Assembly: GCA_026983775.1 (NCBI GenBank)
Contig: JALSTK010000109.1
Span: forward strand, 62,001 to 126,000
Direction: 5' to 3'
Length of the DNA stretch: 64,000 bases
Origin: Calditrichia bacterium
GTDB lineage: Bacteria > Calditrichota > Calditrichia > Calditrichales > Calditrichaceae
Shown here: one piece after another, positions 1-64,000 of the stretch
Position numbering within the stretch: position 1 is the stretch's first letter
Layout of the letters: each line of letters opens with the position of its first letter
Made by a program: the position numbers and the translations under genes
The notes under the pieces: model-generated
Databases searched by the model: none
The model's input: only the letters and a program-made list of their open reading frames with translations
What the model was told of the DNA's origin: nothing

Positions 1-185
1 ATTTGGGGCATCATAATATCCGAGAGGATAAGACTGGGAGTGATACTGGTCAGGACGGAAAGTGCTTCCACGCCATTGCCGGCGGCGACTACTTCATATC
101 CCAAAGAGGTCAGGAAGGTATGAATCATTTTATTGGTTACGGGATCGTCTTCCACCAACAAAATTGTTTTGCTAAGATCGTTCAT
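1..185 (-). CDS. Response regulator receiver domain (3' part cut by window edge)
   Basis: The gene starts at an ATG at 185 and runs leftward out of the window, so only about 61 codons are visible. The translation shows the opening beta strand ILLVEDDP with the acidic pair that binds Mg2+, followed by the phospho-acceptor context LILSDIMMP, where the Asp would be phosphorylated by a histidine kinase. This is a CheY-like receiver. Whether an output domain follows cannot be seen. It lies downstream of pepP on the same strand but is separated from it by a strong intrinsic terminator, so it probably has its own promoter between about 186 and 241. Confidence 0.85.
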   Translation of the reverse strand, partial: MNDLSKTILLVEDDPVTNKMIHTFLTSLGYEVVAAGNGVEALSVLTSITPSLILSDIMMPQ

Positions 186-241
186 TGCATTCCCCTGGCT
201 AAAATGATTCCCTGCATACAAAAAATTCCGGCCCGTTTACT

Positions 242-275
242 AAAAACCCCCACCGACAGGGTTGGCCGATGGGGG
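242..275 (-). terminator. Intrinsic terminator after pepP
   Basis: Read on the minus strand, CCCCCA (275-270) pairs with TGGGGG (252-247) around a loop that contains a weaker secondary pairing, and five T follow (246-242). It lies 47 bases past the pepP stop and ahead of the response regulator start. Confidence 0.75.
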
Positions 276-321
276 ATGGCCTTTGCTATGGTCAAACATA
301 AACCATGGAACGATTATTTCA

Positions 322-1713
322 TCATCCCTTACTGCACAGCTCTTCCACTTCCGTAATTTCCTTGGGGATGGGTTTGCCCAGGACGCGGTGACCCTCCTCC
401 GTGATCAGTACATCATCCTCAATGCGGATTCCACCGAAGTCGAGATATTTCTCTACTTTTTTATAATTAATGAAGTCCTTGTGCTTCCTGTCTTTCTTCC
501 ATTGCTCAATCAGAGCGGGAATAAAATAGATTCCGGGTTCAACGGTAAGCACAAACCCGGCTTGAAGCTCACGGGCCAGGCGCAAATAGGCCAAACCGAA
601 CTGATCGCTTCTTTGCACCGTTTCGTCATAGCCCACATAATCTTCGCCCAGATTCTCCATATCATGAACATCGAGGCCCATCATGTGCCCAAGTCCATGG
701 GGGAAGAACAGGGCATGGGCCCCTTCCTGTACCGCCGCTTCCACCTCACCCTGCATAAGGCCGAGGTCCTTCAGGCCCTGGGTGATGATACGGGCTGCAA
801 GCAAATGAATGTCTTTGTAAGGTACACCCGGCTTCAGGGCGTCGATGGCTTCCAACTGGGATTGTAAAACAATACGATACACATCTTTCTGGCGATCGGA
901 GAACTTGCCGCTTACGGGAAAAGTACGGGTAATATCGGCCGCATAGTGCATATCGGATTCCGCTCCGGAATCGTTGACCACCATGTCCCCTTCCTGCATA
1001 ATATTCCCATGGCTATGATTATGCAGAATCTCACCCCGTGTGGACAGAATAACCGGGAAGGAAACGGAAGCGCCTCCCGCTAAGGCGATGCCTTCGATCA
1101 GTCCGGCCAGAATCTGCTCCTTCATACCCGGCCGGGCCCGTACCATGGCCTGCATATGCATATGAGCGGTAACGGCATGGGCCTTTTCGATTTCTTCGAT
1201 TTCATGGTTATCTTTTACCGAGCGCTGGGCAACCACATTGCGGATCAGTTCTTCCGAAACATGAGCGGTCAAAAACGGATCGGTAATTCCCATTAGTTTC
1301 GATAAACGAAAACGATGTTCGTTGCGGTAGGGCGGCAGAAAATGAATGGTTCTCTTCTGTTCGATGGCCTGTCGTAAATAATCCGTCAGCTTATCCGAAG
1401 CGAGCGTTTCTTCCACACCGACCTCTTTAGCCCGGTCCTGCAAAGCCTGCTGCGGCCCCATCCAGATCACATCTTCCATATCCACATCATTGCCGAAAAT
1501 AATATGGCGATTTTCATCCACGTCGATAACCGCCGCCAGACCGGGTGCATCCAGACCGAAGTAATATAAAAAAGAACTATCCTGGCGAAAGCGATAGGTA
1601 TTATCTGCATAATTCATACTCACTTCTTCATTGCCCAGAAATAAAACAATTCCACCCGACATAGCATTTTGCAGAATTTCGCGACGTTTCGTATATACCT
1701 CTTTATCAAACAT
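322..1713 (-). CDS. pepP: Xaa-Pro aminopeptidase (aminopeptidase P, M24B)
   Basis: Cytoplasmic metallo-aminopeptidase removing an N-terminal residue that precedes proline; 463 aa, the usual size of the PepP family. The N-terminal creatinase-like domain covers about residues 1-165 and the pita-bread catalytic domain about 175-445. All five metal ligands are visible: D248 in VVNDSG, D260 in AADITRT, H343 in HGLGHMMG, E392 in TVEPGIYF and E432 in GGIRIEDDV. H339 is also kept. The ATG at 1713 is preceded by GAGGGAG about six bases upstream. No signal peptide is seen. The gene is monocistronic to judge from the terminator at 242-275 and the long upstream gap. The divergent neighbour is a serpin, with no evident functional link. 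Confidence 0.93.
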   Translation of the reverse strand: MFDKEVYTKRREILQNAMSGGIVLFLGNEEVSMNYADNTYRFRQDSSFLYYFGLDAPGLAAVIDVDENRHIIFGNDVDMEDVIWMGPQQALQDRAKEVGVEETLASDKLTDYLRQAIEQKRTIHFLPPYRNEHRFRLSKLMGITDPFLTAHVSEELIRNVVAQRSVKDNHEIEEIEKAHAVTAHMHMQAMVRARPGMKEQILAGLIEGIALAGGASVSFPVILSTRGEILHNHSHGNIMQEGDMVVNDSGAESDMHYAADITRTFPVSGKFSDRQKDVYRIVLQSQLEAIDALKPGVPYKDIHLLAARIITQGLKDLGLMQGEVEAAVQEGAHALFFPHGLGHMMGLDVHDMENLGEDYVGYDETVQRSDQFGLAYLRLARELQAGFVLTVEPGIYFIPALIEQWKKDRKHKDFINYKKVEKYLDFGGIRIEDDVLITEEGHRVLGKPIPKEITEVEELCSKG

Positions 1714-2157
1714 GATGCTCTCCCTCTTTAGGCGTGATTTAATTTTTACCTAAATATAAAGAAGTTCCGGTAAAATAAAAATGCCTTTTGATGAAATAAT
1801 TTTTTGGCTTGCCTACCTCCCTGACCTCCCCTTTGAATAAATCGGTTGCACATCATTACAAATCGGTTCACTATTATAAGATTTTTGATAGTTTATCAAA
1901 TTTCAGATAATTTCAGATTCCGTAACAACTATCGGCTTCTTAAGATAATCCCGTAAACTCAATGCCCGGGGAGGATATTTGAATGAATGGAAATTCCGGC
2001 ATAATTTTAGCACAATAAAAAACAGTACTATGAATCAAAACAATAAAATCAAAATCCCTACGGTATGTGCGGTGTACCCTTCGATTGAGAGCCGTGTCTT
2101 TATTCTGCAAAGAAACCTTTCCCGGGCTTTAAACTTAAAAAAGATGGAGGTATCATC
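1714..2157. promoter_or_regulatory. Divergent intergenic region pepP/serpin with a palindrome
   Basis: No gene seen in these 444 bases between divergent genes, so both promoters should lie here. A perfect inverted repeat TTTGATA-GTT-TATCAAA occupies 1884-1900 and is followed by a tandem ATTTCAGAT pair at about 1900-1918. These could be an operator, but no regulator is identified. The serpin ribosome site GGAGG ends about seven bases before 2158. Confidence 0.4.
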
Positions 2158-3420
2158 ATGAAAAAACGTATTCTATTGGTGCTGACTGTTATAATCGGTT
2201 TAGCGGTCTGGCAATGTTCCCGCAATATAAACGGATTAACCTCGAGAAATGGCCGCGAATTAAAAAACCTGCATCTATCCAAAGACGAAATCGCTATAGC
2301 AAACCAATCACAGCAGTTCGGTTTCAATTTGCTGCAAAAGATCGACGAACAGGTTCAAAATTCCAACATTATTATTTCTCCATTAAGCATCTCCATGGCT
2401 CTGGGCATGACTCTAAACGGAGCCTCGGGAAGCACATACGATTCCATGGCCACGGTTTTGGGATTTTCCGGCATGTCCGATCAAACGATTAATACCGCCT
2501 ACCAGGGCCTGATCGGTAAACTACGAACGGCCGACCGACACGTATTGTTTGAACTGGCCAATTCCATCTGGTACCGAAATACTTTTACGGTTCTGCAGGA
2601 TTTCATTCATGTCAACCGTGACTATTTCGATGCCCGGATTTTTCCGGCCGATTTCAGCGATCCGGCCACCGTAAATCGGATTAATGATTGGGTAAAGGAG
2701 CAAACGCATCAAAAAATAACGAATATCATCGATCACATCGATCGCGATGCGGTGATGTTCCTAATGAACGCCATCTATTTAAAGGCCATCTGGATGTATA
2801 AATTTGATACGAAAAATACCAGAGACGACCGCTTCTATGCGGAAGGCGGCGATTCCTCCCTGCCCTGCCGGATGATGCATATCCGCGGTAAATTCGATTA
2901 TTACGAAGACGCCCGGTTGCAGGCCGTGGATATCCCTTATGGAAACGGTAATTTTAGTATGACCCTTCTCCTGCCCAAAACAGGTGTCTTATCGGTGCAA
3001 GATCTCATTTCGGGATTGGACAACACCCGCTGGCAACAGATTATTAATCATTTCAACGCGGATAGCGGTGATATTGCTCTGCCCAAATTTAAGTTGCGTT
3101 TTCATATCACCCTGAATCCCATGCTCGAAGCGCTGGGTATGGCCAATGCTTTTAACCCCGCTCAGGCCGATTTTTCACGCATCAATCCCACGGCCCGGTT
3201 GTTCATCAGTTTTGTCAAGCATAAGACCTTTATCCAGGTTGATGAAGAGGGTACGGAGGCCGCAGCAGTGACTATTGTGGGGATGTGGACAACAAGCGTA
3301 AATCCTCCGCAAGGTTTTATGATATTCATGAATCACCCCTTTGTATTTATCCTGCGCGAAAAGACCAGCGGGTCCATCCTGTTCATGGGTAAAATTACCG
3401 ATCCCCGCTGGGAAGAATAA
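2158..3420 (+). CDS. Serpin family serine protease inhibitor, predicted lipoprotein
   Basis: A full-length bacterial serpin of 420 aa. The first 20 residues form a signal peptide ending in a lipobox-like VWQC, so C20 is probably lipidated and the protein tethered to a membrane. Serpin landmarks are present: the IISPLSISMALGMTLNGA helix region (about 72-89), FSMTLLLP (about 266-273) and the C-terminal HPFVFILR (about 393-400). The hinge EEGTEAAAVT at 363-372 has the small residues required for loop insertion, so the protein looks inhibitory, unlike ovalbumin-type members. Aligned with antitrypsin spacing, P1-P1' falls near T379-S380, but the loop after it is about four residues longer, so the scissile bond is uncertain. 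The target protease is unknown. RBS GGAGG precedes the ATG. No partner gene is evident nearby. Confidence 0.93.
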   Translation: MKKRILLVLTVIIGLAVWQCSRNINGLTSRNGRELKNLHLSKDEIAIANQSQQFGFNLLQKIDEQVQNSNIIISPLSISMALGMTLNGASGSTYDSMATVLGFSGMSDQTINTAYQGLIGKLRTADRHVLFELANSIWYRNTFTVLQDFIHVNRDYFDARIFPADFSDPATVNRINDWVKEQTHQKITNIIDHIDRDAVMFLMNAIYLKAIWMYKFDTKNTRDDRFYAEGGDSSLPCRMMHIRGKFDYYEDARLQAVDIPYGNGNFSMTLLLPKTGVLSVQDLISGLDNTRWQQIINHFNADSGDIALPKFKLRFHITLNPMLEALGMANAFNPAQADFSRINPTARLFISFVKHKTFIQVDEEGTEAAAVTIVGMWTTSVNPPQGFMIFMNHPFVFILREKTSGSILFMGKITDPRWEE

Positions 3421-3646
3421 ATACGGGTTATCTTTTTATACAATACGGGTTGTAAATACCGGAGGTTTTGTCTTCGATCGAAGAGTTTTAAAATTCATTC
3501 TTGCTTTTTGGAAATGGCCTTAAAAATGATTATAATAGGGATGATTTGGTATCGGTAATCGTTGGGCATTCAATGAGTCCTTTAGGGTATAGTTTAAATC
3601 CGTTTTTTATATAAGGCATTTAAAATTTTACTTAGAAAGGCAAGCT

Positions 3647-4702
3647 ATGAGAACCCTATTATTTTTACTAATTCCACTCATACTATTTGCGCAAAATATA
3701 GAATATCCGGATACTGTGATTACCGTAAAAGGTAAAGCTTACCCCTGCTTAATCACTGCACTCAATCAGTCTACTGTAAAATTAAAATATGGAAAAACTT
3801 TTACAAGTTCCTTGGGGCTCAATGGAATCGATAAAATTCATTTCGCAGCATTAGGAATCATTTACGAATTAAAAAGTGGTTTCAAAGTAGATATCGAAAA
3901 AGTTCAGAAAATTATCAATAAAAGGAATAAGGCTATAGCTGCCAACAAACGAAAAATATTAAAAAAAACATCCCACCCGAAAAAGACCTTAAAGTTACCG
4001 GTATCCGATGAAAAATTTCTTCATTTTTCCTTTGGCGCGTATTATGTTCCATATTCAGGGTCTTATATCGCCAGATCTTATGATAGTAATGATTGGGATA
4101 GAATATACCAGATAGAATATAATCTCTCTAAAATGGAAGCTCAGTTTACTTATCTTTTTACAAAACAATTTGGCCTTTGCCTGAATTTAGGTTTTAATTC
4201 GACTTATTCAAAAAGGCACTATGAAGATCACTCTGTGAGCAATTATGACTCTTCGGATAGTGGGGAAATTATAACAAATGGTCTTAAAACATTTGGTATT
4301 CATATAAGTTTTAAATATTATCTTTTCCCCTCTTTAACCCATAAAGTAAGTCCCTTTATATCATTGGGGTTTGGAAAACAGTTTTCCTGGTTTGTAGATA
4401 AAGAAAAAAATTTATTTGTAAAAAATCCATCCCAAGCGGTTATTACAGAAAATTATGTAGCGTTTTTTTCAAAAATAAATTCACCTTATAAATTAAGTAC
4501 TGCCTTTGGTGTAGAATATTTTTTTAATACATCACTTTCCGTTTATTCAATGATCCGTTTGTCTTATATGTATGCCAGCGCAGACTATAAATATAAAAAA
4601 ATATATAACGACACAAGTAACCGGATCAGAAGAAAAACCGAGAAAACAGAGATATCAAATACGATAACAAACATAGGTCTGGGTTTGAATTTCTATTTTT
4701 AA
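3647..4702 (+). CDS. Predicted outer-membrane beta-barrel protein
   Basis: 351 aa with a clear Sec signal peptide (MRTLLFLLIPLILFAQ). A short N-terminal beta-rich module (about 20-90) precedes a lysine-rich linker (about 90-125). After that come alternating amphipathic strands rich in Tyr, Phe and Ser up to the C-terminus GLGLNFYF, which ends in an aromatic residue as BAM-dependent barrels do. Family not recognised; the layout resembles porin-like or OmpW-like 8-12 strand proteins. Codon use is markedly AT-rich compared with the housekeeping genes in the window, suggesting relaxed constraint or transfer. A GAAAGG ribosome site lies about eight bases before the ATG. The gene stands alone, with no terminator recognised. 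Confidence 0.7.
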   Translation: MRTLLFLLIPLILFAQNIEYPDTVITVKGKAYPCLITALNQSTVKLKYGKTFTSSLGLNGIDKIHFAALGIIYELKSGFKVDIEKVQKIINKRNKAIAANKRKILKKTSHPKKTLKLPVSDEKFLHFSFGAYYVPYSGSYIARSYDSNDWDRIYQIEYNLSKMEAQFTYLFTKQFGLCLNLGFNSTYSKRHYEDHSVSNYDSSDSGEIITNGLKTFGIHISFKYYLFPSLTHKVSPFISLGFGKQFSWFVDKEKNLFVKNPSQAVITENYVAFFSKINSPYKLSTAFGVEYFFNTSLSVYSMIRLSYMYASADYKYKKIYNDTSNRIRRKTEKTEISNTITNIGLGLNFYF

Positions 4703-4969
4703 AGGTATTTTGTGCCCCGGCAAAAGCATAGATAGGAATTTAAACGTGTCGGTTCTTTTGAAAGTTCTTTAAACCGAAGAAAAGTTTTTGTAAGTTGAAG
4801 TCACTGGCGGCGGAGTGGAAAATCCACTGATGATCGATCGTTGGGGGCTCTTATGTATTTAAATTTTGATAATAGAATATGTCTTCTTATTTCGAAAAAA
4901 TAAATAATTTAATTTTAATTTAAAGCAATACTAAATATACAATTAAATTTACATAATCTTTTTTCTAAC

Positions 4970-5103
4970 TATGAATTTAAACCAATCTTTGAAGAATGCG
5001 GCATCGACCCCCATTCCAAAATCCCTATCAGCCAGCAGGAACCCCGGCCCCTGCCCGACCGGCGGAACTGGATAAGGCTAAAAGCGTCAAAAAGCGAAAG
5101 TGA
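4970..5103 (+). pseudogene. Remnant of the C-terminus of an N6-adenine DNA methyltransferase (restriction-type)
   Basis: An open stretch reads YEFKPIFEECGIDP followed by SQQEPRPLPDR. I recognise this as the conserved tail of large class I adenine methylases of the type IIG/ISP kind, based on memory of the family and not on a search. The next part of such tails is missing. In a shifted frame the sequence resumes as ELDKAKSVKKRK and stops at TGA 5101-5103, which matches the usual basic ending. The simplest reading is an internal deletion with frameshift at about 5060-5065. No upstream methylase domain remains. It precedes the Fic gene, as methylase genes often do in restriction loci. Confidence 0.6.
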
Positions 5104-5141
5104 GCAGGGGAATAAAACAACTAAATTTTACAATGCATAAA

Positions 5142-5222
5142 TGCATCACAAACTTGCTTGTGTTTCATATTTTATTTAATATGAGTCACAAATAAATTTG
5201 TGTGTCAAAGGTGAGCCACAAA
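5142..5222 (+). promoter_or_regulatory. Three iterated sites with palindromes upstream of fic
   Basis: Three direct copies of TGNNYCACAAA begin at 5142, 5182 and 5212, spaced 40 and 30 bases, so they lie roughly on the same helix face. Two extend into inverted repeats: CACAA-N6-TTGTG at 5147-5162 and the perfect CACAAAT-AA-ATTTGTG at 5187-5202. The last copy abuts the fic ATG. This looks like an operator for a dimeric regulator, possibly the winged-helix C-terminus of Fic itself. Confidence 0.55.
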
Positions 5223-5223
5223 A

Positions 5224-6312
5224 ATGAAACCCTTTATTCCCGATAAACTTCCCTTAAAAAACCTGGACTGGACGCGGTTCATAAAATCCCTTAGCCTGGC
5301 CAACAGGGTATTGGCGCGTTATGACGGCATCCTGCAATCATTGCCCAATCCGGGAGTCCTTTTATCCCAGTTAACCACCCAGGAAGCGGTGCTCTCTTCT
5401 AAAATAGAAGGGACACAGGCAACCCTGGCGGATGTTTTAAAATTTGAGGTAAAACCGCATAGCAAAGAGAGAAGCGGAGATATAAGAGAAGTTTTAAATT
5501 ATCGTAAAGCGCTGCGTCTCGCTGAGGAGGAATTGAAAAACCGGCCCCTCTCTTTGAATTTATTGAAACGAATGCAAAAAACATTGCTTAGCGATGTGCG
5601 CGGTAAAGAAGTTTTATTAGGCCGGTTCCGCACCTTTCAAAACTTTATCGGTAAACCGGGTTCAAAAATTGAAGAAGCCCGCTTTGTGCCGCCGGCTCCG
5701 GATATGCTGAAAGAGGCATTGGATAATTTTGAAAAATATATTCATTACGAAGAAAACGACCGTTTGGTGCAATTGGCCATAATTCACGCGCAGTTCGAAA
5801 TAATCCACCCCTTTGGCGACGGCAACGGTAGAATCGGACGGATTCTGATTCCACTGTTTTTATATGAGAAGAAAATCTTAAACAGCCCGATGTTCTATAT
5901 CAGCGCCTATTTTGAAAACAACCGGGATGAATATTATCATCATCTAAAAGAGATAACAGACAAGGGCAACTGGCAGGACTGGATTCTTTTCTTTTTAAAG
6001 GCTCTTATCAAACAAGGTGAAAATAGCACACGTAAAGCGCAGGAAATTTTAAAAACCTATGATACGATGAAACTGGAATTTCCGAAAATTATACGTTCAC
6101 AATATAGTTTACAAGCCATCGATTTTTTGTTCAGTTTCCCGATCTTTGATTCCAAAATATTCAGGCAATCTTCCGGGATTCCCAAGGCAAGCGCGAACCG
6201 GATAATAGGCAAATTGCAGCAAAATAAAGTGATTACCCAATTGGAAAGCGCCAGCGGAAGAAGCGCGGCGTTTTATATTTTTGATAAATTATTCAATATA
6301 GTTGAAAGTTAA
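5224..6312 (+). CDS. Fic family AMPylase (class II) with C-terminal winged helix
   Basis: 362 aa, full length for Fic proteins of the Fic_N type. Residues 195-206 read HPFGDGNGRIGR, the complete catalytic motif with the histidine that activates target hydroxyls for transfer of AMP. An N-terminal inhibitory helix SSKIEG (58-63) fits the (S/T)xxxE(G/N) rule, making it a self-inhibited class II enzyme. The last 70 residues look like a winged helix-turn-helix (ASANRIIGKLQQNKVI), suggesting DNA binding and autoregulation at the iterated sites just upstream. It is the only undamaged gene between the methylase remnant (4970-5103) and the broken helicase that starts three bases after its stop codon. 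The original locus therefore probably had the order methylase-fic-helicase. The target protein is unknown. Confidence 0.93.
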   Translation: MKPFIPDKLPLKNLDWTRFIKSLSLANRVLARYDGILQSLPNPGVLLSQLTTQEAVLSSKIEGTQATLADVLKFEVKPHSKERSGDIREVLNYRKALRLAEEELKNRPLSLNLLKRMQKTLLSDVRGKEVLLGRFRTFQNFIGKPGSKIEEARFVPPAPDMLKEALDNFEKYIHYEENDRLVQLAIIHAQFEIIHPFGDGNGRIGRILIPLFLYEKKILNSPMFYISAYFENNRDEYYHHLKEITDKGNWQDWILFFLKALIKQGENSTRKAQEILKTYDTMKLEFPKIIRSQYSLQAIDFLFSFPIFDSKIFRQSSGIPKASANRIIGKLQQNKVITQLESASGRSAAFYIFDKLFNIVES

Positions 6313-6315
6313 AGT

Positions 6316-7322
6316 ATGTCCCGTAAGGCGTTTATTACTAATACCAAGACTTTAAAAAAACGTATTGAACAGCTTATTGTCCATAGTCGTGAGCTCAAGT
6401 TTTGAGTGGGCTTTTTTTATTTTTCGGTCTGGCCGCAGATTTATCTTACTTTAAAAGAAAATGAGAACCTAAGATTAAAAATATTAGTTGGGTTGGAAGT
6501 AGATTCAAAATTAGGCAAGGCAATCGAATACGCTTTTAATAATATTCAACTTTTCAATGATGAAAAATCAGACCGTTCTTTTGATTCCTTAAGCAGCACA
6601 ATCAATTCCGATGAAATGGATGTGCGGACATTTTACGAACAGGTCAAGTTCTTTATCCGTCTTGTAGAAGAAAACCGCCGACCCTAATCACGCCAAACTT
6701 TATCTGTTCAAGATCAGAGATGAATTACAGGGATTGACCGAAAGTAAATTTATAACCGGCAGCAACAACCTTACCCGCGCCGGCATTATGGAACAGAATG
6801 AGTTTAACGTGGAAATCGGCGATTACGGCACGGATGAAGCGGAAGCCTACATTGACGCCTTGTGGGACAACGCGGTAAAAATTACCGAACATCCTGAGCG
6901 CTGGAAATATCTACTGGACTTGATGCACCACAGAAGTCAGGCCGCGCTGGATACCCCTTTCGAAGCCTATTGTTTGATTCTGAAGACCTACATCGATCTG
7001 ATGGAACAAAAGACCCTCAAACCGCATGATCTTCGTCTGTTAGAAAAAGGAGACTATACGGCCTATCAATATTAGCTGGATGCCGTTAACCAGACCATTA
7101 CCACAATCGAGCATTAGGCGGTGTAATCATTGCGGACGTGGTAGGCCGGGGCATGATTTTATGCCCGCCGGGATTAATGGGAGACCCTCAGGCAAAATCG
7201 GGATGGCGGATGTACAAAGAGCATTTCAAATTATACGATTGAGAGGTGCGCTCTTCCGGTGATTTGGAAAAGGCCGATAATTATTTAGAAGAACACGCTG
7301 ATCGTCCGCCCGACCGTCAGTG
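6316..7322 (+). pseudogene. Broken PLD-domain/SNF2-type helicase
   Basis: Pieces in several frames spell the N-terminal third of a large defence-associated helicase with a phospholipase D-like domain. The first frame starts at ATG 6316 and stops at TGA 6403. The same frame continues from 6406 (YFSVWPQIYLTLKENENLRL) to 6687. A frameshift near 6680 leads to DPNHAKLYLFKIRD and GSNNLTRAGI, the HxK..N PLD-type region. TAG at 7073 replaces the expected CAG in YQYQLDAVNQ. A one-base loss near 7114 precedes GGVIIADVVG, which joins directly to RGMILCPPGLMGD, so the Walker A LGKS segment is deleted in frame. TGA at 7240 replaces a Trp codon. Everything after about 7310, including the DEAH box, is gone. 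At least six lesions make it certainly inactive. Confidence 0.8.
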
Positions 7323-7662
7323 AGGCGCCGGGATAGAGGTATTTCGCTCCCATGGAGAAAATAGCAGAATCAACCATTTGGATGCAAGTAATTGGAGTAA
7401 AATAGAGCGCGGAATATTGCCCCCGCCAAAAAGTAAAGAAGTACTTACCGAAATAGCTGAATCATTAAATATGTCAAAAGGCTCGGAATCATACAATACC
7501 TTATTTGATTTGGCGGCAATCAGCCATATTCCAACCCATTTATTAACCGATCAATCGGTCTTAGAAAAGCTGCCTGTTTTTTTCCGCACCCTTCGCGGGG
7601 CCAAACCCACCCGTGAGGAATTGGAAAAGATACTGAAAATCGTAAAAGAAGACGGAAAATAA
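7323..7662 (+). pseudogene. Truncated, frameshifted XRE-type regulator
   Basis: The main frame, from 7378 on, reads LDASNWSKIERGILPPPKS, which is recognition helix 3 and the following turn of an XRE/Cro helix-turn-helix. It continues with ISHIPTHLLTDQSVLEKLPV and ends in FRTLRGAKPT plus a lysine-rich tail, typical of short regulators next to restriction or defence genes. The first two helices lie in another frame (RDRGISLPWRKIAES, 7332-7376), so a frameshift near 7370-7378 splits the gene, and no initiation region is seen. Translation from the TTG at 7378 would give a 94-residue protein lacking half the DNA-binding domain. It probably regulated the decayed locus. Confidence 0.65.
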
Positions 7663-7695
7663 AGCTACGTTTTATTTTTAGCTTTTTTCTCATTA

Positions 7696-8223
7696 ATGAT
7701 TTCTAATACTTACTATATTGGAAATACAACTTTTCTTAATTTATATAAAACCGCATTTCTATGTTCTCGGAAATGTCCCGCGCATATGGTTTTAAAATCT
7801 TACGATTGGGCCATTAAACAACGAGAGAACGGTAATTGCGTTATGTCCGGTTTCCATTCAAAAATAGAAAAAGATGTATTGCATTTTCTTTTAAAGGGCA
7901 CTCAGCCGGTTATTCTCGCATTGGCGCGTGGTTTAAAAAATAATTACGAGCGTGAAATCCAAAAGGCTCTTTCGGAAAATCACGTATTAATTATTACACC
8001 TTTTAAAGAATCCACGAAACGCGTTACATCTTTTACGGCAGAACAAAGAAATCGGTTTATGTGTGATTTAGCCGATGAAATTTTTGTGGCTTATGCATCG
8101 CCGAATGGCAAATTGTTACCTTTGATTCAATATTACCTGGCAAAAGAAAAAGTAGTTAAAGCATTTGATGCCCCTGAGAATGAGCATCTATTTAATTTGG
8201 GGGCCGAAAGGTTTGTAGTTTAA
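7696..8223 (+). CDS. DprA/Smf-like Rossmann-fold protein
   Basis: 175 aa. The N-terminal YYIGNTTFLNLYKTAFLCSR followed by YDWAIKQRENGNCVMSGFHS, and then EKDVLHFLLKGTQPVILALARG, resembles the Rossmann core of DNA-processing protein DprA. It matches small stand-alone relatives found near restriction and defence genes. Later blocks HVLIITPFKE and DLADEIFVAYASPNGKL also fit that fold. It lacks the extra N- and C-terminal domains of true DprA, so a role in natural transformation is not implied. No strong ribosome site is visible before ATG 7696. It follows the broken XRE gene and may be the last survivor of the same locus; I cannot exclude that its own 5' end is trimmed. Confidence 0.65.
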   Translation: MISNTYYIGNTTFLNLYKTAFLCSRKCPAHMVLKSYDWAIKQRENGNCVMSGFHSKIEKDVLHFLLKGTQPVILALARGLKNNYEREIQKALSENHVLIITPFKESTKRVTSFTAEQRNRFMCDLADEIFVAYASPNGKLLPLIQYYLAKEKVVKAFDAPENEHLFNLGAERFVV

Positions 8224-8390
8224 CTTACTCAAGAAAATTCGCTAAAACCCAATGGCTTATAACTGGCTCCATGACTTCTCAAATGAATAAAGGGGGAATT
8301 TTGTTTGTTTTTATTCGTTTTAAAAAAGGTATTTCAATAAATGGTAACGGATAGGAAATGAGATAGCCTGTCCGGATACGTATTCCATTT

Positions 8391-11300
8391 ATGATTCATC
8401 TTTTTGGGGGAGCACATATTTTAAAGAATTTTTTAAGTCGCTTCATTAAACCACATTCTTTCAAAACGTTCATATTGATAAGTTTTGGCTGCGCGCTCGC
8501 AAACGGTCAAATTCCGAATTACCATAGCTATTCTGAAACCGGCCAGCCGTTTGTAACCTATTTTGGCCCCAAAGTTTACAACGCCTCCGCTTTGAACTGG
8601 ACGATTGTGCAGGATAAACGCGGCGTCATATATTTCGGCAACGGCTCGGGAATATTGGAATATGACGGTACCTCCTGGCGGAAAATTCCGACGCCAAATT
8701 CGGCTAATGTCAGATCACTGGCTGTCGCTGATGACGGAACAATCTATGTTTGCGCCTCAAAAGATTTCGGATATCTAAAGCCTGATACGGCAGGGCAATT
8801 ACAATATCAATCACTCAAGCCGTATCTTGATAAAAAGTACCGCAATCATGGAGAAATATGGGATGTATCCACCTCATCGGAGGGCATTTTCTTCAAGACC
8901 AAAGACAAAATCTTTAAATGGGCCGGAGGCCGTATCACCGTTTTTGATTCGGTAATTGCCTATAGATTGTACAAAATTGACGATAAAATTTACTCCAGGA
9001 ATAATACGATCGGCTTAATGGTAGTGGACGGGGATTCCTTAAAACTTATGCCCGATGGCGGTTTCTTTTCATCTACCGGCGTGTTTAATATGCTTCCTTA
9101 TCGAAGAAAGACGGCCAATGGAAAAGATAAAATTCTTGTGGCTACCAACTATAAAGGACTTTTTTTACACGACGGCAAAAGGTTCTCCCCTTTCAAAACG
9201 GAAGTGGATTCTTTCCTGATCCATAACCAGATTTATAATAGCTGTATTACGGCAGATGGAAACTACGCTTTTGCCACACAGCGCGGCGGGCTTGTTATTA
9301 TTGATCCCAAAGGGCGACTGGTTCAGTTTATTGATGAAGATTCCGGATTACCCACAAATGTGGTTTATGATGTTTATGCGGACCGGCAAGGCGGGCTGTG
9401 GCTGGCGACCTTATATGGCATCGTCTATTGTGAAGCACCCTCCCCTTTCTCCGTATTTCGCAATCGCGGCTCACTGAACAGTATGTCGAATTCGGTTATT
9501 CGTTTTAAGGGAACCGTTTATGCCGCCAATGAACTCGGTGTGCTTTATTTTTCCGAAAAAGAAGCAAAATTCAAATTAGTCGAAGGAAGCAACAAACCGG
9601 CATTTAAACTGTATAGCGCGCAGAATGTCTTGTTTGCCTGTACCAATTGGGGGTTGGCTACCATCAATGGAAAAAAACTGGATAAATTTCTTATCAAGCA
9701 TTCAACGAATACTATTGTGGCTTCCAAAATTTTCCCCGGCAGAATATATGTGGGGCATAGAGACGGATGGACTGTTCTACAAAAACAGAAGAACGGCCGC
9801 TTCGGCGTTGTATACACCAAAGACACGGAAGATGAAATATTTACAATGGTGGAAGAGAATGATGGCAGCCTGTGGTTAGCGGGCTACCTGTCCGGCATTT
9901 TTCATGTTTCAGGAAGGATGGAAGAGCTGTCCGCGGGGTCAGATAAAAATATCAGGCAGGCGTTTTATGAGAAAGAAAACGGATTGCCCGGAAATGTATG
10001 GAATGTGTACCTTGTTCGGGGGAAAATGCTGCTTACAACCGATACGGGTATTTTCAGTTTTGACCAAGCCACGGAAAAATTCTTACCGGACTCAACATTA
10101 GGCGCCGAACTTTCCGACCCGCGTGTTCATATTTCTTTAATCGAAAAAGGCATAAAGGATAATTTATGGATATTAGTTGAAAAGAACGGAACCTATGCTT
10201 TGGGAAAAGCCCTTCTGCAAAAAGACGATACCTATAAATGGGCGCCAATTCCCGAATTTGGCCGACTGGAACTCGGTACAGTAATCACAATCTATTCTGA
10301 TTACGACAAAGCGTCGAAAACTGAGATATTATGGATTCCCACAAATGAAGCGCTAATACGGTATAATCCGGATATTAGTAAAAATTTCAAAGCGCCGTAT
10401 CGGACGCTTATAAGACGCGTGCATGTTCAAAACGACTCACTAATTTATGGGGGAAGTTCAACAACCCAACAAAAATTGAACAAAACTATTCTTCCTTTTA
10501 CTCAAAACGACATCAGTTTTGAATTTTCGGCTATTACTTTTGATAAGCATGAAGCGACTCGTTATCAATATTATCTGGAAGGAAATGATGGAGAATGGTC
10601 AAAATGGACGGCTGAATCCGGAAAAGAATATACGAATCTATCCGGCGGAGATTATACCTTTCGCGTTCGGTCAAAAAATGTGTATGATAGGACCGGTAAA
10701 GAGGATATATTCCACTTTACAGTTTTGCCTCCGTGGTATTTTACATGGTGGGCCTATCTTTTCTACGCCTTACTGATCGCATTCGGATTTTTTACGGTCG
10801 ACAGGTTTCAGCGCAGAAGAGTTATAAATAAGGAGCGTGAACGAGCCAGGTTGAGAGAGGCAGAACTTATCAGAAAACAGGCAGAAGAACTGGATACGGT
10901 TGATAAGTTAGTCCGCGGGATTAATAAGGCGGACGATCTCGAAACGTTGTTTAATTCCCTCCTGGAAAAAACGATCAGTTTTATTCCCCAGGCGGAAAAA
11001 GCGGCTTTATTTCTATTCAACCACAAAGAAAATCAATTTCGTATCGCTTACAGCTCGGGCTATAACATTGATGATCTCGATGATATTACATTTTTACCGC
11101 AGGAATTAAAAAACAGATACACGAAAAATTCCGATGAAATTGAAAAAGGAATTTATATCATCAACAATACCGATAACTTAGCCGGGGATGAAAAGCTATC
11201 CAAATTTAAAAAAGCAAAGTCCATGTTAGTGATGGCCGTTGAATGGGAAAAGAGCTTAGAAGCTTTTGTGGTGTTCGATAATTTTAAAGATAAAAATGCC

Positions 11301-12218
11301 TTCGGCCCATCCTCCGCAAGGATTTTAAATAAATTTCGTGAGCATGCCGTTTCGGCGATATCAAAAGCCCGGTCACTTAAAGTATTGCAAGAAAAAAATG
11401 AAAAAATCATCCGGACGCAGGAGCAGCTCGTGATGCAGGAAAAGCTTGCTTCCTTAGGGCAGCTTACCGCCGGTATTGCCCACGAGATAAAAAACCCGCT
11501 CAACTTTGTTAAAAATTTTGCTGAAATCTCCGTAGAACTCATGCAGGAACTTCGGGAATATCTGGAAAAACAAAAGGACAAAATGAACGCTGCTCACTGG
11601 AAAGATATTGAAGATATAATGAAAACCTTAGAGGACAACAGCAGACGGATAACCGAACACGGCAGCCGGGCCGACAGCATTGTGCGCAGTATGTTGCAGC
11701 ACTCCAGAGGTAAATCGGGCGAGCGCAGAGAAACAGATATTAATTCCATGCTGGAAGAAAATATAAACCTGGTATATCATGGGATGCGGGCGCAGGATAA
11801 TTCTTTCAATCTGGCGATCCATAAAGATTTTGACAGCGCTGTGGGAAAATGGGAGATCGTACCCCAGGATATCAGCCGGGTGTTTTTAAATGTTTTGCAA
11901 AACGCCTTTTATGCCGCAATGCATAACCGGAATGAGGAAAACAAGGAACCAACCGTATGGGTAAAAACAAAAAACCTGGGCAATGAAATTGAAATATCTA
12001 TCCGCGATAACGGGCCGGGGATTCCCCAAGAGATTCGGGATAAAATTTTTCATCCATTTTTTAGTACCAAACCTTCGGGTGAAGGTACGGGATTGGGATT
12101 ATCCATTGTGCATGATATTATTGTTAAAGAACACGGCGGTGAAATCAGTTTTGAAACCAGGGACGGCAAATTTACAGAATTTATTATCAAATTGCCTGAT
12201 AAAAACGGACATAAATAA
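8391..12218 (+). CDS. Propeller-type sensor histidine kinase (beta-propeller, Y_Y_Y, TM, GAF, HisKA, HATPase)
   Basis: 1275 aa sensor. An N-terminal membrane segment or signal (about 20-42) precedes a periplasmic seven- to fourteen-bladed propeller of two-component-regulator type. Recurrent WTIVQDKRGVIYFG and VYDVYADRQGGLWLA blades fill about 50-690. A Y_Y_Y immunoglobulin-like domain (about 700-775) contains YYLEGNDGEWSKWT, and a transmembrane helix WWAYLFYALLIAFGFFTV follows at about 783-802. A GAF-like domain covers about 855-1000. The HisKA box AGIAHEIKNPLNF carries phospho-acceptor H1031. The ATPase shows the N box LNVLQNAFYAAM (about 1163), DNGPGIP and TGLGLSIV. It has no fused receiver or AraC output, unlike Bacteroides relatives. 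The cognate regulator starts 15 bases downstream. The ligand is unknown; carbohydrate or cell-surface cues are typical for this architecture. Confidence 0.93.
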   Translation: MIHLFGGAHILKNFLSRFIKPHSFKTFILISFGCALANGQIPNYHSYSETGQPFVTYFGPKVYNASALNWTIVQDKRGVIYFGNGSGILEYDGTSWRKIPTPNSANVRSLAVADDGTIYVCASKDFGYLKPDTAGQLQYQSLKPYLDKKYRNHGEIWDVSTSSEGIFFKTKDKIFKWAGGRITVFDSVIAYRLYKIDDKIYSRNNTIGLMVVDGDSLKLMPDGGFFSSTGVFNMLPYRRKTANGKDKILVATNYKGLFLHDGKRFSPFKTEVDSFLIHNQIYNSCITADGNYAFATQRGGLVIIDPKGRLVQFIDEDSGLPTNVVYDVYADRQGGLWLATLYGIVYCEAPSPFSVFRNRGSLNSMSNSVIRFKGTVYAANELGVLYFSEKEAKFKLVEGSNKPAFKLYSAQNVLFACTNWGLATINGKKLDKFLIKHSTNTIVASKIFPGRIYVGHRDGWTVLQKQKNGRFGVVYTKDTEDEIFTMVEENDGSLWLAGYLSGIFHVSGRMEELSAGSDKNIRQAFYEKENGLPGNVWNVYLVRGKMLLTTDTGIFSFDQATEKFLPDSTLGAELSDPRVHISLIEKGIKDNLWILVEKNGTYALGKALLQKDDTYKWAPIPEFGRLELGTVITIYSDYDKASKTEILWIPTNEALIRYNPDISKNFKAPYRTLIRRVHVQNDSLIYGGSSTTQQKLNKTILPFTQNDISFEFSAITFDKHEATRYQYYLEGNDGEWSKWTAESGKEYTNLSGGDYTFRVRSKNVYDRTGKEDIFHFTVLPPWYFTWWAYLFYALLIAFGFFTVDRFQRRRVINKERERARLREAELIRKQAEELDTVDKLVRGINKADDLETLFNSLLEKTISFIPQAEKAALFLFNHKENQFRIAYSSGYNIDDLDDITFLPQELKNRYTKNSDEIEKGIYIINNTDNLAGDEKLSKFKKAKSMLVMAVEWEKSLEAFVVFDNFKDKNAFGPSSARILNKFREHAVSAISKARSLKVLQEKNEKIIRTQEQLVMQEKLASLGQLTAGIAHEIKNPLNFVKNFAEISVELMQELREYLEKQKDKMNAAHWKDIEDIMKTLEDNSRRITEHGSRADSIVRSMLQHSRGKSGERRETDINSMLEENINLVYHGMRAQDNSFNLAIHKDFDSAVGKWEIVPQDISRVFLNVLQNAFYAAMHNRNEENKEPTVWVKTKNLGNEIEISIRDNGPGIPQEIRDKIFHPFFSTKPSGEGTGLGLSIVHDIIVKEHGGEISFETRDGKFTEFIIKLPDKNGHK

Positions 12219-12233
12219 AAAAAGGAGAGTCCT

Positions 12234-13397
12234 ATGCCGCATCGCATCCTGATTGTCGATGATGAGCCGGATTTGGAACTGCTTATACGGCAGAGATTCC
12301 GTAAACAAGTTGTCCGCAATGAATATGAGTTTGTCGCCGCTTTTAATGGGTTGGAAGCTCTGGATATCTTACAAAAAGATAACGAAATCGAGCTGGTTTT
12401 AACGGATATAAATATGCCCCAAATGGATGGCCTGACCTTGTTAAAAGAAATGCGCGAATTGAACAGTCCTGTACTTCGGGCTATTGTTATTTCCGCTTAC
12501 GGGGATATGGAAAACATCCGTACGGCCATGAACCGCGGCGCCTTCGATTTTGTAACAAAGCCGATTGATTTTGAGGACCTTGGGATAACTATCCGGAAAA
12601 CACTACTGGAAATATCTAATTTAAAACAGGCGCAGGAAGCGCGTGATAGTTTTTTGGCCGTGCAACGGGAACTGGATATTGCCCGAAGAATTCAACAAGC
12701 GATGCTACCGCAGGACAGTCCGCCGTTTCCCGATCGAAAAGAATTTGATCTTGCCGCAACCATCACTCCGGCCCGCGAGGTGGGCGGGGACTTTTACGAC
12801 TTCTTTATGATTAACGAAAACAGATTGGGGTTTTGTATTGGCGATGTTTCGGGCAAGGGGATACCGGCGGCTATTTTTATGGCGGTCTGTAAAACCGCGC
12901 TCAAATCCATTGCCGTAAAAGGAACGCCGGTGGATGAGTGCTTTCAGACCATAAACAGTACCCTCGTGCAGGAAAGCCCATCCAACGTATTTGTTACCGC
13001 TTTTTATGGAATCCTTAATATTCAAACCGGCGAACTGGAATACAGCAATGCCGGGCATAATCCAACCTATCATATTGATTCTGCCGGAGAGGTTAAACCG
13101 CTTCCCTTTGTGGACGGTATCCCTTTAGGCTATTTGAATGATTTTCAATATGGGAAGCAAAGGATAACTTTGCAAAAAGGAGATACGCTTTTTCTGTATA
13201 CCGACGGCGTGGATGAAGCGATGGATAAAGATGAAAATGCATTTTCGGAAAAACGTTTAAAGGATACTTTGAGGCAGTGCGCCCGGGTGAGTTTATCCGA
13301 TCTAAACCAATCGGTTATCAGCAAACTACACGAGTTTACAGGCGGTATCCCTCAATCCGATGATATCACCATGTTAGCGCTGCGCTATTCACCTTAA
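12234..13397 (+). CDS. Response regulator with SpoIIE/RsbU-type PP2C phosphatase output
   Basis: 387 aa. A CheY-like receiver (1-120) has the acidic pair D9/D10, phospho-acceptor D58 in VLTDINMP, and K108 in VTKPIDF. A short coiled segment (LDIARRIQQAMLPQ) leads to a PP2C-like phosphatase (about 160-387) with GGDFYDFF, GDVSGKGIPAA, YTDGVDEAMD and the terminal SDDITMLALR aspartates. Such proteins dephosphorylate STAS anti-sigma antagonists and so set a partner-switching output. RBS AAAGGAGAG lies eight bases before the ATG, and the gene follows the sensor kinase closely, so the pair is very likely an operon. No STAS or anti-sigma kinase gene is adjacent; the STAS gene at 60096-60440 is a possible but unproven target. 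Confidence 0.93.
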   Translation: MPHRILIVDDEPDLELLIRQRFRKQVVRNEYEFVAAFNGLEALDILQKDNEIELVLTDINMPQMDGLTLLKEMRELNSPVLRAIVISAYGDMENIRTAMNRGAFDFVTKPIDFEDLGITIRKTLLEISNLKQAQEARDSFLAVQRELDIARRIQQAMLPQDSPPFPDRKEFDLAATITPAREVGGDFYDFFMINENRLGFCIGDVSGKGIPAAIFMAVCKTALKSIAVKGTPVDECFQTINSTLVQESPSNVFVTAFYGILNIQTGELEYSNAGHNPTYHIDSAGEVKPLPFVDGIPLGYLNDFQYGKQRITLQKGDTLFLYTDGVDEAMDKDENAFSEKRLKDTLRQCARVSLSDLNQSVISKLHEFTGGIPQSDDITMLALRYSP

Positions 13398-13759
13398 GGT
13401 TTTTCCCTTGCTTATTAAACCTCTGCTAAGCGCCTTGTGATTTCGGTTATACCGGAGTTAGCCGTGGTTTATACCCAAAAGGCTTTTTGTCAGGCAGCGA
13501 AGTGTGGTTCCCTGATTTTGACACTTACCCGACAAGCTTATTTCAGATAACAAAAACCAGAATTTTTTTGGCGACAATATCGAAATAGAGAACATAAAGA
13601 AATAGGATGAGGGTACCATTGAAAGACAAAGAATGGGCACTGTAATTCGGTCGGAAAATCCTGTTTGGCAGGCAACATAAATTTTATTTGATTTTTAGAA
13701 AACAAGGGTTTAAATTTATAAGCTTTAAAATTGAAAAGACAAGAGGAGAAAACGAGTAG
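13398..13759 (+). other. Intergenic region upstream of rpsT, no gene seen
   Basis: These 362 bases hold no credible reading frame. They should contain the rpsT promoter and leader; the ribosome site GAGGAG lies about eleven bases before the rpsT ATG. I could not identify a convincing autoregulatory leader structure by eye. Confidence 0.4.
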
Positions 13760-14014
13760 ATGGCTCATCACAAATCAGCTATAAAAAGAATACGGACCGC
13801 AGAAATGGCCCGCTTACGTAACCGGAGATATACCAGGGAAATGCGTAAATCCGTTAAGACCCTCTTTGCCATGGAAAGCAAGGAACAGGCTGAACCGATT
13901 TTAAACAAGACCCTTTCATTGCTGGATCGCTTGGCGGCAAGAAACATCATCCACAAAAATAAGGCTGCCCATCAGAAATCCAAACTTACCCGTTTTGTAA
14001 ACTCACTCGGTTAA
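13760..14014 (+). CDS. rpsT: 30S ribosomal protein S20
   Basis: 84 aa, the normal length of S20, highly basic and helical. The start MAHHKSAIKRIRTAEMARLR and the end KNKAAHQKSKLTRFVN are the family's rRNA-binding signatures. S20 is a primary binder of 16S rRNA helices 9 and 44 and assists early assembly of the small subunit. It is transcribed alone toward lon, with a strong terminator immediately after the stop codon. In many bacteria it is a solitary gene, as here. Confidence 0.97.
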   Translation: MAHHKSAIKRIRTAEMARLRNRRYTREMRKSVKTLFAMESKEQAEPILNKTLSLLDRLAARNIIHKNKAAHQKSKLTRFVNSLG

Positions 14015-14018
14015 ACTT

Positions 14019-14046
14019 TAATCCGCTTTATGCGGATTTTTTTTTA
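14019..14046 (+). terminator. rpsT terminator overlapping the 3' end of lon
   Basis: AATCCGC-TTTAT-GCGGATT is followed by an unbroken T run on the plus strand. The gene lon ends convergently at 14028, so half the hairpin and the T run lie inside lon. The T run read backwards encodes the lysines of its KKKSA terminus. Confidence 0.9.
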
Positions 14047-16373
14047 TCAAAAAGCAAAGCAAAGGCCTGCTCGTAATTTCTTACGAAATAAAGTTCCAGC
14101 CCTGTGAGCAATTCTTTGTTCAACTCCCGCACGTCACTCTTATTCTCCTCGGGAAGAATCACTTTTTTAATACCGTATCGTTTGGCAGCCAGTAGCTTTT
14201 CGTTCAGTCCGCCAACCGGTAATATTTTACCGCGCAGAGTGATCTCGCCGGTCATAGCTATGTCACCGGACCAGGCTTCCTTACGCAGAGCGGATAGCAT
14301 GGCACTGGTTAAGGTGATACCGGCGGACGGCCCGTCTTTCGGTACGGCCCCTTCCGGAAGATGAATATGAATTTCATATTTATTGACAAAATCCTTAGCT
14401 ATCTGAAAATAACGATAACGGGAGCGAATGTAGGCTAAGGCAATCACCGCCGATTCCTGCATGACCTCGCCCAGCTTTCCGGTCAGAGTCAACTTGTCTT
14501 TCCCGGGCATTAAATTGACTTCCACCCGCAGTAAATCCCCGCCGTAAGGAGTCCAGGCCAGCCCGTTAGCCACACCGATTTCACCCTTCGTCTTAAGCTT
14601 ACTCAGGGGATACTTCGGTTCACCGAGAAATTTCTTGAGATTGCGCTTCGTAACCAAAACGGCCCGATTACGGCTGCGTTTCGCCAGTTCGATCACCGTG
14701 GTCCGGCATATCTTACTGATTTCCCGTTCCAGTCCCCGTACCCCCGCCTCCATGGTGTAATTGACGATAATCTCCTTCAAAGCGGAAGAATCGATTTTCA
14801 ATTCTTTGGCCGAAAGACCGTTCATGCGTAGTTGTTTGGGCAGCAGATGGCGGATGGCGATTTCCTGTTTTTCATAATCGATATATCCGGGAAGATCGAT
14901 GATCTCCATCCGGTCCAGCAGGGGATCCGGAATTTCATTGGGATTATTGGCGGTGACTACAAAGAGTACATTGGAAAGATCGTATTCCACTTCAAGGTAA
15001 TGATCCATAAAGGATTTATTCTGCTCCGGGTCCAGCACTTCCAGCAAAGCAGAGGAGGGATCGCCCCGATAATCGCTGCCCAGTTTATCCACCTCGTCCA
15101 GTAAGAATACCGGATTTATCGTACCTGCCTTTTTAATCCCCTGAAGAATTTTTCCGGGCAGGGCGCCGATATAGGTTCTGCGATGACCCCGGATTTCCGC
15201 TTCATCCGTGATGCCGCCCAGGGAGATGCGTACAAATTTACGTCCCAGAGCCCTGGCAATGGATTTACCCAGGCTGGTTTTACCCACTCCGGGAGGACCG
15301 GCCAGACAAAGAATCGTTCCCTGTAATTTTTTCACCCTGTGTAAGACGGCAATATATTCCAGTATTCTCTTTTTGGGTTTTTCCAGGCCGTAATGGTCTT
15401 CATCCAGTATGGACTTGGCCAGATCGATATCCGTCTGATCTTCGGTTTGCTCCTGCCAGGGCAGGGCCACAATCCATTCCAGATAGGTACGAATCACATT
15501 GTATTCCGGGGACAGGGGCGGAATACGGTTCAGGCGTTTCAACTCTTCCTGGGTTTTAACATATACCTCTTCCGGCAACCCGGCCTGTTCTATTTTTTTC
15601 CTCAGATAGACAATATCGGCTTGTTCTTGCTCATCTTCTCCCAGCTCTTCCCGGATCACCCGCAGTTGCTCCTGCAAAAAGAAATGGCGTTGGGATTTAA
15701 CCATCTGATCCTGTACTTTTGTATTGAGTTCATTTTTAATAGCGAGCACGCTGATTTCTTTTTCAAGAAGACGAATCAGATAGCCGATCCGTTCGTTAAT
15801 CTTCCATTTTTGCAGGATACGCTGTTTAACGGTTACAGGCACATCGAGATAAGTAGCCACATAATCCGTGATTTTTTCCAGATTATCAAATTGATTCAGA
15901 GAAAAAAGTATTTCTTCCGGAATTTCTTCATTCAGTTTAATGTATTCTTTAAAAAGAGTGACCAGTTGCCGGCGCCGCGCCTCCAGAGGATCATCCACGG
16001 TTACATCATCGTATAGAATCTGAATTCTGGCCTTCCAGACCTTGGTTTGATGGCTGTATCTCAAAACTTTGCCGCGGATCACTCCTTCCACCAGGATTTT
16101 AATCAAACCGCTGGGCAGCTTGACCACCTGGATAATACGACCCACAACTCCAAAACGGTACAGGTCCCTGGCGGTAATTTCATCCAGCTCCGCATCTTTT
16201 TGAGCTACAAAGAACAATAAGCTGTCTTTTTCGACTGCCTGATCCACCGCTTCCATGGAGATGGGCCGGCCTACAATAAGAGGCACGACCATATGGGGAA
16301 AAAATACCAGGTCCTTAAGCGGTAATACGTTCAGAATCGATTTTTCCGTTAAATCCAATTGTATGCTGTTCAT
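14028..16373 (-). CDS. lon: ATP-dependent protease Lon (La)
   Basis: 781 aa, the standard size for bacterial LonA. The N-terminal substrate-binding domain opens with VLPLKDLVFFPHMVVPLIVG. The AAA+ module has Walker A GPPGVGKTS (about 357-365) and Walker B VFLLDEVDKLG. The C-terminal peptidase carries the Ser-Lys dyad, Ser in PKDGPSAGITL (about 682) and Lys in RGKILPVGGLNEKLLAAK (about 725). Lon degrades damaged and specific regulatory proteins in the cytoplasm. It follows clpX and clpP on the same strand but an intrinsic terminator at 16388-16415 separates them. Its own promoter must then overlap that short gap, or it is expressed by read-through. The C-terminal lysines are encoded by the antisense of the rpsT terminator T run. 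Confidence 0.97.
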   Translation of the reverse strand: MNSIQLDLTEKSILNVLPLKDLVFFPHMVVPLIVGRPISMEAVDQAVEKDSLLFFVAQKDAELDEITARDLYRFGVVGRIIQVVKLPSGLIKILVEGVIRGKVLRYSHQTKVWKARIQILYDDVTVDDPLEARRRQLVTLFKEYIKLNEEIPEEILFSLNQFDNLEKITDYVATYLDVPVTVKQRILQKWKINERIGYLIRLLEKEISVLAIKNELNTKVQDQMVKSQRHFFLQEQLRVIREELGEDEQEQADIVYLRKKIEQAGLPEEVYVKTQEELKRLNRIPPLSPEYNVIRTYLEWIVALPWQEQTEDQTDIDLAKSILDEDHYGLEKPKKRILEYIAVLHRVKKLQGTILCLAGPPGVGKTSLGKSIARALGRKFVRISLGGITDEAEIRGHRRTYIGALPGKILQGIKKAGTINPVFLLDEVDKLGSDYRGDPSSALLEVLDPEQNKSFMDHYLEVEYDLSNVLFVVTANNPNEIPDPLLDRMEIIDLPGYIDYEKQEIAIRHLLPKQLRMNGLSAKELKIDSSALKEIIVNYTMEAGVRGLEREISKICRTTVIELAKRSRNRAVLVTKRNLKKFLGEPKYPLSKLKTKGEIGVANGLAWTPYGGDLLRVEVNLMPGKDKLTLTGKLGEVMQESAVIALAYIRSRYRYFQIAKDFVNKYEIHIHLPEGAVPKDGPSAGITLTSAMLSALRKEAWSGDIAMTGEITLRGKILPVGGLNEKLLAAKRYGIKKVILPEENKSDVRELNKELLTGLELYFVRNYEQAFALLFDKKKSA

Positions 16374-16387
16374 TTTTTATTCCTGCG

Positions 16388-16415
16388 AAAAAAAATGCGG
16401 AGCCTGGCTCCGCAT
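16388..16415 (-). terminator. Intrinsic terminator after clpX
   Basis: Minus strand: ATGCGGAG-CCAGG-CTCCGCAT then a run of T (16395-16388). It lies in the 67-base gap between the clpX stop and the lon start. Confidence 0.88.
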
Positions 16416-16440
16416 CAATGAGTGGAATCGGCAGTGCCGT

Positions 16441-17688
16441 TCAGGCGGTGCGCCGGCTTTTCTCGAAAGTATAAACCGGTTGGCTTTTACTCAGGACCAC
16501 TTCTTCCGTAATTCGTATGGATTTCAAACCGTTCATGGAAGGCACATCGAACATAATATGGAGCATGGTCTCTTCCATGATGGCGCGTAAAGCCCGGGCC
16601 CCTGTCTTGCGTTTCATGGCGATCCGGATAATGGCATGCAGAGCGGCCTGGTCGAATTTCAGTTCCACCCCTTCCATCTCCAGCAATTTTTGATACTGTT
16701 TCACCAGCGCATTCCGGGGTTGGGTTAAAATACTCAGCAGGGTCGATTCATCTAATTCGTTTAATGATCCGAGAACGGGCAAACGGCCGATCAGTTCCGG
16801 AATCAGACCATACTTCAACAGGTCTTCGGCTTCGACCCTGGAATAGAGTTCACTCTTGGACAGGGCATTCTTGCTCAAAACGTTTTTCTCGAAACCGATG
16901 TTTTTCTCCCCTACCCGACGACGAATAATATCCTCTAAGCCTTCAAAAGCCCCGCCGGCAATGAATAAAATATTTTTGGTATTGATATTAATCAGGTTCT
17001 GTTCCGGATGTTTCCGCCCCCCCTTGGGAGGAATACTGGAAATGGTCCCTTCCAGCATTTTCAAGATGGCCTGCTGCACACCCTCTCCCGATACATCGCG
17101 CGTGATGGACGGATTACTGGTCTTGCGGGCGATTTTATCGATTTCATCGATATACACAATACCCCGCTGAGTCTGCTCCACATTGTAATTAGCAGCCTGG
17201 TACAGACGCACTAAAATATTTTCCACGTCTTCCCCCACATAACCGGCTTCGGTCAGAACCGTGGCATCGGCTATGGTGAAAGGAACATTCAATACACGAG
17301 CCAATGTTTGGGCCAGCAGCGTTTTACCCGTGCCGGTGGGCCCGATGAGCAGAACGTTACTCTTCTCTATCTCAACATCTTTGGCTAATCGGAAATGATT
17401 GATACGCTTATAATGGTTGTAAACCGCAACCGATAGAATTTGTTTGGCTTTATCCTGACCGATTACATATTTATCCAATTCCGCCTTTATTTGCTGAGGT
17501 GGAACCAGCTCTTCCCTGGTATGCAGCGTGGTCTCTTCTTTGTGCCTCTCTATGATTTCCATGGCACTTTGGACACATTCATTACAAATATGAACATCGG
17601 GTCCCGAGATGAGACTCTCCACCTCATCGGCAGAACGCCCGCAAAACGAACAACGGAATATCTGGTTACGTATGGACTTACGACTCAT
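16441..17688 (-). CDS. clpX: ATP-dependent Clp protease ATP-binding subunit ClpX
   Basis: 415 aa. The N-terminal zinc-binding domain has C13, C16, C35 and C38 ([10 protein letters not shown] and HICNECV). Walker A GPTGTGKT is at 116-123, followed by Walker [12 protein letters not shown] and sensor regions. The IGF-type loop that docks on ClpP appears to be in the [10 protein letters not shown] segment. ClpX unfolds tagged proteins and threads them into ClpP. Its start codon overlaps the clpP stop by four bases (ATGA), so the two are translationally coupled with clpP first. The order tig-clpP-clpX-lon on one strand is the classic bacterial arrangement. Confidence 0.97.
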
Positions 17689-18299
17689 TTATTTTTCCCT
17701 TTTTCAACGGTTTTCTTGCTCCTCGATTCCAACACCTTATCGATCAGACCATATGCAAGCGCTTCCTCTGCAGATAAAAAATAATTCCGGTCGGTGTCTT
17801 TTTCGATCTGTTGTAAATCTTTTCCCGTAGCATTGGCCAGGATTTCATTAAGAATGGTACGAATGCGTAAAATCTCATTGGCCGCAATCTGAATATCCGA
17901 AGCCTGACCTTCGGCTCCGCCCAGCGGTTGATGAATCATGATGCGGGAATGAGGCAAAGCATACCGTTTCCCTTTCGTCCCCGCAGCCAAAAGAACCGCA
18001 CCCATGCTGGCCGCCTGGCCCATGCAGGTGGTAACCACATCCGGTTTGATGTATTGGATCGTATCGTAAATTGCCAGACCCGCTGAAACCAGACCACCGG
18101 GTGAATTTATATACAAATAGATATCTTTTTCCGGTTCTTCCGCCTCCAGAAAAAGTAACTGGGAAATGATCAAACTGGAAATATTATCATCTATGGGAGT
18201 ACCGAGGAAAACAATGCGCTCTTTTAACAAGCGCGAATAGATGTCATAAGCTCTTTCTCCCCTACCCGTTTGTTCAATCACCATGGGAATTAATGTCAT
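17685..18299 (-). CDS. clpP: ATP-dependent Clp protease proteolytic subunit, Asn at the catalytic Asp position
   Basis: 204 aa, without a long propeptide. The nucleophile S98 is in MGQAASMGA and H123 is in IMIHQPLGG. The third triad position, D172 in Staphylococcus aureus numbering, reads [15 protein letters not shown] here. The residue after DTDR is therefore Asn (codon AAT), not Asp. Listeria ClpP1 is a known case with Asn at this place and has reduced activity alone. Otherwise the fold, including the IGF-docking hydrophobic residues, looks normal. It is the first gene of the clpP-clpX unit, about 150 bases after tig. Whether the genome holds a second ClpP with a full triad cannot be seen here. 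Confidence 0.95.
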
Positions 18300-18353
18300 A
18301 GGATACCTCTTTAATTTCTAATTTACTTACAGCGCACTTATGGTTTGTGATTT

Positions 18354-18375
18354 AAATCCCATCCCGGTGGGATTT
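18354..18375. repeat. Inverted repeat between tig and clpP
   Basis: AAATCCCA-TCCCGG-TGGGATTT, a perfect 8-base stem with a 6-base loop and no following U tract. It may attenuate or stabilise the tig-clpP transcript; it is not a typical terminator. Confidence 0.5.
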
Positions 18376-18450
18376 TACCGAACTTTGATCCTTGCAACAG
18401 CGCAACAGTTGGTTGGTACAGGCAATATCTTCCATCAACCGGATCGTTGA

Positions 18451-19710
18451 TTAATCCAGATTAATTTCGTTTTCCCGGATAGTTGAATTAGCTACCAGAA
18501 AATCCTGTACCTTGCGACGCCGAATATCCTCTTTCACATTATTCAATAATTGTTCATTAGCTTCATAAAACTCTCGCACCTTATCATCCTTCAATTCATC
18601 CAGAAACTTCTGCACATCCTCATCGCTTACTTCGATATGTTCCTTGGCAGCGATGGCATCCTGCAGGTAATACCATTTTAGATTGAAGATCGCCTCGGTT
18701 TGATAGTGCTGACGAATCACTTCCTCTTTTATTTTAGGATCGCGCCGTTTCACATCTTCAACCACATGATCCAGGTAATTATCCACCAAAGCCTGAGGTA
18801 GATCGAAAGGATTCTCTTCGATCAGCTTCTGAGTAAGGTCCTGGGTTAATCGGTCTTCCGCTTCCACCCTGTACTGGTGTTCCAGATTTTCCCGCGTTAC
18901 GCGCCGCAGGTCTTCCACTGTTTCCAAATTTTCACTGAAATCTTTTACAAACTCATCATTCAATTCCGGAAGTTTTTCTTCTTCGATATTTTTGATCTTT
19001 ACCTTGTACATTTCCTTTTTGCCGGCGAATTCTTTCTGTGGAAAATCATCGGGATAGACTTTCTCAATGATTTTCTCTTCATCGTTTTTCAAACCGATCA
19101 ACTGCTTTTCCAGCTCGGCATCAAAGCGGCCTTCACCGATTTTCACCGAAATATTATCGTATTTTTTATTGGCAATCGGTTTCCCTTCCTCATCCAGTTC
19201 CTGCATATCCAGAACAACCAAATGCCCTTCGGCTACCGGATCATCTACCGTGATGATCTCCGCCTTTTCTTTGCGTATCCGATCAATGGTTTCCTCAACC
19301 AATTTATCGGTAATAATATACGTATCCCTGGTAAATTCGAATCCTTTGTAATTCTTTAATTCTATCTCCGGATACGTATCGAACTCGATAACAGAGAGGA
19401 GGTTCCCCTCATCATCAAAATCAACTTTCTTGGCTTCCGGAGTACCGATGATAGCCAGCTGATGTTGATCTACGGCTTGGCGCAATCCCAGGTCCACGGC
19501 ATCATCAAGGGTATAGGCTTCGATAGCACCCGCATAATTTTTTTTGATTAAGCCCATGGGAGCCTTCCCCTTACGAAATCCGGGAAACTGGGCTTCTTTC
19601 CGTACCCGCCTGGCCTGACGCTCGCGAATCGGTTCCAAATCCTCTTTGGGCATGGTGATGGTTAATTCACGTTTATAACTGTTTAATTTCTTTACTTCCG
19701 CACTAATCAT
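18451..19710 (-). CDS. tig: Trigger factor, ribosome-associated chaperone
   Basis: 419 aa. The ribosome-docking signature is present as FPGFRKGKAP (42-51) in the N-terminal domain. A central FKBP-like prolyl isomerase domain (about 150-240) begins with VAEGHLVVLDMQ, and the long charged helical C-terminal arms follow. Trigger factor binds at the ribosomal tunnel exit and holds nascent chains. Located directly upstream of clpP-clpX-lon on the same strand, as in many bacteria. The PPIase active-site region looks diverged, which is common and leaves holdase activity. A reverse-strand GAGGAAATTTTTT precedes the ATG at 19710. Confidence 0.93.
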   Translation of the reverse strand: MISAEVKKLNSYKRELTITMPKEDLEPIRERQARRVRKEAQFPGFRKGKAPMGLIKKNYAGAIEAYTLDDAVDLGLRQAVDQHQLAIIGTPEAKKVDFDDEGNLLSVIEFDTYPEIELKNYKGFEFTRDTYIITDKLVEETIDRIRKEKAEIITVDDPVAEGHLVVLDMQELDEEGKPIANKKYDNISVKIGEGRFDAELEKQLIGLKNDEEKIIEKVYPDDFPQKEFAGKKEMYKVKIKNIEEEKLPELNDEFVKDFSENLETVEDLRRVTRENLEHQYRVEAEDRLTQDLTQKLIEENPFDLPQALVDNYLDHVVEDVKRRDPKIKEEVIRQHYQTEAIFNLKWYYLQDAIAAKEHIEVSDEDVQKFLDELKDDKVREFYEANEQLLNNVKEDIRRRKVQDFLVANSTIRENEINLD

Positions 19711-19985
19711 TTAAAAAATTTCCTCCGTAAATATCTCAATTTATACAAACCTGTAATTTATATTTAATTCTTCATAAAAGCAATAAAACCGTGTCCTCAG
19801 GTATAGACCCTTCCTGCAGGCCCTGAGCAAAATTTATTTTTTGTGGAATGACGAAACAAATCCACTCGATACAGCCTTTCCGTTTTTTCTATTATCTGCG
19901 CATTTTCATTTTTATTTGTTATTGGCAGGCTTTTGTCCCTAAATTCTTTTATGATATGATAATAATCTTACTGCAGGAGCATATT

Positions 19986-21521
19986 ATGGATCAAACGGTT
20001 CATCTCATCGATCAAATTATGGATAATGCCAAGCGTATGGTCTTATCGACTTCTCTTTCCGGTAACAGTTCTGCGGCGGCGGTTTTTTACGCTCGTGACG
20101 GGCATGATTTGGTCTTCTTTACCTTTAATAACTCCCGTAAAGCCGAGCAAATCAAATTTAACCCGAAGGTACAGGCGACCATCTGGCCGGAGAACGAGCA
20201 GGGAATCCGGGGTATACAGATCGAAGGTTACTGTCGACAAATAAAAGACGCGCAGGAAATTCAAAAGGCACACCGATTGCTCTTACAAACCACGACCGCT
20301 TTTGAATCCTTAATGGACGACCCTTTTTTGAATGCCAAAAAGGTTACCGGATATTACCGTCTCAAACCGACCCGGATTAAATATATAGATTTTCAGTCCC
20401 AACAAACATTCCGTTGGCAGGAATTTCCGGAGAATCAGAAAACCATTTTCAGCGATCTGATTCAGGCCCTTACCAGCAAGGTGAGTTTATGGTTACGAGC
20501 GGTTCGGGCTCCGTTTTTTACGGCTACGCTGGTACCTGTTTTACTCGGCTCCGTTATCGCATACAGTGATCTGCATCATCTTCATGCTGCCGGCTCATGG
20601 AGTTGGTCGGTTTTCTTGCTGATTTTGTTAGGGGCTATCTTTTCTCAGGCCGGAACCAATCTCGGTAATGATTATTTCGACCATACCAGTCATAATGATG
20701 AATCCAATAATCAGTTTTCACCTTTTAACGGCGGTAGCCGGATTATTCAGGCCGGGTTGTTAGCTCCCTGGAAAGTATTTATGGGCGCCGTTCTCTGCTT
20801 TCTCGGTACGCTGGCGATCGGTTTCTACCTGAATCGAATGATCACCGGTTCCTTCTTCGCAGCCGGTCCTTTACTATGGATCGGCCTGGTCGGCGTGGCG
20901 ATCGGTTTTCTCTATACAGGCCATCCGCTTCGTCTGGGCTATCACGGCTGGGGAGAGATTTCGATCGCTCTTGGTTTCGGCCCTTTGATGGTATTGGGGG
21001 CCCATTATGTCTTAACGGCTCCTTTTTATCGGGCCCATAATCTCCCCTGGGAATGGCAAACTCCTCTGCTTGCTTCCATCCCGGTTGCCATTCTGATAAT
21101 GCTGGTGGTTTGGATCAATCAATTTCAGGATCTGCCTGCCGATAAGAAAGTGGGTAAAAAAACATGGGTAGTTCGTCTGGCCGGTTTTAAGGACAATCAC
21201 GTGGATTATGAAAAACCTTTTCTGTATTACATGTATTTTAATTATTTCAGTTTCGGCTTTATTTTGATGCTGGGTCTGATCGGTTTCATAAAACCCGATT
21301 TATCCACACCATTCGTGCTCATCTCTCTTCTACCGGTCATTCTGGTTCGTTTTGCCGTAAAACAAGGCAAGGAGTGGCTTTTATTATGGAATGCACCGGA
21401 AGCGGATCGTCGAAAATTGCCGTATGAATTACTCAGAGTAAATGTCTCTACAATCGGTGTACATCTTTTTACGGGTTTATTACTCGTTCTGGGATATTGG
21501 CTGCAAATTTTAGTTTATTAA
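19986..21521 (+). CDS. FMN-binding split-barrel domain fused to UbiA/MenA-type prenyltransferase
   Basis: I place the start at ATG 19986 (RBS GCAGGAG eight bases before) rather than 46 codons upstream, where the extra residues look non-native. That gives 511 aa. Residues 1-140 form a pyridoxamine-5'-phosphate-oxidase-like split barrel (KRMVLSTSLS, LVFFTFNNSRKAEQI, GIQIEGYCR). A membrane part with about eight helices follows from about 165. It has the two Asp-rich motifs of UbiA enzymes: NDYFDHTSHND (from residue 228) and QDLPADKK (D382 and D386). The second domain most resembles MenA, which attaches a polyprenyl chain to 1,4-dihydroxy-2-naphthoate in menaquinone synthesis. The fusion could couple flavin chemistry to quinone making, but this is inference. 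It is monocistronic and divergent from tig. Confidence 0.85.
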   Translation: MDQTVHLIDQIMDNAKRMVLSTSLSGNSSAAAVFYARDGHDLVFFTFNNSRKAEQIKFNPKVQATIWPENEQGIRGIQIEGYCRQIKDAQEIQKAHRLLLQTTTAFESLMDDPFLNAKKVTGYYRLKPTRIKYIDFQSQQTFRWQEFPENQKTIFSDLIQALTSKVSLWLRAVRAPFFTATLVPVLLGSVIAYSDLHHLHAAGSWSWSVFLLILLGAIFSQAGTNLGNDYFDHTSHNDESNNQFSPFNGGSRIIQAGLLAPWKVFMGAVLCFLGTLAIGFYLNRMITGSFFAAGPLLWIGLVGVAIGFLYTGHPLRLGYHGWGEISIALGFGPLMVLGAHYVLTAPFYRAHNLPWEWQTPLLASIPVAILIMLVVWINQFQDLPADKKVGKKTWVVRLAGFKDNHVDYEKPFLYYMYFNYFSFGFILMLGLIGFIKPDLSTPFVLISLLPVILVRFAVKQGKEWLLLWNAPEADRRKLPYELLRVNVSTIGVHLFTGLLLVLGYWLQILVY

Positions 21522-21946
21522 ATAGAGTCCTATCTGTATAGGCTACCCGTTTTTATAGGCAAGATAGCCGGATTTGCAAAAACGGCCTTAAAAAAGGGAT
21601 CGGAAGCTGCAGCAGACTCCGGTTAAATGGGCGAAAGAACTCACTCCTCTTTCCCCTCTTTTCGCATAGGGGAAGTTTAAAAATCAAATAGGCGATAATA
21701 CTGTGGGAAGGGGTGAGTGAGGGTCAATGCGTTTAGACTTACTCATGCGACAAAACCCGAGGAGCACTTCAGATCGATGGGTTCATTTTCTTATAGAAAA
21801 AATTTATCCTTTCATCCTTTGAGAGCTTATTTTTGATTCTATATCATTTTATATGGGTAAGCTAATTATTAAATTTCACAATGCTATCGATTTTTCAAAT
21901 GAAAAATCCCGGCAGATATTCGGCTAAATTACCTGAATTTTTCATT

Positions 21947-22034
21947 CGTCCCTGACGGGACGACCCAAAATACGCTCTTATCATTTCCCGCCAATAAATT
22001 GGCGGGCTAATCTCAGATTTTCCCTCCGGGAAAA
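21947..22034. repeat. Cluster of three perfect hairpins
   Basis: Three palindromes follow one another: CGTCCC-TGAC-GGGACG (21947-21962), CCCGCCAAT-AA-ATTGGCGGG (21987-22006) and TTTTCCC-TCC-GGGAAAA (22018-22034). Such triads of short hairpins are familiar as dispersed intergenic repeats in FCB genomes. No transposase gene is adjacent. Confidence 0.65.
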
Positions 22035-22129
22035 GGAATCGGCAACCGAAATATAACAGCCTTAAGGCGATATAGGATCTTTAACCGTGAACTTAATACT
22101 TTCTTACCTACCTTTACATTTAACCTGAA

Positions 22130-22275
22130 ATTCCAAAGTACAAATAACAAAAATCAAATAAATCCCAAAAAAATAACTCAAATATCAGACAACCCTTCAT
22201 CCTTTGGGTGCCTTATTAAATTTTGGATTTTGGCGCCATTGTTATTTGTTGCTTGTTTTTTGTGATTTCCAAGAT
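22130..22275. repeat. AT-rich imperfect inverted repeat
   Basis: The left arm (about 22130-22180, rich in AAATAACAAAAATCAAAT) is roughly complementary to the right arm (about 22222-22275, ATTTTGGCGCCATTGTTATTTG and on). It could be a non-autonomous element or the remains of one. Arms were matched by eye only. Confidence 0.4.
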
Positions 22276-22397
22276 ATCACTTTAGCAAATACGGCTTTCA
22301 ACCATCGCGTTCGTAGTAATCCACACGATTCGACATGAGCCTTATTTTACCTGACGGGAACCTGCCCAAGGCAAACGGCATGGAACCTTACCTATGT

Positions 22398-25271
22398 TTA
22401 TTTGAGCAGAACAAATTTTGCCTGGCCGATCTGCGTTCGTTTTTTGTTCTTAAAAAGCAAACGATAAAAATAGGTACCGCTGGACCAATTCCCGCCATCT
22501 ATATAAATCCGGTGCCGGCCGGCAGAAGTAATTGTCAGCTCCCTGCCCAATACCTGCTGTCCCAGGAGGTTAAAAACCTTAACGATGAGCTTGCCGCTCG
22601 TCCCCGTTTCGAAACGAATAACCGTCTGATTATTAAAAGGATTGGGATAATTTCCTTGCAGAATAAAATCTTTAACCGCAGCTAAACCGGCCGTCGGATT
22701 CAATCCGGTTACATTCAGATGAAAATAGGCAGTGACTGCACCCATCAGTCGGTTGCGTTCGGACTCCGTATAGATGGTCTCCAGAGGAAAACCCATATAA
22801 AAAAGTACCCCGCTTTTACTGCCTCCTGGGAAAATACCCTGGAATCGTACGGCAGCTATTTTGCCATTGGCATAGGTCATGGCCCTCTGTGCTCCATTCA
22901 GAGGCTTGATCACATCCGGATAATCTTCTTCATAGACCCCATGCGTTCCATCATCATAGTGCACGGTTAAGCTGTCGAAACCTTCACCGGCATCCATTCG
23001 AACCGTATAGGAGCCTGAATTATCTTCCACATATTCCGATTTTAGGTATTGATGGAAAAAATCCTTATCCGCCGAACTGCCTTTGTAATCCAGATCCCAG
23101 GCGATTTCCGACCCGCTGACAAACAATTGGCCACCCTGTTCCAGATAGCTTTTAACAAGGGCCTGTTCTTCCGCATCGAAGGTTTCGTCGGCTGTGCTCT
23201 CATCCCCCAACAGCCAGAAGACCGCCGGATAATCCTGTAAATGGACCAAACCGTTGATCACCGCTTCATTGGCCGCGGTTTCAAAGGGGATATGATTGGT
23301 CTGTAAAGCTCTGCCCCAAACCGCGGCAAAAGAGTGGTAGGGATGTGGCCAACTACCCTGGCTCGAACTGGTCCGGTCAAAACCGTCCACAATCAAGACT
23401 CTGGCCCGGCCATCCAGACGATAGGTACCATACGTATCCGAAGGTAAACTTTCTGAGACGGAATCCGCTTTTGCAATGGAAGTCATTCTGTAATAAATAG
23501 CCGTGCTATCCGGTAAGTCAAGATGGCAGTTATTGGAATCAACCGCCATATCAATGGTTTCCTGCCAGGTATGCGTGTCTTCGGACAATTCGATATGGAA
23601 ATTGGCTATCTCCTGCCGATCATTGGCCGACCATTGCAGGCCGGTCTGCTCCTCACCGAAATCACACAAGGCAAGGGTAGGCTGAGGAATATTGCCGGGT
23701 GTTCCCTGCATATTGATATAGTAGCGGGGAGTATAGGCCGTAATCTGATAATAGAAATAATTGGTATAGGAAACCCGCCAGTTGAATCCGGCAGATTCCA
23801 CCATATCCAGAGAGCCGTTTGGCTCATGGCCCACAATCAGACGTACATGACCCGGTTTATGGCAGATATCGCCCGGTCGGGTCTGATCCCAACTTTCATA
23901 AGGCTGAGCAATATAGTCATCCATCATTCGGGTGGAATAGTGCTGCGGCAGTTTCCAGCAACGAGAGACAAATCCCGAACAATCCACCCCGACCGCATCC
24001 GGTGAAACGGAATCGGTTGCTCTATCGCCGGCATATTTCCCATCGGCAATACCGCTTAAAAAACCGTCAATCGTGTTAAATCCGCCCCATTTGTAGGGTA
24101 CCCTCTGCATGGTTCCAACCGAGAGCCAGCCCGGAGTTTCCACATGATTGCCATAGGAGTCGGTGATGACCCCGTTGGTCAGGTTGGCACTGTTGCAGTC
24201 CCAGTGCAACTGGACATAAGAATCTCCGATAGCGAGCGCCTCATCCGGTGTAACCGGCGGAAAATCCGTGACCTTTTTCAATCCTTCCCCCGCACCCTGC
24301 CGGTTATCCCCGGGCTCCCGGATATCTGAGGGCCAATGCGCCGGAATCCGATCATAAGAGGACGGATAAGTATATTCCGTTGCAGACGACTGCGGGGACA
24401 AATTCTTTAGATCCCATTTTAAGATTTCCACCCCCTGCGGTCCGCTAATCATCTGATAAAGGTTTCCCGAATCGTCAATGGTCAAGTCCCGGTAAATCCG
24501 GGTGTAGCTATTTACGGGCATATGCACTACAGCGAGCAGTTTACCCTCTGCAGTGTAAACGCGGACCTGCCGTCTGACTTTTAAGGGTACCTGATGCTCA
24601 AATAATTCCACATGGATAAAAAGGCGGCCTTTCCCGTCCGTCCCGACCCATTGCAGACTGGCCAATCGTCCCAGGGGGAAGCGGATACGAAATTCTTCGG
24701 TCGGCAAACCGTTCTTCTTTATCTGTACCAAACCGGAAGAACCATCTAAACGGCTTAGAATAATCTGGTCGGGATCAGCGCTGAGGGAACCAATCGTCTG
24801 CACTCCTTTTAACAAACGATTCCCCTGAGGAAGAAGCAAGGTTCTTCCATCGGATAAACGAAGCGAAGCTCTCTGCTTCCCATCTGTAAAAAGAGTGCGA
24901 ATTACATCGCGTTTTTGGGGACGAAGGATGCGTTCGCTTTGCCCCGGACCAAACGAATGTACTTCGTTATCGATTAAGAGCCTGTAAGAATCGTTCGGGC
25001 CATAAAGGAAATCGCGGGAGGCTCGGGGAGCCGGAATCGCCTTCTGCAATTTCCCCTTTATAAATATCTTAAGTTTTTGATTTCCGTTATCCAGAATAAA
25101 TAAGGAATCATTACGGATACGAAAGGACTGAGGACCGTACACCCCTTCCGGTAAGCGGATTTCTTTCAGCTGATCGGCCGACGTCCCCCAGGACAGTTTA
25201 AAATAAAGGGAAGGGTTTGCCGCCCCGGAATAAGACAACATAAAAATACTCAAAACAACGATCTTAACCAT
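22398..25271 (-). CDS. Secreted multidomain protein with NlpC/P60-like peptidase and type IX sorting domain
   Basis: 957 aa. A signal peptide (about 1-18) is followed by a propeller-like region (about 20-290). Next comes an NlpC/P60-like module whose nucleophile C431 lies in AVGVDCSGFVSRCW, with a histidine in PGHVRLIVGH about 50 residues later. A fibronectin-like part and a glutamine-amidotransferase-like fold (VFWLLGDESTADE, QGGQLFVSGSE) occupy about 550-800. The C-terminus GNYPNPFNNQTVIRFE to SSGTYFYRLLF is a type A sorting domain, so the protein should cross the outer membrane by the type IX system. Bacteroidetes relatives are often labelled xanthan lyase, a name without support here. A role in cutting peptidoglycan peptides or other amide links outside the cell is plausible. 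It lies 47 bases after the lytic transglycosylase and is probably co-transcribed with it. Confidence 0.85.
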   Translation of the reverse strand: MVKIVVLSIFMLSYSGAANPSLYFKLSWGTSADQLKEIRLPEGVYGPQSFRIRNDSLFILDNGNQKLKIFIKGKLQKAIPAPRASRDFLYGPNDSYRLLIDNEVHSFGPGQSERILRPQKRDVIRTLFTDGKQRASLRLSDGRTLLLPQGNRLLKGVQTIGSLSADPDQIILSRLDGSSGLVQIKKNGLPTEEFRIRFPLGRLASLQWVGTDGKGRLFIHVELFEHQVPLKVRRQVRVYTAEGKLLAVVHMPVNSYTRIYRDLTIDDSGNLYQMISGPQGVEILKWDLKNLSPQSSATEYTYPSSYDRIPAHWPSDIREPGDNRQGAGEGLKKVTDFPPVTPDEALAIGDSYVQLHWDCNSANLTNGVITDSYGNHVETPGWLSVGTMQRVPYKWGGFNTIDGFLSGIADGKYAGDRATDSVSPDAVGVDCSGFVSRCWKLPQHYSTRMMDDYIAQPYESWDQTRPGDICHKPGHVRLIVGHEPNGSLDMVESAGFNWRVSYTNYFYYQITAYTPRYYINMQGTPGNIPQPTLALCDFGEEQTGLQWSANDRQEIANFHIELSEDTHTWQETIDMAVDSNNCHLDLPDSTAIYYRMTSIAKADSVSESLPSDTYGTYRLDGRARVLIVDGFDRTSSSQGSWPHPYHSFAAVWGRALQTNHIPFETAANEAVINGLVHLQDYPAVFWLLGDESTADETFDAEEQALVKSYLEQGGQLFVSGSEIAWDLDYKGSSADKDFFHQYLKSEYVEDNSGSYTVRMDAGEGFDSLTVHYDDGTHGVYEEDYPDVIKPLNGAQRAMTYANGKIAAVRFQGIFPGGSKSGVLFYMGFPLETIYTESERNRLMGAVTAYFHLNVTGLNPTAGLAAVKDFILQGNYPNPFNNQTVIRFETGTSGKLIVKVFNLLGQQVLGRELTITSAGRHRIYIDGGNWSSGTYFYRLLFKNKKRTQIGQAKFVLLK

Positions 25272-25318
25272 GTGTAGTCCTTAAAAGATTAAAAAAGGTT
25301 CGCCTACAGGGGAAAAGG

Positions 25319-27529
25319 CTAATCGGCTTCATTCAAAAAACCAAGAAGTTCGGATTGTTCTATTTCAAAATTATTATTCATTAATTTGTAGGCCCAGTAA
25401 TTTTTGAGTACATGACGCACATAGGTACGTGTTTCCATATACTCAATATTTTCGATAAACATATCCAGTTGTTCCGCCCCCTTATTTTTTCTCCAGCGAT
25501 TAACCCGGTGGGGACCGGCATTATACGCAGCCAACATAAATGCTTTTTGACCGTCAAACATACGATCCAGTTGTTTCAGATATAACGAACCGAGATGAAT
25601 ATTTGTTTCAGGATCGAACAAATCATTTTTCGAATTCAGCCGGATTCCCGCTAAAGAGGCCATATCTCTGGCCGTAAATGGCATGAGTTGCATAAGTCCT
25701 AAAGCTTTTGCCCTGGACAAGGCTTCGGCCCTGAAGGTACTCTCCTGCTTGATCAGTCCCATAATCAGTTCCTTTTCCAAACCGTAGCGCCGGGCATATT
25801 TTTCCACAATCGTATCATAATAAAGCGGGAAACGCTCCTTCAGCATGAAGGCTTTTTCAACATAACTCAAGTCGCTGTAATATTTGCGGTTAATAAAATC
25901 ATACACCCGGTAGGCCGCACCGTACACTGCAAATTTTTTATAGACTTCGGCCAGAGCGATCCACTCTTCTCTGGAACGGATTTTCCGTTTACTTCGTTGT
26001 AGAATCATTAAAGCATATTTTGTACCGAGGAAATCACGAACCCGGAAAGCATACTCAAAATCGTTCATAAGATGATTCAAACCCTCTCCATAGTAAACCA
26101 GAGGATTGGGAGTCCGCCTGAATTCCTTGATCATCTCCACAGTTGTGTCCAGAACCGTCTTCATCCATAAATAGCTGTGCATGGTATAGTAATTGTCCCA
26201 GGGATTTTGTCCCAGTTCGAGGCGGATTCGATTCGCTGTTTGAGGATCGCCTAATTCCTCCGTACAAAGAGCCGCCCAGAATGCGGCCCGATCCAACTGG
26301 ATATCTTCCCACGGTTTCAGACGAATGGTCATGAATATACGGCGGGCCGTCTGCTTATCGCCCAGCCGGTAATAGGTAAATCCTTCCCGGAACAAGGCCT
26401 CTTTGGCATACCGGCTGTGCGGCCACCGATCATATACCTGATGATAGAGTCGGGCGGCCTGAGGTAACCTGGCCATCTCTTCATACAACCAGGCCGATTT
26501 CCAAACAACTTCCGGAGCCAGACGTCTGCGTGGAAAGCGTTTTGCATAATCCAGATAGGAATCGATCGCTTTTTGTTTGGCCCCGAGACGGCGGTAAGCC
26601 CTGGCTAAATAAAGCCGGATATAGGGTTCCAGTTTCTTGGATTGAAGATGATTCAATAACTTTTGAAATCCATACAGAGCCGTACGGAAATAATGACGTT
26701 CATAATAAAGACGGATTAAATTGAATCGGGCCCGTTCCTTTTGCTCCGCTTTTATAGGCTGCTGAATATACCAGGAAAGGAACCGTTCCGCTTTGCTGTA
26801 TTTTTTATTTTTAAAATACACATCAACAAAGTCGAAAAAATGATCCTTAAACCAGGAGGGTCTTGCTTCTCTCAATGAATCGGCAAACAGCAATACTTCC
26901 CGCCGCTCCGCGTACTTTTTAATAATTTGATAGGAGATGCGTTGCGCTTTATCCGCCTTCCCCAACAAGGTATAGGCCCGGCTCATCCGGATACGGATGG
27001 ATACATCGAGCGGTGGCTTTAAGCGGTAAAGATTCAGTTTACCATAATATTGAATCGCCTGTTGATACTGCTTCTCTGAAAAATAATAATTCCCTAAAAA
27101 TACGCAGACGGAATCCTGAAGAGGTGCCGGCAAATCCGTCAGGATGTTCTTTCCGACGCTTTGAGCGGAATCTTTATTCGAATGCCAGAGACTTCGGAAA
27201 TAAAAATAGACACTAAATTCGGACAAAAAGTGATCCGTTTTTACCAGTTTCCGAAATTCTTTTGAGGCAAACGCATATTGTCCGATACGGTAAGCGGCGT
27301 AAGCCATTTTAAATCGAGCCGCGGGGGAGAAGGGAGCGGAATAAATTTGATTGGCATGGCGATAGGTATCCAGAGCCCGGTTGTATTTTTGATGAGAATA
27401 AAGACTATCGGCGCGGGAAAGCAAGAGTGATTTTTCGAGGAAAGACCGTTCCTCACCGCTTAATTGATTGGTAAAGGGAATAAAAACAATGATCGTAAAA
27501 AATATAAAACCAAATAGGCGTTGCAGCAT
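25319..27529 (-). CDS. Lytic murein transglycosylase with TPR region (Slt-like)
   Basis: 736 aa. A signal peptide precedes a long alpha-superhelix of TPR-like repeats (about 30-560). The C-terminal lysozyme-like SLT domain follows, with the catalytic glutamate E596 in LIKQESTF, then ALGLMQLMPFTA and AYNAGPHRVNRW. The enzyme cleaves the MurNAc-GlcNAc bond of peptidoglycan to 1,6-anhydro ends in the periplasm. The build matches Slt70 of proteobacteria, with a repeat region of similar length. It is upstream of, and very likely in one transcript with, the secreted NlpC/P60 protein, suggesting a shared job in wall turnover. Confidence 0.92.
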   Translation of the reverse strand: MLQRLFGFIFFTIIVFIPFTNQLSGEERSFLEKSLLLSRADSLYSHQKYNRALDTYRHANQIYSAPFSPAARFKMAYAAYRIGQYAFASKEFRKLVKTDHFLSEFSVYFYFRSLWHSNKDSAQSVGKNILTDLPAPLQDSVCVFLGNYYFSEKQYQQAIQYYGKLNLYRLKPPLDVSIRIRMSRAYTLLGKADKAQRISYQIIKKYAERREVLLFADSLREARPSWFKDHFFDFVDVYFKNKKYSKAERFLSWYIQQPIKAEQKERARFNLIRLYYERHYFRTALYGFQKLLNHLQSKKLEPYIRLYLARAYRRLGAKQKAIDSYLDYAKRFPRRRLAPEVVWKSAWLYEEMARLPQAARLYHQVYDRWPHSRYAKEALFREGFTYYRLGDKQTARRIFMTIRLKPWEDIQLDRAAFWAALCTEELGDPQTANRIRLELGQNPWDNYYTMHSYLWMKTVLDTTVEMIKEFRRTPNPLVYYGEGLNHLMNDFEYAFRVRDFLGTKYALMILQRSKRKIRSREEWIALAEVYKKFAVYGAAYRVYDFINRKYYSDLSYVEKAFMLKERFPLYYDTIVEKYARRYGLEKELIMGLIKQESTFRAEALSRAKALGLMQLMPFTARDMASLAGIRLNSKNDLFDPETNIHLGSLYLKQLDRMFDGQKAFMLAAYNAGPHRVNRWRKNKGAEQLDMFIENIEYMETRTYVRHVLKNYWAYKLMNNNFEIEQSELLGFLNEAD

Positions 27530-27668
27530 GGAGCACTTCCCTGTTTTTATTCTTTCCTCATATAATCGGAATGCTCGGAACCAGCTTTATTTTAAAGAGA
27601 AGATTAGGTCAATTTTAAACGTAACTATTTAAACTAAATTTTTCGCTGTTTTATTCTTTTGAAATATC

Positions 27669-28136
27669 TCAGGCGAAATCCCGTTCCTGATTTTCTATCA
27701 TTGCCAATTTCAGAGATTTGAGGAGCAGCTCGCGCATTACCCCCTCTTCACCCGGATTAAACCGGATAATATTCTCCTGATCAGGTAGCTGCTGGCCTTC
27801 GGCGGATTTATTTTCTTCATTGGCCAGCACGAACAGGGGAGTGCTGTACCGGCTCCTGTATTGATCAAGAAACGCATTGAAGAGATCTTCCTCTCCTGTT
27901 TTCAGCAGCCAGGTGAAGGGAACCCGTGGAACAAGCTGGTCCGTAAAGGCAAGGTCCTCCTCAGATTCGAATTGTTCGATTCGATAAAAAATAACCTGTT
28001 TATCCGAAGTAAGATCGAAAAAAACATATTGCCAACCCGGCCATTCATCCAACTCCTGCCAATTTGTTTCGCCGAACAAGGATTTGGTCGTTTCCGGATT
28101 CATGGAGAAAACCGGTACTTCTAAAATCTCTTTCAC
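27669..28136 (-). CDS. Hypothetical protein, degenerate GTPase-like; third gene of PATAN operon
   Basis: 155 aa, no signal peptide, acidic. Not recognised as a named family. Its C-terminal half (PLFVLANEENK, then IIRFNPGEEGVMRELLLKSL) parallels the end of the 516-residue protein two genes upstream (SVVAVTHTENDQ, then LRFKPGSEEQIRNLLL). In both the layout fits beta strand, NKxD-like motif and last helix of a small Ras/MglA-type GTPase, but the motif residues are not canonical and no P-loop is visible. It may be a pseudo-GTPase adaptor. Its ATG overlaps the stop of the preceding gene by four bases, so expression is coupled. Confidence 0.7.
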   Translation of the reverse strand: MKEILEVPVFSMNPETTKSLFGETNWQELDEWPGWQYVFFDLTSDKQVIFYRIEQFESEEDLAFTDQLVPRVPFTWLLKTGEEDLFNAFLDQYRSRYSTPLFVLANEENKSAEGQQLPDQENIIRFNPGEEGVMRELLLKSLKLAMIENQERDFA

Positions 28137-29275
28137 TGCTCTGCCTCCAAATCCTGGATATAATGCTGCAACAAGGGGACATTCCGGAACAGGTAGGGTT
28201 TCATTTGCATCTCCTGTACGATGGTCTCTTCTTCCGACAGGTCCTTTTTAAAATGGATCGCCGGCGGTTGCAGCTCTTGCGAAGATTTTGAGAAAAGTTT
28301 ACTCATAATCTTACTCAGTTTCGAACGACGTTCTTCGGCTTGAATCTGTGCTTTACGAAAACGATGGGCTTCTCTATCCAACAGCCATCTTTGTTCGATC
28401 CAAAAAAGAAATTTTCTTAGCATGCTGTTCACATCGCCACTATATTCGGCCAAAAATTCTTCCAGAGAATACCCCTTTCTGAATTTATGCAGCCACTTGC
28501 GGTCTTTGGGGCCGAATTCTTCATATTCCAATTCCGGTTCCGTATAAATTTTTTGGTCGCCATCGGGCAATTTTCTTAAGAGTTCCTTAAATTCCTTCTG
28601 ATATTGGAGGCATTCTTTTACGATCCGGGCATTGTCAACAGATATTTTATCTTCACGTTTTTCCGTGTCGAATTTTCCATGAAATTGGCCCCTTTTCCAC
28701 ATGGACATAATTTTCATGGCTTCCATAGGGGCGAATTCCTGATAACGGGCATTAACAATTTTACCGCCTAAAAATTCAATCTGACCTTGTTGGGCACCAT
28801 TCTGCAAGGCAAGCAATCCGCCTTTTCCGGATTTTTCAAAAGTTTGAATCAAGTCCAAAAAACTAAAATCATCCAGCCGACCCGTTAAATGATAGTTATC
28901 TTGTTCCGAAGGAGTCGTATGCACATCGATGAATGATTGAAGAATATATTCCATCTCTTTACGGTGTACCGGAAAACGGATTATATCTACGGTTCCGGAT
29001 TGCCAGAGCATATTGCGATCGGTATAATCCAATCGACCGGTAAAACAGATGAAAGGGGGCTGTAAATTTCTTTCTCTGTATTGACTAATCCACTCCACCA
29101 ATTCTTCTATATGGTCGGAAACCAGGAAAAGATAAACCGGCCGCTCCAACTCGATATAGGATTCAATCTCATCCAATTTCTGAAACCAGGTGAAATGGAT
29201 GGGCAAATGGCCGTAGTTTATGGTAAACAGATTGAAATATTCCTGATCGGTCGTAATAATGAAAACGGAATTCAT
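28133..29275 (-). CDS. PATAN (DUF4388) domain protein with receiver-like N-terminus
   Basis: 380 aa cytoplasmic protein. Residues 1-115 look like a CheY fold with strands VFIITTDQE and VYLFLVSDHIE. D54 could correspond to the phosphate acceptor, but the usual acidic pair is incomplete. Residues 129-205 are a PATAN domain (LTGRLDDFSFLDLIQTFEKS, then GGLLALQNGAQQGQIEFLGG). PATAN proteins pair with response regulators and small GTPases in surface motility and signalling in Myxococcus and cyanobacteria. The rest is helical and charged. It overlaps both neighbours by four bases and belongs to a three-gene operon. Confidence 0.82.
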   Translation of the reverse strand: MNSVFIITTDQEYFNLFTINYGHLPIHFTWFQKLDEIESYIELERPVYLFLVSDHIEELVEWISQYRERNLQPPFICFTGRLDYTDRNMLWQSGTVDIIRFPVHRKEMEYILQSFIDVHTTPSEQDNYHLTGRLDDFSFLDLIQTFEKSGKGGLLALQNGAQQGQIEFLGGKIVNARYQEFAPMEAMKIMSMWKRGQFHGKFDTEKREDKISVDNARIVKECLQYQKEFKELLRKLPDGDQKIYTEPELEYEEFGPKDRKWLHKFRKGYSLEEFLAEYSGDVNSMLRKFLFWIEQRWLLDREAHRFRKAQIQAEERRSKLSKIMSKLFSKSSQELQPPAIHFKKDLSEEETIVQEMQMKPYLFRNVPLLQHYIQDLEAEQ

Positions 29276-30822
29276 TGTTCTTCCTCTTGCTCGGCTTCCT
29301 CAGGTTCCGGTTCCTCAATCAGTTCGATATTTAGCAGTAAATTGCGAATTTGTTCTTCCGAACCGGGCTTAAAACGCAGCCATTTAAGCGTTCTGACGGG
29401 ATAAAACTGATCTTCGACCTGTGCCAGTTCCTGATCATTTTCCGTATGGGTCACTGCTACAACACTGGGAACTTCCTTCAGTTTCAACAACTGGTTGATC
29501 ACATAATTGGAGTATTCAAACAAGGCTGTTTGTCGGCTGTCAATTAGAAATATAAAAGCGGTAATGCTTTTACTCATATTCTCAATGGTTTCGATGGCAA
29601 CCTGGCTCATTTTCATACCGATCAGATACATCGTCAATTTGTCATCGGCCTGAATTTCAGCTACTTCAATATCCGAAGCAGAGGGCAGATTCGCTTCCCG
29701 GGGGCTGAGACTCATAATGAGCTGGACCTCTGACTTTTCATCCGGGCTTAAGAGAAATATTTTGGCTGATTTTTCCTGGTCGAGGTTTAGCTGTTCGCGG
29801 AGTTGTTTGGTCTCTTTTTTGGAAAAGTTCAATTGTATGGAAGGCAGGATATTCTGATAGAAACTTTCTTCCTTCTTCTGACGGATAATATTATCAATCG
29901 GCTCACTGATATATAAAAAATCTTTATCTTTGAGAAGAGATAATTTTTCAACCGTTAAATAGTCCGGATAATAGGGGTTATCGAGAATTTCTCCCACAGG
30001 ATGGGGACGGGTCAGGTAATCGATGAAATCCTCCCGAATATCCAGATTGGCCTGTTTTAGATCACCGGCATTTTTGATACGAAGGACACTGCGAATATCC
30101 CCCAACATACTTAAATACTGTTCAAATCTGTCCGCCACCTGTTTCCCGATAAGAAGAATTCCCGGGTTACTCAGATGTACCTGATTCTGATTCAGATGTT
30201 GACGGGTAATGGTAAAGGTAAAGGTACCTCTTGTCCAGAGCAGCATATGTAAAACAGCCGTTAATCCCCTGTGGGGACCGACCTGAGCATCGTCGATAAA
30301 ACCCTGCCGGAAATAAATCTTTCCGCTGTTATAGCGATTTGTTAATTTTAAAACACCGGAATCCCCTCGTTTGCCCAGAAGACGTATTAAGGCCTTCAAA
30401 TTAATATCTTCGAGACGACCTTTGGAATAGATCGGTTCGGATATGGTTTCCTGCATCAGGTTTTTAAAAAACCAGCGCTGACTGTAATAAATTTCTTCGA
30501 GGGAATATTGTTCATCAAAAACACGCCAGGAGCCTAAATCATAAAAAGCAAGGCGGCGGTTGGCATTGGACGGAACCTGATAGACAATCAGGTAGTCATT
30601 TTTTAACTTATGGAAGAGGCGAATGACCTCTTCCCGCGATGCCTTCAAAAGAGTGAGATAATTAATCAACAGAATTAAATGATCATCCGCATCTCTATTG
30701 CTCAGAACTTCATCCACAGACTTAAAGACAGTACGATCGATTCCATCACTTAACAGGTAAGTATCGAAAATCTCGATATTGGAGTCCGTATCATCCAAAA
30801 TATAAATATTCTTTGAAGACAT
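29272..30822 (-). CDS. PATAN (DUF4388) domain protein with receiver-like start and GTPase-like end
   Basis: 516 aa. Residues 1-115 resemble a receiver (YILDDTDSN, then LILLINYLTLLK) but the phosphate-acceptor site reads Asn or Tyr, so it is likely a pseudo-receiver. Residues 133-207 form a PATAN domain (KGRLEDINLKALIRLLGKRG, then KIYFRQGFIDDAQ). About 365-500 resembles a small GTPase without its P-loop: AFIFLIDSRQTALFE, then VPSVVAVTHTE where NKxD is expected. The acidic, glutamate-rich tail (EEPEPEEAEQEEEQ) ends the protein. First gene of the operon; a palindrome covers its ribosome site. A scaffold in polarity or motility control is plausible, yet unproven. Confidence 0.8.
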   Translation of the reverse strand: MSSKNIYILDDTDSNIEIFDTYLLSDGIDRTVFKSVDEVLSNRDADDHLILLINYLTLLKASREEVIRLFHKLKNDYLIVYQVPSNANRRLAFYDLGSWRVFDEQYSLEEIYYSQRWFFKNLMQETISEPIYSKGRLEDINLKALIRLLGKRGDSGVLKLTNRYNSGKIYFRQGFIDDAQVGPHRGLTAVLHMLLWTRGTFTFTITRQHLNQNQVHLSNPGILLIGKQVADRFEQYLSMLGDIRSVLRIKNAGDLKQANLDIREDFIDYLTRPHPVGEILDNPYYPDYLTVEKLSLLKDKDFLYISEPIDNIIRQKKEESFYQNILPSIQLNFSKKETKQLREQLNLDQEKSAKIFLLSPDEKSEVQLIMSLSPREANLPSASDIEVAEIQADDKLTMYLIGMKMSQVAIETIENMSKSITAFIFLIDSRQTALFEYSNYVINQLLKLKEVPSVVAVTHTENDQELAQVEDQFYPVRTLKWLRFKPGSEEQIRNLLLNIELIEEPEPEEAEQEEEQ

Positions 30823-30825
30823 GCT

Positions 30826-30840
30826 TTACCCCGGGGGTAA
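30826..30840 (-). promoter_or_regulatory. Palindrome covering the ribosome site of the PATAN operon
   Basis: Minus strand TTACC-CCCGG-GGTAA lies four bases before the start codon at 30822. The GGGG that would serve as the ribosome site is inside the stem, so folding could limit initiation. Confidence 0.35.
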
Positions 30841-30922
30841 TTTTAGCGCCTCGGCCAAGATTTATGCTCTGACCGGTACTTCTGCTTAATCAACGGAAAT
30901 TTAGGCTACCGGCCTGATCTTG

Positions 30923-31489
30923 TCAAGGTTTAAGCGCATTGTTTATTAAATACTTAAATAGTATATGGTAACTTATAATTCCATAAGCAACGGAAACATT
31001 TAAAGATTGCTTCAATCCCAACATGGGTAATTCTACAGCCATATCGGCCTCTTCCACAACCTGCTGAGAAACTCCATCCACTTCATTGCCGACGACAATA
31101 CACAGGGGGAACTCATAGTCAGTCTCCGTGTAGGGCACGCTATGAGTGGTGTGTTCCAAAACCACAATCCGTATTCCCCGTTCTTTAAGGCGTTTGATAA
31201 CCGGCAGTGGATCGGCAGAATATTCCCAGGGCACACTGTCCGTAGCTCCCAGTGCCGTCTTTTCAATCTCTTTTCTGGGCGGCCGGGCCGAATAACCGGT
31301 TAGAAATAATTTGGCAATTCTAACTCCGTCACTGGTCCTGAAAATACTACCCACATTATGCATACTGCGAATGTTATCCGCCAATGTATAGATCGGCAGA
31401 CGCGGCAAATCCTTTAGCTCGAAAAGATTGGGTTGCCGGTTAAAAATCTCTTCGAATTCCAGTTTTCGAATTTTCCCTGCAGATTGCAT
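30923..31489 (-). CDS. SpoU (TrmH) family RNA 2'-O-methyltransferase
   Basis: I choose the ATG at 31489 (RBS GAGAGG just upstream) over an in-frame start 31 codons earlier that would overlap the previous gene, giving 188 aa. The three SPOUT signatures are present: NIRSMHNVGSIFRTSDG, LCIVVGNEVDGVS and LPMLGLKQSLNVSVAYGI. They form the knotted SAM site. Substrate, a tRNA or rRNA ribose, is not evident from sequence; the short form without a long N-terminal extension suits TrmH- or TrmL-like enzymes. It follows the m5U methyltransferase gene with the ribosome site next to its stop codon, so the two are coupled. Confidence 0.85.
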   Translation of the reverse strand: MQSAGKIRKLEFEEIFNRQPNLFELKDLPRLPIYTLADNIRSMHNVGSIFRTSDGVRIAKLFLTGYSARPPRKEIEKTALGATDSVPWEYSADPLPVIKRLKERGIRIVVLEHTTHSVPYTETDYEFPLCIVVGNEVDGVSQQVVEEADMAVELPMLGLKQSLNVSVAYGIISYHILFKYLINNALKP

Positions 31490-31493
31490 TCGC

Positions 31494-32909
31494 TTACCTC
31501 TCCCCGCCACGTAGATGTAACTGCACAACGGTTTCGATATGATAGGTTTGAGGAAACATATCCACCGGTTGAATCTTTTCAATATCGTACCGTCTACTTA
31601 GAATGGCCAGGTCTCTGGCCAGGGTGGTAGGATTGCAAGACACATAAACGATACGTCCGGGGGCCAGCTCATTGATATAGCGGACCACCTGCTCATGCAT
31701 ACCGGCCCGTGGAGGATCGGTGACCAATACATCCGGCCCGGGTGATATTTGATGTAATTGCTGTATCAGGTCTCCGCCCACAAAGCGCACATTAGTTATT
31801 TGATGATCCCGGGCGTTCTGCAGCGCGTCTTCTACGGCGCTGTCCGCAATTTCAAAACCTATGACCTCTTTCGCTTTCCGAGCCAGAAACAGACTGATGG
31901 TTCCCGTGCCGGAATAAAGATCCCAAACAACTTCCCGCCCTTCGAGAGCGGCAAATTCCATTACTTTATCGTATAACTTTTCCGCCTGTGCGGTATTGGT
32001 TTGGAAAAATGAATTGGCAGAGATATTGAACACAAAGGGACCGATTCGATCCTGAATAAACGATTGACCCGCCAGAAGCACTTCTTTCTCCCCGGTAGCA
32101 ATCTGTGCCAAACGTGTATTGATATTATTGACCACACTGGTTACTTGCGGAAAAGTTTCGGTTAATTTTTTAGCGAGCGGAAGCAGACGCTTCGTATCTT
32201 CAAAACCGGTAACTATATTGACCATTATCTGACCGGTATCCGCGCTTTGACGGATTACTAAGAAACGCAAGAATCCCTGATGGGAACGAATCCCATAGGG
32301 TTCCAGACCTTCCTGACGACAATAAGCGGATACGGTTTGAAGAATATCGTTGGCTGTTTCGGATTGAAGCAGACAACGATCGATGTGCAGAATCTTATCG
32401 AACGTGCCGGGAACATGTAAACCCAGGGCAAACTTGCGGTCTATGGTATCGGAATCCATTTCCTCGGGAAGAAGCCACCGTCGGTCGGAAAATGAAAATT
32501 CCATTTTATTACGATAAGCGAATATCTGCTCCGAAGGGATGACCGGTAATACGTCTATATGGGACAGTCCACCCAAATGATGAATGGATTCTTCGACAAT
32601 GGCCTGTTTATGTTTTAATTGGTCCCGATAACTTAAATTTTGCCAGGTACAACCGCCGCACCATCCAAAATAGGGGCACGGAGCTTCTTGCTCTTGCGGT
32701 GAAGGTTCCAGGACTTCGATCAACCGGGCTTCGGCATAGTTTTTTTTTCGCCTGCCGATTTTTACGCGCACCACCGATTCCGGAAGAGTGCCCTTTACAA
32801 AGACTACATACTGATCAACTCTGGCCACACCGGCCCCGCCAAAGGCCAGTTTTTCTATCTTTAAGACATACTCTTTACCGCGTTTTACAGGATATTTGGA
32901 TTCGTTCAT
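31494..32909 (-). CDS. rlmD: 23S rRNA (uracil-5-)-methyltransferase, RumA/RlmD-like
   Basis: 471 aa. An N-terminal TRAM domain (about 1-65) is followed by a Cys cluster in CPYFGWCGGCTWQ that normally holds an iron-sulphur centre. The C-terminal SAM fold has motif VWDLYSGTGTISL, then VTDPPRAGMHEQVV, and the catalytic cysteine in YVSCNPTTLARD. The family makes m5U in 23S rRNA or tRNA; position U1939 or U747 cannot be told apart by eye, so the gene symbol is approximate. Its start overlaps the stop of the radical SAM gene (TAATG at 32911-32907). The three genes 34324 to 30923 look like one RNA-modification operon. Confidence 0.88.
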   Translation of the reverse strand: MNESKYPVKRGKEYVLKIEKLAFGGAGVARVDQYVVFVKGTLPESVVRVKIGRRKKNYAEARLIEVLEPSPQEQEAPCPYFGWCGGCTWQNLSYRDQLKHKQAIVEESIHHLGGLSHIDVLPVIPSEQIFAYRNKMEFSFSDRRWLLPEEMDSDTIDRKFALGLHVPGTFDKILHIDRCLLQSETANDILQTVSAYCRQEGLEPYGIRSHQGFLRFLVIRQSADTGQIMVNIVTGFEDTKRLLPLAKKLTETFPQVTSVVNNINTRLAQIATGEKEVLLAGQSFIQDRIGPFVFNISANSFFQTNTAQAEKLYDKVMEFAALEGREVVWDLYSGTGTISLFLARKAKEVIGFEIADSAVEDALQNARDHQITNVRFVGGDLIQQLHQISPGPDVLVTDPPRAGMHEQVVRYINELAPGRIVYVSCNPTTLARDLAILSRRYDIEKIQPVDMFPQTYHIETVVQLHLRGGER

Positions 32910-34324
32910 TACATTTGTCCGACCACTTGTTTCACTTCATTGCCGATTAAGGGATCACTAAAAAGACGCAGGTCCCGCTGAACGGCATCATTCAGCACCT
33001 GAGCGAATATTCTGAGTTTACGAAAACTTTCGTAGGATTGCTGTGAATTACTGAGCGGAAAAATAGATTTATTGGTTAACAGCGGATCAATATCAGCAGG
33101 AATGAAACCGGCCTTCACCGCTTTTTCAAATTCTCTTGTACCCGGAATCGGAGAGAAAGAGGCCAACCGAACCCGTACCCCCAGATGATGGACAAACAGA
33201 ATACTGGCAATCACCTCCGCCAATTCCTGGCCCGGCAAGCCCATTAGCACATACGCTTCCAGATCCTTGGCCCGAAATCCGGCTCCAACCAGCAATTGAA
33301 CCGCCCGCGTCATATCGGCATTGGAAACTTTGGAATACATGTCTTTTCGCCGTGATTCATTGGATGTTTCAAAACTAATACGGATGGTTTTAAAATGACT
33401 CTCATACATCAGCCGGGCAAGATCGGCATCGATATGGCGGGCGAATAATCCGTTCGGTGCATGAAAGCGAAGCGGTAGTTTTCGTTTAATGATTTCCCGC
33501 AGGATTACTTTGATATGCTTCTCTTTGGCAATGAACAGCGCGTCATCATAAAAAGCAAAATCACGCAGATGATAGCGCTGATACTGATCGCTTATTTCCT
33601 GCACAACCCGCTCCGCTTTGCGGCGGGAATAGGGCATGGATATTTTTTTCTGAGCACAAAAAGAACAATCGTAAGGGCAGCCCCGGCTGGTCATGATTAC
33701 CAGATAGTCCGGATGATGGATCAGGTCGAAAGCCGGATAGGGATAATCATCCAGCGTCTCAGGCAGTTTACTTCGATCGATCTCTTCTCCGAACAGTTCC
33801 GCTAATAATTGCAGGACCTTTATCTCTCCCGGACCGGTAATGATATAATCCGGCCGAATATATTGTTGCGCATGTTGCGGCATAAGAGTCGCGTAAATGC
33901 CTCCCAGGATTACCGGAGTCCCGGGCAGATATTGGCGCACCAGTTGCACGACGCGTTGAACTCCCGGGTACCAGTAGGTCATAATCGAAGTTACTAAAAC
34001 GGCATCGGCCTTGCGATGGGATTTTAGCTGCCGGATGAAAGATTCTTCCGAAATCCCATAGCGGGCAAAATGGCGCGGAATATGTTGCAAAAGCGCCGGC
34101 TTTTCAATACGCTGGCGACGATAATTGCCGATTCCGTATTTTTTTATTTTAATGCCCACATCTTCTCCGGGAGCATGTTTATCCAGACAGTCGATATAGC
34201 GGATATCGTAATCAAAACGACGCAGAAACGAAGCAATATACAACAATCCCAAAGGCTTACTCCACAGGTCATAAGCGGTAAAATCGTATATCCAGGGATT
34301 GATCAATAGTAGTTTTTTAGCCAT
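32909..34324 (-). CDS. B12-binding domain radical SAM protein
   Basis: 471 aa. The N-terminal cobalamin-binding Rossmann domain (about 1-175) opens with LLINPWIYDFTAYDLWSKPL. The radical SAM core holds the CX3CX2C cluster in SRGCPYDCSFCAQ at about 215-225. The C-terminal part resembles HemN-like TIM-barrel completions. Such enzymes do radical methylations or rearrangements; the substrate cannot be read from sequence. TAATG overlap with the downstream rRNA methyltransferase implies coupled translation, which hints at an RNA- or ribosome-linked job but does not show it. No signal peptide. Confidence 0.85.
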   Translation of the reverse strand: MAKKLLLINPWIYDFTAYDLWSKPLGLLYIASFLRRFDYDIRYIDCLDKHAPGEDVGIKIKKYGIGNYRRQRIEKPALLQHIPRHFARYGISEESFIRQLKSHRKADAVLVTSIMTYWYPGVQRVVQLVRQYLPGTPVILGGIYATLMPQHAQQYIRPDYIITGPGEIKVLQLLAELFGEEIDRSKLPETLDDYPYPAFDLIHHPDYLVIMTSRGCPYDCSFCAQKKISMPYSRRKAERVVQEISDQYQRYHLRDFAFYDDALFIAKEKHIKVILREIIKRKLPLRFHAPNGLFARHIDADLARLMYESHFKTIRISFETSNESRRKDMYSKVSNADMTRAVQLLVGAGFRAKDLEAYVLMGLPGQELAEVIASILFVHHLGVRVRLASFSPIPGTREFEKAVKAGFIPADIDPLLTNKSIFPLSNSQQSYESFRKLRIFAQVLNDAVQRDLRLFSDPLIGNEVKQVVGQM

Positions 34325-34460
34325 AAACCAGAATTTACGTTCATACTATATCGTCCGACCATTAGATTGCCCGTTCGGAAAATGGATTTCCGAACAGACA
34401 AGTCGTTGCAACACAACCGTCAATACGCTCACACAGGGCAGACTGTTTCACAATTAAGGC

Positions 34461-34497
34461 AAAAAAAATCCTTCTGACTGACCGGCAGCAGAAGGAT
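34461..34497 (-). terminator. Intrinsic terminator after the TPR gene
   Basis: Minus strand: ATCCTTCTG, a 12-base loop, CAGAAGGAT, then eight T. It closes the 34518-35699 transcript before the radical SAM gene. Confidence 0.9.
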
Positions 34498-34517
34498 AGG
34501 TTTAAAAACCAGGGCAA

Positions 34518-35699
34518 CTAAATCGCAGGTTCGGCTTCCACTGCGGGTGCCGTCTTTTTCCGTTTGCGTTTTTTTTGCATCTTCCGTTTTTCGGCATCGG
34601 TTAAACGATCCTCATGGACTTCGAAGGTTTCATCACTCAGTTTATAGCGATTATTCAGTTCCACCCAGGCGTCCAGTTCGGCTTTTACAAAACGAATCGT
34701 ACCCTTTTCGGAATCGAAATAGGATGGAATCTCATCATTGAAGGCCCGTTTGGTCAGATCAAAAGGTCTTTCCAATCCCAAATAGCGGGCCGCTGTGGCG
34801 GCATTCCACATGGCGTCTTCATCATCCCCGTAACCGGGCAATTTATATTCCCAGTCGGTTTTTAATTTTTCCTGAAGCCATTCGGGGTCCCGTTTGTAGA
34901 TACGATCCAGAATCGTTTTGTACCCTTTCCCTAATTTGTAAGCAATAAGAGCCTTTCCGAAAGAAGCCAGAAGACTATCGGGAAAATTTTCTTCGATTTG
35001 TTTATAGACCTGTTCGGCTTTCTCAAAATTTTCCAGATTAATATAAGCCCGCGCTAAAGCCTGCAAACTATCCGGTGTATTTTCCGCTTCCGCATACACT
35101 TTGATGTGGGGCAAGGCATCCCCGAATCGCCCCAATTTACTTAAGGCGGTAGCCATATATCGGTTAGCACGAATATCATCGGGTTTAAAGTCCAGAGCCA
35201 GCCTTAAATCGTCGATTGCGTTCGTCCACAAATCTCCACTCATTTTATTACTGCCCCGATTGAGATGAACAAAGAATTTTATGTCATCATCCAGAGGTTC
35301 GTATTCAAAATCATTATAATAGAAATCCAGACTGCGCGTTGAAATCATTCGTTGCCTGCCGCGGGTTCTTCTAAGAAGATTGAATTCCTTAAGAATCTTT
35401 GCTAAAAATACGGAAACTTTACGTTTCACTTCGGACTCATTAACCAGAATAATATTGGAACTTAAATCTTCCCCGCTTTCTTCGAGCTCCTCTTTCTCCT
35501 GTAAAATCTCTTTCGCCCGATGGAAAATATGATTCAACAACTCATTGACCATATTGGTGGGAGACCCAAGCCGCATATCGATATGGTTCCGCTCGTAGAT
35601 ATCTCCCAGGCTAAAGGAATAATTGAGAGAAATACGATTATCCGGAAAGGACCATTTTTTTAAATAGGTTGACAAAAGATATAAATTATAAAATTCCAT
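34518..35699 (-). CDS. TPR-repeat protein, function unknown
   Basis: 393 aa, cytoplasmic by lack of signal. The N-terminal 130 residues are of unknown fold. TPR repeats occupy about 155-270 (WTNAIDDLRLALDFKPDDIR, then NLENFEKAEQVYKQIEENFP). A further helical domain covers about 280-365, and the tail is strongly basic (KRKMQKKRKRKKTAP). TPR superhelices bind proteins, and the basic tail could contact nucleic acid or membrane. Monocistronic, with its own terminator. No enzyme motif is visible. Confidence 0.75.
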   Translation of the reverse strand: MEFYNLYLLSTYLKKWSFPDNRISLNYSFSLGDIYERNHIDMRLGSPTNMVNELLNHIFHRAKEILQEKEELEESGEDLSSNIILVNESEVKRKVSVFLAKILKEFNLLRRTRGRQRMISTRSLDFYYNDFEYEPLDDDIKFFVHLNRGSNKMSGDLWTNAIDDLRLALDFKPDDIRANRYMATALSKLGRFGDALPHIKVYAEAENTPDSLQALARAYINLENFEKAEQVYKQIEENFPDSLLASFGKALIAYKLGKGYKTILDRIYKRDPEWLQEKLKTDWEYKLPGYGDDEDAMWNAATAARYLGLERPFDLTKRAFNDEIPSYFDSEKGTIRFVKAELDAWVELNNRYKLSDETFEVHEDRLTDAEKRKMQKKRKRKKTAPAVEAEPAI

Positions 35700-35976
35700 G
35701 ATAACTCCAGACCATAATTACAAAGAAACAACAACCGTTCTATTTGATTAAATGTAGCCTTCTAAAAACACAATTTAAGCCACCCATGTCAAGCGACTTC
35801 TTTCAGCTTTTTCTTATTTGAACAGGTCCTGCCATAAAAGATGACTTTATTAAGAAAAGGATCTCAAAATCAAAAAGTAAATAATACTGATTCTTTTTTT
35901 ATTACGAGTCAGACTTTTAAATGTTCCCCGGATATTCAAGGGACTTTAAAAGGATGAATAGTATCCCTAAAAGAAC

Positions 35977-37485
35977 TTAAAACCTGTATTCTAAATCGGC
36001 GGAAAAAAATGAATTCCGAGTATTACTCTCTTCCCTGTCCAGATCCTGATCATTGTCGTACGAAGCAAAAATATTTACAACCGTTCGCTTAGTTAGCGGA
36101 ATCTGACCTATTAAACTAAAAGTTAGGATATTTCGGTTCGAATATAGGCTGAAGGCTTTATCTCCTGTTGCATCCGGATAGCGACGCCAAGAATAACCAG
36201 CGCTAAACGATATAAGGTACGAATAAATATTACTATATTCAATCCCTAATAAAAATCCGTTGCCAAAATAATTTTGATCCAGAATATAAGCCTCTTCCGC
36301 ACCCTTAAAAGTAAAATGATTCTTCATCTCAAATTGATAGCCGGCGTCAAAGGCAAAATGGGTACAACATTGTCGCTGGAAGGTGGAAGTAAACCGGTTT
36401 AACCAGTAGTCCGGATCTTGCTCACTCTTCTTGATATAACTTTTCAGTCTCCCGTTATATTCCATTTTCAATGATAATTTTGAAGAGATATGCGTATTGG
36501 AATGTATTTGGGCCTGAATAACTTTAGCCCGGTTCTTATAAACGGAATCTCCGATTACATAAGAAAAACGGTTGAATCCGGCGGCTAATTCGGCACTCCA
36601 GGCGGTTAGACCCGCCGTCCTGCTATTCCAGCTGACATTCATCATCTGATCCAAATAATCATTGTTTATGGAATGCAAACTCTCATTCAGGTCCATCGTA
36701 TATTCCAGTTGCCATGAATTCGCGAGAAGAGTGCCATAGCCCAGGCCGGCTGCGAACCGGTCACGGATGAAACTGGGGATATCCTGGGATGGCTGCTTAT
36801 ATTTTTTATACCGTACGTTATTATCAATCTGCAAAGTATACTTTCCCGACCACATCCAGTTCATTCTTTGCCGGCCGTACCCCTCAAAAGCCGTGAATTC
36901 GGGATAGAGATAGTTCCGGTCATAGGAGAGTCCGGCTTCATAAATACTATTCAGCGCGCTTCCCTTATGACTCTGAATGATCTTCCCCTCGGCAATAAAA
37001 TTCTCTTTATCATATCGGCTATTGAGTAAAAACTGGAAAGTATTCTGCGGCGAATAGGAGAGGGCCTTTACAAGTTCTATCCCCAAAAAAGGCTTCTGCA
37101 GTTCATCGAAAATGACACTGTCGGTCTGAATATATCCAACCTCAAATTCCTGCCGATTAAAATCCAGACCGCTCTTTATCGTAAATGAAAAATCATTTTT
37201 ATAATCCGGAAGAGAAGTGACTTTTTGATCTGCAACAGTTAAATGAGTATCTAAGATTTGTTCCAGGAAAACAGTGGCCATAATCATCTGACCCTTCTGC
37301 GCATAGCTCCGGGCGGAATCCAATAAAGCGCTGTCTGTCTGGGAATCCGCATGAAGCGCATGTACTTCATCCAATAAAAGAGTATACTGATCCTCTTCCA
37401 GACCACCCTGGGCAAAAAGAAGGGCCGGTTCAAGAGTAAGAACACTCCAAATCAGAACTAAAAAAAGATTAAAGCGCAACTTCAT
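35977..37485 (-). CDS. Predicted outer-membrane beta-barrel protein
   Basis: 502 aa. A signal peptide (about 1-25, ending in LLFAQG) precedes a short helical part (about 30-85). A long run of amphipathic strands rich in aromatics then extends to the C-terminal SFFSADLEYRF, which ends in Phe as outer-membrane barrels usually do. Repeated strand-turn units such as SLKMEYNGRLKSY and SFSAGYSWRRYPD suggest about 16-18 strands. Family unknown to me. The start is 13 bases past the stop of the helical-repeat protein, so the two are an operon and could work together at the envelope. Confidence 0.75.
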   Translation of the reverse strand: MKLRFNLFLVLIWSVLTLEPALLFAQGGLEEDQYTLLLDEVHALHADSQTDSALLDSARSYAQKGQMIMATVFLEQILDTHLTVADQKVTSLPDYKNDFSFTIKSGLDFNRQEFEVGYIQTDSVIFDELQKPFLGIELVKALSYSPQNTFQFLLNSRYDKENFIAEGKIIQSHKGSALNSIYEAGLSYDRNYLYPEFTAFEGYGRQRMNWMWSGKYTLQIDNNVRYKKYKQPSQDIPSFIRDRFAAGLGYGTLLANSWQLEYTMDLNESLHSINNDYLDQMMNVSWNSRTAGLTAWSAELAAGFNRFSYVIGDSVYKNRAKVIQAQIHSNTHISSKLSLKMEYNGRLKSYIKKSEQDPDYWLNRFTSTFQRQCCTHFAFDAGYQFEMKNHFTFKGAEEAYILDQNYFGNGFLLGIEYSNIYSYLISFSAGYSWRRYPDATGDKAFSLYSNRNILTFSLIGQIPLTKRTVVNIFASYDNDQDLDREESNTRNSFFSADLEYRF

Positions 37486-37498
37486 ACAGGGCAGGACT

Positions 37499-38974
37499 CT
37501 ACTTTGGCACGTTTTTTAAAAATTGGTTTACTTTTTTCTGAGTAATTTCGATAAGAGCTTCGGCAATCCGGTAATTTCCCTGATCCAGATTCTGCTGAAT
37601 GGTATTCAAAATATGGCTCATAAACTTTTGAAAAGCCAGAACGTAAGGGGAAGTACCATTCGAGGCGGATATTTTTTGCAGCACGAATTGTAAATGCCGA
37701 TACCGATCGTTGAGTTGCTTTATATCCCGACTGCTATACTGTTTTTCTTTTGTGTTGATGGTAAGCCGGTTGATTAAACGAACTCCAAACCGAAGATAAC
37801 TTAAAGCCAAACGCGGATGTCCGTTTTCCCGGGCTCTTCTTGCCTGAAAAATGAGTCGTTTAACCTGATCCTGCAAAGTAGCATCCAACCGGGGGAAATG
37901 GGAAGCTTGTAATTTCAACAGCTTCTCAACCTCGGCAATCCGTTGTTCGATATCAGCGGATTCTTCACCTGTGGGGCCGGAGATAAAACGCAGTGCCTTT
38001 GTAGCCATACGTTGCGACAGACTTATCTGGGCTGATGCTTTCTCAAAACGATTTTGCTTTATATTGTTTTCAGCCGCCCTGGCAAATTGTCGCGCCTTGC
38101 GCAATAATTGCCGTCCGTTTGTATTCTCGGCTATAGCCGGTTCTAAAGAGCGAATATATTTATTTAAAGAGCGTAAGTTATTGGTTAACTGCTCCTTACG
38201 TCCCCGGCCGGATTTTTGATTAAGATCAATGGTACGATAGAGAAGGCGCTCACTGATCTGTAGTTGAATCAGGGCCTGTTTTGTTTTGCCCCGTTCCATT
38301 TGTTTGCGGGCATTTTCCATGAAGATTTTGGCCTTGTTCAAAAGCTGACGCGCATCGCTATTATCATTGACCGAAGTCGATATGTCACGATAGAGCTTCT
38401 GCATATCGATTAATTTCTGATTCAACACCTGTCCATTTTGTAAATCTACCGTTTTCCCTCTCACAATATCTATGGCTTTATTGGCAAAATAAAGAGCGAT
38501 TCTTTGAAATTCCTGCCCTCTGATAAAACGGGATTGCTTAAAAGACAGTGTAGCCTGTTCGAAAAAAGCCCTGGATTTATTGATCATATAACGCGCTTCG
38601 GGACTATGGGAAGATTGAACCAGGCGCTCTGCCTGATGAATCTGTTTTTCTACCTGGGTATATCCCTGTAAGGTGGGTTTAAAATAGAGTTGTCGCTCCA
38701 AAAAATCGGCCGTTTTCCTGGCTTTTTTAAAATATAACCAGGCTTCGTGGAAACGAAAACGCTGAAAGAGGGCAATCGCCTGATCCAGATCCGCCTCGGC
38801 CTTTTTGACGGCAGCAATTATTTTTGGAGCATGATATTGTTCAGCAAGCTTTTGGTAATACTGTAAACGCGCTCTCAGTTTCTGAACCGGACCGGCCCAG
38901 TTATTGTTTTGCTGGGAAAAGGAGAGCGTGACCAGAAATATCAGTAAAAAGCTTATGTAAACTATTTTTTTCAT
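37499..38974 (-). CDS. Secreted helical-repeat protein, function unknown
   Basis: 491 aa. Signal peptide MKKIVYISFLLIFLVTLSFSQ is followed by a wholly alpha-helical, lysine/arginine- and glutamine-rich protein. At least five to six degenerate repeats of about 75-80 residues recur, with patterns such as ARKQMERGKTKQALIQLQIS and ARAAENNIKQNRFEKASAQI. They resemble TPR-like or helical-bundle units. Probably periplasmic and a partner of the barrel encoded 13 bases downstream. I know of no named family. It begins about 110 bases past the lipoprotein gene, with a terminator at 39040-39069 between them. Confidence 0.7.
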   Translation of the reverse strand: MKKIVYISFLLIFLVTLSFSQQNNNWAGPVQKLRARLQYYQKLAEQYHAPKIIAAVKKAEADLDQAIALFQRFRFHEAWLYFKKARKTADFLERQLYFKPTLQGYTQVEKQIHQAERLVQSSHSPEARYMINKSRAFFEQATLSFKQSRFIRGQEFQRIALYFANKAIDIVRGKTVDLQNGQVLNQKLIDMQKLYRDISTSVNDNSDARQLLNKAKIFMENARKQMERGKTKQALIQLQISERLLYRTIDLNQKSGRGRKEQLTNNLRSLNKYIRSLEPAIAENTNGRQLLRKARQFARAAENNIKQNRFEKASAQISLSQRMATKALRFISGPTGEESADIEQRIAEVEKLLKLQASHFPRLDATLQDQVKRLIFQARRARENGHPRLALSYLRFGVRLINRLTINTKEKQYSSRDIKQLNDRYRHLQFVLQKISASNGTSPYVLAFQKFMSHILNTIQQNLDQGNYRIAEALIEITQKKVNQFLKNVPK

Positions 38975-39039
38975 TGTAATGCTGTTTCATTGTATCCGTT
39001 TAAATTATACACAATTTTAAACTTTTCCTCAAATGAAAA

Positions 39040-39069
39040 GATAAAAGGGTTCACCCGAAGGTGAACCCT
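39040..39069 (-). terminator. Intrinsic terminator after the lipoprotein gene
   Basis: Minus strand AGGGTTCACC-TTCG-GGTGAACCCT followed by TTTATCTTTT: a ten-base stem with a stable UUCG loop. It lies between the lipoprotein (39087-40055) and the helical-repeat protein. Confidence 0.9.
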
Positions 39070-39086
39070 GCTCTTGCTGCTTTATT

Positions 39087-40055
39087 TTAGAAAACCGTGA
39101 CGCGATAAGGAGTGGACCAGGTGGTTGAATTATAGGGATAGGTTTCTGCATCCGGATTTAAAATCGTTCCGTTATCAACCACGTCAATAACCGCATGATG
39201 AATTCCCGGTAATTGTTTAATGGTCCAGTTACCTTCATAGATGTTGTTTCCCTGGCCATCCTGACCTTTCCATTCAAAATAGTTGCGGCCAAAATTCCCT
39301 CTGTGATTCCGGCCGTATACCAGGCGGACCATTTCCGTCGCCTGCGTATTTTCCGGAAAAATAACCGGATTGGCCGTAGTGTTACGTACTTTTACACGAA
39401 GCCTGATATCGGTCCAGCGGCTGTAATTAAACATATTGGATCCTCTTTCAAAATAGGCCAGGGGATCCGTAATAGCCACCGTGTCATATCCGGCCGGCAT
39501 AATATCCAATTCAACAATTTCAACCGTATGGTTGGGTGAGGCTCCGTATTTTAAAGATACATCCGTAATTTTCCAGTTCTTACGGGGGACATCCGTATTA
39601 CGGAACTTACGCAAATGTACAATACGCTCCACTTCATGCTCGAGCGGTTTTGCATAGCGGTCAAAGGAAAAAGAATTGGAATCCATTCTTGCTTTAAAAA
39701 CAACGAACTTACCGATGAACTTTGTATACACATAGGCGGTTGCCGTCGAATCCGTGTCCAGCGTTACCTGAATACTTCGTTCTACAGGTTTGGTGCGAAT
39801 CCGTCCGTAGTGCAACTTAAACCTCGATGTTTTGGCCAGAGTGGTAGAACCGCCCAGCCAATTCGCGCCCTCCGTGGTGATATTGCTATCATCACTGTCA
39901 TCCAGGGCGTCGTAAAATAAATCCGTAGAATCCGCTAATATGGATTCAATCGCTGCTGTTTGATCGGAAGGTGGAGTCGTGTTGGTCGTGTTCTGTTGAC
40001 AAGCAGCCAACCAGATCAACGCAAAACCTAATAAAAAATATTTGAAAAACCTCAT
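39087..40055 (-). CDS. Predicted lipoprotein, function unknown
   Basis: 322 aa. Signal peptide with lipobox WLAAC places the lipidated cysteine at residue 19. A low-complexity QQNTTNTTPP linker follows, then a beta-rich domain with two halves: about 60-160 (KPVERSIQVTLDTDSTATAY) and about 200-320 (RVTVF end). RBS AGGAGG lies about six bases before the ATG. No recognised family. It has its own terminator and stands alone. Confidence 0.75.
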   Translation of the reverse strand: MRFFKYFLLGFALIWLAACQQNTTNTTPPSDQTAAIESILADSTDLFYDALDDSDDSNITTEGANWLGGSTTLAKTSRFKLHYGRIRTKPVERSIQVTLDTDSTATAYVYTKFIGKFVVFKARMDSNSFSFDRYAKPLEHEVERIVHLRKFRNTDVPRKNWKITDVSLKYGASPNHTVEIVELDIMPAGYDTVAITDPLAYFERGSNMFNYSRWTDIRLRVKVRNTTANPVIFPENTQATEMVRLVYGRNHRGNFGRNYFEWKGQDGQGNNIYEGNWTIKQLPGIHHAVIDVVDNGTILNPDAETYPYNSTTWSTPYRVTVF

Positions 40056-40288
40056 GATACATCCTCCTGATTTGTGTAACCTATGATTTAGCAGAGTTTT
40101 CCGGGCCCGCGGAATTTTCTCTCACATCTGCTTCCTGTTTTTACACAAATCATGCCAGGAAATTCGAATACCTTGCAACCTTATATAAAACAATGAATTA
40201 AAGTATGCTCGATTTTAGAAAATATTAAAAGGAATATCCATTGTGTACCAAACCGTACACCATACTGTACCAGGGGGAGCAGGTCGGG

Positions 40289-41290
40289 CTAAAGCTGCTT
40301 ACTTATTTCGCGTATCAGCAGATGAATGACTTCCCCTTTACTACCGGAAATCCGACACCCGGCAGCCCGGGCATGGCCCCCGCCGTCAAAGGCTTTGGCC
40401 ACCTGATTGACATCCACATCACTTTTGGAACGTAAACTTACTTTATGATAATTCTTTTTAACCTCCCGAATGAACAGCCCGACCTTTCCGTTACGGACCG
40501 CCACACTGTAATTGGCTAATTCTTCCACTTCACCCTGATTGGCTCCCTTAAAATCATTCAGATTTAAATAAATGACATTTACCTGACCATTCAGATATTC
40601 CTCCAGGGAGGCCAGACCCTTCCCAATGGTTTTAAGGGACGAAAAACTGTTCTCGAAGAAGATTCGGTTGGTTATTTTAGAAGGTTCCACACCGGCTTCC
40701 ACCATTTTGGCTCCAATGTCAAAATCCCTGGCCCGGGTATTTGAGAAAGAAAAACGCCCCGTATCATAAACAATACCGGTAAAGATGGCTTCAGCGAGAA
40801 AACGGTCGACAGGAATCTCCGATCGTTCCACAATCTCATAGACCATGGCTGCGGTTGAAGACGAATGTTCGTCAATCCATTCCAGATCACCCATTTGATC
40901 TTCGCTGGGGTGATGATCAATTTTAATAACATGATTCTTGGCAGGCAGTATTTTTTGCACATCACCGAGACGATCATAGCCGGGTACATCCAGAACAATA
41001 GCATTACAGACCGGATTTCCGTCCATTGTATAGTTGGATATGCCGTCATTCGCAAAATGAACGATCTTGTCGAAGTCTTTGAGATAATCCAGACGGCCGT
41101 CTTTTTTCTGATCATGGAGAACCATCATGGAATGTTTGCCCAATTTTTTCAATAAAAGATGTACGGCAATCATGGAAGCGATGGCATCACCATCCGCGTT
41201 GATATGTGCTGATAGTAGATAATTATCATTTTTTAAAATAAACTGAAGAATCTTCTGCGCAAAATCTTGCTGATTTGTTTCCATATACAC
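40289..41290 (-). CDS. DHH/DHHA1 phosphoesterase (NrnA-like)
   Basis: I place the start at GTG 41290 because GGAGG lies seven bases before it; this gives 333 aa. Starting at an upstream codon (to 41395) would add a hydrophobic stretch that is not typical of the family. Motif I HINADGDAIAS, motif III KIDHHPSED (the DHH signature) and the C-terminal DHHA1 GGGHARAAG are intact. NrnA-type enzymes remove nucleotides from short oligoribonucleotides and dephosphorylate pAp in the cytoplasm. It follows the lipoprotein's divergent 5' region and precedes a PAP2 gene on the same strand upstream, without overlap. Could also be a related c-di-AMP phosphodiesterase without membrane parts. Confidence 0.88.
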   Translation of the reverse strand: MYMETNQQDFAQKILQFILKNDNYLLSAHINADGDAIASMIAVHLLLKKLGKHSMMVLHDQKKDGRLDYLKDFDKIVHFANDGISNYTMDGNPVCNAIVLDVPGYDRLGDVQKILPAKNHVIKIDHHPSEDQMGDLEWIDEHSSSTAAMVYEIVERSEIPVDRFLAEAIFTGIVYDTGRFSFSNTRARDFDIGAKMVEAGVEPSKITNRIFFENSFSSLKTIGKGLASLEEYLNGQVNVIYLNLNDFKGANQGEVEELANYSVAVRNGKVGLFIREVKKNYHKVSLRSKSDVDVNQVAKAFDGGGHARAAGCRISGSKGEVIHLLIREISKQL

Positions 41291-41458
41291 GGGATACCCT
41301 CCGAAAAAGAGAGCGAATATAAGCATCATAAAAATAAAAATAAAATTTTTTTGGATTTCTATTGAATTCGTCACGAAAAAACCGCGTGCTGGCAAGTAGG
41401 ATATTTTATCGGTTTCTGTTCGACTACCGACAGAAAGGAGGCGGGCAAAAGGATTTTA

Positions 41459-42022
41459 TCAGCCCCGCGGATTAAATTTTTTAAGGGATGAACGACTTAG
41501 AAGCAACAGTACGATTTGCGCGTCTATCCATCCGACCAGGGCTCCGACCAGGATATCGAACGGATAGTGGACACCTACGGCCACTCTGGAATAAGCCACC
41601 AGGGCAGCCGACAACCAGAATATCCATTGATATCGTTTATAATAGGCAGAAAAGATCGTAGCCAGGGTAAAAAAATTAGCCGCATGAGACGAGGGCATTG
41701 AGAAGGACCCGCTTCGGTGCACTAACAGATGAAGCCCTTGCAAGACATTACAAGGCCGTACCCGATGGATCAGCGGTTTTAACAAGCGATTGACCGAAAC
41801 ATCCGTTAATACAACCGACAACAAAACAAGGATCAGCACCGCCTTTCCTTTTTTTCCACCCTTCCATAACAATAAAACAATAGCCGCGATCCAGACCGGC
41901 AGCCATGTATATTTGTCGGTAATAAAGGGCATCAGGATGTCAAACAGGGGATTGGCCAGATGTACATTAAAAAAGAAAAAGAGTCGGGTATCGATCTGAT
42001 TAAAATAAGCGAGCATCGTCAT
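41459..42022 (-). CDS. PAP2-family membrane phosphatase
   Basis: 187 aa with about five to six membrane helices. The three phosphatase motifs are KPLIHRVRP (motif 1), SMPSSHAANF (motif 2, catalytic His) and SRVAVGVHYPFD (motif 3). The family removes phosphate from lipid substrates such as undecaprenyl pyrophosphate or phosphatidic acid at the outer face of the inner membrane. The role here could be undecaprenyl phosphate recycling, though lipid A or phosphatidate is also possible. It lies 168 bases before the DHH gene on the same strand. Confidence 0.88.
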   Translation of the reverse strand: MTMLAYFNQIDTRLFFFFNVHLANPLFDILMPFITDKYTWLPVWIAAIVLLLWKGGKKGKAVLILVLLSVVLTDVSVNRLLKPLIHRVRPCNVLQGLHLLVHRSGSFSMPSSHAANFFTLATIFSAYYKRYQWIFWLSAALVAYSRVAVGVHYPFDILVGALVGWIDAQIVLLLLSRSSLKKFNPRG

Positions 42023-42407
42023 AAATTGTTTCCGAATGAAAGGGTAAAGCTTCTCAAGGAACTGCTCGATACGTCCCTGAGCATGTCTTTCCCCTTCACT
42101 TTTTAAGAAAAGGTGACCCCTTCTTTGGACAGAATCAACCTTGTTTCAATTAAATTAGGCAAAATACGCCTAAAAATAAAATAAATAATTTTCATTCCAT
42201 TAACCGAAAGGGAGCCCTCTTTCTTTGGAAAAGAGGATCGACCGGGAATTAGCGGGACAAGGTTAAAGAAATCCGCTTTGATTTATTCAGCCTGTATGAA
42301 TTTCCGATTCGTTTTTTGAGTTAGGTTACTAAATCTATCGGGCAGAAAATACGGTAAGTCTTCGGGAATAATAAGAGTATGCAGCTAAGTAACACCCTTA
42401 TTTGTAT
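42023..42407. other. Intergenic region before tRNA-Leu, no gene seen
   Basis: No credible reading frame in 385 bases. An inverted repeat CCTCTTT-N7-AAAGAGG lies at 42216-42236. This region is the 3' flank of the glycolytic transcript and the 5' flank of the PAP2 gene; no clear terminator with U tract was seen after the tRNA. Confidence 0.4.
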
Positions 42408-42496
42408 TGGTGCTGGAGGCGGGACTTGAACCCGCACGGGTATCTCACCCACTACCCCCTCAAGATAGCGTGTCTACCAAATTCCACCACTCCAGC
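42408..42496 (-). tRNA. tRNA-Leu(GAG)
   Basis: Acceptor GCTGGAG/CTCCAGC, discriminator A and an encoded CCA (42410-42408). The anticodon stem CTATC/GGTAG closes the loop TTGAGGG, giving anticodon GAG for CUC and CUU. A long variable arm of the class II type is present. It lies six bases past the secG stop, so it is probably co-transcribed with the glycolytic genes. Confidence 0.93.
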
Positions 42497-42502
42497 AATT
42501 TC

Positions 42503-42865
42503 TTATTTTTTAGGAGTCTGCGGTTGCTTCTGATTACCCTGACCGATCGGTGCCAAGGGAATATTCGGCATCGGTTGAGCCGCTTCTTTCTCGGCTCGTT
42601 TTTGAATCAGGCTCTGCTGAGCCTGCTGGGCTTCGGATTTATACATCATGCCGATTATAATGGCAAAAATAATATAGGCGGCAGCGATCCAACTTGTGGC
42701 TTTACTTAGAAAATCCGCGGCACCTCTTCCGCCGAAAACGGAAGAGCCTCCCATTCCACCGCCGATGGATCCGGCTAACCCCTGACCTTTTCCGGCCTGA
42801 AGTAAAATAACCACAACCATTACAAAACTAATCAGAATAAATAAAATAACTAAAAATGTATACAT
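42503..42865 (-). CDS. secG: Preprotein translocase subunit SecG
   Basis: 120 aa with two membrane helices: FLVILFILISFVMVVVILLQ and AAAYIIFAIIIGMMYK. The conserved loop AGKGQGLAGSIGGG, then FGGRGAADFLSKAT, lies between them, as in all SecG proteins. A hydrophilic proline/glutamine tail follows. SecG assists SecYE translocation at the inner membrane. It is the last protein gene of the gap-pgk-tpiA run, a linkage (tpiA-secG-tRNA-Leu) seen in many bacteria. Confidence 0.95.
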   Translation of the reverse strand: MYTFLVILFILISFVMVVVILLQAGKGQGLAGSIGGGMGGSSVFGGRGAADFLSKATSWIAAAYIIFAIIIGMMYKSEAQQAQQSLIQKRAEKEAAQPMPNIPLAPIGQGNQKQPQTPKK

Positions 42866-42939
42866 ATTTTCACATAGCTCCTACTCTATCATTTCGAGTC
42901 GGCAAATTTACAGAGAAAATCAGGGACGATCAAATTTTT

Positions 42940-43716
42940 TTACGCTTTAGTCAATCCCTCGGCAATATGAATGATGTCCGAAAAGGAATCTGCCTTCAGA
43001 CAGGCACCGCCCACCAGGGCTCCGTCAATATCATTTTGACTGAGAAGAGATTCTGCATTTCCCGGTTTTACGCTACCGCCATACTGAAGGGTAATTTCCT
43101 CGGCAACACCCGAACCGAACATTTTGCTCAGAATATTACGGATTAAAAGATGTACTTCCTGAGCCTGTTCGGGCGAAGCGGTTTTACCCGTTCCGATAGC
43201 CCAAATCGGTTCATAGGCAATAATCACTTTTTTCATCTGATCCGCCGATAATCCGACCAATCCCAATTCCACCTGAAGTTTTACCACCCGATCGGTTATG
43301 TTCTCTTCGCGTTCGTGCAGGGATTCTCCCACACAGACAATGGGCTTTAAGCCGTTTTCAAGAGCGGTCTTTATTTTTTTATTGACCGTATCATCGGTTT
43401 CTCCAAAATATTGCCTGCGTTCCGAGTGGCCGATGATTACATAACTCGCCCCCGTACTTTTAACCATGCCGGGACTGATTTCACCGGTGAAAGCCCCTTC
43501 CTTCTCCCAGTACATATTCTGGGCACCGAGTCCGATGTTCGTATCTTTGATGACTTCATAGACAGGGGCCAGGGCCGTGAAGGGAGGACAAATAATCATC
43601 CCTGTGCGGGTTATATCCGTGGTTTTAATGCGAATCTGATTGGCCAATTGCAACGCTTCGGAATTGGTCTTATGCATTTTCCAATTTCCGGCAATGATTA
43701 TTTTTCGACTCATCAT
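42940..43716 (-). CDS. tpiA: Triosephosphate isomerase
   Basis: 258 aa from ATG 43716; a second ATG immediately after is equally possible. Catalytic residues: N11 and K13 in AGNWKMHK, H97 in VIIGHSERR, E169 in AYEPIWAIGTGK, plus the phosphate loop GGSVKPGNA. It interconverts dihydroxyacetone phosphate and glyceraldehyde 3-phosphate in glycolysis. Lies 77 bases past pgk and 74 before secG on the same strand. Confidence 0.97.
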   Translation of the reverse strand: MMSRKIIIAGNWKMHKTNSEALQLANQIRIKTTDITRTGMIICPPFTALAPVYEVIKDTNIGLGAQNMYWEKEGAFTGEISPGMVKSTGASYVIIGHSERRQYFGETDDTVNKKIKTALENGLKPIVCVGESLHEREENITDRVVKLQVELGLVGLSADQMKKVIIAYEPIWAIGTGKTASPEQAQEVHLLIRNILSKMFGSGVAEEITLQYGGSVKPGNAESLLSQNDIDGALVGGACLKADSFSDIIHIAEGLTKA

Positions 43717-43793
43717 ATACTCCGATTTAACTTATTTTAATCCTGCATTTTCTACTGAACTGAACGTATTTTTAAGAAGAAAGTTCATTCCCT

Positions 43794-44990
43794 TCAAACT
43801 TCGCTCAAAGCCGCAATGCCCGGTAATTCTTTACCCTCCAAAAATTCCAGCGAAGCGCCGCCGCCTGTTGAAACATGTGTAAACCGCTCATCCATTCCAA
43901 ATTGACTGATTGCCGCCGCGGAATCTCCTCCTCCGATAACACTAGTGGCACCCTTCCGGGTCGCTTCGGCAATCGCCTCGGCCACAGCCCGGGTCCCTTT
44001 TGCAAAATTACTCATCTCGAAAACACCTAGCGGACCGTTCCAGACAATCGTTCTGGCTTTAGCGATTTCCTGCTTAAAAATTTCTATGGTTTGCGGCCCG
44101 ATATCCAGCCCCATAAAATCGGCCGGTATGGAATGTATATCCACAACCCTGGCTGGCGCTTCATTATCGAAGGCTGAGGCTATCTTAATATCCACAGGCA
44201 GAAGGAGCCGTACCCCTTTTCCCCGGGCCTCATCCAGAATTTCAGCGGCTAAAGAAATTTTATCCGCCTCCAGCAAGGAAGTACCGATTTCATATCCCTG
44301 AGCTTTAAAAAAGGTATAAGCCATACCTCCGCCGATAATCAGGGAGTCCACTTTACTGAATAAGTTACGGATGACATCAATTTTTCCGGAAATCTTTGCG
44401 CCACCCAAAATGGCCACATAGGGCCGTTCGGGATTACCCACCGCCTGACCTAAATATTTCAATTCTTTCTCGATTAAATAACCGGCGGCGGCTTGCTTAA
44501 AATAACGGGTGACCCCCACGGTGGAAGCATGGGCACGATGCGCCGTACCGAAAGCGTCGTTTACATAAACATCGGCGCCTGCGGCCAGCTGCCGGGCAAA
44601 TTCCGGATCATTGTCCGTTTCTTCTTTATGGAAACGCAGATTCTCCAGTAAGAGTACCTGCCCGGGCCGAAGGTCTGCCTTTAAAGCATCCACTTCTTTA
44701 CCCACACAATCGGCAGCCATGGTCACCGGACAGCCAAGCAGAGCCCTCAAACGCTCGGCGACCGGCTTTAAACGCAGCGCTTCCTTTATCTCACCTTTGG
44801 GCCGCCCCAAATGGCTGCACAAGATGGCACTACCGCCATCGGTTAGAATCTTCCGAATAGTCGGCAAGGAAGCCTTTATGCGGCGATCGTCGGTAATCTC
44901 CTGTCTATCGTTTAAGGGAACGTTAAAATCACAACGTACCAAAACTTTTTTTCCCTTAAGTGCTAATTGATCGATGGTCAATTTTGCCAT
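43794..44990 (-). CDS. pgk: Phosphoglycerate kinase
   Basis: 398 aa. Substrate loop RCDFNVPLND, arginine in HLGRPKGE, ATP-side hinge ILGGAKISGKIDVI and the C-terminal GGGDSAAAI are all intact. It transfers phosphate from 1,3-bisphosphoglycerate to ADP, the first ATP-yielding glycolytic step. It lies between gap and tpiA, the usual bacterial order. A hairpin between gap and pgk (45021-45045) may lower pgk expression relative to gap. Confidence 0.97.
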   Translation of the reverse strand: MAKLTIDQLALKGKKVLVRCDFNVPLNDRQEITDDRRIKASLPTIRKILTDGGSAILCSHLGRPKGEIKEALRLKPVAERLRALLGCPVTMAADCVGKEVDALKADLRPGQVLLLENLRFHKEETDNDPEFARQLAAGADVYVNDAFGTAHRAHASTVGVTRYFKQAAAGYLIEKELKYLGQAVGNPERPYVAILGGAKISGKIDVIRNLFSKVDSLIIGGGMAYTFFKAQGYEIGTSLLEADKISLAAEILDEARGKGVRLLLPVDIKIASAFDNEAPARVVDIHSIPADFMGLDIGPQTIEIFKQEIAKARTIVWNGPLGVFEMSNFAKGTRAVAEAIAEATRKGATSVIGGGDSAAAISQFGMDERFTHVSTGGGASLEFLEGKELPGIAALSEV

Positions 44991-45020
44991 TTTTCTACCT
45001 TCTACTAAATTGGTTCATAC

Positions 45021-45045
45021 AAAAAGAGGCCGGTCTCCCAGCCTC
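45021..45045 (-). terminator. Terminator or attenuator between gap and pgk
   Basis: Minus strand GAGGC-N10-GCCTC followed by five T. The short stem suggests partial termination inside the operon, leaving gap more abundant than pgk-tpiA. Confidence 0.6.
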
Positions 45046-45055
45046 AAATCTTGTT

Positions 45056-46057
45056 TTAAAGGGTTGCCATTTTTTTCAATAAATCGAAAGCTCTGTTCGA
45101 ATAGCCCCATTCATTATCATACCAGGAAAGAACTTTGACCATGTTCCCGTCGATCACATAGGTGGACAGACTGTCGAAAATGCTGGAATGAGGGTTATTG
45201 ATAATATCGATCGATACAATCGGGTCCTCGCAGTATTCGAGGATGCCCTTCATAGGTCCTTCTGCATATTTTTTAAAGGCGGCATTCACCTCATCCATAG
45301 TGACATCCTTTTTAAGATCCGCCACAAAATCCACAATGGCACCATCGGAGATAGGAATACGCATCGACATGCCGTTCAATTTGCCATTCAGCTCGGGAAT
45401 CACCTTGCCAATGGCTATGGCAGCACCGGTTGTGGTTGGAATCAGATTCACACCGGCTGCTCTGGCTCTGCGCAGATCACTGTGCGGCAGGTCCAGAATA
45501 CGCTGGTCATTGGTGTAGGCATGAACGGTAGTCATCAGACCTCGGTTAATGCCAAAAGTATCGTTGAGTACTTTTACCAGAGGGCCGAAACAATTGGTCG
45601 TACAGGAAGCGTTCGACACGATTTGATCTTCCGGTTTTAAATCATCGTCATTAACCCCCAGTACAATGGTGCGGTCTATTTCATCTTTAGCCGGTACGGT
45701 TAACAGTACTTTTCTGGCCCCGGCCTCCAAATGCATGGCGATCTGAGCTCTTTTACGGAATACACCCGTCGATTCGATCACAATATCCACGCCCATTTCC
45801 TTCCAGGGCAAATTTTTGGGATCCCGTTCTTCGAAAACTTTCACCTTACGATCGCCGGCAACCAGCGTGTCGCCGGAAAAATGAACTTCATCCGGATAAC
45901 GACCATGAACGGAATCGTATTTTAACAAATGAGCCAGGGTTTTGGCGTCCGTTAAATCATTAATAGCTACAAATTCCACATCCTTATCATGACGAGCCGC
46001 CTTAAAAATCAATCTTCCGATCCGACCGAAACCGTTAATCGCTACTTTAATACTCAT
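45056..46057 (-). CDS. gapA: Glyceraldehyde-3-phosphate dehydrogenase
   Basis: 333 aa type I GAPDH. NAD site INGFGRIGRLIFKA (7-20), catalytic C152 in SNASCTTNCFGP and its partner H179 in TTVHAYTNDQ are intact; NDLTDAKTL with Asp near residue 34 points to NAD rather than NADP preference. It oxidises glyceraldehyde 3-phosphate to 1,3-bisphosphoglycerate. First gene of the gap-pgk-tpiA-secG-tRNA-Leu series. RBS GGAG lies a few bases before the ATG. Confidence 0.97.
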   Translation of the reverse strand: MSIKVAINGFGRIGRLIFKAARHDKDVEFVAINDLTDAKTLAHLLKYDSVHGRYPDEVHFSGDTLVAGDRKVKVFEERDPKNLPWKEMGVDIVIESTGVFRKRAQIAMHLEAGARKVLLTVPAKDEIDRTIVLGVNDDDLKPEDQIVSNASCTTNCFGPLVKVLNDTFGINRGLMTTVHAYTNDQRILDLPHSDLRRARAAGVNLIPTTTGAAIAIGKVIPELNGKLNGMSMRIPISDGAIVDFVADLKKDVTMDEVNAAFKKYAEGPMKGILEYCEDPIVSIDIINNPHSSIFDSLSTYVIDGNMVKVLSWYDNEWGYSNRAFDLLKKMATL

Positions 46058-46903
46058 TTTGGAACTCCTTCATATTGTTAACATGATCTGTTTTATTACT
46101 TAGTATCTTCAATCTTTTCATAGATTTTCAAACTAAAAAAAGGTTGATCTTTAGTCAAGTAAAAATATTATTACCTTGAACAATTACTGTTTTTTTGAAA
46201 CACTGGTAAATTTAAACGAATTTGCAGTGATAGCTTATCCCTTCCCACAATCATTCCGAAGGCGTGAGCTACAAATTCCCCCTCGCTTTTAAAAAAGGCT
46301 CTACCGGGTTTCTTGTGAAGCCGTATATTAATAAAGACTGATAAAAGGAATGAAACAATTTTTTATGGTTTCGTTTATCTTGTATTTAAAAACAATAGTA
46401 TCCGAAGGATACGAATATGAGTAGCCACAGGCTTGGCCTGTGGTAAAGCGGAAAAATAGAGCGCGACGCTGAAGGCGTCGAATGTGGAACACAGAGCATG
46501 CTATCCAAATAGGAGACCGTATACATTGAAAGGCCTGGTTTATTTTACCGCTTTGCGGTAATCCTATTCGGTTGCATCTTGCCCACAGGCTTAGCTCCTG
46601 CCCGGAGGCTGACGGGTGCGGCTATTCATATTCCATCACTTCGTGATGATTTGAGAATGCGGCCTTTAGCCACAAGAAACCCAATAGGGCCAAAAAAGAA
46701 AAAGGGGCGCGTTGTTTTTTCAGGAAATTCAACGGCATAACCTATTGTATGTACATTGCTTATGTGTCTATCATCCATACAGTTTGGATACCTTTCATAA
46801 AAAATTTATTCCTCTTACTTTCATTCTCTAAAATGTTAAATGATTTGCCTCATTATGGACAATAATTTATATTTCTTTAATTTTATTAAAGTTAAAGGTT
46901 TCA
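46058..46903. other. Long intergenic region (846 bases) with hairpin element
   Basis: Divergent promoters of gapA and the purine deaminase must lie here. I see no credible gene. The central part holds the hairpin-rich element 46398-46648. The 5' flank of the deaminase is very AT-rich (46800-46900), and the deaminase has no strong ribosome site (AAAGG about ten bases before ATG). Confidence 0.6.
46398..46648. repeat. REPIN-like hairpin element with inverted ends
   Basis: Perfect hairpins follow in series: GTATCC-GAA-GGATAC (46398-46412), CCACAGGC-TTG-GCCTGTGG (46425-46443), CGACGC-TGAAG-GCGTCG (46464-46480), TTACCGC-TTT-GCGGTAA (46545-46561) and CATCAC-TTC-GTGATG (46634-46648). GAATATGAGTAGCC at 46413-46426 recurs inverted as GGCTATTCATATTC at about 46620-46633, so the element is roughly mirror-symmetric like two REP units facing each other. 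Confidence 0.7.
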
Positions 46904-48223
46904 ATGTTTGGAAAAACCCTCATAAAAAACGGACTTATTATCACCATGGATGGAGACGAACGGGTCTTTCGCGGTGATATTTTAATTAAAGATCGTAAAA
47001 TTATACGGGTCGGCAAAAGTATTGACGATCGGGATGGGGATTGGTTCGACGCCGAACCTTACCTGATCGTACCCGGTTTGATTCAAACCCATGTCCATCT
47101 TTGCCAGACCCTGTTTCGCAATTTAGCCGAAGATCTGTCCCTGATGGATTGGCTGCAAAAAAAGATCTGGCCTTATGAAGGCAACCATACGGTAGAAACG
47201 ATTGCGGTCAGTGCCCGCCTGGGTATAGCCGAGCTTCTACTATCCGGTACCACCACTATAATGGACATGGGAACGGTACTTCATGAAGATACCATCTTCG
47301 AAGAGCTGGCTAAGAGCGGTTTGCGCGCTGTAGCCGGAAAGGCAATGATGGATTTGGGCCGACGTCCGGAAGGTCTTCGGGAGAATACTTCGGAAAGCAT
47401 AAACGAAAGTTTGCGCTTGCTAAAAAAATGGCATAACTTTGATCATGAGCGGCTGAAATATGCATTTGCTCCCCGTTTCGCGCTATCGTGTACAGACGAT
47501 CTTTTGAAGGAGACTTTCAGGTTAACACAGACTTATCATGTGTTATTCCATACCCATGCGGCGGAGAATATCCATGAAGTGGGCCTCATCCGGGAACGGT
47601 TCGGAGTAAGCAATATCCGCTTATTTGAAAAATTAGGGATTACCGGTCGAAACGTATGTCTGGCCCATTGCATCTGGACCGATGAAGAAGACAGGCAATT
47701 GTTGAAGGAACACGAAATCAAAGTATTGCATTGTCCTTCGGCAAATTTAAAACTCGGTTCCGGAATCGCACCTATCCCGGATTATCTGGATGAAGGAATC
47801 ACGGTTTCCATCGGTGCAGACGGGGCACCTTGTAATAATAATATGAATATTTTCCAGGAGATGCGCCTTGCAGCTCTCATTCAAAAACCTAAATACGGAG
47901 CTCTGGCCATGCCTGCAAAGGACGTGTTAAAGATGGCAACCATTAACGGCGCCCGCACCCTGGGTCTGGAACATTTGATCGGTAGTATCGAGGCCGGAAA
48001 ACGAGCCGATCTTACATTAATAAAAATGAATCAAGTTCATTCAATTCCTTACGACAATATATATAATAAACTGATTTTTTCCAGCCAGGCAGCGGATGTG
48101 GAATATGTGATGGTCGATGGTAAATGGCTTTTAAAAGGACGTCGTCTCCAAACCATCGATCTTGCTTCCCTGCTTAAAGAAGTACCTGTAGCTTTGAAAA
48201 AAATTGATCGTTCACTTAATTGA
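46904..48223 (+). CDS. Amidohydrolase, MtaD/5'-deoxyadenosine deaminase type
   Basis: 439 aa TIM-barrel metal hydrolase. Metal ligands H63 and H65 in THVHLCQ, then HTHAAEN, LAHCIWTDEED, and the catalytic Asp in GADGAPCNNN. This subfamily deaminates adenosine-like compounds (methylthioadenosine, S-adenosylhomocysteine or 5'-deoxyadenosine) to the inosine forms. Exact substrate cannot be settled by eye. It opens an operon with a TPR lipoprotein, an ITP/XTP phosphatase and adenosine deaminase, so a purine-salvage role is well supported by context. The next gene starts 14 bases after its stop. Confidence 0.85.
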   Translation: MFGKTLIKNGLIITMDGDERVFRGDILIKDRKIIRVGKSIDDRDGDWFDAEPYLIVPGLIQTHVHLCQTLFRNLAEDLSLMDWLQKKIWPYEGNHTVETIAVSARLGIAELLLSGTTTIMDMGTVLHEDTIFEELAKSGLRAVAGKAMMDLGRRPEGLRENTSESINESLRLLKKWHNFDHERLKYAFAPRFALSCTDDLLKETFRLTQTYHVLFHTHAAENIHEVGLIRERFGVSNIRLFEKLGITGRNVCLAHCIWTDEEDRQLLKEHEIKVLHCPSANLKLGSGIAPIPDYLDEGITVSIGADGAPCNNNMNIFQEMRLAALIQKPKYGALAMPAKDVLKMATINGARTLGLEHLIGSIEAGKRADLTLIKMNQVHSIPYDNIYNKLIFSSQAADVEYVMVDGKWLLKGRRLQTIDLASLLKEVPVALKKIDRSLN

Positions 48224-48237
48224 TACAGGAGTCCGAT

Positions 48238-49050
48238 ATGAAATCTTTGTATCGTCTGAGTATACTGTTAGTCTCTTTGGCACTGTTTTTAAGTTGCAGT
48301 TCCAATAAGAACGCCAAAAATGGAAATCTGATGTCCGATACGGATATGTTTGCCCTGGGTTCTACCCAATTCAATCAGGGACATTACAAGGAAGCCCTGC
48401 ATACTTTCAAATCATTGATATTGGAACATCCCACATCCGATCTGCATATTGATTCCCAATTAAAGATCGCTGCCTGTTACGGTGCCCTGGAAGACTATGA
48501 AGAACAGATGAAAGCCATCCTGCAGCTTTTGAAAGAGAATATAATTCCGGACCGTGTGCCTCAAATCTATGTACAGATCGGGAAATTTTATGAACAGGCC
48601 GCCCGTTTTAACCCCAATACGATCACTTCCGATACAACGGATTACGAAACTGCTCTTTCCTATTACAAAAAAGCTATTGAATATAAGGAGAGCACCGATA
48701 CCCTTTCCAAAGCGGAAGCGATTTACAGACGCGGTCTGGTCAATGCCAAGCTGAATAGGATGAATGAGGCCATTGCTCAATATAACTTTGTGGTCCGTGG
48801 TTATCCCAATAGCCCTTTCGCTCTTCTGGCTCAGGTGAAATTGCAAAATCCGCAGGACACTTCGGAGCTGGCTATGGACGAGGCTTCTCTGGAGAGCTAC
48901 CGTCAAACCCTGGGTACGGCAGTTCCGGCAATAGAGCAAACTCCGCCGGAACAACCCGTTGTACAACCGCAGAACGTACCGGCGGACACATCACAGATTC
49001 TGCCGCCCGAAATGCAAAGTACACCTCAGGATACCAGCGGTGGTCATTAA
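48238..49050 (+). CDS. TPR-repeat lipoprotein
   Basis: Start chosen at ATG 48238 with CAGGAG about seven bases before; 270 aa. Signal peptide MKSLYRLSILLVSLALFLSCS with lipobox FLSC. TPR-like repeats cover about 35-195 (ALGSTQFNQGHYKEALHTFK, AIYRRGLVNAKLNRMNEAIA). A proline-rich tail (EQTPPEQPVVQPQNVP) ends the protein. The layout resembles BamD/YfiO or YbgF-like periplasmic TPR proteins. Its place between purine enzymes is unusual. Its stop overlaps the start of yjjX (TAATG). Confidence 0.82.
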   Translation: MKSLYRLSILLVSLALFLSCSSNKNAKNGNLMSDTDMFALGSTQFNQGHYKEALHTFKSLILEHPTSDLHIDSQLKIAACYGALEDYEEQMKAILQLLKENIIPDRVPQIYVQIGKFYEQAARFNPNTITSDTTDYETALSYYKKAIEYKESTDTLSKAEAIYRRGLVNAKLNRMNEAIAQYNFVVRGYPNSPFALLAQVKLQNPQDTSELAMDEASLESYRQTLGTAVPAIEQTPPEQPVVQPQNVPADTSQILPPEMQSTPQDTSGGH

Positions 49051-49607
49051 TGTTTATTGGTATCGGTTCACAGAACAGGACAAAAGTTGCCGCCTGTCGA
49101 CTGGCTTTTCAACAGTTGCAACAAAAATTTCCGCAGGCTTTTGACGAAGACCCGATTTTCAGTACCTTTTCCACGAACACAACTGTGCCCGACATGCCGT
49201 TAACCCTGGCTGAGATACAACAAGGAGCTCTCGAAAGAGCTCTTTTTGTTTTTAATCAACAGAGTAAACGGGGAATTGCTTTAGGTATGGAAGGCGGTGT
49301 TTTTCGTTTGGATCGGGGCCAACAGAGCTTGTTGCAAAATTGGGTGTATGCTTATGACGGACAAAAAGGATTTTACGGCTGTTCGGCGGCAATCCCTCTG
49401 CCCGTTACAATTGAAAAAGCACTCTACGATCAAAACAGGGAACTGGCGGAAGTTATTGATGAACTGAGCGGTTTATCGGATGTACGGTCTAACGACGGGG
49501 CTTTCGGTATCTTAACCCGTAATCTGATTTCCCGTACGGCTGCTTTTGAGATGGCTGTCATTTCGGCCATGACCCCCTTTTTAAATTTCGAATATTACAT
49601 GCATTAA
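49050..49607 (+). CDS. yjjX: Inosine/xanthosine triphosphatase (YjjX family)
   Basis: 185 aa. Starts with IGIGSQNRTKVAACRLAFQQ, the nucleotide-binding loop of the YjjX/Maf-related NTPase fold. GALERALFVF, then GIALGMEGGVFRL, then SNDGAFGILTRNLISR are further family motifs. YjjX hydrolyses non-canonical ITP and XTP, keeping them out of RNA and DNA. It sits between two adenosine-type deaminase genes, whose products feed inosine compounds, so its role as cleanser fits the context. ATG overlaps the stop of the lipoprotein (TAATG). Confidence 0.88.
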   Translation: MFIGIGSQNRTKVAACRLAFQQLQQKFPQAFDEDPIFSTFSTNTTVPDMPLTLAEIQQGALERALFVFNQQSKRGIALGMEGGVFRLDRGQQSLLQNWVYAYDGQKGFYGCSAAIPLPVTIEKALYDQNRELAEVIDELSGLSDVRSNDGAFGILTRNLISRTAAFEMAVISAMTPFLNFEYYMH

Positions 49608-49627
49608 GGATAGATAAGGAAATATTT

Positions 49628-50656
49628 ATGTATATAGACCCAAAACTCATTAAGCAAATGCCTAAAACGGATCTGCATTGTCATCTGGACGGCAGTCTGC
49701 GGATCGATACGGTTCTGGACCTGGCCAAAAAGCAAAAGGTAGAACTTCCTACGACCGATCGCAAGGCTCTAAAAAAATTACTGGTTCCCGGACTGAAATG
49801 TAAAAGCCTGGTTGAATATTTACGGCCTTTTGATATCACCCTTTCCGTCATGCAGGAAGCGGAAGCACTCTATCGTACGGCCTTCGAGCTGGCCGAGGAT
49901 GCGGCCAAAGAGAATGTCTGGTATCTTGAAGTGCGTTACTCTCCCGTATTGCACACCAAAAAAGGTATGCGCCTCACCGAAATCGTCGATGCGGTTCTGG
50001 CCGGCCTGAAGGATGCCGAAAAAAAATACCATATCAAAACAGGAGTCATTATTTGCGGAATGCGTAACATCAATCCGGAGACCTCCTTAATCCTGGCCGA
50101 GCTGGCTACGGCATACAAAAATCAGGGTGTAGTCGCTTTTGATCTGGCCGGTGCGGAGGAGAATTATCCTGCCAAACATCATCGCGAAGCTTTCTACCTG
50201 ATTCTGAATAATAATATTAATTGTACAGCCCATGCCGGTGAAGCCTATGGACCGGAAAGCATTCATCAGGCGATCCATTACTGCGGTGCTCACCGTATCG
50301 GCCACGGAACCCGTTTGAAAGAGGACGGAGATTTACTGAACTATGTAAACGATCACCGCATCCCTTTAGAGATTTGTCTGACCAGCAACATACAGACCAA
50401 AGCCGCCACTTCTTACGAAGCCCATCCTTTAAAATTTTATTATGACTACGGCTTACGGGTAACCATTAATACCGATAACCGGCTCATCTCCGACACAACG
50501 GTGACCAAAGAATTGCACCTGGCCGCAAAATACGCAGATTGGAATATGAATGATTTGAAGAATGTCATTGTCGCCGGATTTAAGAGCGCATTTATGCCCA
50601 TGCGGGAAAAAGCCATTATGCTGAATATGGTCAATGCCGAGTTGGAGAAGTACTAA
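49628..50656 (+). CDS. add: Adenosine deaminase
   Basis: 342 aa. Metal ligands H17 and H19 in TDLHCHLDGS; the glutamate and histidine of HAGEAYGPESI (about 196-199); HRIGHGTRL; and NTDNRLISDT where the metal Asp sits. The enzyme converts adenosine and deoxyadenosine to inosine in the cytoplasm. It is the last gene of the deaminase operon, 20 bases after yjjX. RBS AAGGA is a few bases upstream. It could instead be an adenine deaminase of the same fold, but length and DNRLISDT motif favour adenosine. Confidence 0.9.
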   Translation: MYIDPKLIKQMPKTDLHCHLDGSLRIDTVLDLAKKQKVELPTTDRKALKKLLVPGLKCKSLVEYLRPFDITLSVMQEAEALYRTAFELAEDAAKENVWYLEVRYSPVLHTKKGMRLTEIVDAVLAGLKDAEKKYHIKTGVIICGMRNINPETSLILAELATAYKNQGVVAFDLAGAEENYPAKHHREAFYLILNNNINCTAHAGEAYGPESIHQAIHYCGAHRIGHGTRLKEDGDLLNYVNDHRIPLEICLTSNIQTKAATSYEAHPLKFYYDYGLRVTINTDNRLISDTTVTKELHLAAKYADWNMNDLKNVIVAGFKSAFMPMREKAIMLNMVNAELEKY

Positions 50657-50678
50657 AATTAAACCATCGGATGTTCTT

Positions 50679-50906
50679 TTAACGAATTTTCCAGAGACGC
50701 CATCTCTTGCGTAAACGGGGCATCCAGCCTTTACGTAACAGAGCCAAAGCCAACAGGAAGAGCAGTAAACCCGGAATAATGGGGACAACCAGCCCCAGCA
50801 AAGCTACCAGGATTAAAACAATGGCAATAAGGTACTTATTGCGACTAAAGGAGAGAATGTCTTCCCATAGAGGCTTCTTTTCTTTTTTTACAGGCAGGCG
50901 ATTCAT
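50679..50906 (-). CDS. Small membrane protein
   Basis: Start chosen at ATG 50906, preceded by GAGGA about five bases upstream; 75 aa. Two adjacent membrane helices, NKYLIAIVLILVALLGLVVP and PGLLLFLLALALLRKG, joined by a PIIPG turn, with a basic C-terminus (RLRKRWRLWK). It resembles PGPGW or DUF454-like small membrane proteins. Function unknown. It ends 22 bases from the convergent add gene and lies 43 bases past the epimerase on the same strand. Confidence 0.65.
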   Translation of the reverse strand: MNRLPVKKEKKPLWEDILSFSRNKYLIAIVLILVALLGLVVPIIPGLLLFLLALALLRKGWMPRLRKRWRLWKIR

Positions 50907-50949
50907 ATCTTCCTCTACGTGCATTCCGTCAAATAGTTACCGGATAGTA

Positions 50950-51930
50950 TTATAGCCAGCCCTGCTCTTCATACCATTTCAACGTCAGAACGATACCTTC
51001 TTCTAAGGAAATCCTGGTTTTAAAATTGAAATCAAGCATGGCTCTTTGCGGGCTGCATATCCAAAATTCCGGTTTCATTTCCAGAACTTTCTGGGAATTG
51101 AGGATGGAAGGCTTACCGGTCAATTTACTGATACCCTCGGAAAGCGAGGCGATTCCTTCCATAGCAAATACAGGAATATTAATACGAAATCCCCGTTTGC
51201 CGAAATATTGTAAGGTAAGTTCTGCCAGACGGTCTATGGAATAGGGTTGAGGATTCGCCAGAAAATAGGTTCTGCCCAGCGATTTTTTTCGTTCGGCGGC
51301 CAGGATCATACCATCGACCAGATCATAGACATGAATAAGACTCAAATAACGATCCGTTCCACCTAACTTAGGAATGAGGCCCTTTTTAAACGTCTTAAAA
51401 AGTTGCAGAACATCCGTATCCCGCGGGCCATAGACGGCAGGGGGACGAACGACGGTTATGGGAATTTCTTTTTTATGTGCCAGAGCATATTGTTCCGCTT
51501 TCAGCTTGCTTCTTCCGTAATCGGTTAACGGATGGGGTTCCGATTTTTCATCAATCGCATATAACCCGGGACTGGGACCGACGGCGGCCTGGGAGCTGGT
51601 TACCAGAAGACGATTTAAGGATACCTTACCGGCCCGAATCACATCGATCAGATTTTTAGTACCTTCATAATTTACCCGGTAATAATCATCCGTATTCCGG
51701 GCTTTGGTCACACCCGCCAAATGATAGATATAATCCATATCCTTAATCGCATGGCTCAGTGAATCTTTATCGCTCAGGCTCCCGTAAAAGCACTCCACAT
51801 TCAGGTCGGCTATCCAGTGCAGATTACTGGTAGTACGTACCAAAGTGCGTACTCTGTGTCCCTTTTCAAGTAATTTTTCCGCAAGAAAACTACCGACAAA
51901 TCCGGTTGCGCCGGTGATGAGTATATTCAT
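50950..51930 (-). CDS. NAD-dependent epimerase/reductase (CerR-like), candidate ketosphinganine reductase
   Basis: 326 aa extended short-chain dehydrogenase. GATGFVG (7-13) is the NAD(P) site; S112/S113 in LLVTSSQAA and Y138-x3-K142 in DYGRSK form the catalytic set. Homologous in type to Caulobacter CerR, the epimerase-like reductase that works with serine palmitoyltransferase and ceramide synthase in bacterial sphingolipid synthesis. It is divergent from and 164 bases apart from the serine-palmitoyltransferase-like gene, so the assignment rests on context. Alternatives are a sugar-nucleotide or dihydroflavonol-type reductase. Confidence 0.75.
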   Translation of the reverse strand: MNILITGATGFVGSFLAEKLLEKGHRVRTLVRTTSNLHWIADLNVECFYGSLSDKDSLSHAIKDMDYIYHLAGVTKARNTDDYYRVNYEGTKNLIDVIRAGKVSLNRLLVTSSQAAVGPSPGLYAIDEKSEPHPLTDYGRSKLKAEQYALAHKKEIPITVVRPPAVYGPRDTDVLQLFKTFKKGLIPKLGGTDRYLSLIHVYDLVDGMILAAERKKSLGRTYFLANPQPYSIDRLAELTLQYFGKRGFRINIPVFAMEGIASLSEGISKLTGKPSILNSQKVLEMKPEFWICSPQRAMLDFNFKTRISLEEGIVLTLKWYEEQGWL

Positions 51931-52094
51931 CCTGGATTCAATTCCTCATTTTACAATAAAGTACGTCATAAAACCGAATGTCTGATTTTAAAAAAGTTTA
52001 GCAAATATCGCAAACTTTTAATATATTTAAATTTATGATTTTCGAAGACCTAACAACAATCTAACATTTTTCAGACCTTTCCTCTGGAGGCGTT

Positions 52095-53282
52095 TTGGAC
52101 GTATTCGACAAATGTAAAAATTTTACCCGTGCCAAAGAAACCATGGAAGCCGGTATCTATCCCTATTTTAAGCCTCTTTCCGGCAATGACGGACCGCATG
52201 TTGAAATGGACGGCCATCAAACCATAATGATCGGTTCCAATAATTATTTAGGATTAACCCACGATCCCCGTGTGGTGGAAGCCGCCATTGAGGCTACCCG
52301 TAAATACGGTACCAGTTGCTCCGGGTCCCGCTTTCTGAACGGCACATTGGACCTGCATATTAAACTGGAGCATGAACTGGCCCGTTTTATGAATCGGGAA
52401 GCGGCCTTGATCTTCAGCACCGGATACATGAGCAATGTGGGTGCGATTTCTACTCTGGCCGGCAGAGATGATTATATCATTCTGGATAAATCCGATCATG
52501 CTTCTATCTACGCCGGAACCTGGGCTGCTTTGGGTGCGACGGTAAAACGTTTTCCCCATAAAAACATCAAAAAGCTCGATCAGCTCCTGGCTTCTCTGGA
52601 ACCGGACAGGGGGAAACTCATTGTCAGCGACGGTGTATTCAGTATGGAAGGCGATATTGTAAATCTGAAAGAGCTGATCCGTATCTCAAAAAAATATAAT
52701 GCCCGGCTTTATATCGATGAAGCCCACGGTCTGGGAGTGTTGGGTGAACATGGCCGCGGCGCTTGTGAATATTTGGGTTACGAAAAAGATGTCGATGTAG
52801 TTATGAGCACCTTTAGCAAATCGCTGGCCTCTTTAGGCGGTTTTATCGCGGCTTCCGAAGAGGTGATTAACTTTGTCAAACATTTTGCGGGCCCCTTAAT
52901 TTTTAGCGCTTCGCCGACGCCGGCTGCCACGGCGGCCGTGTTAAAGACGCTGGAAATTATTCGTAAAGAACCGGAGCATATGGAGCGTTTACGTCGTATT
53001 TCCGAAAAAATGCGTCGGGAATTTAAAAATCTCGGTTTTGATATCGGCGTCAGCAAAGATACGCCTATTATCCCGCTGTACATTCGGAATGATGAAAAGA
53101 CTTTTCTCTTTTGGAGACGTCTGTTCGATGCCGGTATCTTTGCTAACGCCGTCATTCCTCCGGCTGTTCCCCCGGAACAGGCTTTGATCCGGACCAGTTT
53201 TATGTCCACGCATTCCGATGAAGATCTGGATAAAATCCTGGATATTTGTGGCAAGGTCGGTAAAGATTTGGGTATTATTTAA
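52095..53282 (+). CDS. Serine palmitoyltransferase-like alpha-oxoamine synthase
   Basis: 395 aa PLP enzyme. TTG start with GGAGG about six bases before. Substrate and cofactor motifs: SNNYLGLTHDPRV, SCSGSRFLNG, YIDEAHGLGVLGEHGRG and STFSKSLASLGGF with the Schiff-base K242. The STFSKS block is typical of serine palmitoyltransferase; 2-amino-3-ketobutyrate ligase and 8-amino-7-oxononanoate synthase have different residues there. It would condense serine and acyl-CoA to 3-ketosphinganine. The GNAT-like partner starts 14 bases downstream and the reductase is divergent. The glycine-type alternatives cannot be ruled out by eye. Confidence 0.8.
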   Translation: MDVFDKCKNFTRAKETMEAGIYPYFKPLSGNDGPHVEMDGHQTIMIGSNNYLGLTHDPRVVEAAIEATRKYGTSCSGSRFLNGTLDLHIKLEHELARFMNREAALIFSTGYMSNVGAISTLAGRDDYIILDKSDHASIYAGTWAALGATVKRFPHKNIKKLDQLLASLEPDRGKLIVSDGVFSMEGDIVNLKELIRISKKYNARLYIDEAHGLGVLGEHGRGACEYLGYEKDVDVVMSTFSKSLASLGGFIAASEEVINFVKHFAGPLIFSASPTPAATAAVLKTLEIIRKEPEHMERLRRISEKMRREFKNLGFDIGVSKDTPIIPLYIRNDEKTFLFWRRLFDAGIFANAVIPPAVPPEQALIRTSFMSTHSDEDLDKILDICGKVGKDLGII

Positions 53283-53296
53283 CAGAGGAGCTTCTC

Positions 53297-54427
53297 ATGG
53301 CTGTGCGCATTGTGCCGGTAGAAACGAAACGGCAGAAAAAGCAGTTTATTGATCTGGAATGGGATTTAAACAAAAACACGCCGAATTGGGTCGGCCCCTT
53401 AAGGATGGAACGCAAAGAAATTCTCGACACCCAAAAAAATCCTTTTTTTCAGCATGCCGATATCCATCTTTTCTTAGCCTATAAAGAGGAAAATCTTTGC
53501 GGGCGGATCGCCGCTATCACCAATGACAATTATAATCAATTCCATGGGAACAATGAAGGCTTCTGGGGATTTTTCGAAAGTATTAATGATCAGGATGTGG
53601 CCAATGCATTGTTTGATGCAGCCGCCAACTGGTTAAAAGAAAAGGGTAAAGACAGGATGCTCGGCCCGGAAAATCCTTCTACCAATGATGAAGTGGGCAC
53701 TTTGATCGATGGCTTCGATACGCCGCCTTTTATTATGATGACCCACAATCCGGACTATTATCCCCGGCTGATCGAAACTTATGGGCACACCAAGGCCAAA
53801 GACCTTTACGCCTGGTTTGCCACTACCGAAGGCGCCGAAAAAAGTATCTCCGAAAAAATGTTACGCGTTTCCGGAAAAATATTAAAAAAATATGATATCA
53901 AATTACGTCATATTAACCTGAAAAATCTCAAGGATGAGATTGCGGTAATGAAAGATATCTACAACAATGCCTGGAGCAAAAACTGGGGTTTTGTACCCCT
54001 TACCGACCCGGAGTTCGATAAGCTTGCCAAAGATTTAAAACCGGTTGCCGACGAAAATTTACTTTTTGTAGCCGAAAAATCCGGTCAGCCGATCGCCTTC
54101 AGTTTAACGATTCCGAATGTCAATGAAATTTTTCAAAAAAATCCCAGCGGCCGGCTTTTCCCGCTCGGTATTTTCAAACTGCTCTTAGGCTTAAAAAAAA
54201 TTAAGACGGTTCGTGTTCTGGTCCTTGGGGTCAAAAGGGAATATCAGTTTTTAGGTCTCGGTTCCATCTTTTATATAGAGACCATTCGTACAGCTAAAAA
54301 ACGGGGTTATTACGGAGGGGAAATGTCCTGGATTCTGGAAGATAACCATCCCATGAATCAGGCCATCGAATCGATCGGTTCCAAGTGCTACAAGACCTAT
54401 CGCATTTATCAGTATCCGCTAACCTGA
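53297..54427 (+). CDS. GNAT-fold acyltransferase-like protein (candidate bacterial ceramide synthase)
   Basis: 376 aa. RBS AGAGGAG upstream of the ATG. The C-terminal part (about 220-376) has a GNAT pattern with LLFVAEKSGQPIAFSLTI, then VLVLGVKREYQFLGLGSIFY near the acyl-CoA loop, and EMSWILEDNHPMNQAIESIG. The N-terminal part resembles the first half of a tandem GNAT. In Caulobacter the ceramide synthase bCerS is a GNAT-like protein of about this length in the same locus as Spt and CerR. Placement here 14 bases after the Spt-like gene supports that role; it is inference. An ordinary N-acyltransferase is the alternative. Confidence 0.72.
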   Translation: MAVRIVPVETKRQKKQFIDLEWDLNKNTPNWVGPLRMERKEILDTQKNPFFQHADIHLFLAYKEENLCGRIAAITNDNYNQFHGNNEGFWGFFESINDQDVANALFDAAANWLKEKGKDRMLGPENPSTNDEVGTLIDGFDTPPFIMMTHNPDYYPRLIETYGHTKAKDLYAWFATTEGAEKSISEKMLRVSGKILKKYDIKLRHINLKNLKDEIAVMKDIYNNAWSKNWGFVPLTDPEFDKLAKDLKPVADENLLFVAEKSGQPIAFSLTIPNVNEIFQKNPSGRLFPLGIFKLLLGLKKIKTVRVLVLGVKREYQFLGLGSIFYIETIRTAKKRGYYGGEMSWILEDNHPMNQAIESIGSKCYKTYRIYQYPLT

Positions 54428-54465
54428 TTTTTTTCTCTTTATGCAATCCCTTTTAAAAGTATAGT

Positions 54466-54498
54466 CAAAAAAAGCCCGCTGTAACAGCGGGCTTTTTT
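54466..54498. terminator. Bidirectional terminator
   Basis: AGCCCGCTG-TAA-CAGCGGGCT (54473-54493) flanked by A run and T run. It sits between the convergent GNAT and Cys-rich genes and can serve both. Confidence 0.93.
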
Positions 54499-54519
54499 CA
54501 TTCCGAATGAAAACCTACA

Positions 54520-54756
54520 TCAGTACTCATCTTCGTTATAATAATCCTCGTTATTGGTGAATGCCGTCGAATTATACTTCTTATCCTTTTTACAGAAATC
54601 GAAGAATTCACAATCCTGGCAGTCATAATCCTCACAGGATACCATATTTTCACAGGTCCCGTTCAGATCGAGTGTGATCGCTTCACGATAGCACAAATTG
54701 TCATGATTAAAATGACAGTCCTCACAACCACATGTAAGGTTTTCAAAGTAACTCAT
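54520..54756 (-). CDS. Small cysteine-rich metal-binding-like protein
   Basis: 78 aa with nine cysteines: C9, C11, C14, C22, C35, C41, C46, C49 and C55. The first half (CGCEDCHFNHDNLCYREAIT) fits the DUF1540 pattern C-x-C-x2-C-x7-C. The second half adds a CDYDCQDC-like cluster. The tail is acidic and rich in Tyr, Asn and Asp. Probably binds zinc or another metal in the cytoplasm. Monocistronic to judge by the terminator at 54466-54498. Function unknown. Confidence 0.78.
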   Translation of the reverse strand: MSYFENLTCGCEDCHFNHDNLCYREAITLDLNGTCENMVSCEDYDCQDCEFFDFCKKDKKYNSTAFTNNEDYYNEDEY

Positions 54757-54786
54757 CGAGTCAACCTCCTTCGAAAAACCCGGTTA

Positions 54787-55623
54787 TCAATTATTATTAT
54801 TTTGTTTTTCATGTTCGCGTAAATAGCGACTCCCTTCGTCTAAGAGTTTCTTCTCTTCTTCGGTAAGATTCAGATAGCCGATACGGTTTATTTTATCCAG
54901 CAAGTCATCGATAACTTTGCGGTAATACTCGGTTTTATCCGACCTACCTTTAGAATATTTCATTTTAGAAGCAGAGGTCTTGTTTTTGAATTGTCCACCC
55001 AGTTGCGTTTTCAGTTTATAAAAGAGGTGCCAGTACTTTAAATATACATATCCAACAACAATGCCTCCCAAATGGGCTGCGTGGGCGATTCCGTCGCTAT
55101 AAGGACCAAAAGTGGAAAAGAATTGCAAAAGGGCCAGAAATCCGACAAAATATTTTATTTTTACCGGAAATAAAAAATAGATGTATATCATCCGATTCGG
55201 CCAGCGCAGCGCATAAGCTAACATCACACCATAAATCGCTCCGGAAGCTCCGATTGTGGTTGCCGGCGAAAGGATCAGATTAAATATCCCGGCTCCGATT
55301 CCCGTGATAAAATAAAACTTTAAGAATTCTCTGGTGCCCCACTCTCTTTCCAATTCAACACCAAACATCCAGAGAAAAATCATATTAAACAGTATATGCA
55401 TAATTCCCGAGGGATCATGCAAAAACATATAGCTGACTAACTGCCATATTTTAAAGTGGTAAATAACATCTGCCGGGGAAAGGGCAAAATTAACAATCAG
55501 AAAATTTCCCAGACCACGATTAACCACCTCCATAAACCAGATAATCACATTAGCCAAAATTAAATTTTTAATCGCCGGAGGCAATGCTCCTGCCGGCCCT
55601 ATTCGAAACGAACGATCGTACAT
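54787..55623 (-). CDS. Rhomboid-family intramembrane serine protease
   Basis: 278 aa, six predicted membrane helices. Active serine S127 in TIGASGAIYG and partner histidine H184 in AHAAHLGGIVVGY are intact; the WR motif appears diverged as REWG. The family cleaves membrane substrates in the plane of the bilayer. A cytosolic coiled tail (about 200-278) with KSGS-type low complexity and an N-rich end follows. It lies 60 bases past proS and precedes the Cys-rich gene on the same strand. Confidence 0.9.
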   Translation of the reverse strand: MYDRSFRIGPAGALPPAIKNLILANVIIWFMEVVNRGLGNFLIVNFALSPADVIYHFKIWQLVSYMFLHDPSGIMHILFNMIFLWMFGVELEREWGTREFLKFYFITGIGAGIFNLILSPATTIGASGAIYGVMLAYALRWPNRMIYIYFLFPVKIKYFVGFLALLQFFSTFGPYSDGIAHAAHLGGIVVGYVYLKYWHLFYKLKTQLGGQFKNKTSASKMKYSKGRSDKTEYYRKVIDDLLDKINRIGYLNLTEEEKKLLDEGSRYLREHEKQNNNN

Positions 55624-55682
55624 AAAATCTCTCGGTTAATTGTTTTTCAACCTAACGACATCCAACTTAAAAAGTTTCGGCC

Positions 55683-57110
55683 TTAATAGGCTTTGGCAAA
55701 AATGACCCGTCCGGTTGATTTCTTGCCGCAAACAATGCACTGGCCTTCTTCCTTTTCCTGATCAAAAGGAATATTGCGGATAGTGGCCTTGGTATCCTCT
55801 TTTATCCTGGCCTCACACTGCGCATCGCCACACCAGTGGCTGTAAACAAACCCGCCTTCCCCTTCAATTTGTTTTTTAAAGGCCGCGTAATCGTCTATAC
55901 GAAAAGAATTTGCCTCACGAAATTCTTTGGCTTTCTGCAACATTTCTTCTTGCATCCTATCCAGGGTTTCGGTGACCGTATATAAAATTCCTTTTCTTTC
56001 CACAAACTGTTTCTGCATTGTATCGCGACGAACGAGGACCAAAGAGTTCTTAGCCACGTCTCTGGGGCCAATCTCCAGACGAATGGGAATTCCCTGTAGT
56101 TCCCATTCGGAAAATTTGTAGCCCGGTTTATATTGTTCGCGGTCATCAAAAATAACAGGATAATGTGCTTTCAGTTCCTGAAAAACACCATCGGCAAAAT
56201 CCATGACTGCTTTCTTTTCATCCCCACGCCAGATGGGAATAATGACAACCGGCCGATGGGCCATTTTAGGTGGCAGTACTAAACCGCGATCGTCACTATG
56301 CGCCATGATTAAGGCTCCGATTAAACGGGTGCTCACTCCCCACGAAGTGGCCCAAACATATTGCAGTTTTCCATTCTGATCCTGGAACTGGACATCAAAG
56401 GCTTTGGCAAAATTCTGTCCCAGATTATGGGAGGTACCGGCCTGCAAGGCTTTCCGATCCTGCATCATAGCTTCGATGGAATAGGTATGCAAAGCTCCCG
56501 CAAATTTTTCCGAATCGGATTTTTTACCGGGAATTACGGGAATGGCCAGGAAATCCTCGGCAAATCGCTGATACACCTTCAAAATTTTTACGGTCTCTTC
56601 TTCCGCTTCTTCGAAAGTAGCATGAGCCGTATGGCCTTCCTGCCAGAGAAATTCCGAAGTACGTAAAAAAAGACGGGTGCGCAGCTCCCAGCGGATCACA
56701 TTAGCCCATTGATTAATGAGCAGAGGTAGATCCCGATAACTCATGATCCATTTCTTATACATACTCCAGATGATGGTTTCGGAAGTGGGTCGGATATAGA
56801 GCTTTTCTTCCAGTTCCTGCCCGCCACCGATGGTGACCACGGCACACTCCGGAGAGAAGCCTTCCACATGCTCCGCTTCCTTATTCATGAAGCTCTCCGG
56901 AATGAGTAAAGGGAAATAAGCGTTCACATGACCTGTTTCTTTGAACATCTTATCCAAATTACTCTGTATTAATTCCCAGATCGCATAACCGTTGGGCCGG
57001 ATGACCATGGCTCCTTTGACCGGTGAATAATCTGCCAATTTGGCCTGCAATATGATATCCGTATACCAACGGGAATAATCTTCAGAACGCGGAGTCACTT
57101 TTTCTGCCAT
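55683..57110 (-). CDS. proS: Prolyl-tRNA synthetase, short (archaeal/eukaryotic-like) type
   Basis: 475 aa, much shorter than the ~570-aa E. coli type and without the inserted editing domain. Class II motifs: motif 2 [20 protein letters not shown], motif 3 near [13 protein letters not shown]. The C-terminal domain has [13 protein letters not shown] and IVCGKKS, with four cysteines that could hold zinc, as in type 3 ProRS. It charges tRNA-Pro in the cytoplasm. Type 3 enzymes occur in several bacterial phyla by early transfer. Lies between tRNA-Arg and the rhomboid gene on the minus strand. Confidence 0.93.
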
Positions 57111-57297
57111 AGAACCCTCATGTGGTCTTCATGTTAACAAAACCGTCTTCGAGAAGTGGTTAATAAGAAGAAGGAAATGCCTAAGGTGTGTATCCAGAAT
57201 TAAGAAATTGGATTTCATTTCTGATTTTTATCGTTTACGAACACACAAAATTTTGTACAACTTCTTAATCCCACCCTACTCATTTATCTACCAAAAG

Positions 57298-57371
57298 TAC
57301 GCCTGGAGGGAATCGAACCCCCAACCTTTGGAACCGGAATCCAACGCTCTATCCAATTGAGCTACAGGCGC
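57298..57371 (-). tRNA. tRNA-Arg(CCG)
   Basis: Acceptor GCGCCTG/CAGGCGT with one G-U pair, discriminator A, CCA not encoded. Anticodon arm TTGGA-TTCCGGT-TCCAA gives CCG, reading CGG. T-arm GGGGGTTCGATTCCCTC is typical. Upstream of proS on the same strand. Confidence 0.92.
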
Positions 57372-57710
57372 ACAATATCATATATAAAACGCAGGCAAAT
57401 ATATTCGATCAGAGGCATTTTGTCAAGTAAAATCTTCGCGCATTTTCAGCTACTTTCAATATCTCTCTCCTTAATTGTCCCGAAAGAAGCAATACCAATC
57501 GGATTAAACACCTGTTGATGCTTGCTATACAGACTTCGATTTCCTAAATTTGACGCTTAATGAATAATGCCAGGGTCTTATGTACAAAATATGCGCTGCG
57601 GATAAATCGGGCTGTTTAGTCGGCGCTTTTTATAAGGACGAAACAGGCCGGTGAGGCAGATCTCATAGCGGAGAGGATTTAAAGGGAAAAAGACAATTAA
57701 AGAGGTGCGT
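57372..57710. other. Intergenic region between tRNA-Arg and the DHS-like gene
   Basis: No credible gene in these 339 bases between divergent units. It should hold promoters for tRNA-Arg and for the deoxyhypusine-synthase-like gene. No structured leader was recognised. Confidence 0.4.
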
Positions 57711-58739
57711 TTGGATAAAAAGGATTTCCTTCGGCAAACCGTCGAACCTATTGACATTACCAAAACCAATGTTGTAGCTCTGGTCGATGCAATGGGCAAA
57801 ATGGCTTTTCAGGCCCGTAATTTAAACCGGGCGGCTCAAATTTTTAACAGGATGCAGCAAGACCATGAGGTCGTTATTTTCCTTACTTTGTCCGGTTCAC
57901 TGATCAGTGCCGGTTTAAAAAAAGTGATCACAACGCTGATTGAAAACAATATGGTGGATGTCCTTGTTTCCACGGGCGCCAACATGGTCGATCAGGATTT
58001 TTTCGAAGCATTGGGCTTCCACCACTATCAGGGTACACCCTTTGCGGATGATAATCAGTTAAGGACATTGATGATTGACCGTATTTATGACACCTTTATT
58101 GATGAAGAAGAACTACGTATCTGCGATCATACCGTTGCCGGCATCTGCGATCATCTGGAACCGCGTCCCTATTCTTCCCGTGAATTCATTAAGGAAATGG
58201 GCCGGTATTTAGAGGAGAATTCTCAATACGCGCTCAGCCGGGAGGACTCGATTATCTACCGGTGTTACAAAAAAGACGTTCCCATATTCTGTCCCGCCTT
58301 TTCCGACTCCTCCGCCGGTTTCGGGCTGATTTACCATCAGTATCATAGCAAAGGGCCAAAGGTTACTATCGACTCGGCCGCAGACTTTCTGGAATTGACC
58401 AAAATTAAAATAGCCCACAAGGAATCGGGTATCTTTATGGTTGGCGGCGGCGTTCCTAAAAATTTCGTACAGGATATTGTGGTTGCCTCCGAAATTCTGG
58501 ATCAGGAAGCGCCCATGCACAAATATGCCGTCCAGATTACGGTTGCCGATGAACGCGATGGCGCTTTGTCCGGTTCAACCTTAAAAGAAGCATCCTCCTG
58601 GGGCAAGGTAGAAACCACCTATGAACAGATGGTTTTTGCCGAAGCGACCATCGCCTTCCCCTTGATCGCCGGTTATGCATATCACAAATATAATTGGAAA
58701 CAGCGTCCGGAACGGCGTCTAAACCATTTGTTTCTTTAG
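57711..58739 (+). CDS. Deoxyhypusine synthase-like protein
   Basis: Start chosen at TTG 57711 because AGAGG lies five bases before and the resulting start MDKKDFLRQTVEPIDITK fits the family; a GTG six bases upstream is part of that ribosome site. 342 aa. NAD-binding segments LTLSGSLISAGLKK, STGANMVDQDFF and GGGVPKNF are present, and the essential lysine K299 in EASSWGKVE is kept. Bacteria lack the eIF5A substrate; bacterial members are thought to make homospermidine or act on other polyamine substrates. First of three genes on the plus strand with a Rho-N-like protein and hldD. Substrate unproven. Confidence 0.88.
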   Translation: MDKKDFLRQTVEPIDITKTNVVALVDAMGKMAFQARNLNRAAQIFNRMQQDHEVVIFLTLSGSLISAGLKKVITTLIENNMVDVLVSTGANMVDQDFFEALGFHHYQGTPFADDNQLRTLMIDRIYDTFIDEEELRICDHTVAGICDHLEPRPYSSREFIKEMGRYLEENSQYALSREDSIIYRCYKKDVPIFCPAFSDSSAGFGLIYHQYHSKGPKVTIDSAADFLELTKIKIAHKESGIFMVGGGVPKNFVQDIVVASEILDQEAPMHKYAVQITVADERDGALSGSTLKEASSWGKVETTYEQMVFAEATIAFPLIAGYAYHKYNWKQRPERRLNHLFL

Positions 58740-58779
58740 GTAAAAACATACATTTAAAAATAGAATGGAGGAATACGAA

Positions 58780-59091
58780 ATGGAATACACCTATGCCGAT
58801 TTAAAAAAGAAAAATGTGTCTGAACTGCGTGAAATTGCCAAAGACCATGTTCAGGGATATACCCAGATGAATAAAGAACATCTCTTGGAGGCCATCTGTA
58901 AGACCCTGAATATCGATATGCATATTCACCATAAAGTAATAGGAGTGGACAAATCCAAAATCAAAGCGGAAATAAAGAAACTTAAGAAAGAACGCGATGA
59001 ACACCTTCAGGCAAAGAATCATGATGAACTGGTACGTGTCCGCAAGGCAATAAAGAAGCTGAAAAATAAACTGCGCAGTGCCGCCGTTTAA
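58780..59091 (+). CDS. Small Rho_N/SAP-like protein
   Basis: 103 aa from ATG 58780, with GGAGG eight bases before; an in-frame ATG five codons upstream has no ribosome site. Residues 1-50 (YTYADLKKKNVSELREIAKD, then GYTQMNKEHLLEAICKTL) resemble the Rho N-terminal or SAP helix-extended-helix fold that binds nucleic acids. The rest is a lysine-rich coiled coil (KIKAEIKKLKKERDEHLQAK). Not a full Rho factor. A regulatory or nucleic-acid-binding job is likely. Lies 41 bases after the DHS-like gene and 36 before hldD. Confidence 0.75.
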   Translation: MEYTYADLKKKNVSELREIAKDHVQGYTQMNKEHLLEAICKTLNIDMHIHHKVIGVDKSKIKAEIKKLKKERDEHLQAKNHDELVRVRKAIKKLKNKLRSAAV

Positions 59092-59126
59092 TTTTTTGCC
59101 ATTCCAGCAGAGAAAGTGAGGATCTT

Positions 59127-60092
59127 TTGATTATCGTGACCGGTGCCGCAGGATTTATTGGCAGCAGTATTGTATCTCATTTAAATCAACAGGGCAATGG
59201 GGACATTATCGCCGTCGATATTTTACGCAGTAATGACAAGTGGAAAAATTTGCGCCATCTTTCCTTTATCGATTACTTAGACCGCGAACAGCTCTGGAGT
59301 TTTCTGGATCAAAACGAGAGTGCGGTGGATGCGGTCATCCATATGGGAGCTTGCAGCGCCACCACGGAAACGGATGCCTACTACTTAATGGAAAATAACT
59401 ACCGCTACACTTTGCGTCTTGCCCGATGGGCGCTTGCTCACGGTAAAAGATTTATTTATGCCAGCTCGGCAGCCACCTACGGTCTGGGTGAACACGGATA
59501 TGATGATGATCTGGATTCCATTCACCTGTTGCGCCCATTGAATATGTATGGTTATTCCAAGCAGGTCTTTGATTTAAAAGCCCGACGTGAAGGCTGGTTC
59601 GATAAAATAGTCGGATTAAAATTCTTTAATGTATTCGGCCCCAACGAATATTTTAAAGGAGATATGGCCTCGGTTGTTTTTAAAGCTTTTAACCAAATCC
59701 GGGAGACAGGCAAGGTACGCCTTTTTAAATCGCATCGTCCCGATTATAAAGACGGCATGCAGCTTCGTGACTTTATATATAGTAAGGATGTAACACCCCT
59801 TATCTATTATTTATTAATGAACGAACAGGTAAACGGATTATTTAATGTGGGAACGGGTAAGGCCCGCAGTTTTAAGGACTTGACGGTGGCTACTTTCCGG
59901 GCTATGAATCGTGAGCCGAATATTGAATACATTCCCATGCCGGAAGAATTGCGGGAGCGCTATCAGTATTTCACCGCAGCCAAAATAGACAGATTACATG
60001 CCGCCGGATATAAAAATCCCTTTTATTCCCTGGAAGAGGCGATCACCGATTACGTTCAAAATTATCTCATGAAAGATTTTAAGCCCTATTAA
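59127..60092 (+). CDS. hldD: ADP-L-glycero-D-manno-heptose 6-epimerase
   Basis: 321 aa extended SDR. TTG start after GAGGATC. NADP loop TGAAGFIGSS; Y141-x3-K145 in NMYGYSKQ; and the hallmark VGLKFFNVFGPNEYFKGDMA of HldD. It makes the L-heptose precursor of the LPS inner core, showing that the organism has a Gram-negative outer membrane with heptose. Third of three plus-strand genes; the STAS gene converges four bases past its stop. Confidence 0.93.
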   Translation: MIIVTGAAGFIGSSIVSHLNQQGNGDIIAVDILRSNDKWKNLRHLSFIDYLDREQLWSFLDQNESAVDAVIHMGACSATTETDAYYLMENNYRYTLRLARWALAHGKRFIYASSAATYGLGEHGYDDDLDSIHLLRPLNMYGYSKQVFDLKARREGWFDKIVGLKFFNVFGPNEYFKGDMASVVFKAFNQIRETGKVRLFKSHRPDYKDGMQLRDFIYSKDVTPLIYYLLMNEQVNGLFNVGTGKARSFKDLTVATFRAMNREPNIEYIPMPEELRERYQYFTAAKIDRLHAAGYKNPFYSLEEAITDYVQNYLMKDFKPY

Positions 60093-60095
60093 GGA

Positions 60096-60440
60096 TCAAA
60101 GCTTATTCAGTTCTTCAACGGCGTCTTCCACCGAATCGTGGATGGTAAATACTTTTGTCAATTGAGACATGACAAAAACGCTGCGTACTTTTTCGCCTAA
60201 ACCGACTAAGTGTATGTGACCATTGGCTTTCTGAACGACTGAATAACTTTTTACGATGGATCCCATGCCGAGACTATTAATCCAGTTCAGATGCTTAAAG
60301 TCCAGCACAATCCTCGTCACGCCGTTCTCTATTAAATTTACGATATCATCATATAGTTTTGTTGTAGCCGGCGGTCCCATTAATTTTCCGCGCAGACTCA
60401 ACACGGCCACTTTTTGAAAAATGGTTTCTTTAATCTTCAT
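60096..60440 (-). CDS. STAS-domain anti-sigma factor antagonist
   Basis: 114 aa, one STAS domain. KVAVLSLRGKLMGPPATTKL is the first half; the phosphorylatable serine is in NWINSLGMGSIV (S67 or nearby), then HIHLVGLGEKVRSVFVMSQL. In SpoIIAA/RsbV proteins this serine is phosphorylated by an anti-sigma kinase and cleared by SpoIIE/RsbU-type phosphatases. The PP2C-output regulator at 12234-13397 is such a phosphatase, but the two are far apart. Here it stands alone and converges on hldD. Confidence 0.9.
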   Translation of the reverse strand: MKIKETIFQKVAVLSLRGKLMGPPATTKLYDDIVNLIENGVTRIVLDFKHLNWINSLGMGSIVKSYSVVQKANGHIHLVGLGEKVRSVFVMSQLTKVFTIHDSVEDAVEELNKL

Positions 60441-60582
60441 GATGTTCCGACTCTTTTATTTACTTTGAAGTGGAATATACGAACGACCTCTATTTTGTAC
60501 AAAGCATTTTGCAAAAAAGTTGTTTTAGCCTTAAATTAAAATTTCGAAATCTATGATATAATCATATAAATGAGGAATACCC

Positions 60583-61257
60583 ATGCGTACCATAGCCAGT
60601 TTATTCAGCGGCTCTCCTTTTGCACCTTTACAAAATCACATGGAAAATGTAGTGGAATGCGTCTCTAAATTGGAAGAAATGTTTGCTGCTTATACCCAAC
60701 AAGATTACGAGCGGATCAATAGCCTTGCCAGGGAGATTTCCGAATTGGAACATAAAGCGGATTTGACTAAAAATGAGATCCGTAACAATCTGCCGAAAAG
60801 TATGTTTTTGGCCATTAATCGGGCCGATTTACTGGATATTCTCTCTCTTCAGGATACGATTGCCGACAAGGCAGAAGATGTCGCGCTTTTAATGTCGTTG
60901 AAAAAACTGGAGCCTATTGACGAATTGCAGGAGGCCTTAAAGGCCTTCTTTGATAAGAACATCGAAACGGTCCATCAGGCTCATAAGGTTCTTTTACAAT
61001 TTAACGAACTTCTGGAAACCTCTTTCGGCGGTAAAGAGGCGGAACTGGTCGTCCAGCTTGTGGATCAGGTTGCTTTTCTGGAGCATGAAACCGATATGCT
61101 GCAAGTTGATCTATTAAAAAAATTATTCGCCCATGACAGAGAAATTTCCGTAAGCAGCTTTTACTTATGGACCAGTATCTTCAAGACCATGGCTTCTCTT
61201 AGTAACACTGCGGAAAAATTAGCTAATCGGGTTCGTATGCTACTTGAATTAAAATAG
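60583..61257 (+). CDS. DUF47 (PhoU-like) phosphate-transport regulator
   Basis: 224 aa, all-helical. SPFAPLQNHMENVVECVSKL, then LEHKADLTKNEIRNNLPKSM, then LSLQDTIADKAEDVALL are the usual DUF47 motifs with metal-binding acidic residues. The family pairs with PiT transporters and controls phosphate uptake. The PiT gene begins 38 bases after its stop, so the two are an operon. Confidence 0.92.
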   Translation: MRTIASLFSGSPFAPLQNHMENVVECVSKLEEMFAAYTQQDYERINSLAREISELEHKADLTKNEIRNNLPKSMFLAINRADLLDILSLQDTIADKAEDVALLMSLKKLEPIDELQEALKAFFDKNIETVHQAHKVLLQFNELLETSFGGKEAELVVQLVDQVAFLEHETDMLQVDLLKKLFAHDREISVSSFYLWTSIFKTMASLSNTAEKLANRVRMLLELK

Positions 61258-61295
61258 AAAAACGACCCACTCACCTCAGCAACTGGAGTCACTAA

Positions 61296-62717
61296 GTGGA
61301 TACTACAACAATTTTATTTATTCTTGCTATTGGATTCGGTTTTTATATGGCCTGGAGTATCGGTGCCAATGATGTAGCCAATGCGATGGGCACCTCGGTT
61401 GGTTCCGGTGCTTTAACCATTAAACGTGCTGTTATTTTAGCTTCTATTCTCGAATTTTCCGGTGCCTTTTTTGTCGGTTCTCATGTATCCGAAACTATCC
61501 GCAAGGGAATTATCAGTCCCATGGTGTTTCAGGGACATCCTATGGATCTGGTGTATGGTATGATCGGGGCCTTACTGGCGGCTGCGCTCTGGCTGCAGTT
61601 AGCCACCTATTTCGGCTGGCCGGTATCCACCACCCATTCCATAGTCGGTTCGGTAATCGGCTTCGGCATGGTGGTAGGCGGTATCCATGCCATCGAATGG
61701 GGCAAAGTCGTTTCCATTGTTGCCAGTTGGGTCGTTTCACCCCTTATGAGCGGTGCAATTGCTTTTCTTATCTTTACTTTGATCCGGCGGCAAATTTACT
61801 ACAAAGATGATCCGGTAGCAGCGGCCAAACGGGTTGTTCCTTACCTGGTGTTTTTCGTTTTTTTGATCCTGACTCTCACCATGGTTTTCAAGGGTCTTAA
61901 AAATCTGCATTTACATCTGGGATTTGAACACGCTCTTCTAATTGCAACAGCCATCGGTTTGCTTGCAGCTATTATCAGCCATTTTTTAGTAAAGCGTATC
62001 CCGACCGTGGTCGTGACCCGACCTTCGGAAAAACAACCCCCCATGGTTGTAAAAGGCCTTTCTAATATCATTAAGCAGCTGGAAAAAATGATTCATATGG
62101 CCAGAGGGGATTTGGGATCGGAATTGAAACGCATTAAAGAAGAAGTGGTGGTAGCAAAAGACAGTGCTTCTCTCAATTTACAGGCCGAAAGGGCCTCGGC
62201 CGAACATCAGACGGTACAGCGGATTTTTGTCTATCTACAAATTCTTAGTGCCTCTTTTGTAGCCTTTGCTCACGGTGCTAATGATGTGGCTAACGCAGTC
62301 GGCCCTCTGGCCGCTGTCATCTCCATCCTTTCATCCGGATTGTTATCCATGAAAGCACAGGTGCCGATCTGGATTTTAGGTTTAGGCGGTGTCGGTATTA
62401 TTATCGGACTGGCCACCTGGGGCTGGCGGGTTATGGAAACCATCGGTAAAAAGATCACCGAACTCACCCCGACCCGCGGTTTTGCTGCGGAATTTGCCGC
62501 AGCCACGACCATTGTGATCGCTTCTAAGCTGGGTTTACCGATTAGTACTACCCATACCCTGGTTGGGGCCGTACTGGGTGTGGGATTGGCACGAGGCATC
62601 GGCGCTTTGAATCTACGCGTCATTAGCGATATCATCGTTTCCTGGATTATCACCATACCGGTTGGTGCCGCGGGAGCGATCGTATTTTACTATATTCTTA
62701 AAGCTATTTTCGGGTAA
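61296..62717 (+). CDS. PiT-type inorganic phosphate transporter
   Basis: 473 aa. GTG start after GGAG. About ten to eleven membrane helices with the two PHO4 repeats: GANDVANAMGTSVGSGALT near the start and FAHGANDVANAVGPLAAV in the middle; VSTTHSIVGSVIGFG and ISTTHTLVGAVLGVG are the second conserved blocks of each half. A cytosolic charged loop (about 240-310) lies between. Low-affinity uptake of metal-phosphate with H+ or Na+ is the known role. Downstream of the DUF47 gene. Confidence 0.94.
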   Translation: MDTTTILFILAIGFGFYMAWSIGANDVANAMGTSVGSGALTIKRAVILASILEFSGAFFVGSHVSETIRKGIISPMVFQGHPMDLVYGMIGALLAAALWLQLATYFGWPVSTTHSIVGSVIGFGMVVGGIHAIEWGKVVSIVASWVVSPLMSGAIAFLIFTLIRRQIYYKDDPVAAAKRVVPYLVFFVFLILTLTMVFKGLKNLHLHLGFEHALLIATAIGLLAAIISHFLVKRIPTVVVTRPSEKQPPMVVKGLSNIIKQLEKMIHMARGDLGSELKRIKEEVVVAKDSASLNLQAERASAEHQTVQRIFVYLQILSASFVAFAHGANDVANAVGPLAAVISILSSGLLSMKAQVPIWILGLGGVGIIIGLATWGWRVMETIGKKITELTPTRGFAAEFAAATTIVIASKLGLPISTTHTLVGAVLGVGLARGIGALNLRVISDIIVSWIITIPVGAAGAIVFYYILKAIFG

Positions 62718-62724
62718 ATAGTGC

Positions 62725-62747
62725 GTAACCGTTACGTACACGGTTAC
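62725..62747. repeat. Inverted repeat between convergent genes
   Basis: GTAACCGT-TACGTAC-ACGGTTAC, a perfect 8-base stem, eight bases past the PiT stop and 17 before the carboxypeptidase stop. No U tract follows, so termination is possible but not certain. Confidence 0.5.
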
Positions 62748-62763
62748 CGAACTCTTTTCCCGC

Positions 62764-64000
62764 TTATTTTAATCGGGCCAATTCTACCAGAATATTTTGA
62801 TGAATACCGTCTATTTTATGATAGGAACAGGTAAAGTTATTAGCAATCAACGAAAATACAATCAGTCGGCCTGCCTTATCTTTTAAGTAACCGGAATGAC
62901 TGCGTACACCCTGAATCAACCCCGATTTAATATGCGCGTTTTTGGCGATTTCCGTCTTCCGCCCGAAATCCGCAAAATAACCGATATCCGTTGCATCTCC
63001 GGCAATTCCAAGCGATTTGAAAAAGGTTCTAAAATACGACTTGTGTCGCACCACGCTGAGCAGGTCTACCATGCTGCGAGTTGTAATCATATCGGTTCGG
63101 GACAGACCACATCCGTCATCGAGATGTACACCGTTTGTAGGTACATGTTCCTTTTTCAAAAAATTCAGTAAGATTTTGATACCGTCGGGTTCCGTTCCCT
63201 TTTTCCCCCGGCTTACCGCCAGGGTACGCAACAGATGTTCGGCATACAAATTAATACTACGCTTGTTCAGCATGTAGATGATCTCCGCAAGAGGCGGTGA
63301 ATAGGTAGTGACGATACGCTTGCCCGGATCGTATTCTTTGTTGATTCGCTCCGGAAGAACCCGGGCTTTTCCGCTGATCCGGATGCCCCGGCTATTCAAC
63401 CAATCCGTTAGATATCGGGCCAGAAAAAGAGGAGGGTCGGGTATGGAACCTTTGATGAAAAAAGAATCCCTGCCGGCCGGAACCGTGCCCCGCAGGACAG
63501 CCTGATTCTGGCCGGGGGCGCAATAAATATAGCCCTGATCGCCGGAACCGCGTTTCCCGGTCATCATGAAATTGCTGAAGTGCAACCCTTTCACCATGGG
63601 GATCGTTCCCAATACTTCGGCCGGCAAACCGGCCTTTGCGGCCGGATGGAAATAGAGCCTGTAGAGATTATCATGAACGGTAAGTCCGGAAACACCGGCG
63701 CCGTAATAATTCCCCAAATCTACCCACATCCAGTTATCGGGAACGCTATTTCCACTGAAGATATTGGCATCCGCTACTACCGCTCCTTTTATCTCCTGTA
63801 TGCCCGCTTCTTGAATCGCTGCGCTCCATTGCATCATAAGACTATCGAGGGTAAGCGACCCTTTAACGGTCGACGACCCCAGGGTGGGATCACCACCGCC
63901 GCGGATATACAAATCACCCTGTAAAACGCCATCCGTTTCGTGTACCTGTCCATCATAGTACAACCGTGTTTGAAACCGGTAATCCTCACCTAAATAGTCT
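62764..64000 (-). CDS. D-alanyl-D-alanine carboxypeptidase/endopeptidase (PBP4, S13), 5' end outside window
   Basis: The frame stays open to the window edge, so the start and the SxxK nucleophile lie outside; about 412 codons are visible. Family motifs seen: VLQGDLYIRGGGDPTLGSS, SINLYAEHLLR (SxN motif) and HIKSGLIQGVRSHSGYL (KSG motif in place of the usual KTG, an accepted variant). The enzyme trims or cleaves peptidoglycan peptides in the periplasm. Its C-terminal end is complete. Confidence 0.92.
   Translation of the reverse strand, partial: DYLGEDYRFQTRLYYDGQVHETDGVLQGDLYIRGGGDPTLGSSTVKGSLTLDSLMMQWSAAIQEAGIQEIKGAVVADANIFSGNSVPDNWMWVDLGNYYGAGVSGLTVHDNLYRLYFHPAAKAGLPAEVLGTIPMVKGLHFSNFMMTGKRGSGDQGYIYCAPGQNQAVLRGTVPAGRDSFFIKGSIPDPPLFLARYLTDWLNSRGIRISGKARVLPERINKEYDPGKRIVTTYSPPLAEIIYMLNKRSINLYAEHLLRTLAVSRGKKGTEPDGIKILLNFLKKEHVPTNGVHLDDGCGLSRTDMITTRSMVDLLSVVRHKSYFRTFFKSLGIAGDATDIGYFADFGRKTEIAKNAHIKSGLIQGVRSHSGYLKDKAGRLIVFSLIANNFTCSYHKIDGIHQNILVELARLK

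Follow-up and report, generated by a model that had tools for sequence, protein, structure and literature searches.

The three enzyme types considered here, a serine palmitoyltransferase (Spt), a bacterial ceramide synthase (bCerS) and a reductase (CerR), are described from Caulobacter crescentus, where they are encoded by spt (CC_1162), bcerS (CC_1154) and cerR (CC_1164). Caulobacter also requires acpR and aasR, and its cerS lies in a separate operon (PMC11324152). The order of acylation and reduction in this organism is disputed (PMC11087976; PMC11324152), and its CerR has been reported to be similar to NDUFA9 (PMC11087976). According to the text of a 2024 metagenomic study of the Black Sea, the number of phyla inferred to make sphingolipids has risen from 9 to 40 (PMC11334938).

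The DNA considered in this study, a stretch of 64,000 nucleotides that I will call the window, comes from a member of the phylum Calditrichota whose genome assembly comprises 4.03 Mb in 179 contigs and is 99.5% complete; almost all of its nearest named relatives are MAGs of Calditrichota/Caldithrix. An earlier note, made from the sequence of the window, had likened three of its genes to the Caulobacter trio, and all three enzyme types are indeed present: an alpha-oxoamine synthase, a GNAT N-acyltransferase and an extended SDR. The likeness to the Caulobacter genes is one of enzyme type. I consider the locus to be, very probably, a cluster for the bacterial ceramide backbone, with spt and bcerS in an apparent operon and cerR divergent from them. 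This reading rests on homology, catalytic residues, linkage and co-occurrence throughout the phylum; what the enzymes do, on which substrate and to what product, and that spt and bcerS are co-transcribed, I infer from these. Several points weigh against it: an Spt score under the curated cut-off of its family, a low identity of the GNAT protein to its Bacteroides counterpart, the want of a dedicated ACP or acyl-ACP synthetase gene adjacent, and distant GNAT paralogues in some relatives.

Layout of the locus

The three open reading frames that the earlier note placed together, encoding an SDR, a PLP enzyme and a GNAT protein, were all found where it had put them (Table 1), and the SDR gene does lie on the strand opposite to spt, as had been claimed. 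The gap of 14 bases between spt and the GNAT gene is likewise real, running from the TAA stop of spt at 53282 to an ATG at 53297, and it contains AGAGGAG, the ribosome-binding site of the GNAT gene. Direct reading of the sequence places a ribosome-binding site, TGGAGG, near 52084, ahead of the start codon of spt. In the region between the divergent genes, promoter-like matches are no more frequent than in shuffled sequence. The two genes on the plus strand look like one operon, and the hairpin downstream is the probable terminator of bcerS; its symmetry suggests that it may possibly terminate the rhomboid gene as well.

Table 1. Features in and around the three-gene locus. Positions are numbered from the first letter of the window.
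Feature	Position	Strand	Length	Remarks
CerR-type NAD-dependent SDR	50950..51930	-	326 aa	Putative 3-oxo-ceramide / 3-ketosphinganine reductase
Intergenic/promoter region common to divergent cerR and spt-bcerS	51931..52094	.	164 bases	Direct sequence reading
Spt, serine palmitoyltransferase	52095..53282	+	395 aa	TTG start
bCerS-type tandem-GNAT N-acyltransferase	53297..54427	+	376 aa	Putative ceramide synthase
GC-rich near-perfect hairpin	54466..54500	.		16-pair stem, T-tract on minus strand; between bcerS and convergent rhomboid gene

Inspection by eye of the open reading frames of at least 90 amino acids between 43794 and 62717 revealed no dedicated acpR or aasR (encoding an ACP and an acyl-ACP synthetase) near spt; an ACP shorter than 90 amino acids would escape such a list, but the three genes stand too close together for one to fit between them.

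Proposed pathway and product

In the pathway proposed, Spt would form 3-ketosphinganine by condensing a fatty acyl thioester with an L-amino acid, for which serine is the likeliest candidate. The tandem-GNAT protein bCerS would N-acylate the long-chain base, adding a second acyl chain, and the extended SDR, CerR, would use NAD(P)H to reduce the ketone at position 3, so that dihydroceramide results; in the literature the order of these two steps is contested. (Dihydro)ceramide is the likeliest product of the cluster.

The same logic of three enzymes might instead serve another lipid built on a long-chain base: a 1-deoxyceramide (from alanine), a lysine-ceramide or a sulfonolipid (from cysteate). 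I judge this to be rather unlikely as a whole, though the text of the Black Sea study links anaerobes of that sea to 1-deoxy- and Lys-ceramides and considers that Spt may take other amino acids (PMC11334938), and the amino-acid preference of Spt cannot be read from its sequence. The sulfonolipid version is disfavored in particular, since residue 272 of the window Spt is Ala where known SulA enzymes carry Lys, and since similarity to the structures of SulA and cysteate acyltransferase is half that to Spt. The presence of Ala or of Lys281 at this position has been reported to separate Spt from SulA (PMC9304779). A272 is invariant in 16 Calditrichota sequences and is also Ala in the Spts of S. 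multivorum, S. wittichii and Bacteroides; by this residue, aligned with K281 of SulA, the identity of the window Spt as SulA was rejected.

The three proteins and their linkage

The grouping of the genes was assessed by retrieving loci with the GNAT protein alone. An Spt gene lies directly upstream of the GNAT gene, on the same strand, in 52 of the 80 nearest named loci, and a divergent SDR gene lies within 2 kb in 24 of those 52; for this reason the grouping of spt, GNAT and SDR genes is not attributable to chance. The divergent order found in the window (SDR on one strand, Spt and then GNAT on the other) recurs in loci of Aureispira (Bacteroidota), Ignavibacteria, Zixibacteria and Planctomycetota, while in Rubrobacter and Streptomyces the three genes all run in one direction. 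Even where the GNAT gene stands away from spt, an Spt orthologue (49-55% identity) is found elsewhere in the genome in all 12 relatives tested, and the idea of the GNAT gene as a coincidental neighbor of spt was rejected. No head-group enzyme was found consistently beside the cluster in relatives. Extra neighbors there are a methyltransferase together with BshC (bacillithiol), or an SDR together with CAAX protease-like and PAP2 proteins.

The GNAT protein is a putative bCerS, predicted to N-acylate the long-chain base. Its kinship to proteins of this type was judged by the GNATs of two known sphingolipid-producing genera, and with both of them homology extends over the full length. Aligned with the GNAT encoded in the Sphingomonas parapaucimobilis sphingolipid locus it shows 36% identity (392 columns, E 6e-79); with a GNAT of Bacteroides finegoldii the identity is only 29% (E 1e-50). 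Homologues also occur near Spt-type genes in Roseomonas, Rahnella, E. coli (yghO), Rubrobacter, Aureispira and Streptomyces. The match to GNAT in Pfam is weak, no NCBIfam model matches at 1e-3, and a sequence search of the PDB, with either the protein or its profile as query, returned nothing significant. The earlier note had proposed a structure prediction. The AlphaFold model is confident (pLDDT 92.0, pTM 0.90) and shows a tandem GNAT fold, its best matches among PDB structures being tandem GNAT acetyltransferases (best E 4.6e-13). Some relatives carry distant paralogues of the protein, so the family may exceed one function.

The third member of the trio is an extended SDR (Pfam Epimerase, PF01370, 9.3e-39), with the NAD motif TGxxGFxG and a Ser-Tyr-Lys triad. 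Its Rossmann motif TGATGFVG, S112/S113 and Y138-x3-K142 are invariant among 12 SDRs from such clusters, apart from G9 of the motif. I compared 10 SDRs, taken from Spt/GNAT loci in bacteria as far apart as Sphingomonas and Planctomycetota, with the SDRs found in the genome to which the window belongs. All 10 match the protein of the window best, and for most of them its score is about double that of the second-best paralogue (98.6 versus 48.1 bits for the Sphingomonas SDR). It is an apparent orthologue of the SDRs in other Spt/GNAT clusters. An epimerase acting on sugars or associated with hopanoids (HpnA-like), adjacent by chance, might be suspected from the top NCBIfam match, which is HpnA, and from the many SDR paralogues in the genome. 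This is quite improbable: the score is 146 bits against an HpnA cut-off of 367.65, the divergent position beside spt is kept in the 24 loci, which span several phyla, and the wide margin over paralogues just described applies as well. The identity as HpnA was rejected on score and synteny.

Chains of NDUFA9 appear among the PDB matches of the SDR (E 8e-8 to 3e-7), but weakly, and many other SDRs match it at least as well. In the 12 aligned SDRs from clusters, a set that does not include Caulobacter CerR, the NAD motif lies too close to the N-terminus for a signal peptide to precede it, and for these proteins a cytoplasmic enzyme is the simpler fit. Caulobacter CerR, in contrast, has been reported as periplasmic.

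The PLP enzyme had been described in the earlier note as Spt-like, with the motif STFSKSLASLGGF and K242. The motif is present, K242 being the Schiff-base lysine, and the enzyme keeps the full catalytic set: K242, H135, D208, H211 and R366 (respectively the PLP lysine, the stacking His, the Asp and His that contact PLP, and the Arg that binds the carboxylate). The asparagine of its SNNY motif is invariant in the 16 Calditrichota sequences. At the position of A272, E. coli Kbl has Asn and BioF has Thr.

Comparisons with protein families and structures point the same way. In NCBIfam the enzyme matches the serine palmitoyltransferase family NF047600 best, at 512.6 bits, followed by BioF (356.6) and Kbl, glycine C-acetyltransferase (329). 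The score lies under the curated cut-off of NF047600, the SerpalmtaseCFB equivalog (640 bits), as do those of the Spts of Aureispira and Rubrobacter, which come from complete clusters; E. coli Kbl and BioF reach the cut-offs of their own families. The protein is therefore filed as Spt only, not as a member of the SerpalmtaseCFB subfamily. Its top match in the PDB is the SPT of S. multivorum (3a2b, 408 bits), with sphingomonad SPTs scoring up to 288, Kbl about 208-220, BioF 198 and SulA about 197 bits. In a maximum-likelihood tree it falls inside the Spt clade, which is separated from the Kbl and BioF of E. coli with support 96/92, but outside the pair formed by Bacteroides and Sphingobacterium; the tree has few outgroups, the deeper order within the Spts is unsettled, and one long-branched Acidobacteria row is of unsure place.

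Scores, residues and tree thus side with Spt, and the clustering with Kbl or BioF that would have spoken against the earlier note did not occur; nor did the other outcome that the note had named as contrary to it, a GNAT protein without kinship to bCerS. The enzyme is the sole alpha-oxoamine synthase found in its genome, and neither bioB nor tdh was found there above cut-off, so a role in biotin or threonine metabolism would be without partner enzymes. That the enzyme is a glycine C-acetyltransferase (Kbl) or 8-amino-7-oxononanoate synthase (BioF) with unrelated neighbors, as its superfamily, its secondary NCBIfam matches and its being alone of its kind in the genome might suggest, is scarcely credible and largely refuted, given its top family, top structure, diagnostic residues and place in the tree, the want of bioB and tdh matches above cut-off, the many relatives that have distinct alpha-oxoamine synthase paralogues (29-39%) in addition to the Spt orthologue, and the conservation of spt's neighbors across phyla.

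Distribution and comparison with known systems

Among 40 genomes of Calditrichota, Spt is found in 36, the GNAT protein in 36 and the SDR in 33. Matches to Spt with E < 1e-40 occur in 37, and the count of 36 excludes one genome with only a 31% match of Kbl/BioF type. Spt and GNAT are both missing from three genomes; of the two, a fourth has GNAT alone and a fifth only a fragment of Spt. The shared absences (4 and 4, with 3 in common) have a chance probability of about 0.002, by a hand calculation that ignores relatedness and genome completeness. One may tentatively suppose that ceramide-type lipids are an ancestral and near-universal component of Calditrichota membranes, made by an spt-bcerS operon with no dedicated ACP or acyl-ACP synthetase adjacent, and with a base that is possibly not derived from serine (1-deoxy- or lysine-ceramide); I hold this to be possible but somewhat doubtful.

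The earlier note considered the trait to be of interest outside Bacteroidetes and Proteobacteria. The trait is not rare there, however: the text of the Black Sea study gives Spt-like genes in 38 phyla (PMC11334938). Calditrichota is not named in the main text of that study and may possibly be included already in its supplementary list. Among the few papers found that mention sphingolipids together with Caldithrix or Calditrichota, judged by title and abstract, I found no report of sphingolipids or of lipid data for Caldithrix or Calditrichota. Since bacterial ceramide synthesis is already known, the novelty is modest: a member of Calditrichota, and a gene layout somewhat unlike the Rhodobacterial one. 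What the locus offers is evidence, at the level of genes, for the synthesis of sphingolipids, a class long considered rare among bacteria, across nearly the whole of a barely cultured phylum, and Caldithrix is a possible organism for a direct test of lipids. The adjacency of spt and bcerS contradicts the published claim that bacterial cerS is always in an operon other than that of spt (PMC11324152), and the CerR homologues are relevant to the contested place and timing of CerR action.

Set beside the known systems, the locus differs from that of Caulobacter in the closeness of its spt- and bcerS-type genes, in its divergent cerR and in having no dedicated ACP or acyl-ACP synthetase gene adjacent, and the last of these sets it apart from Rhodobacteria in general. 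The sphingolipid locus of Sphingomonas parapaucimobilis encodes an Spt, an SDR and a GNAT all homologous to the proteins of the window. Its layout is different, with SDR, ACP and Spt genes together and the GNAT gene 6 kb off, beside lptF/lptG and a desaturase, and its Spt, near-identical to the crystallized SPT 2jg2 (907 bits), is of the alphaproteobacterial subtype, unlike that of the window. The SPT of Sphingobacterium multivorum is the closest characterized Spt and shares all the catalytic residues, while the Bacteroidota SerpalmtaseCFB family is set apart from the window Spt by both cut-off and tree.

Comparable in arrangement are two clusters on plasmids, neither of which is known to have been tested by experiment. 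That of Aureispira anguillae (plasmid pAUEa) has Spt, then GNAT, and an SDR in the same divergent order as the window; that of Rubrobacter radiotolerans also has Spt and then GNAT, with an SDR, but with all three in one direction.

Genes flanking the cluster in Calditrichota

The SDR gene is followed in relatives by two genes running in the same direction, one for a methyltransferase and one for BshC, a bacillithiol enzyme; both are absent from the interval that separates adenosine deaminase from the SDR in the window. On the other side, two Calditrichota relatives (loci L032 and L055) carry a second SDR, distant at 26-28%, and two more ORFs on the opposite strand after the GNAT gene. The extra ORFs of L032 encode a CAAX protease-like protein and a PAP2 protein; the latter, which has homologues at other sites in the window's genome, could be a head-group enzyme or a phosphatase. 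Additional GNAT paralogues (29-46% identity) occur in some Calditrichota genomes (G002, G006, G008, G012, G022 and G026). The window also contains a bacterial gene of the deoxyhypusine synthase family (Pfam DS, E 1.7e-101).

Coordinates of features in the window and in compared loci
Locus	Positions	Feature
Window	50657-50949	adenosine deaminase-SDR interval
Window	50950-51930	CerR-type SDR
Window	57705-58739	deoxyhypusine synthase family gene
L032	2893-5304	methyltransferase and BshC
L034	3066-5448	methyltransferase and BshC
L039	3346-5813	methyltransferase and BshC
L032	9272-11941	second SDR and two ORFs
L055	9128-11745	second SDR and two ORFs
L118 (E. coli)	1531-7128	spt-like, ACP, SDR and fatty acyl-AMP ligase genes
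L136 (Priestia megaterium plasmid)	5001-6215	Spt-like enzyme, 50% identical

Related loci in other bacteria

In the E. coli record, yghO is homologous to the window's GNAT gene and points away from the genes listed in the table; the whole looks like a complete ceramide-type cluster. The Priestia gene adjoins a methyltransferase and an acyltransferase, with no annotated GNAT within the 11 kb examined.

The N-terminus of CerR-type SDRs

Alignment of the window SDR with 11 homologues, Sphingomonas and E. coli sequences among them, reveals no space for a signal peptide upstream of the NAD motif in any of the 12. For CerR of Caulobacter, nevertheless, a periplasmic location has been reported.
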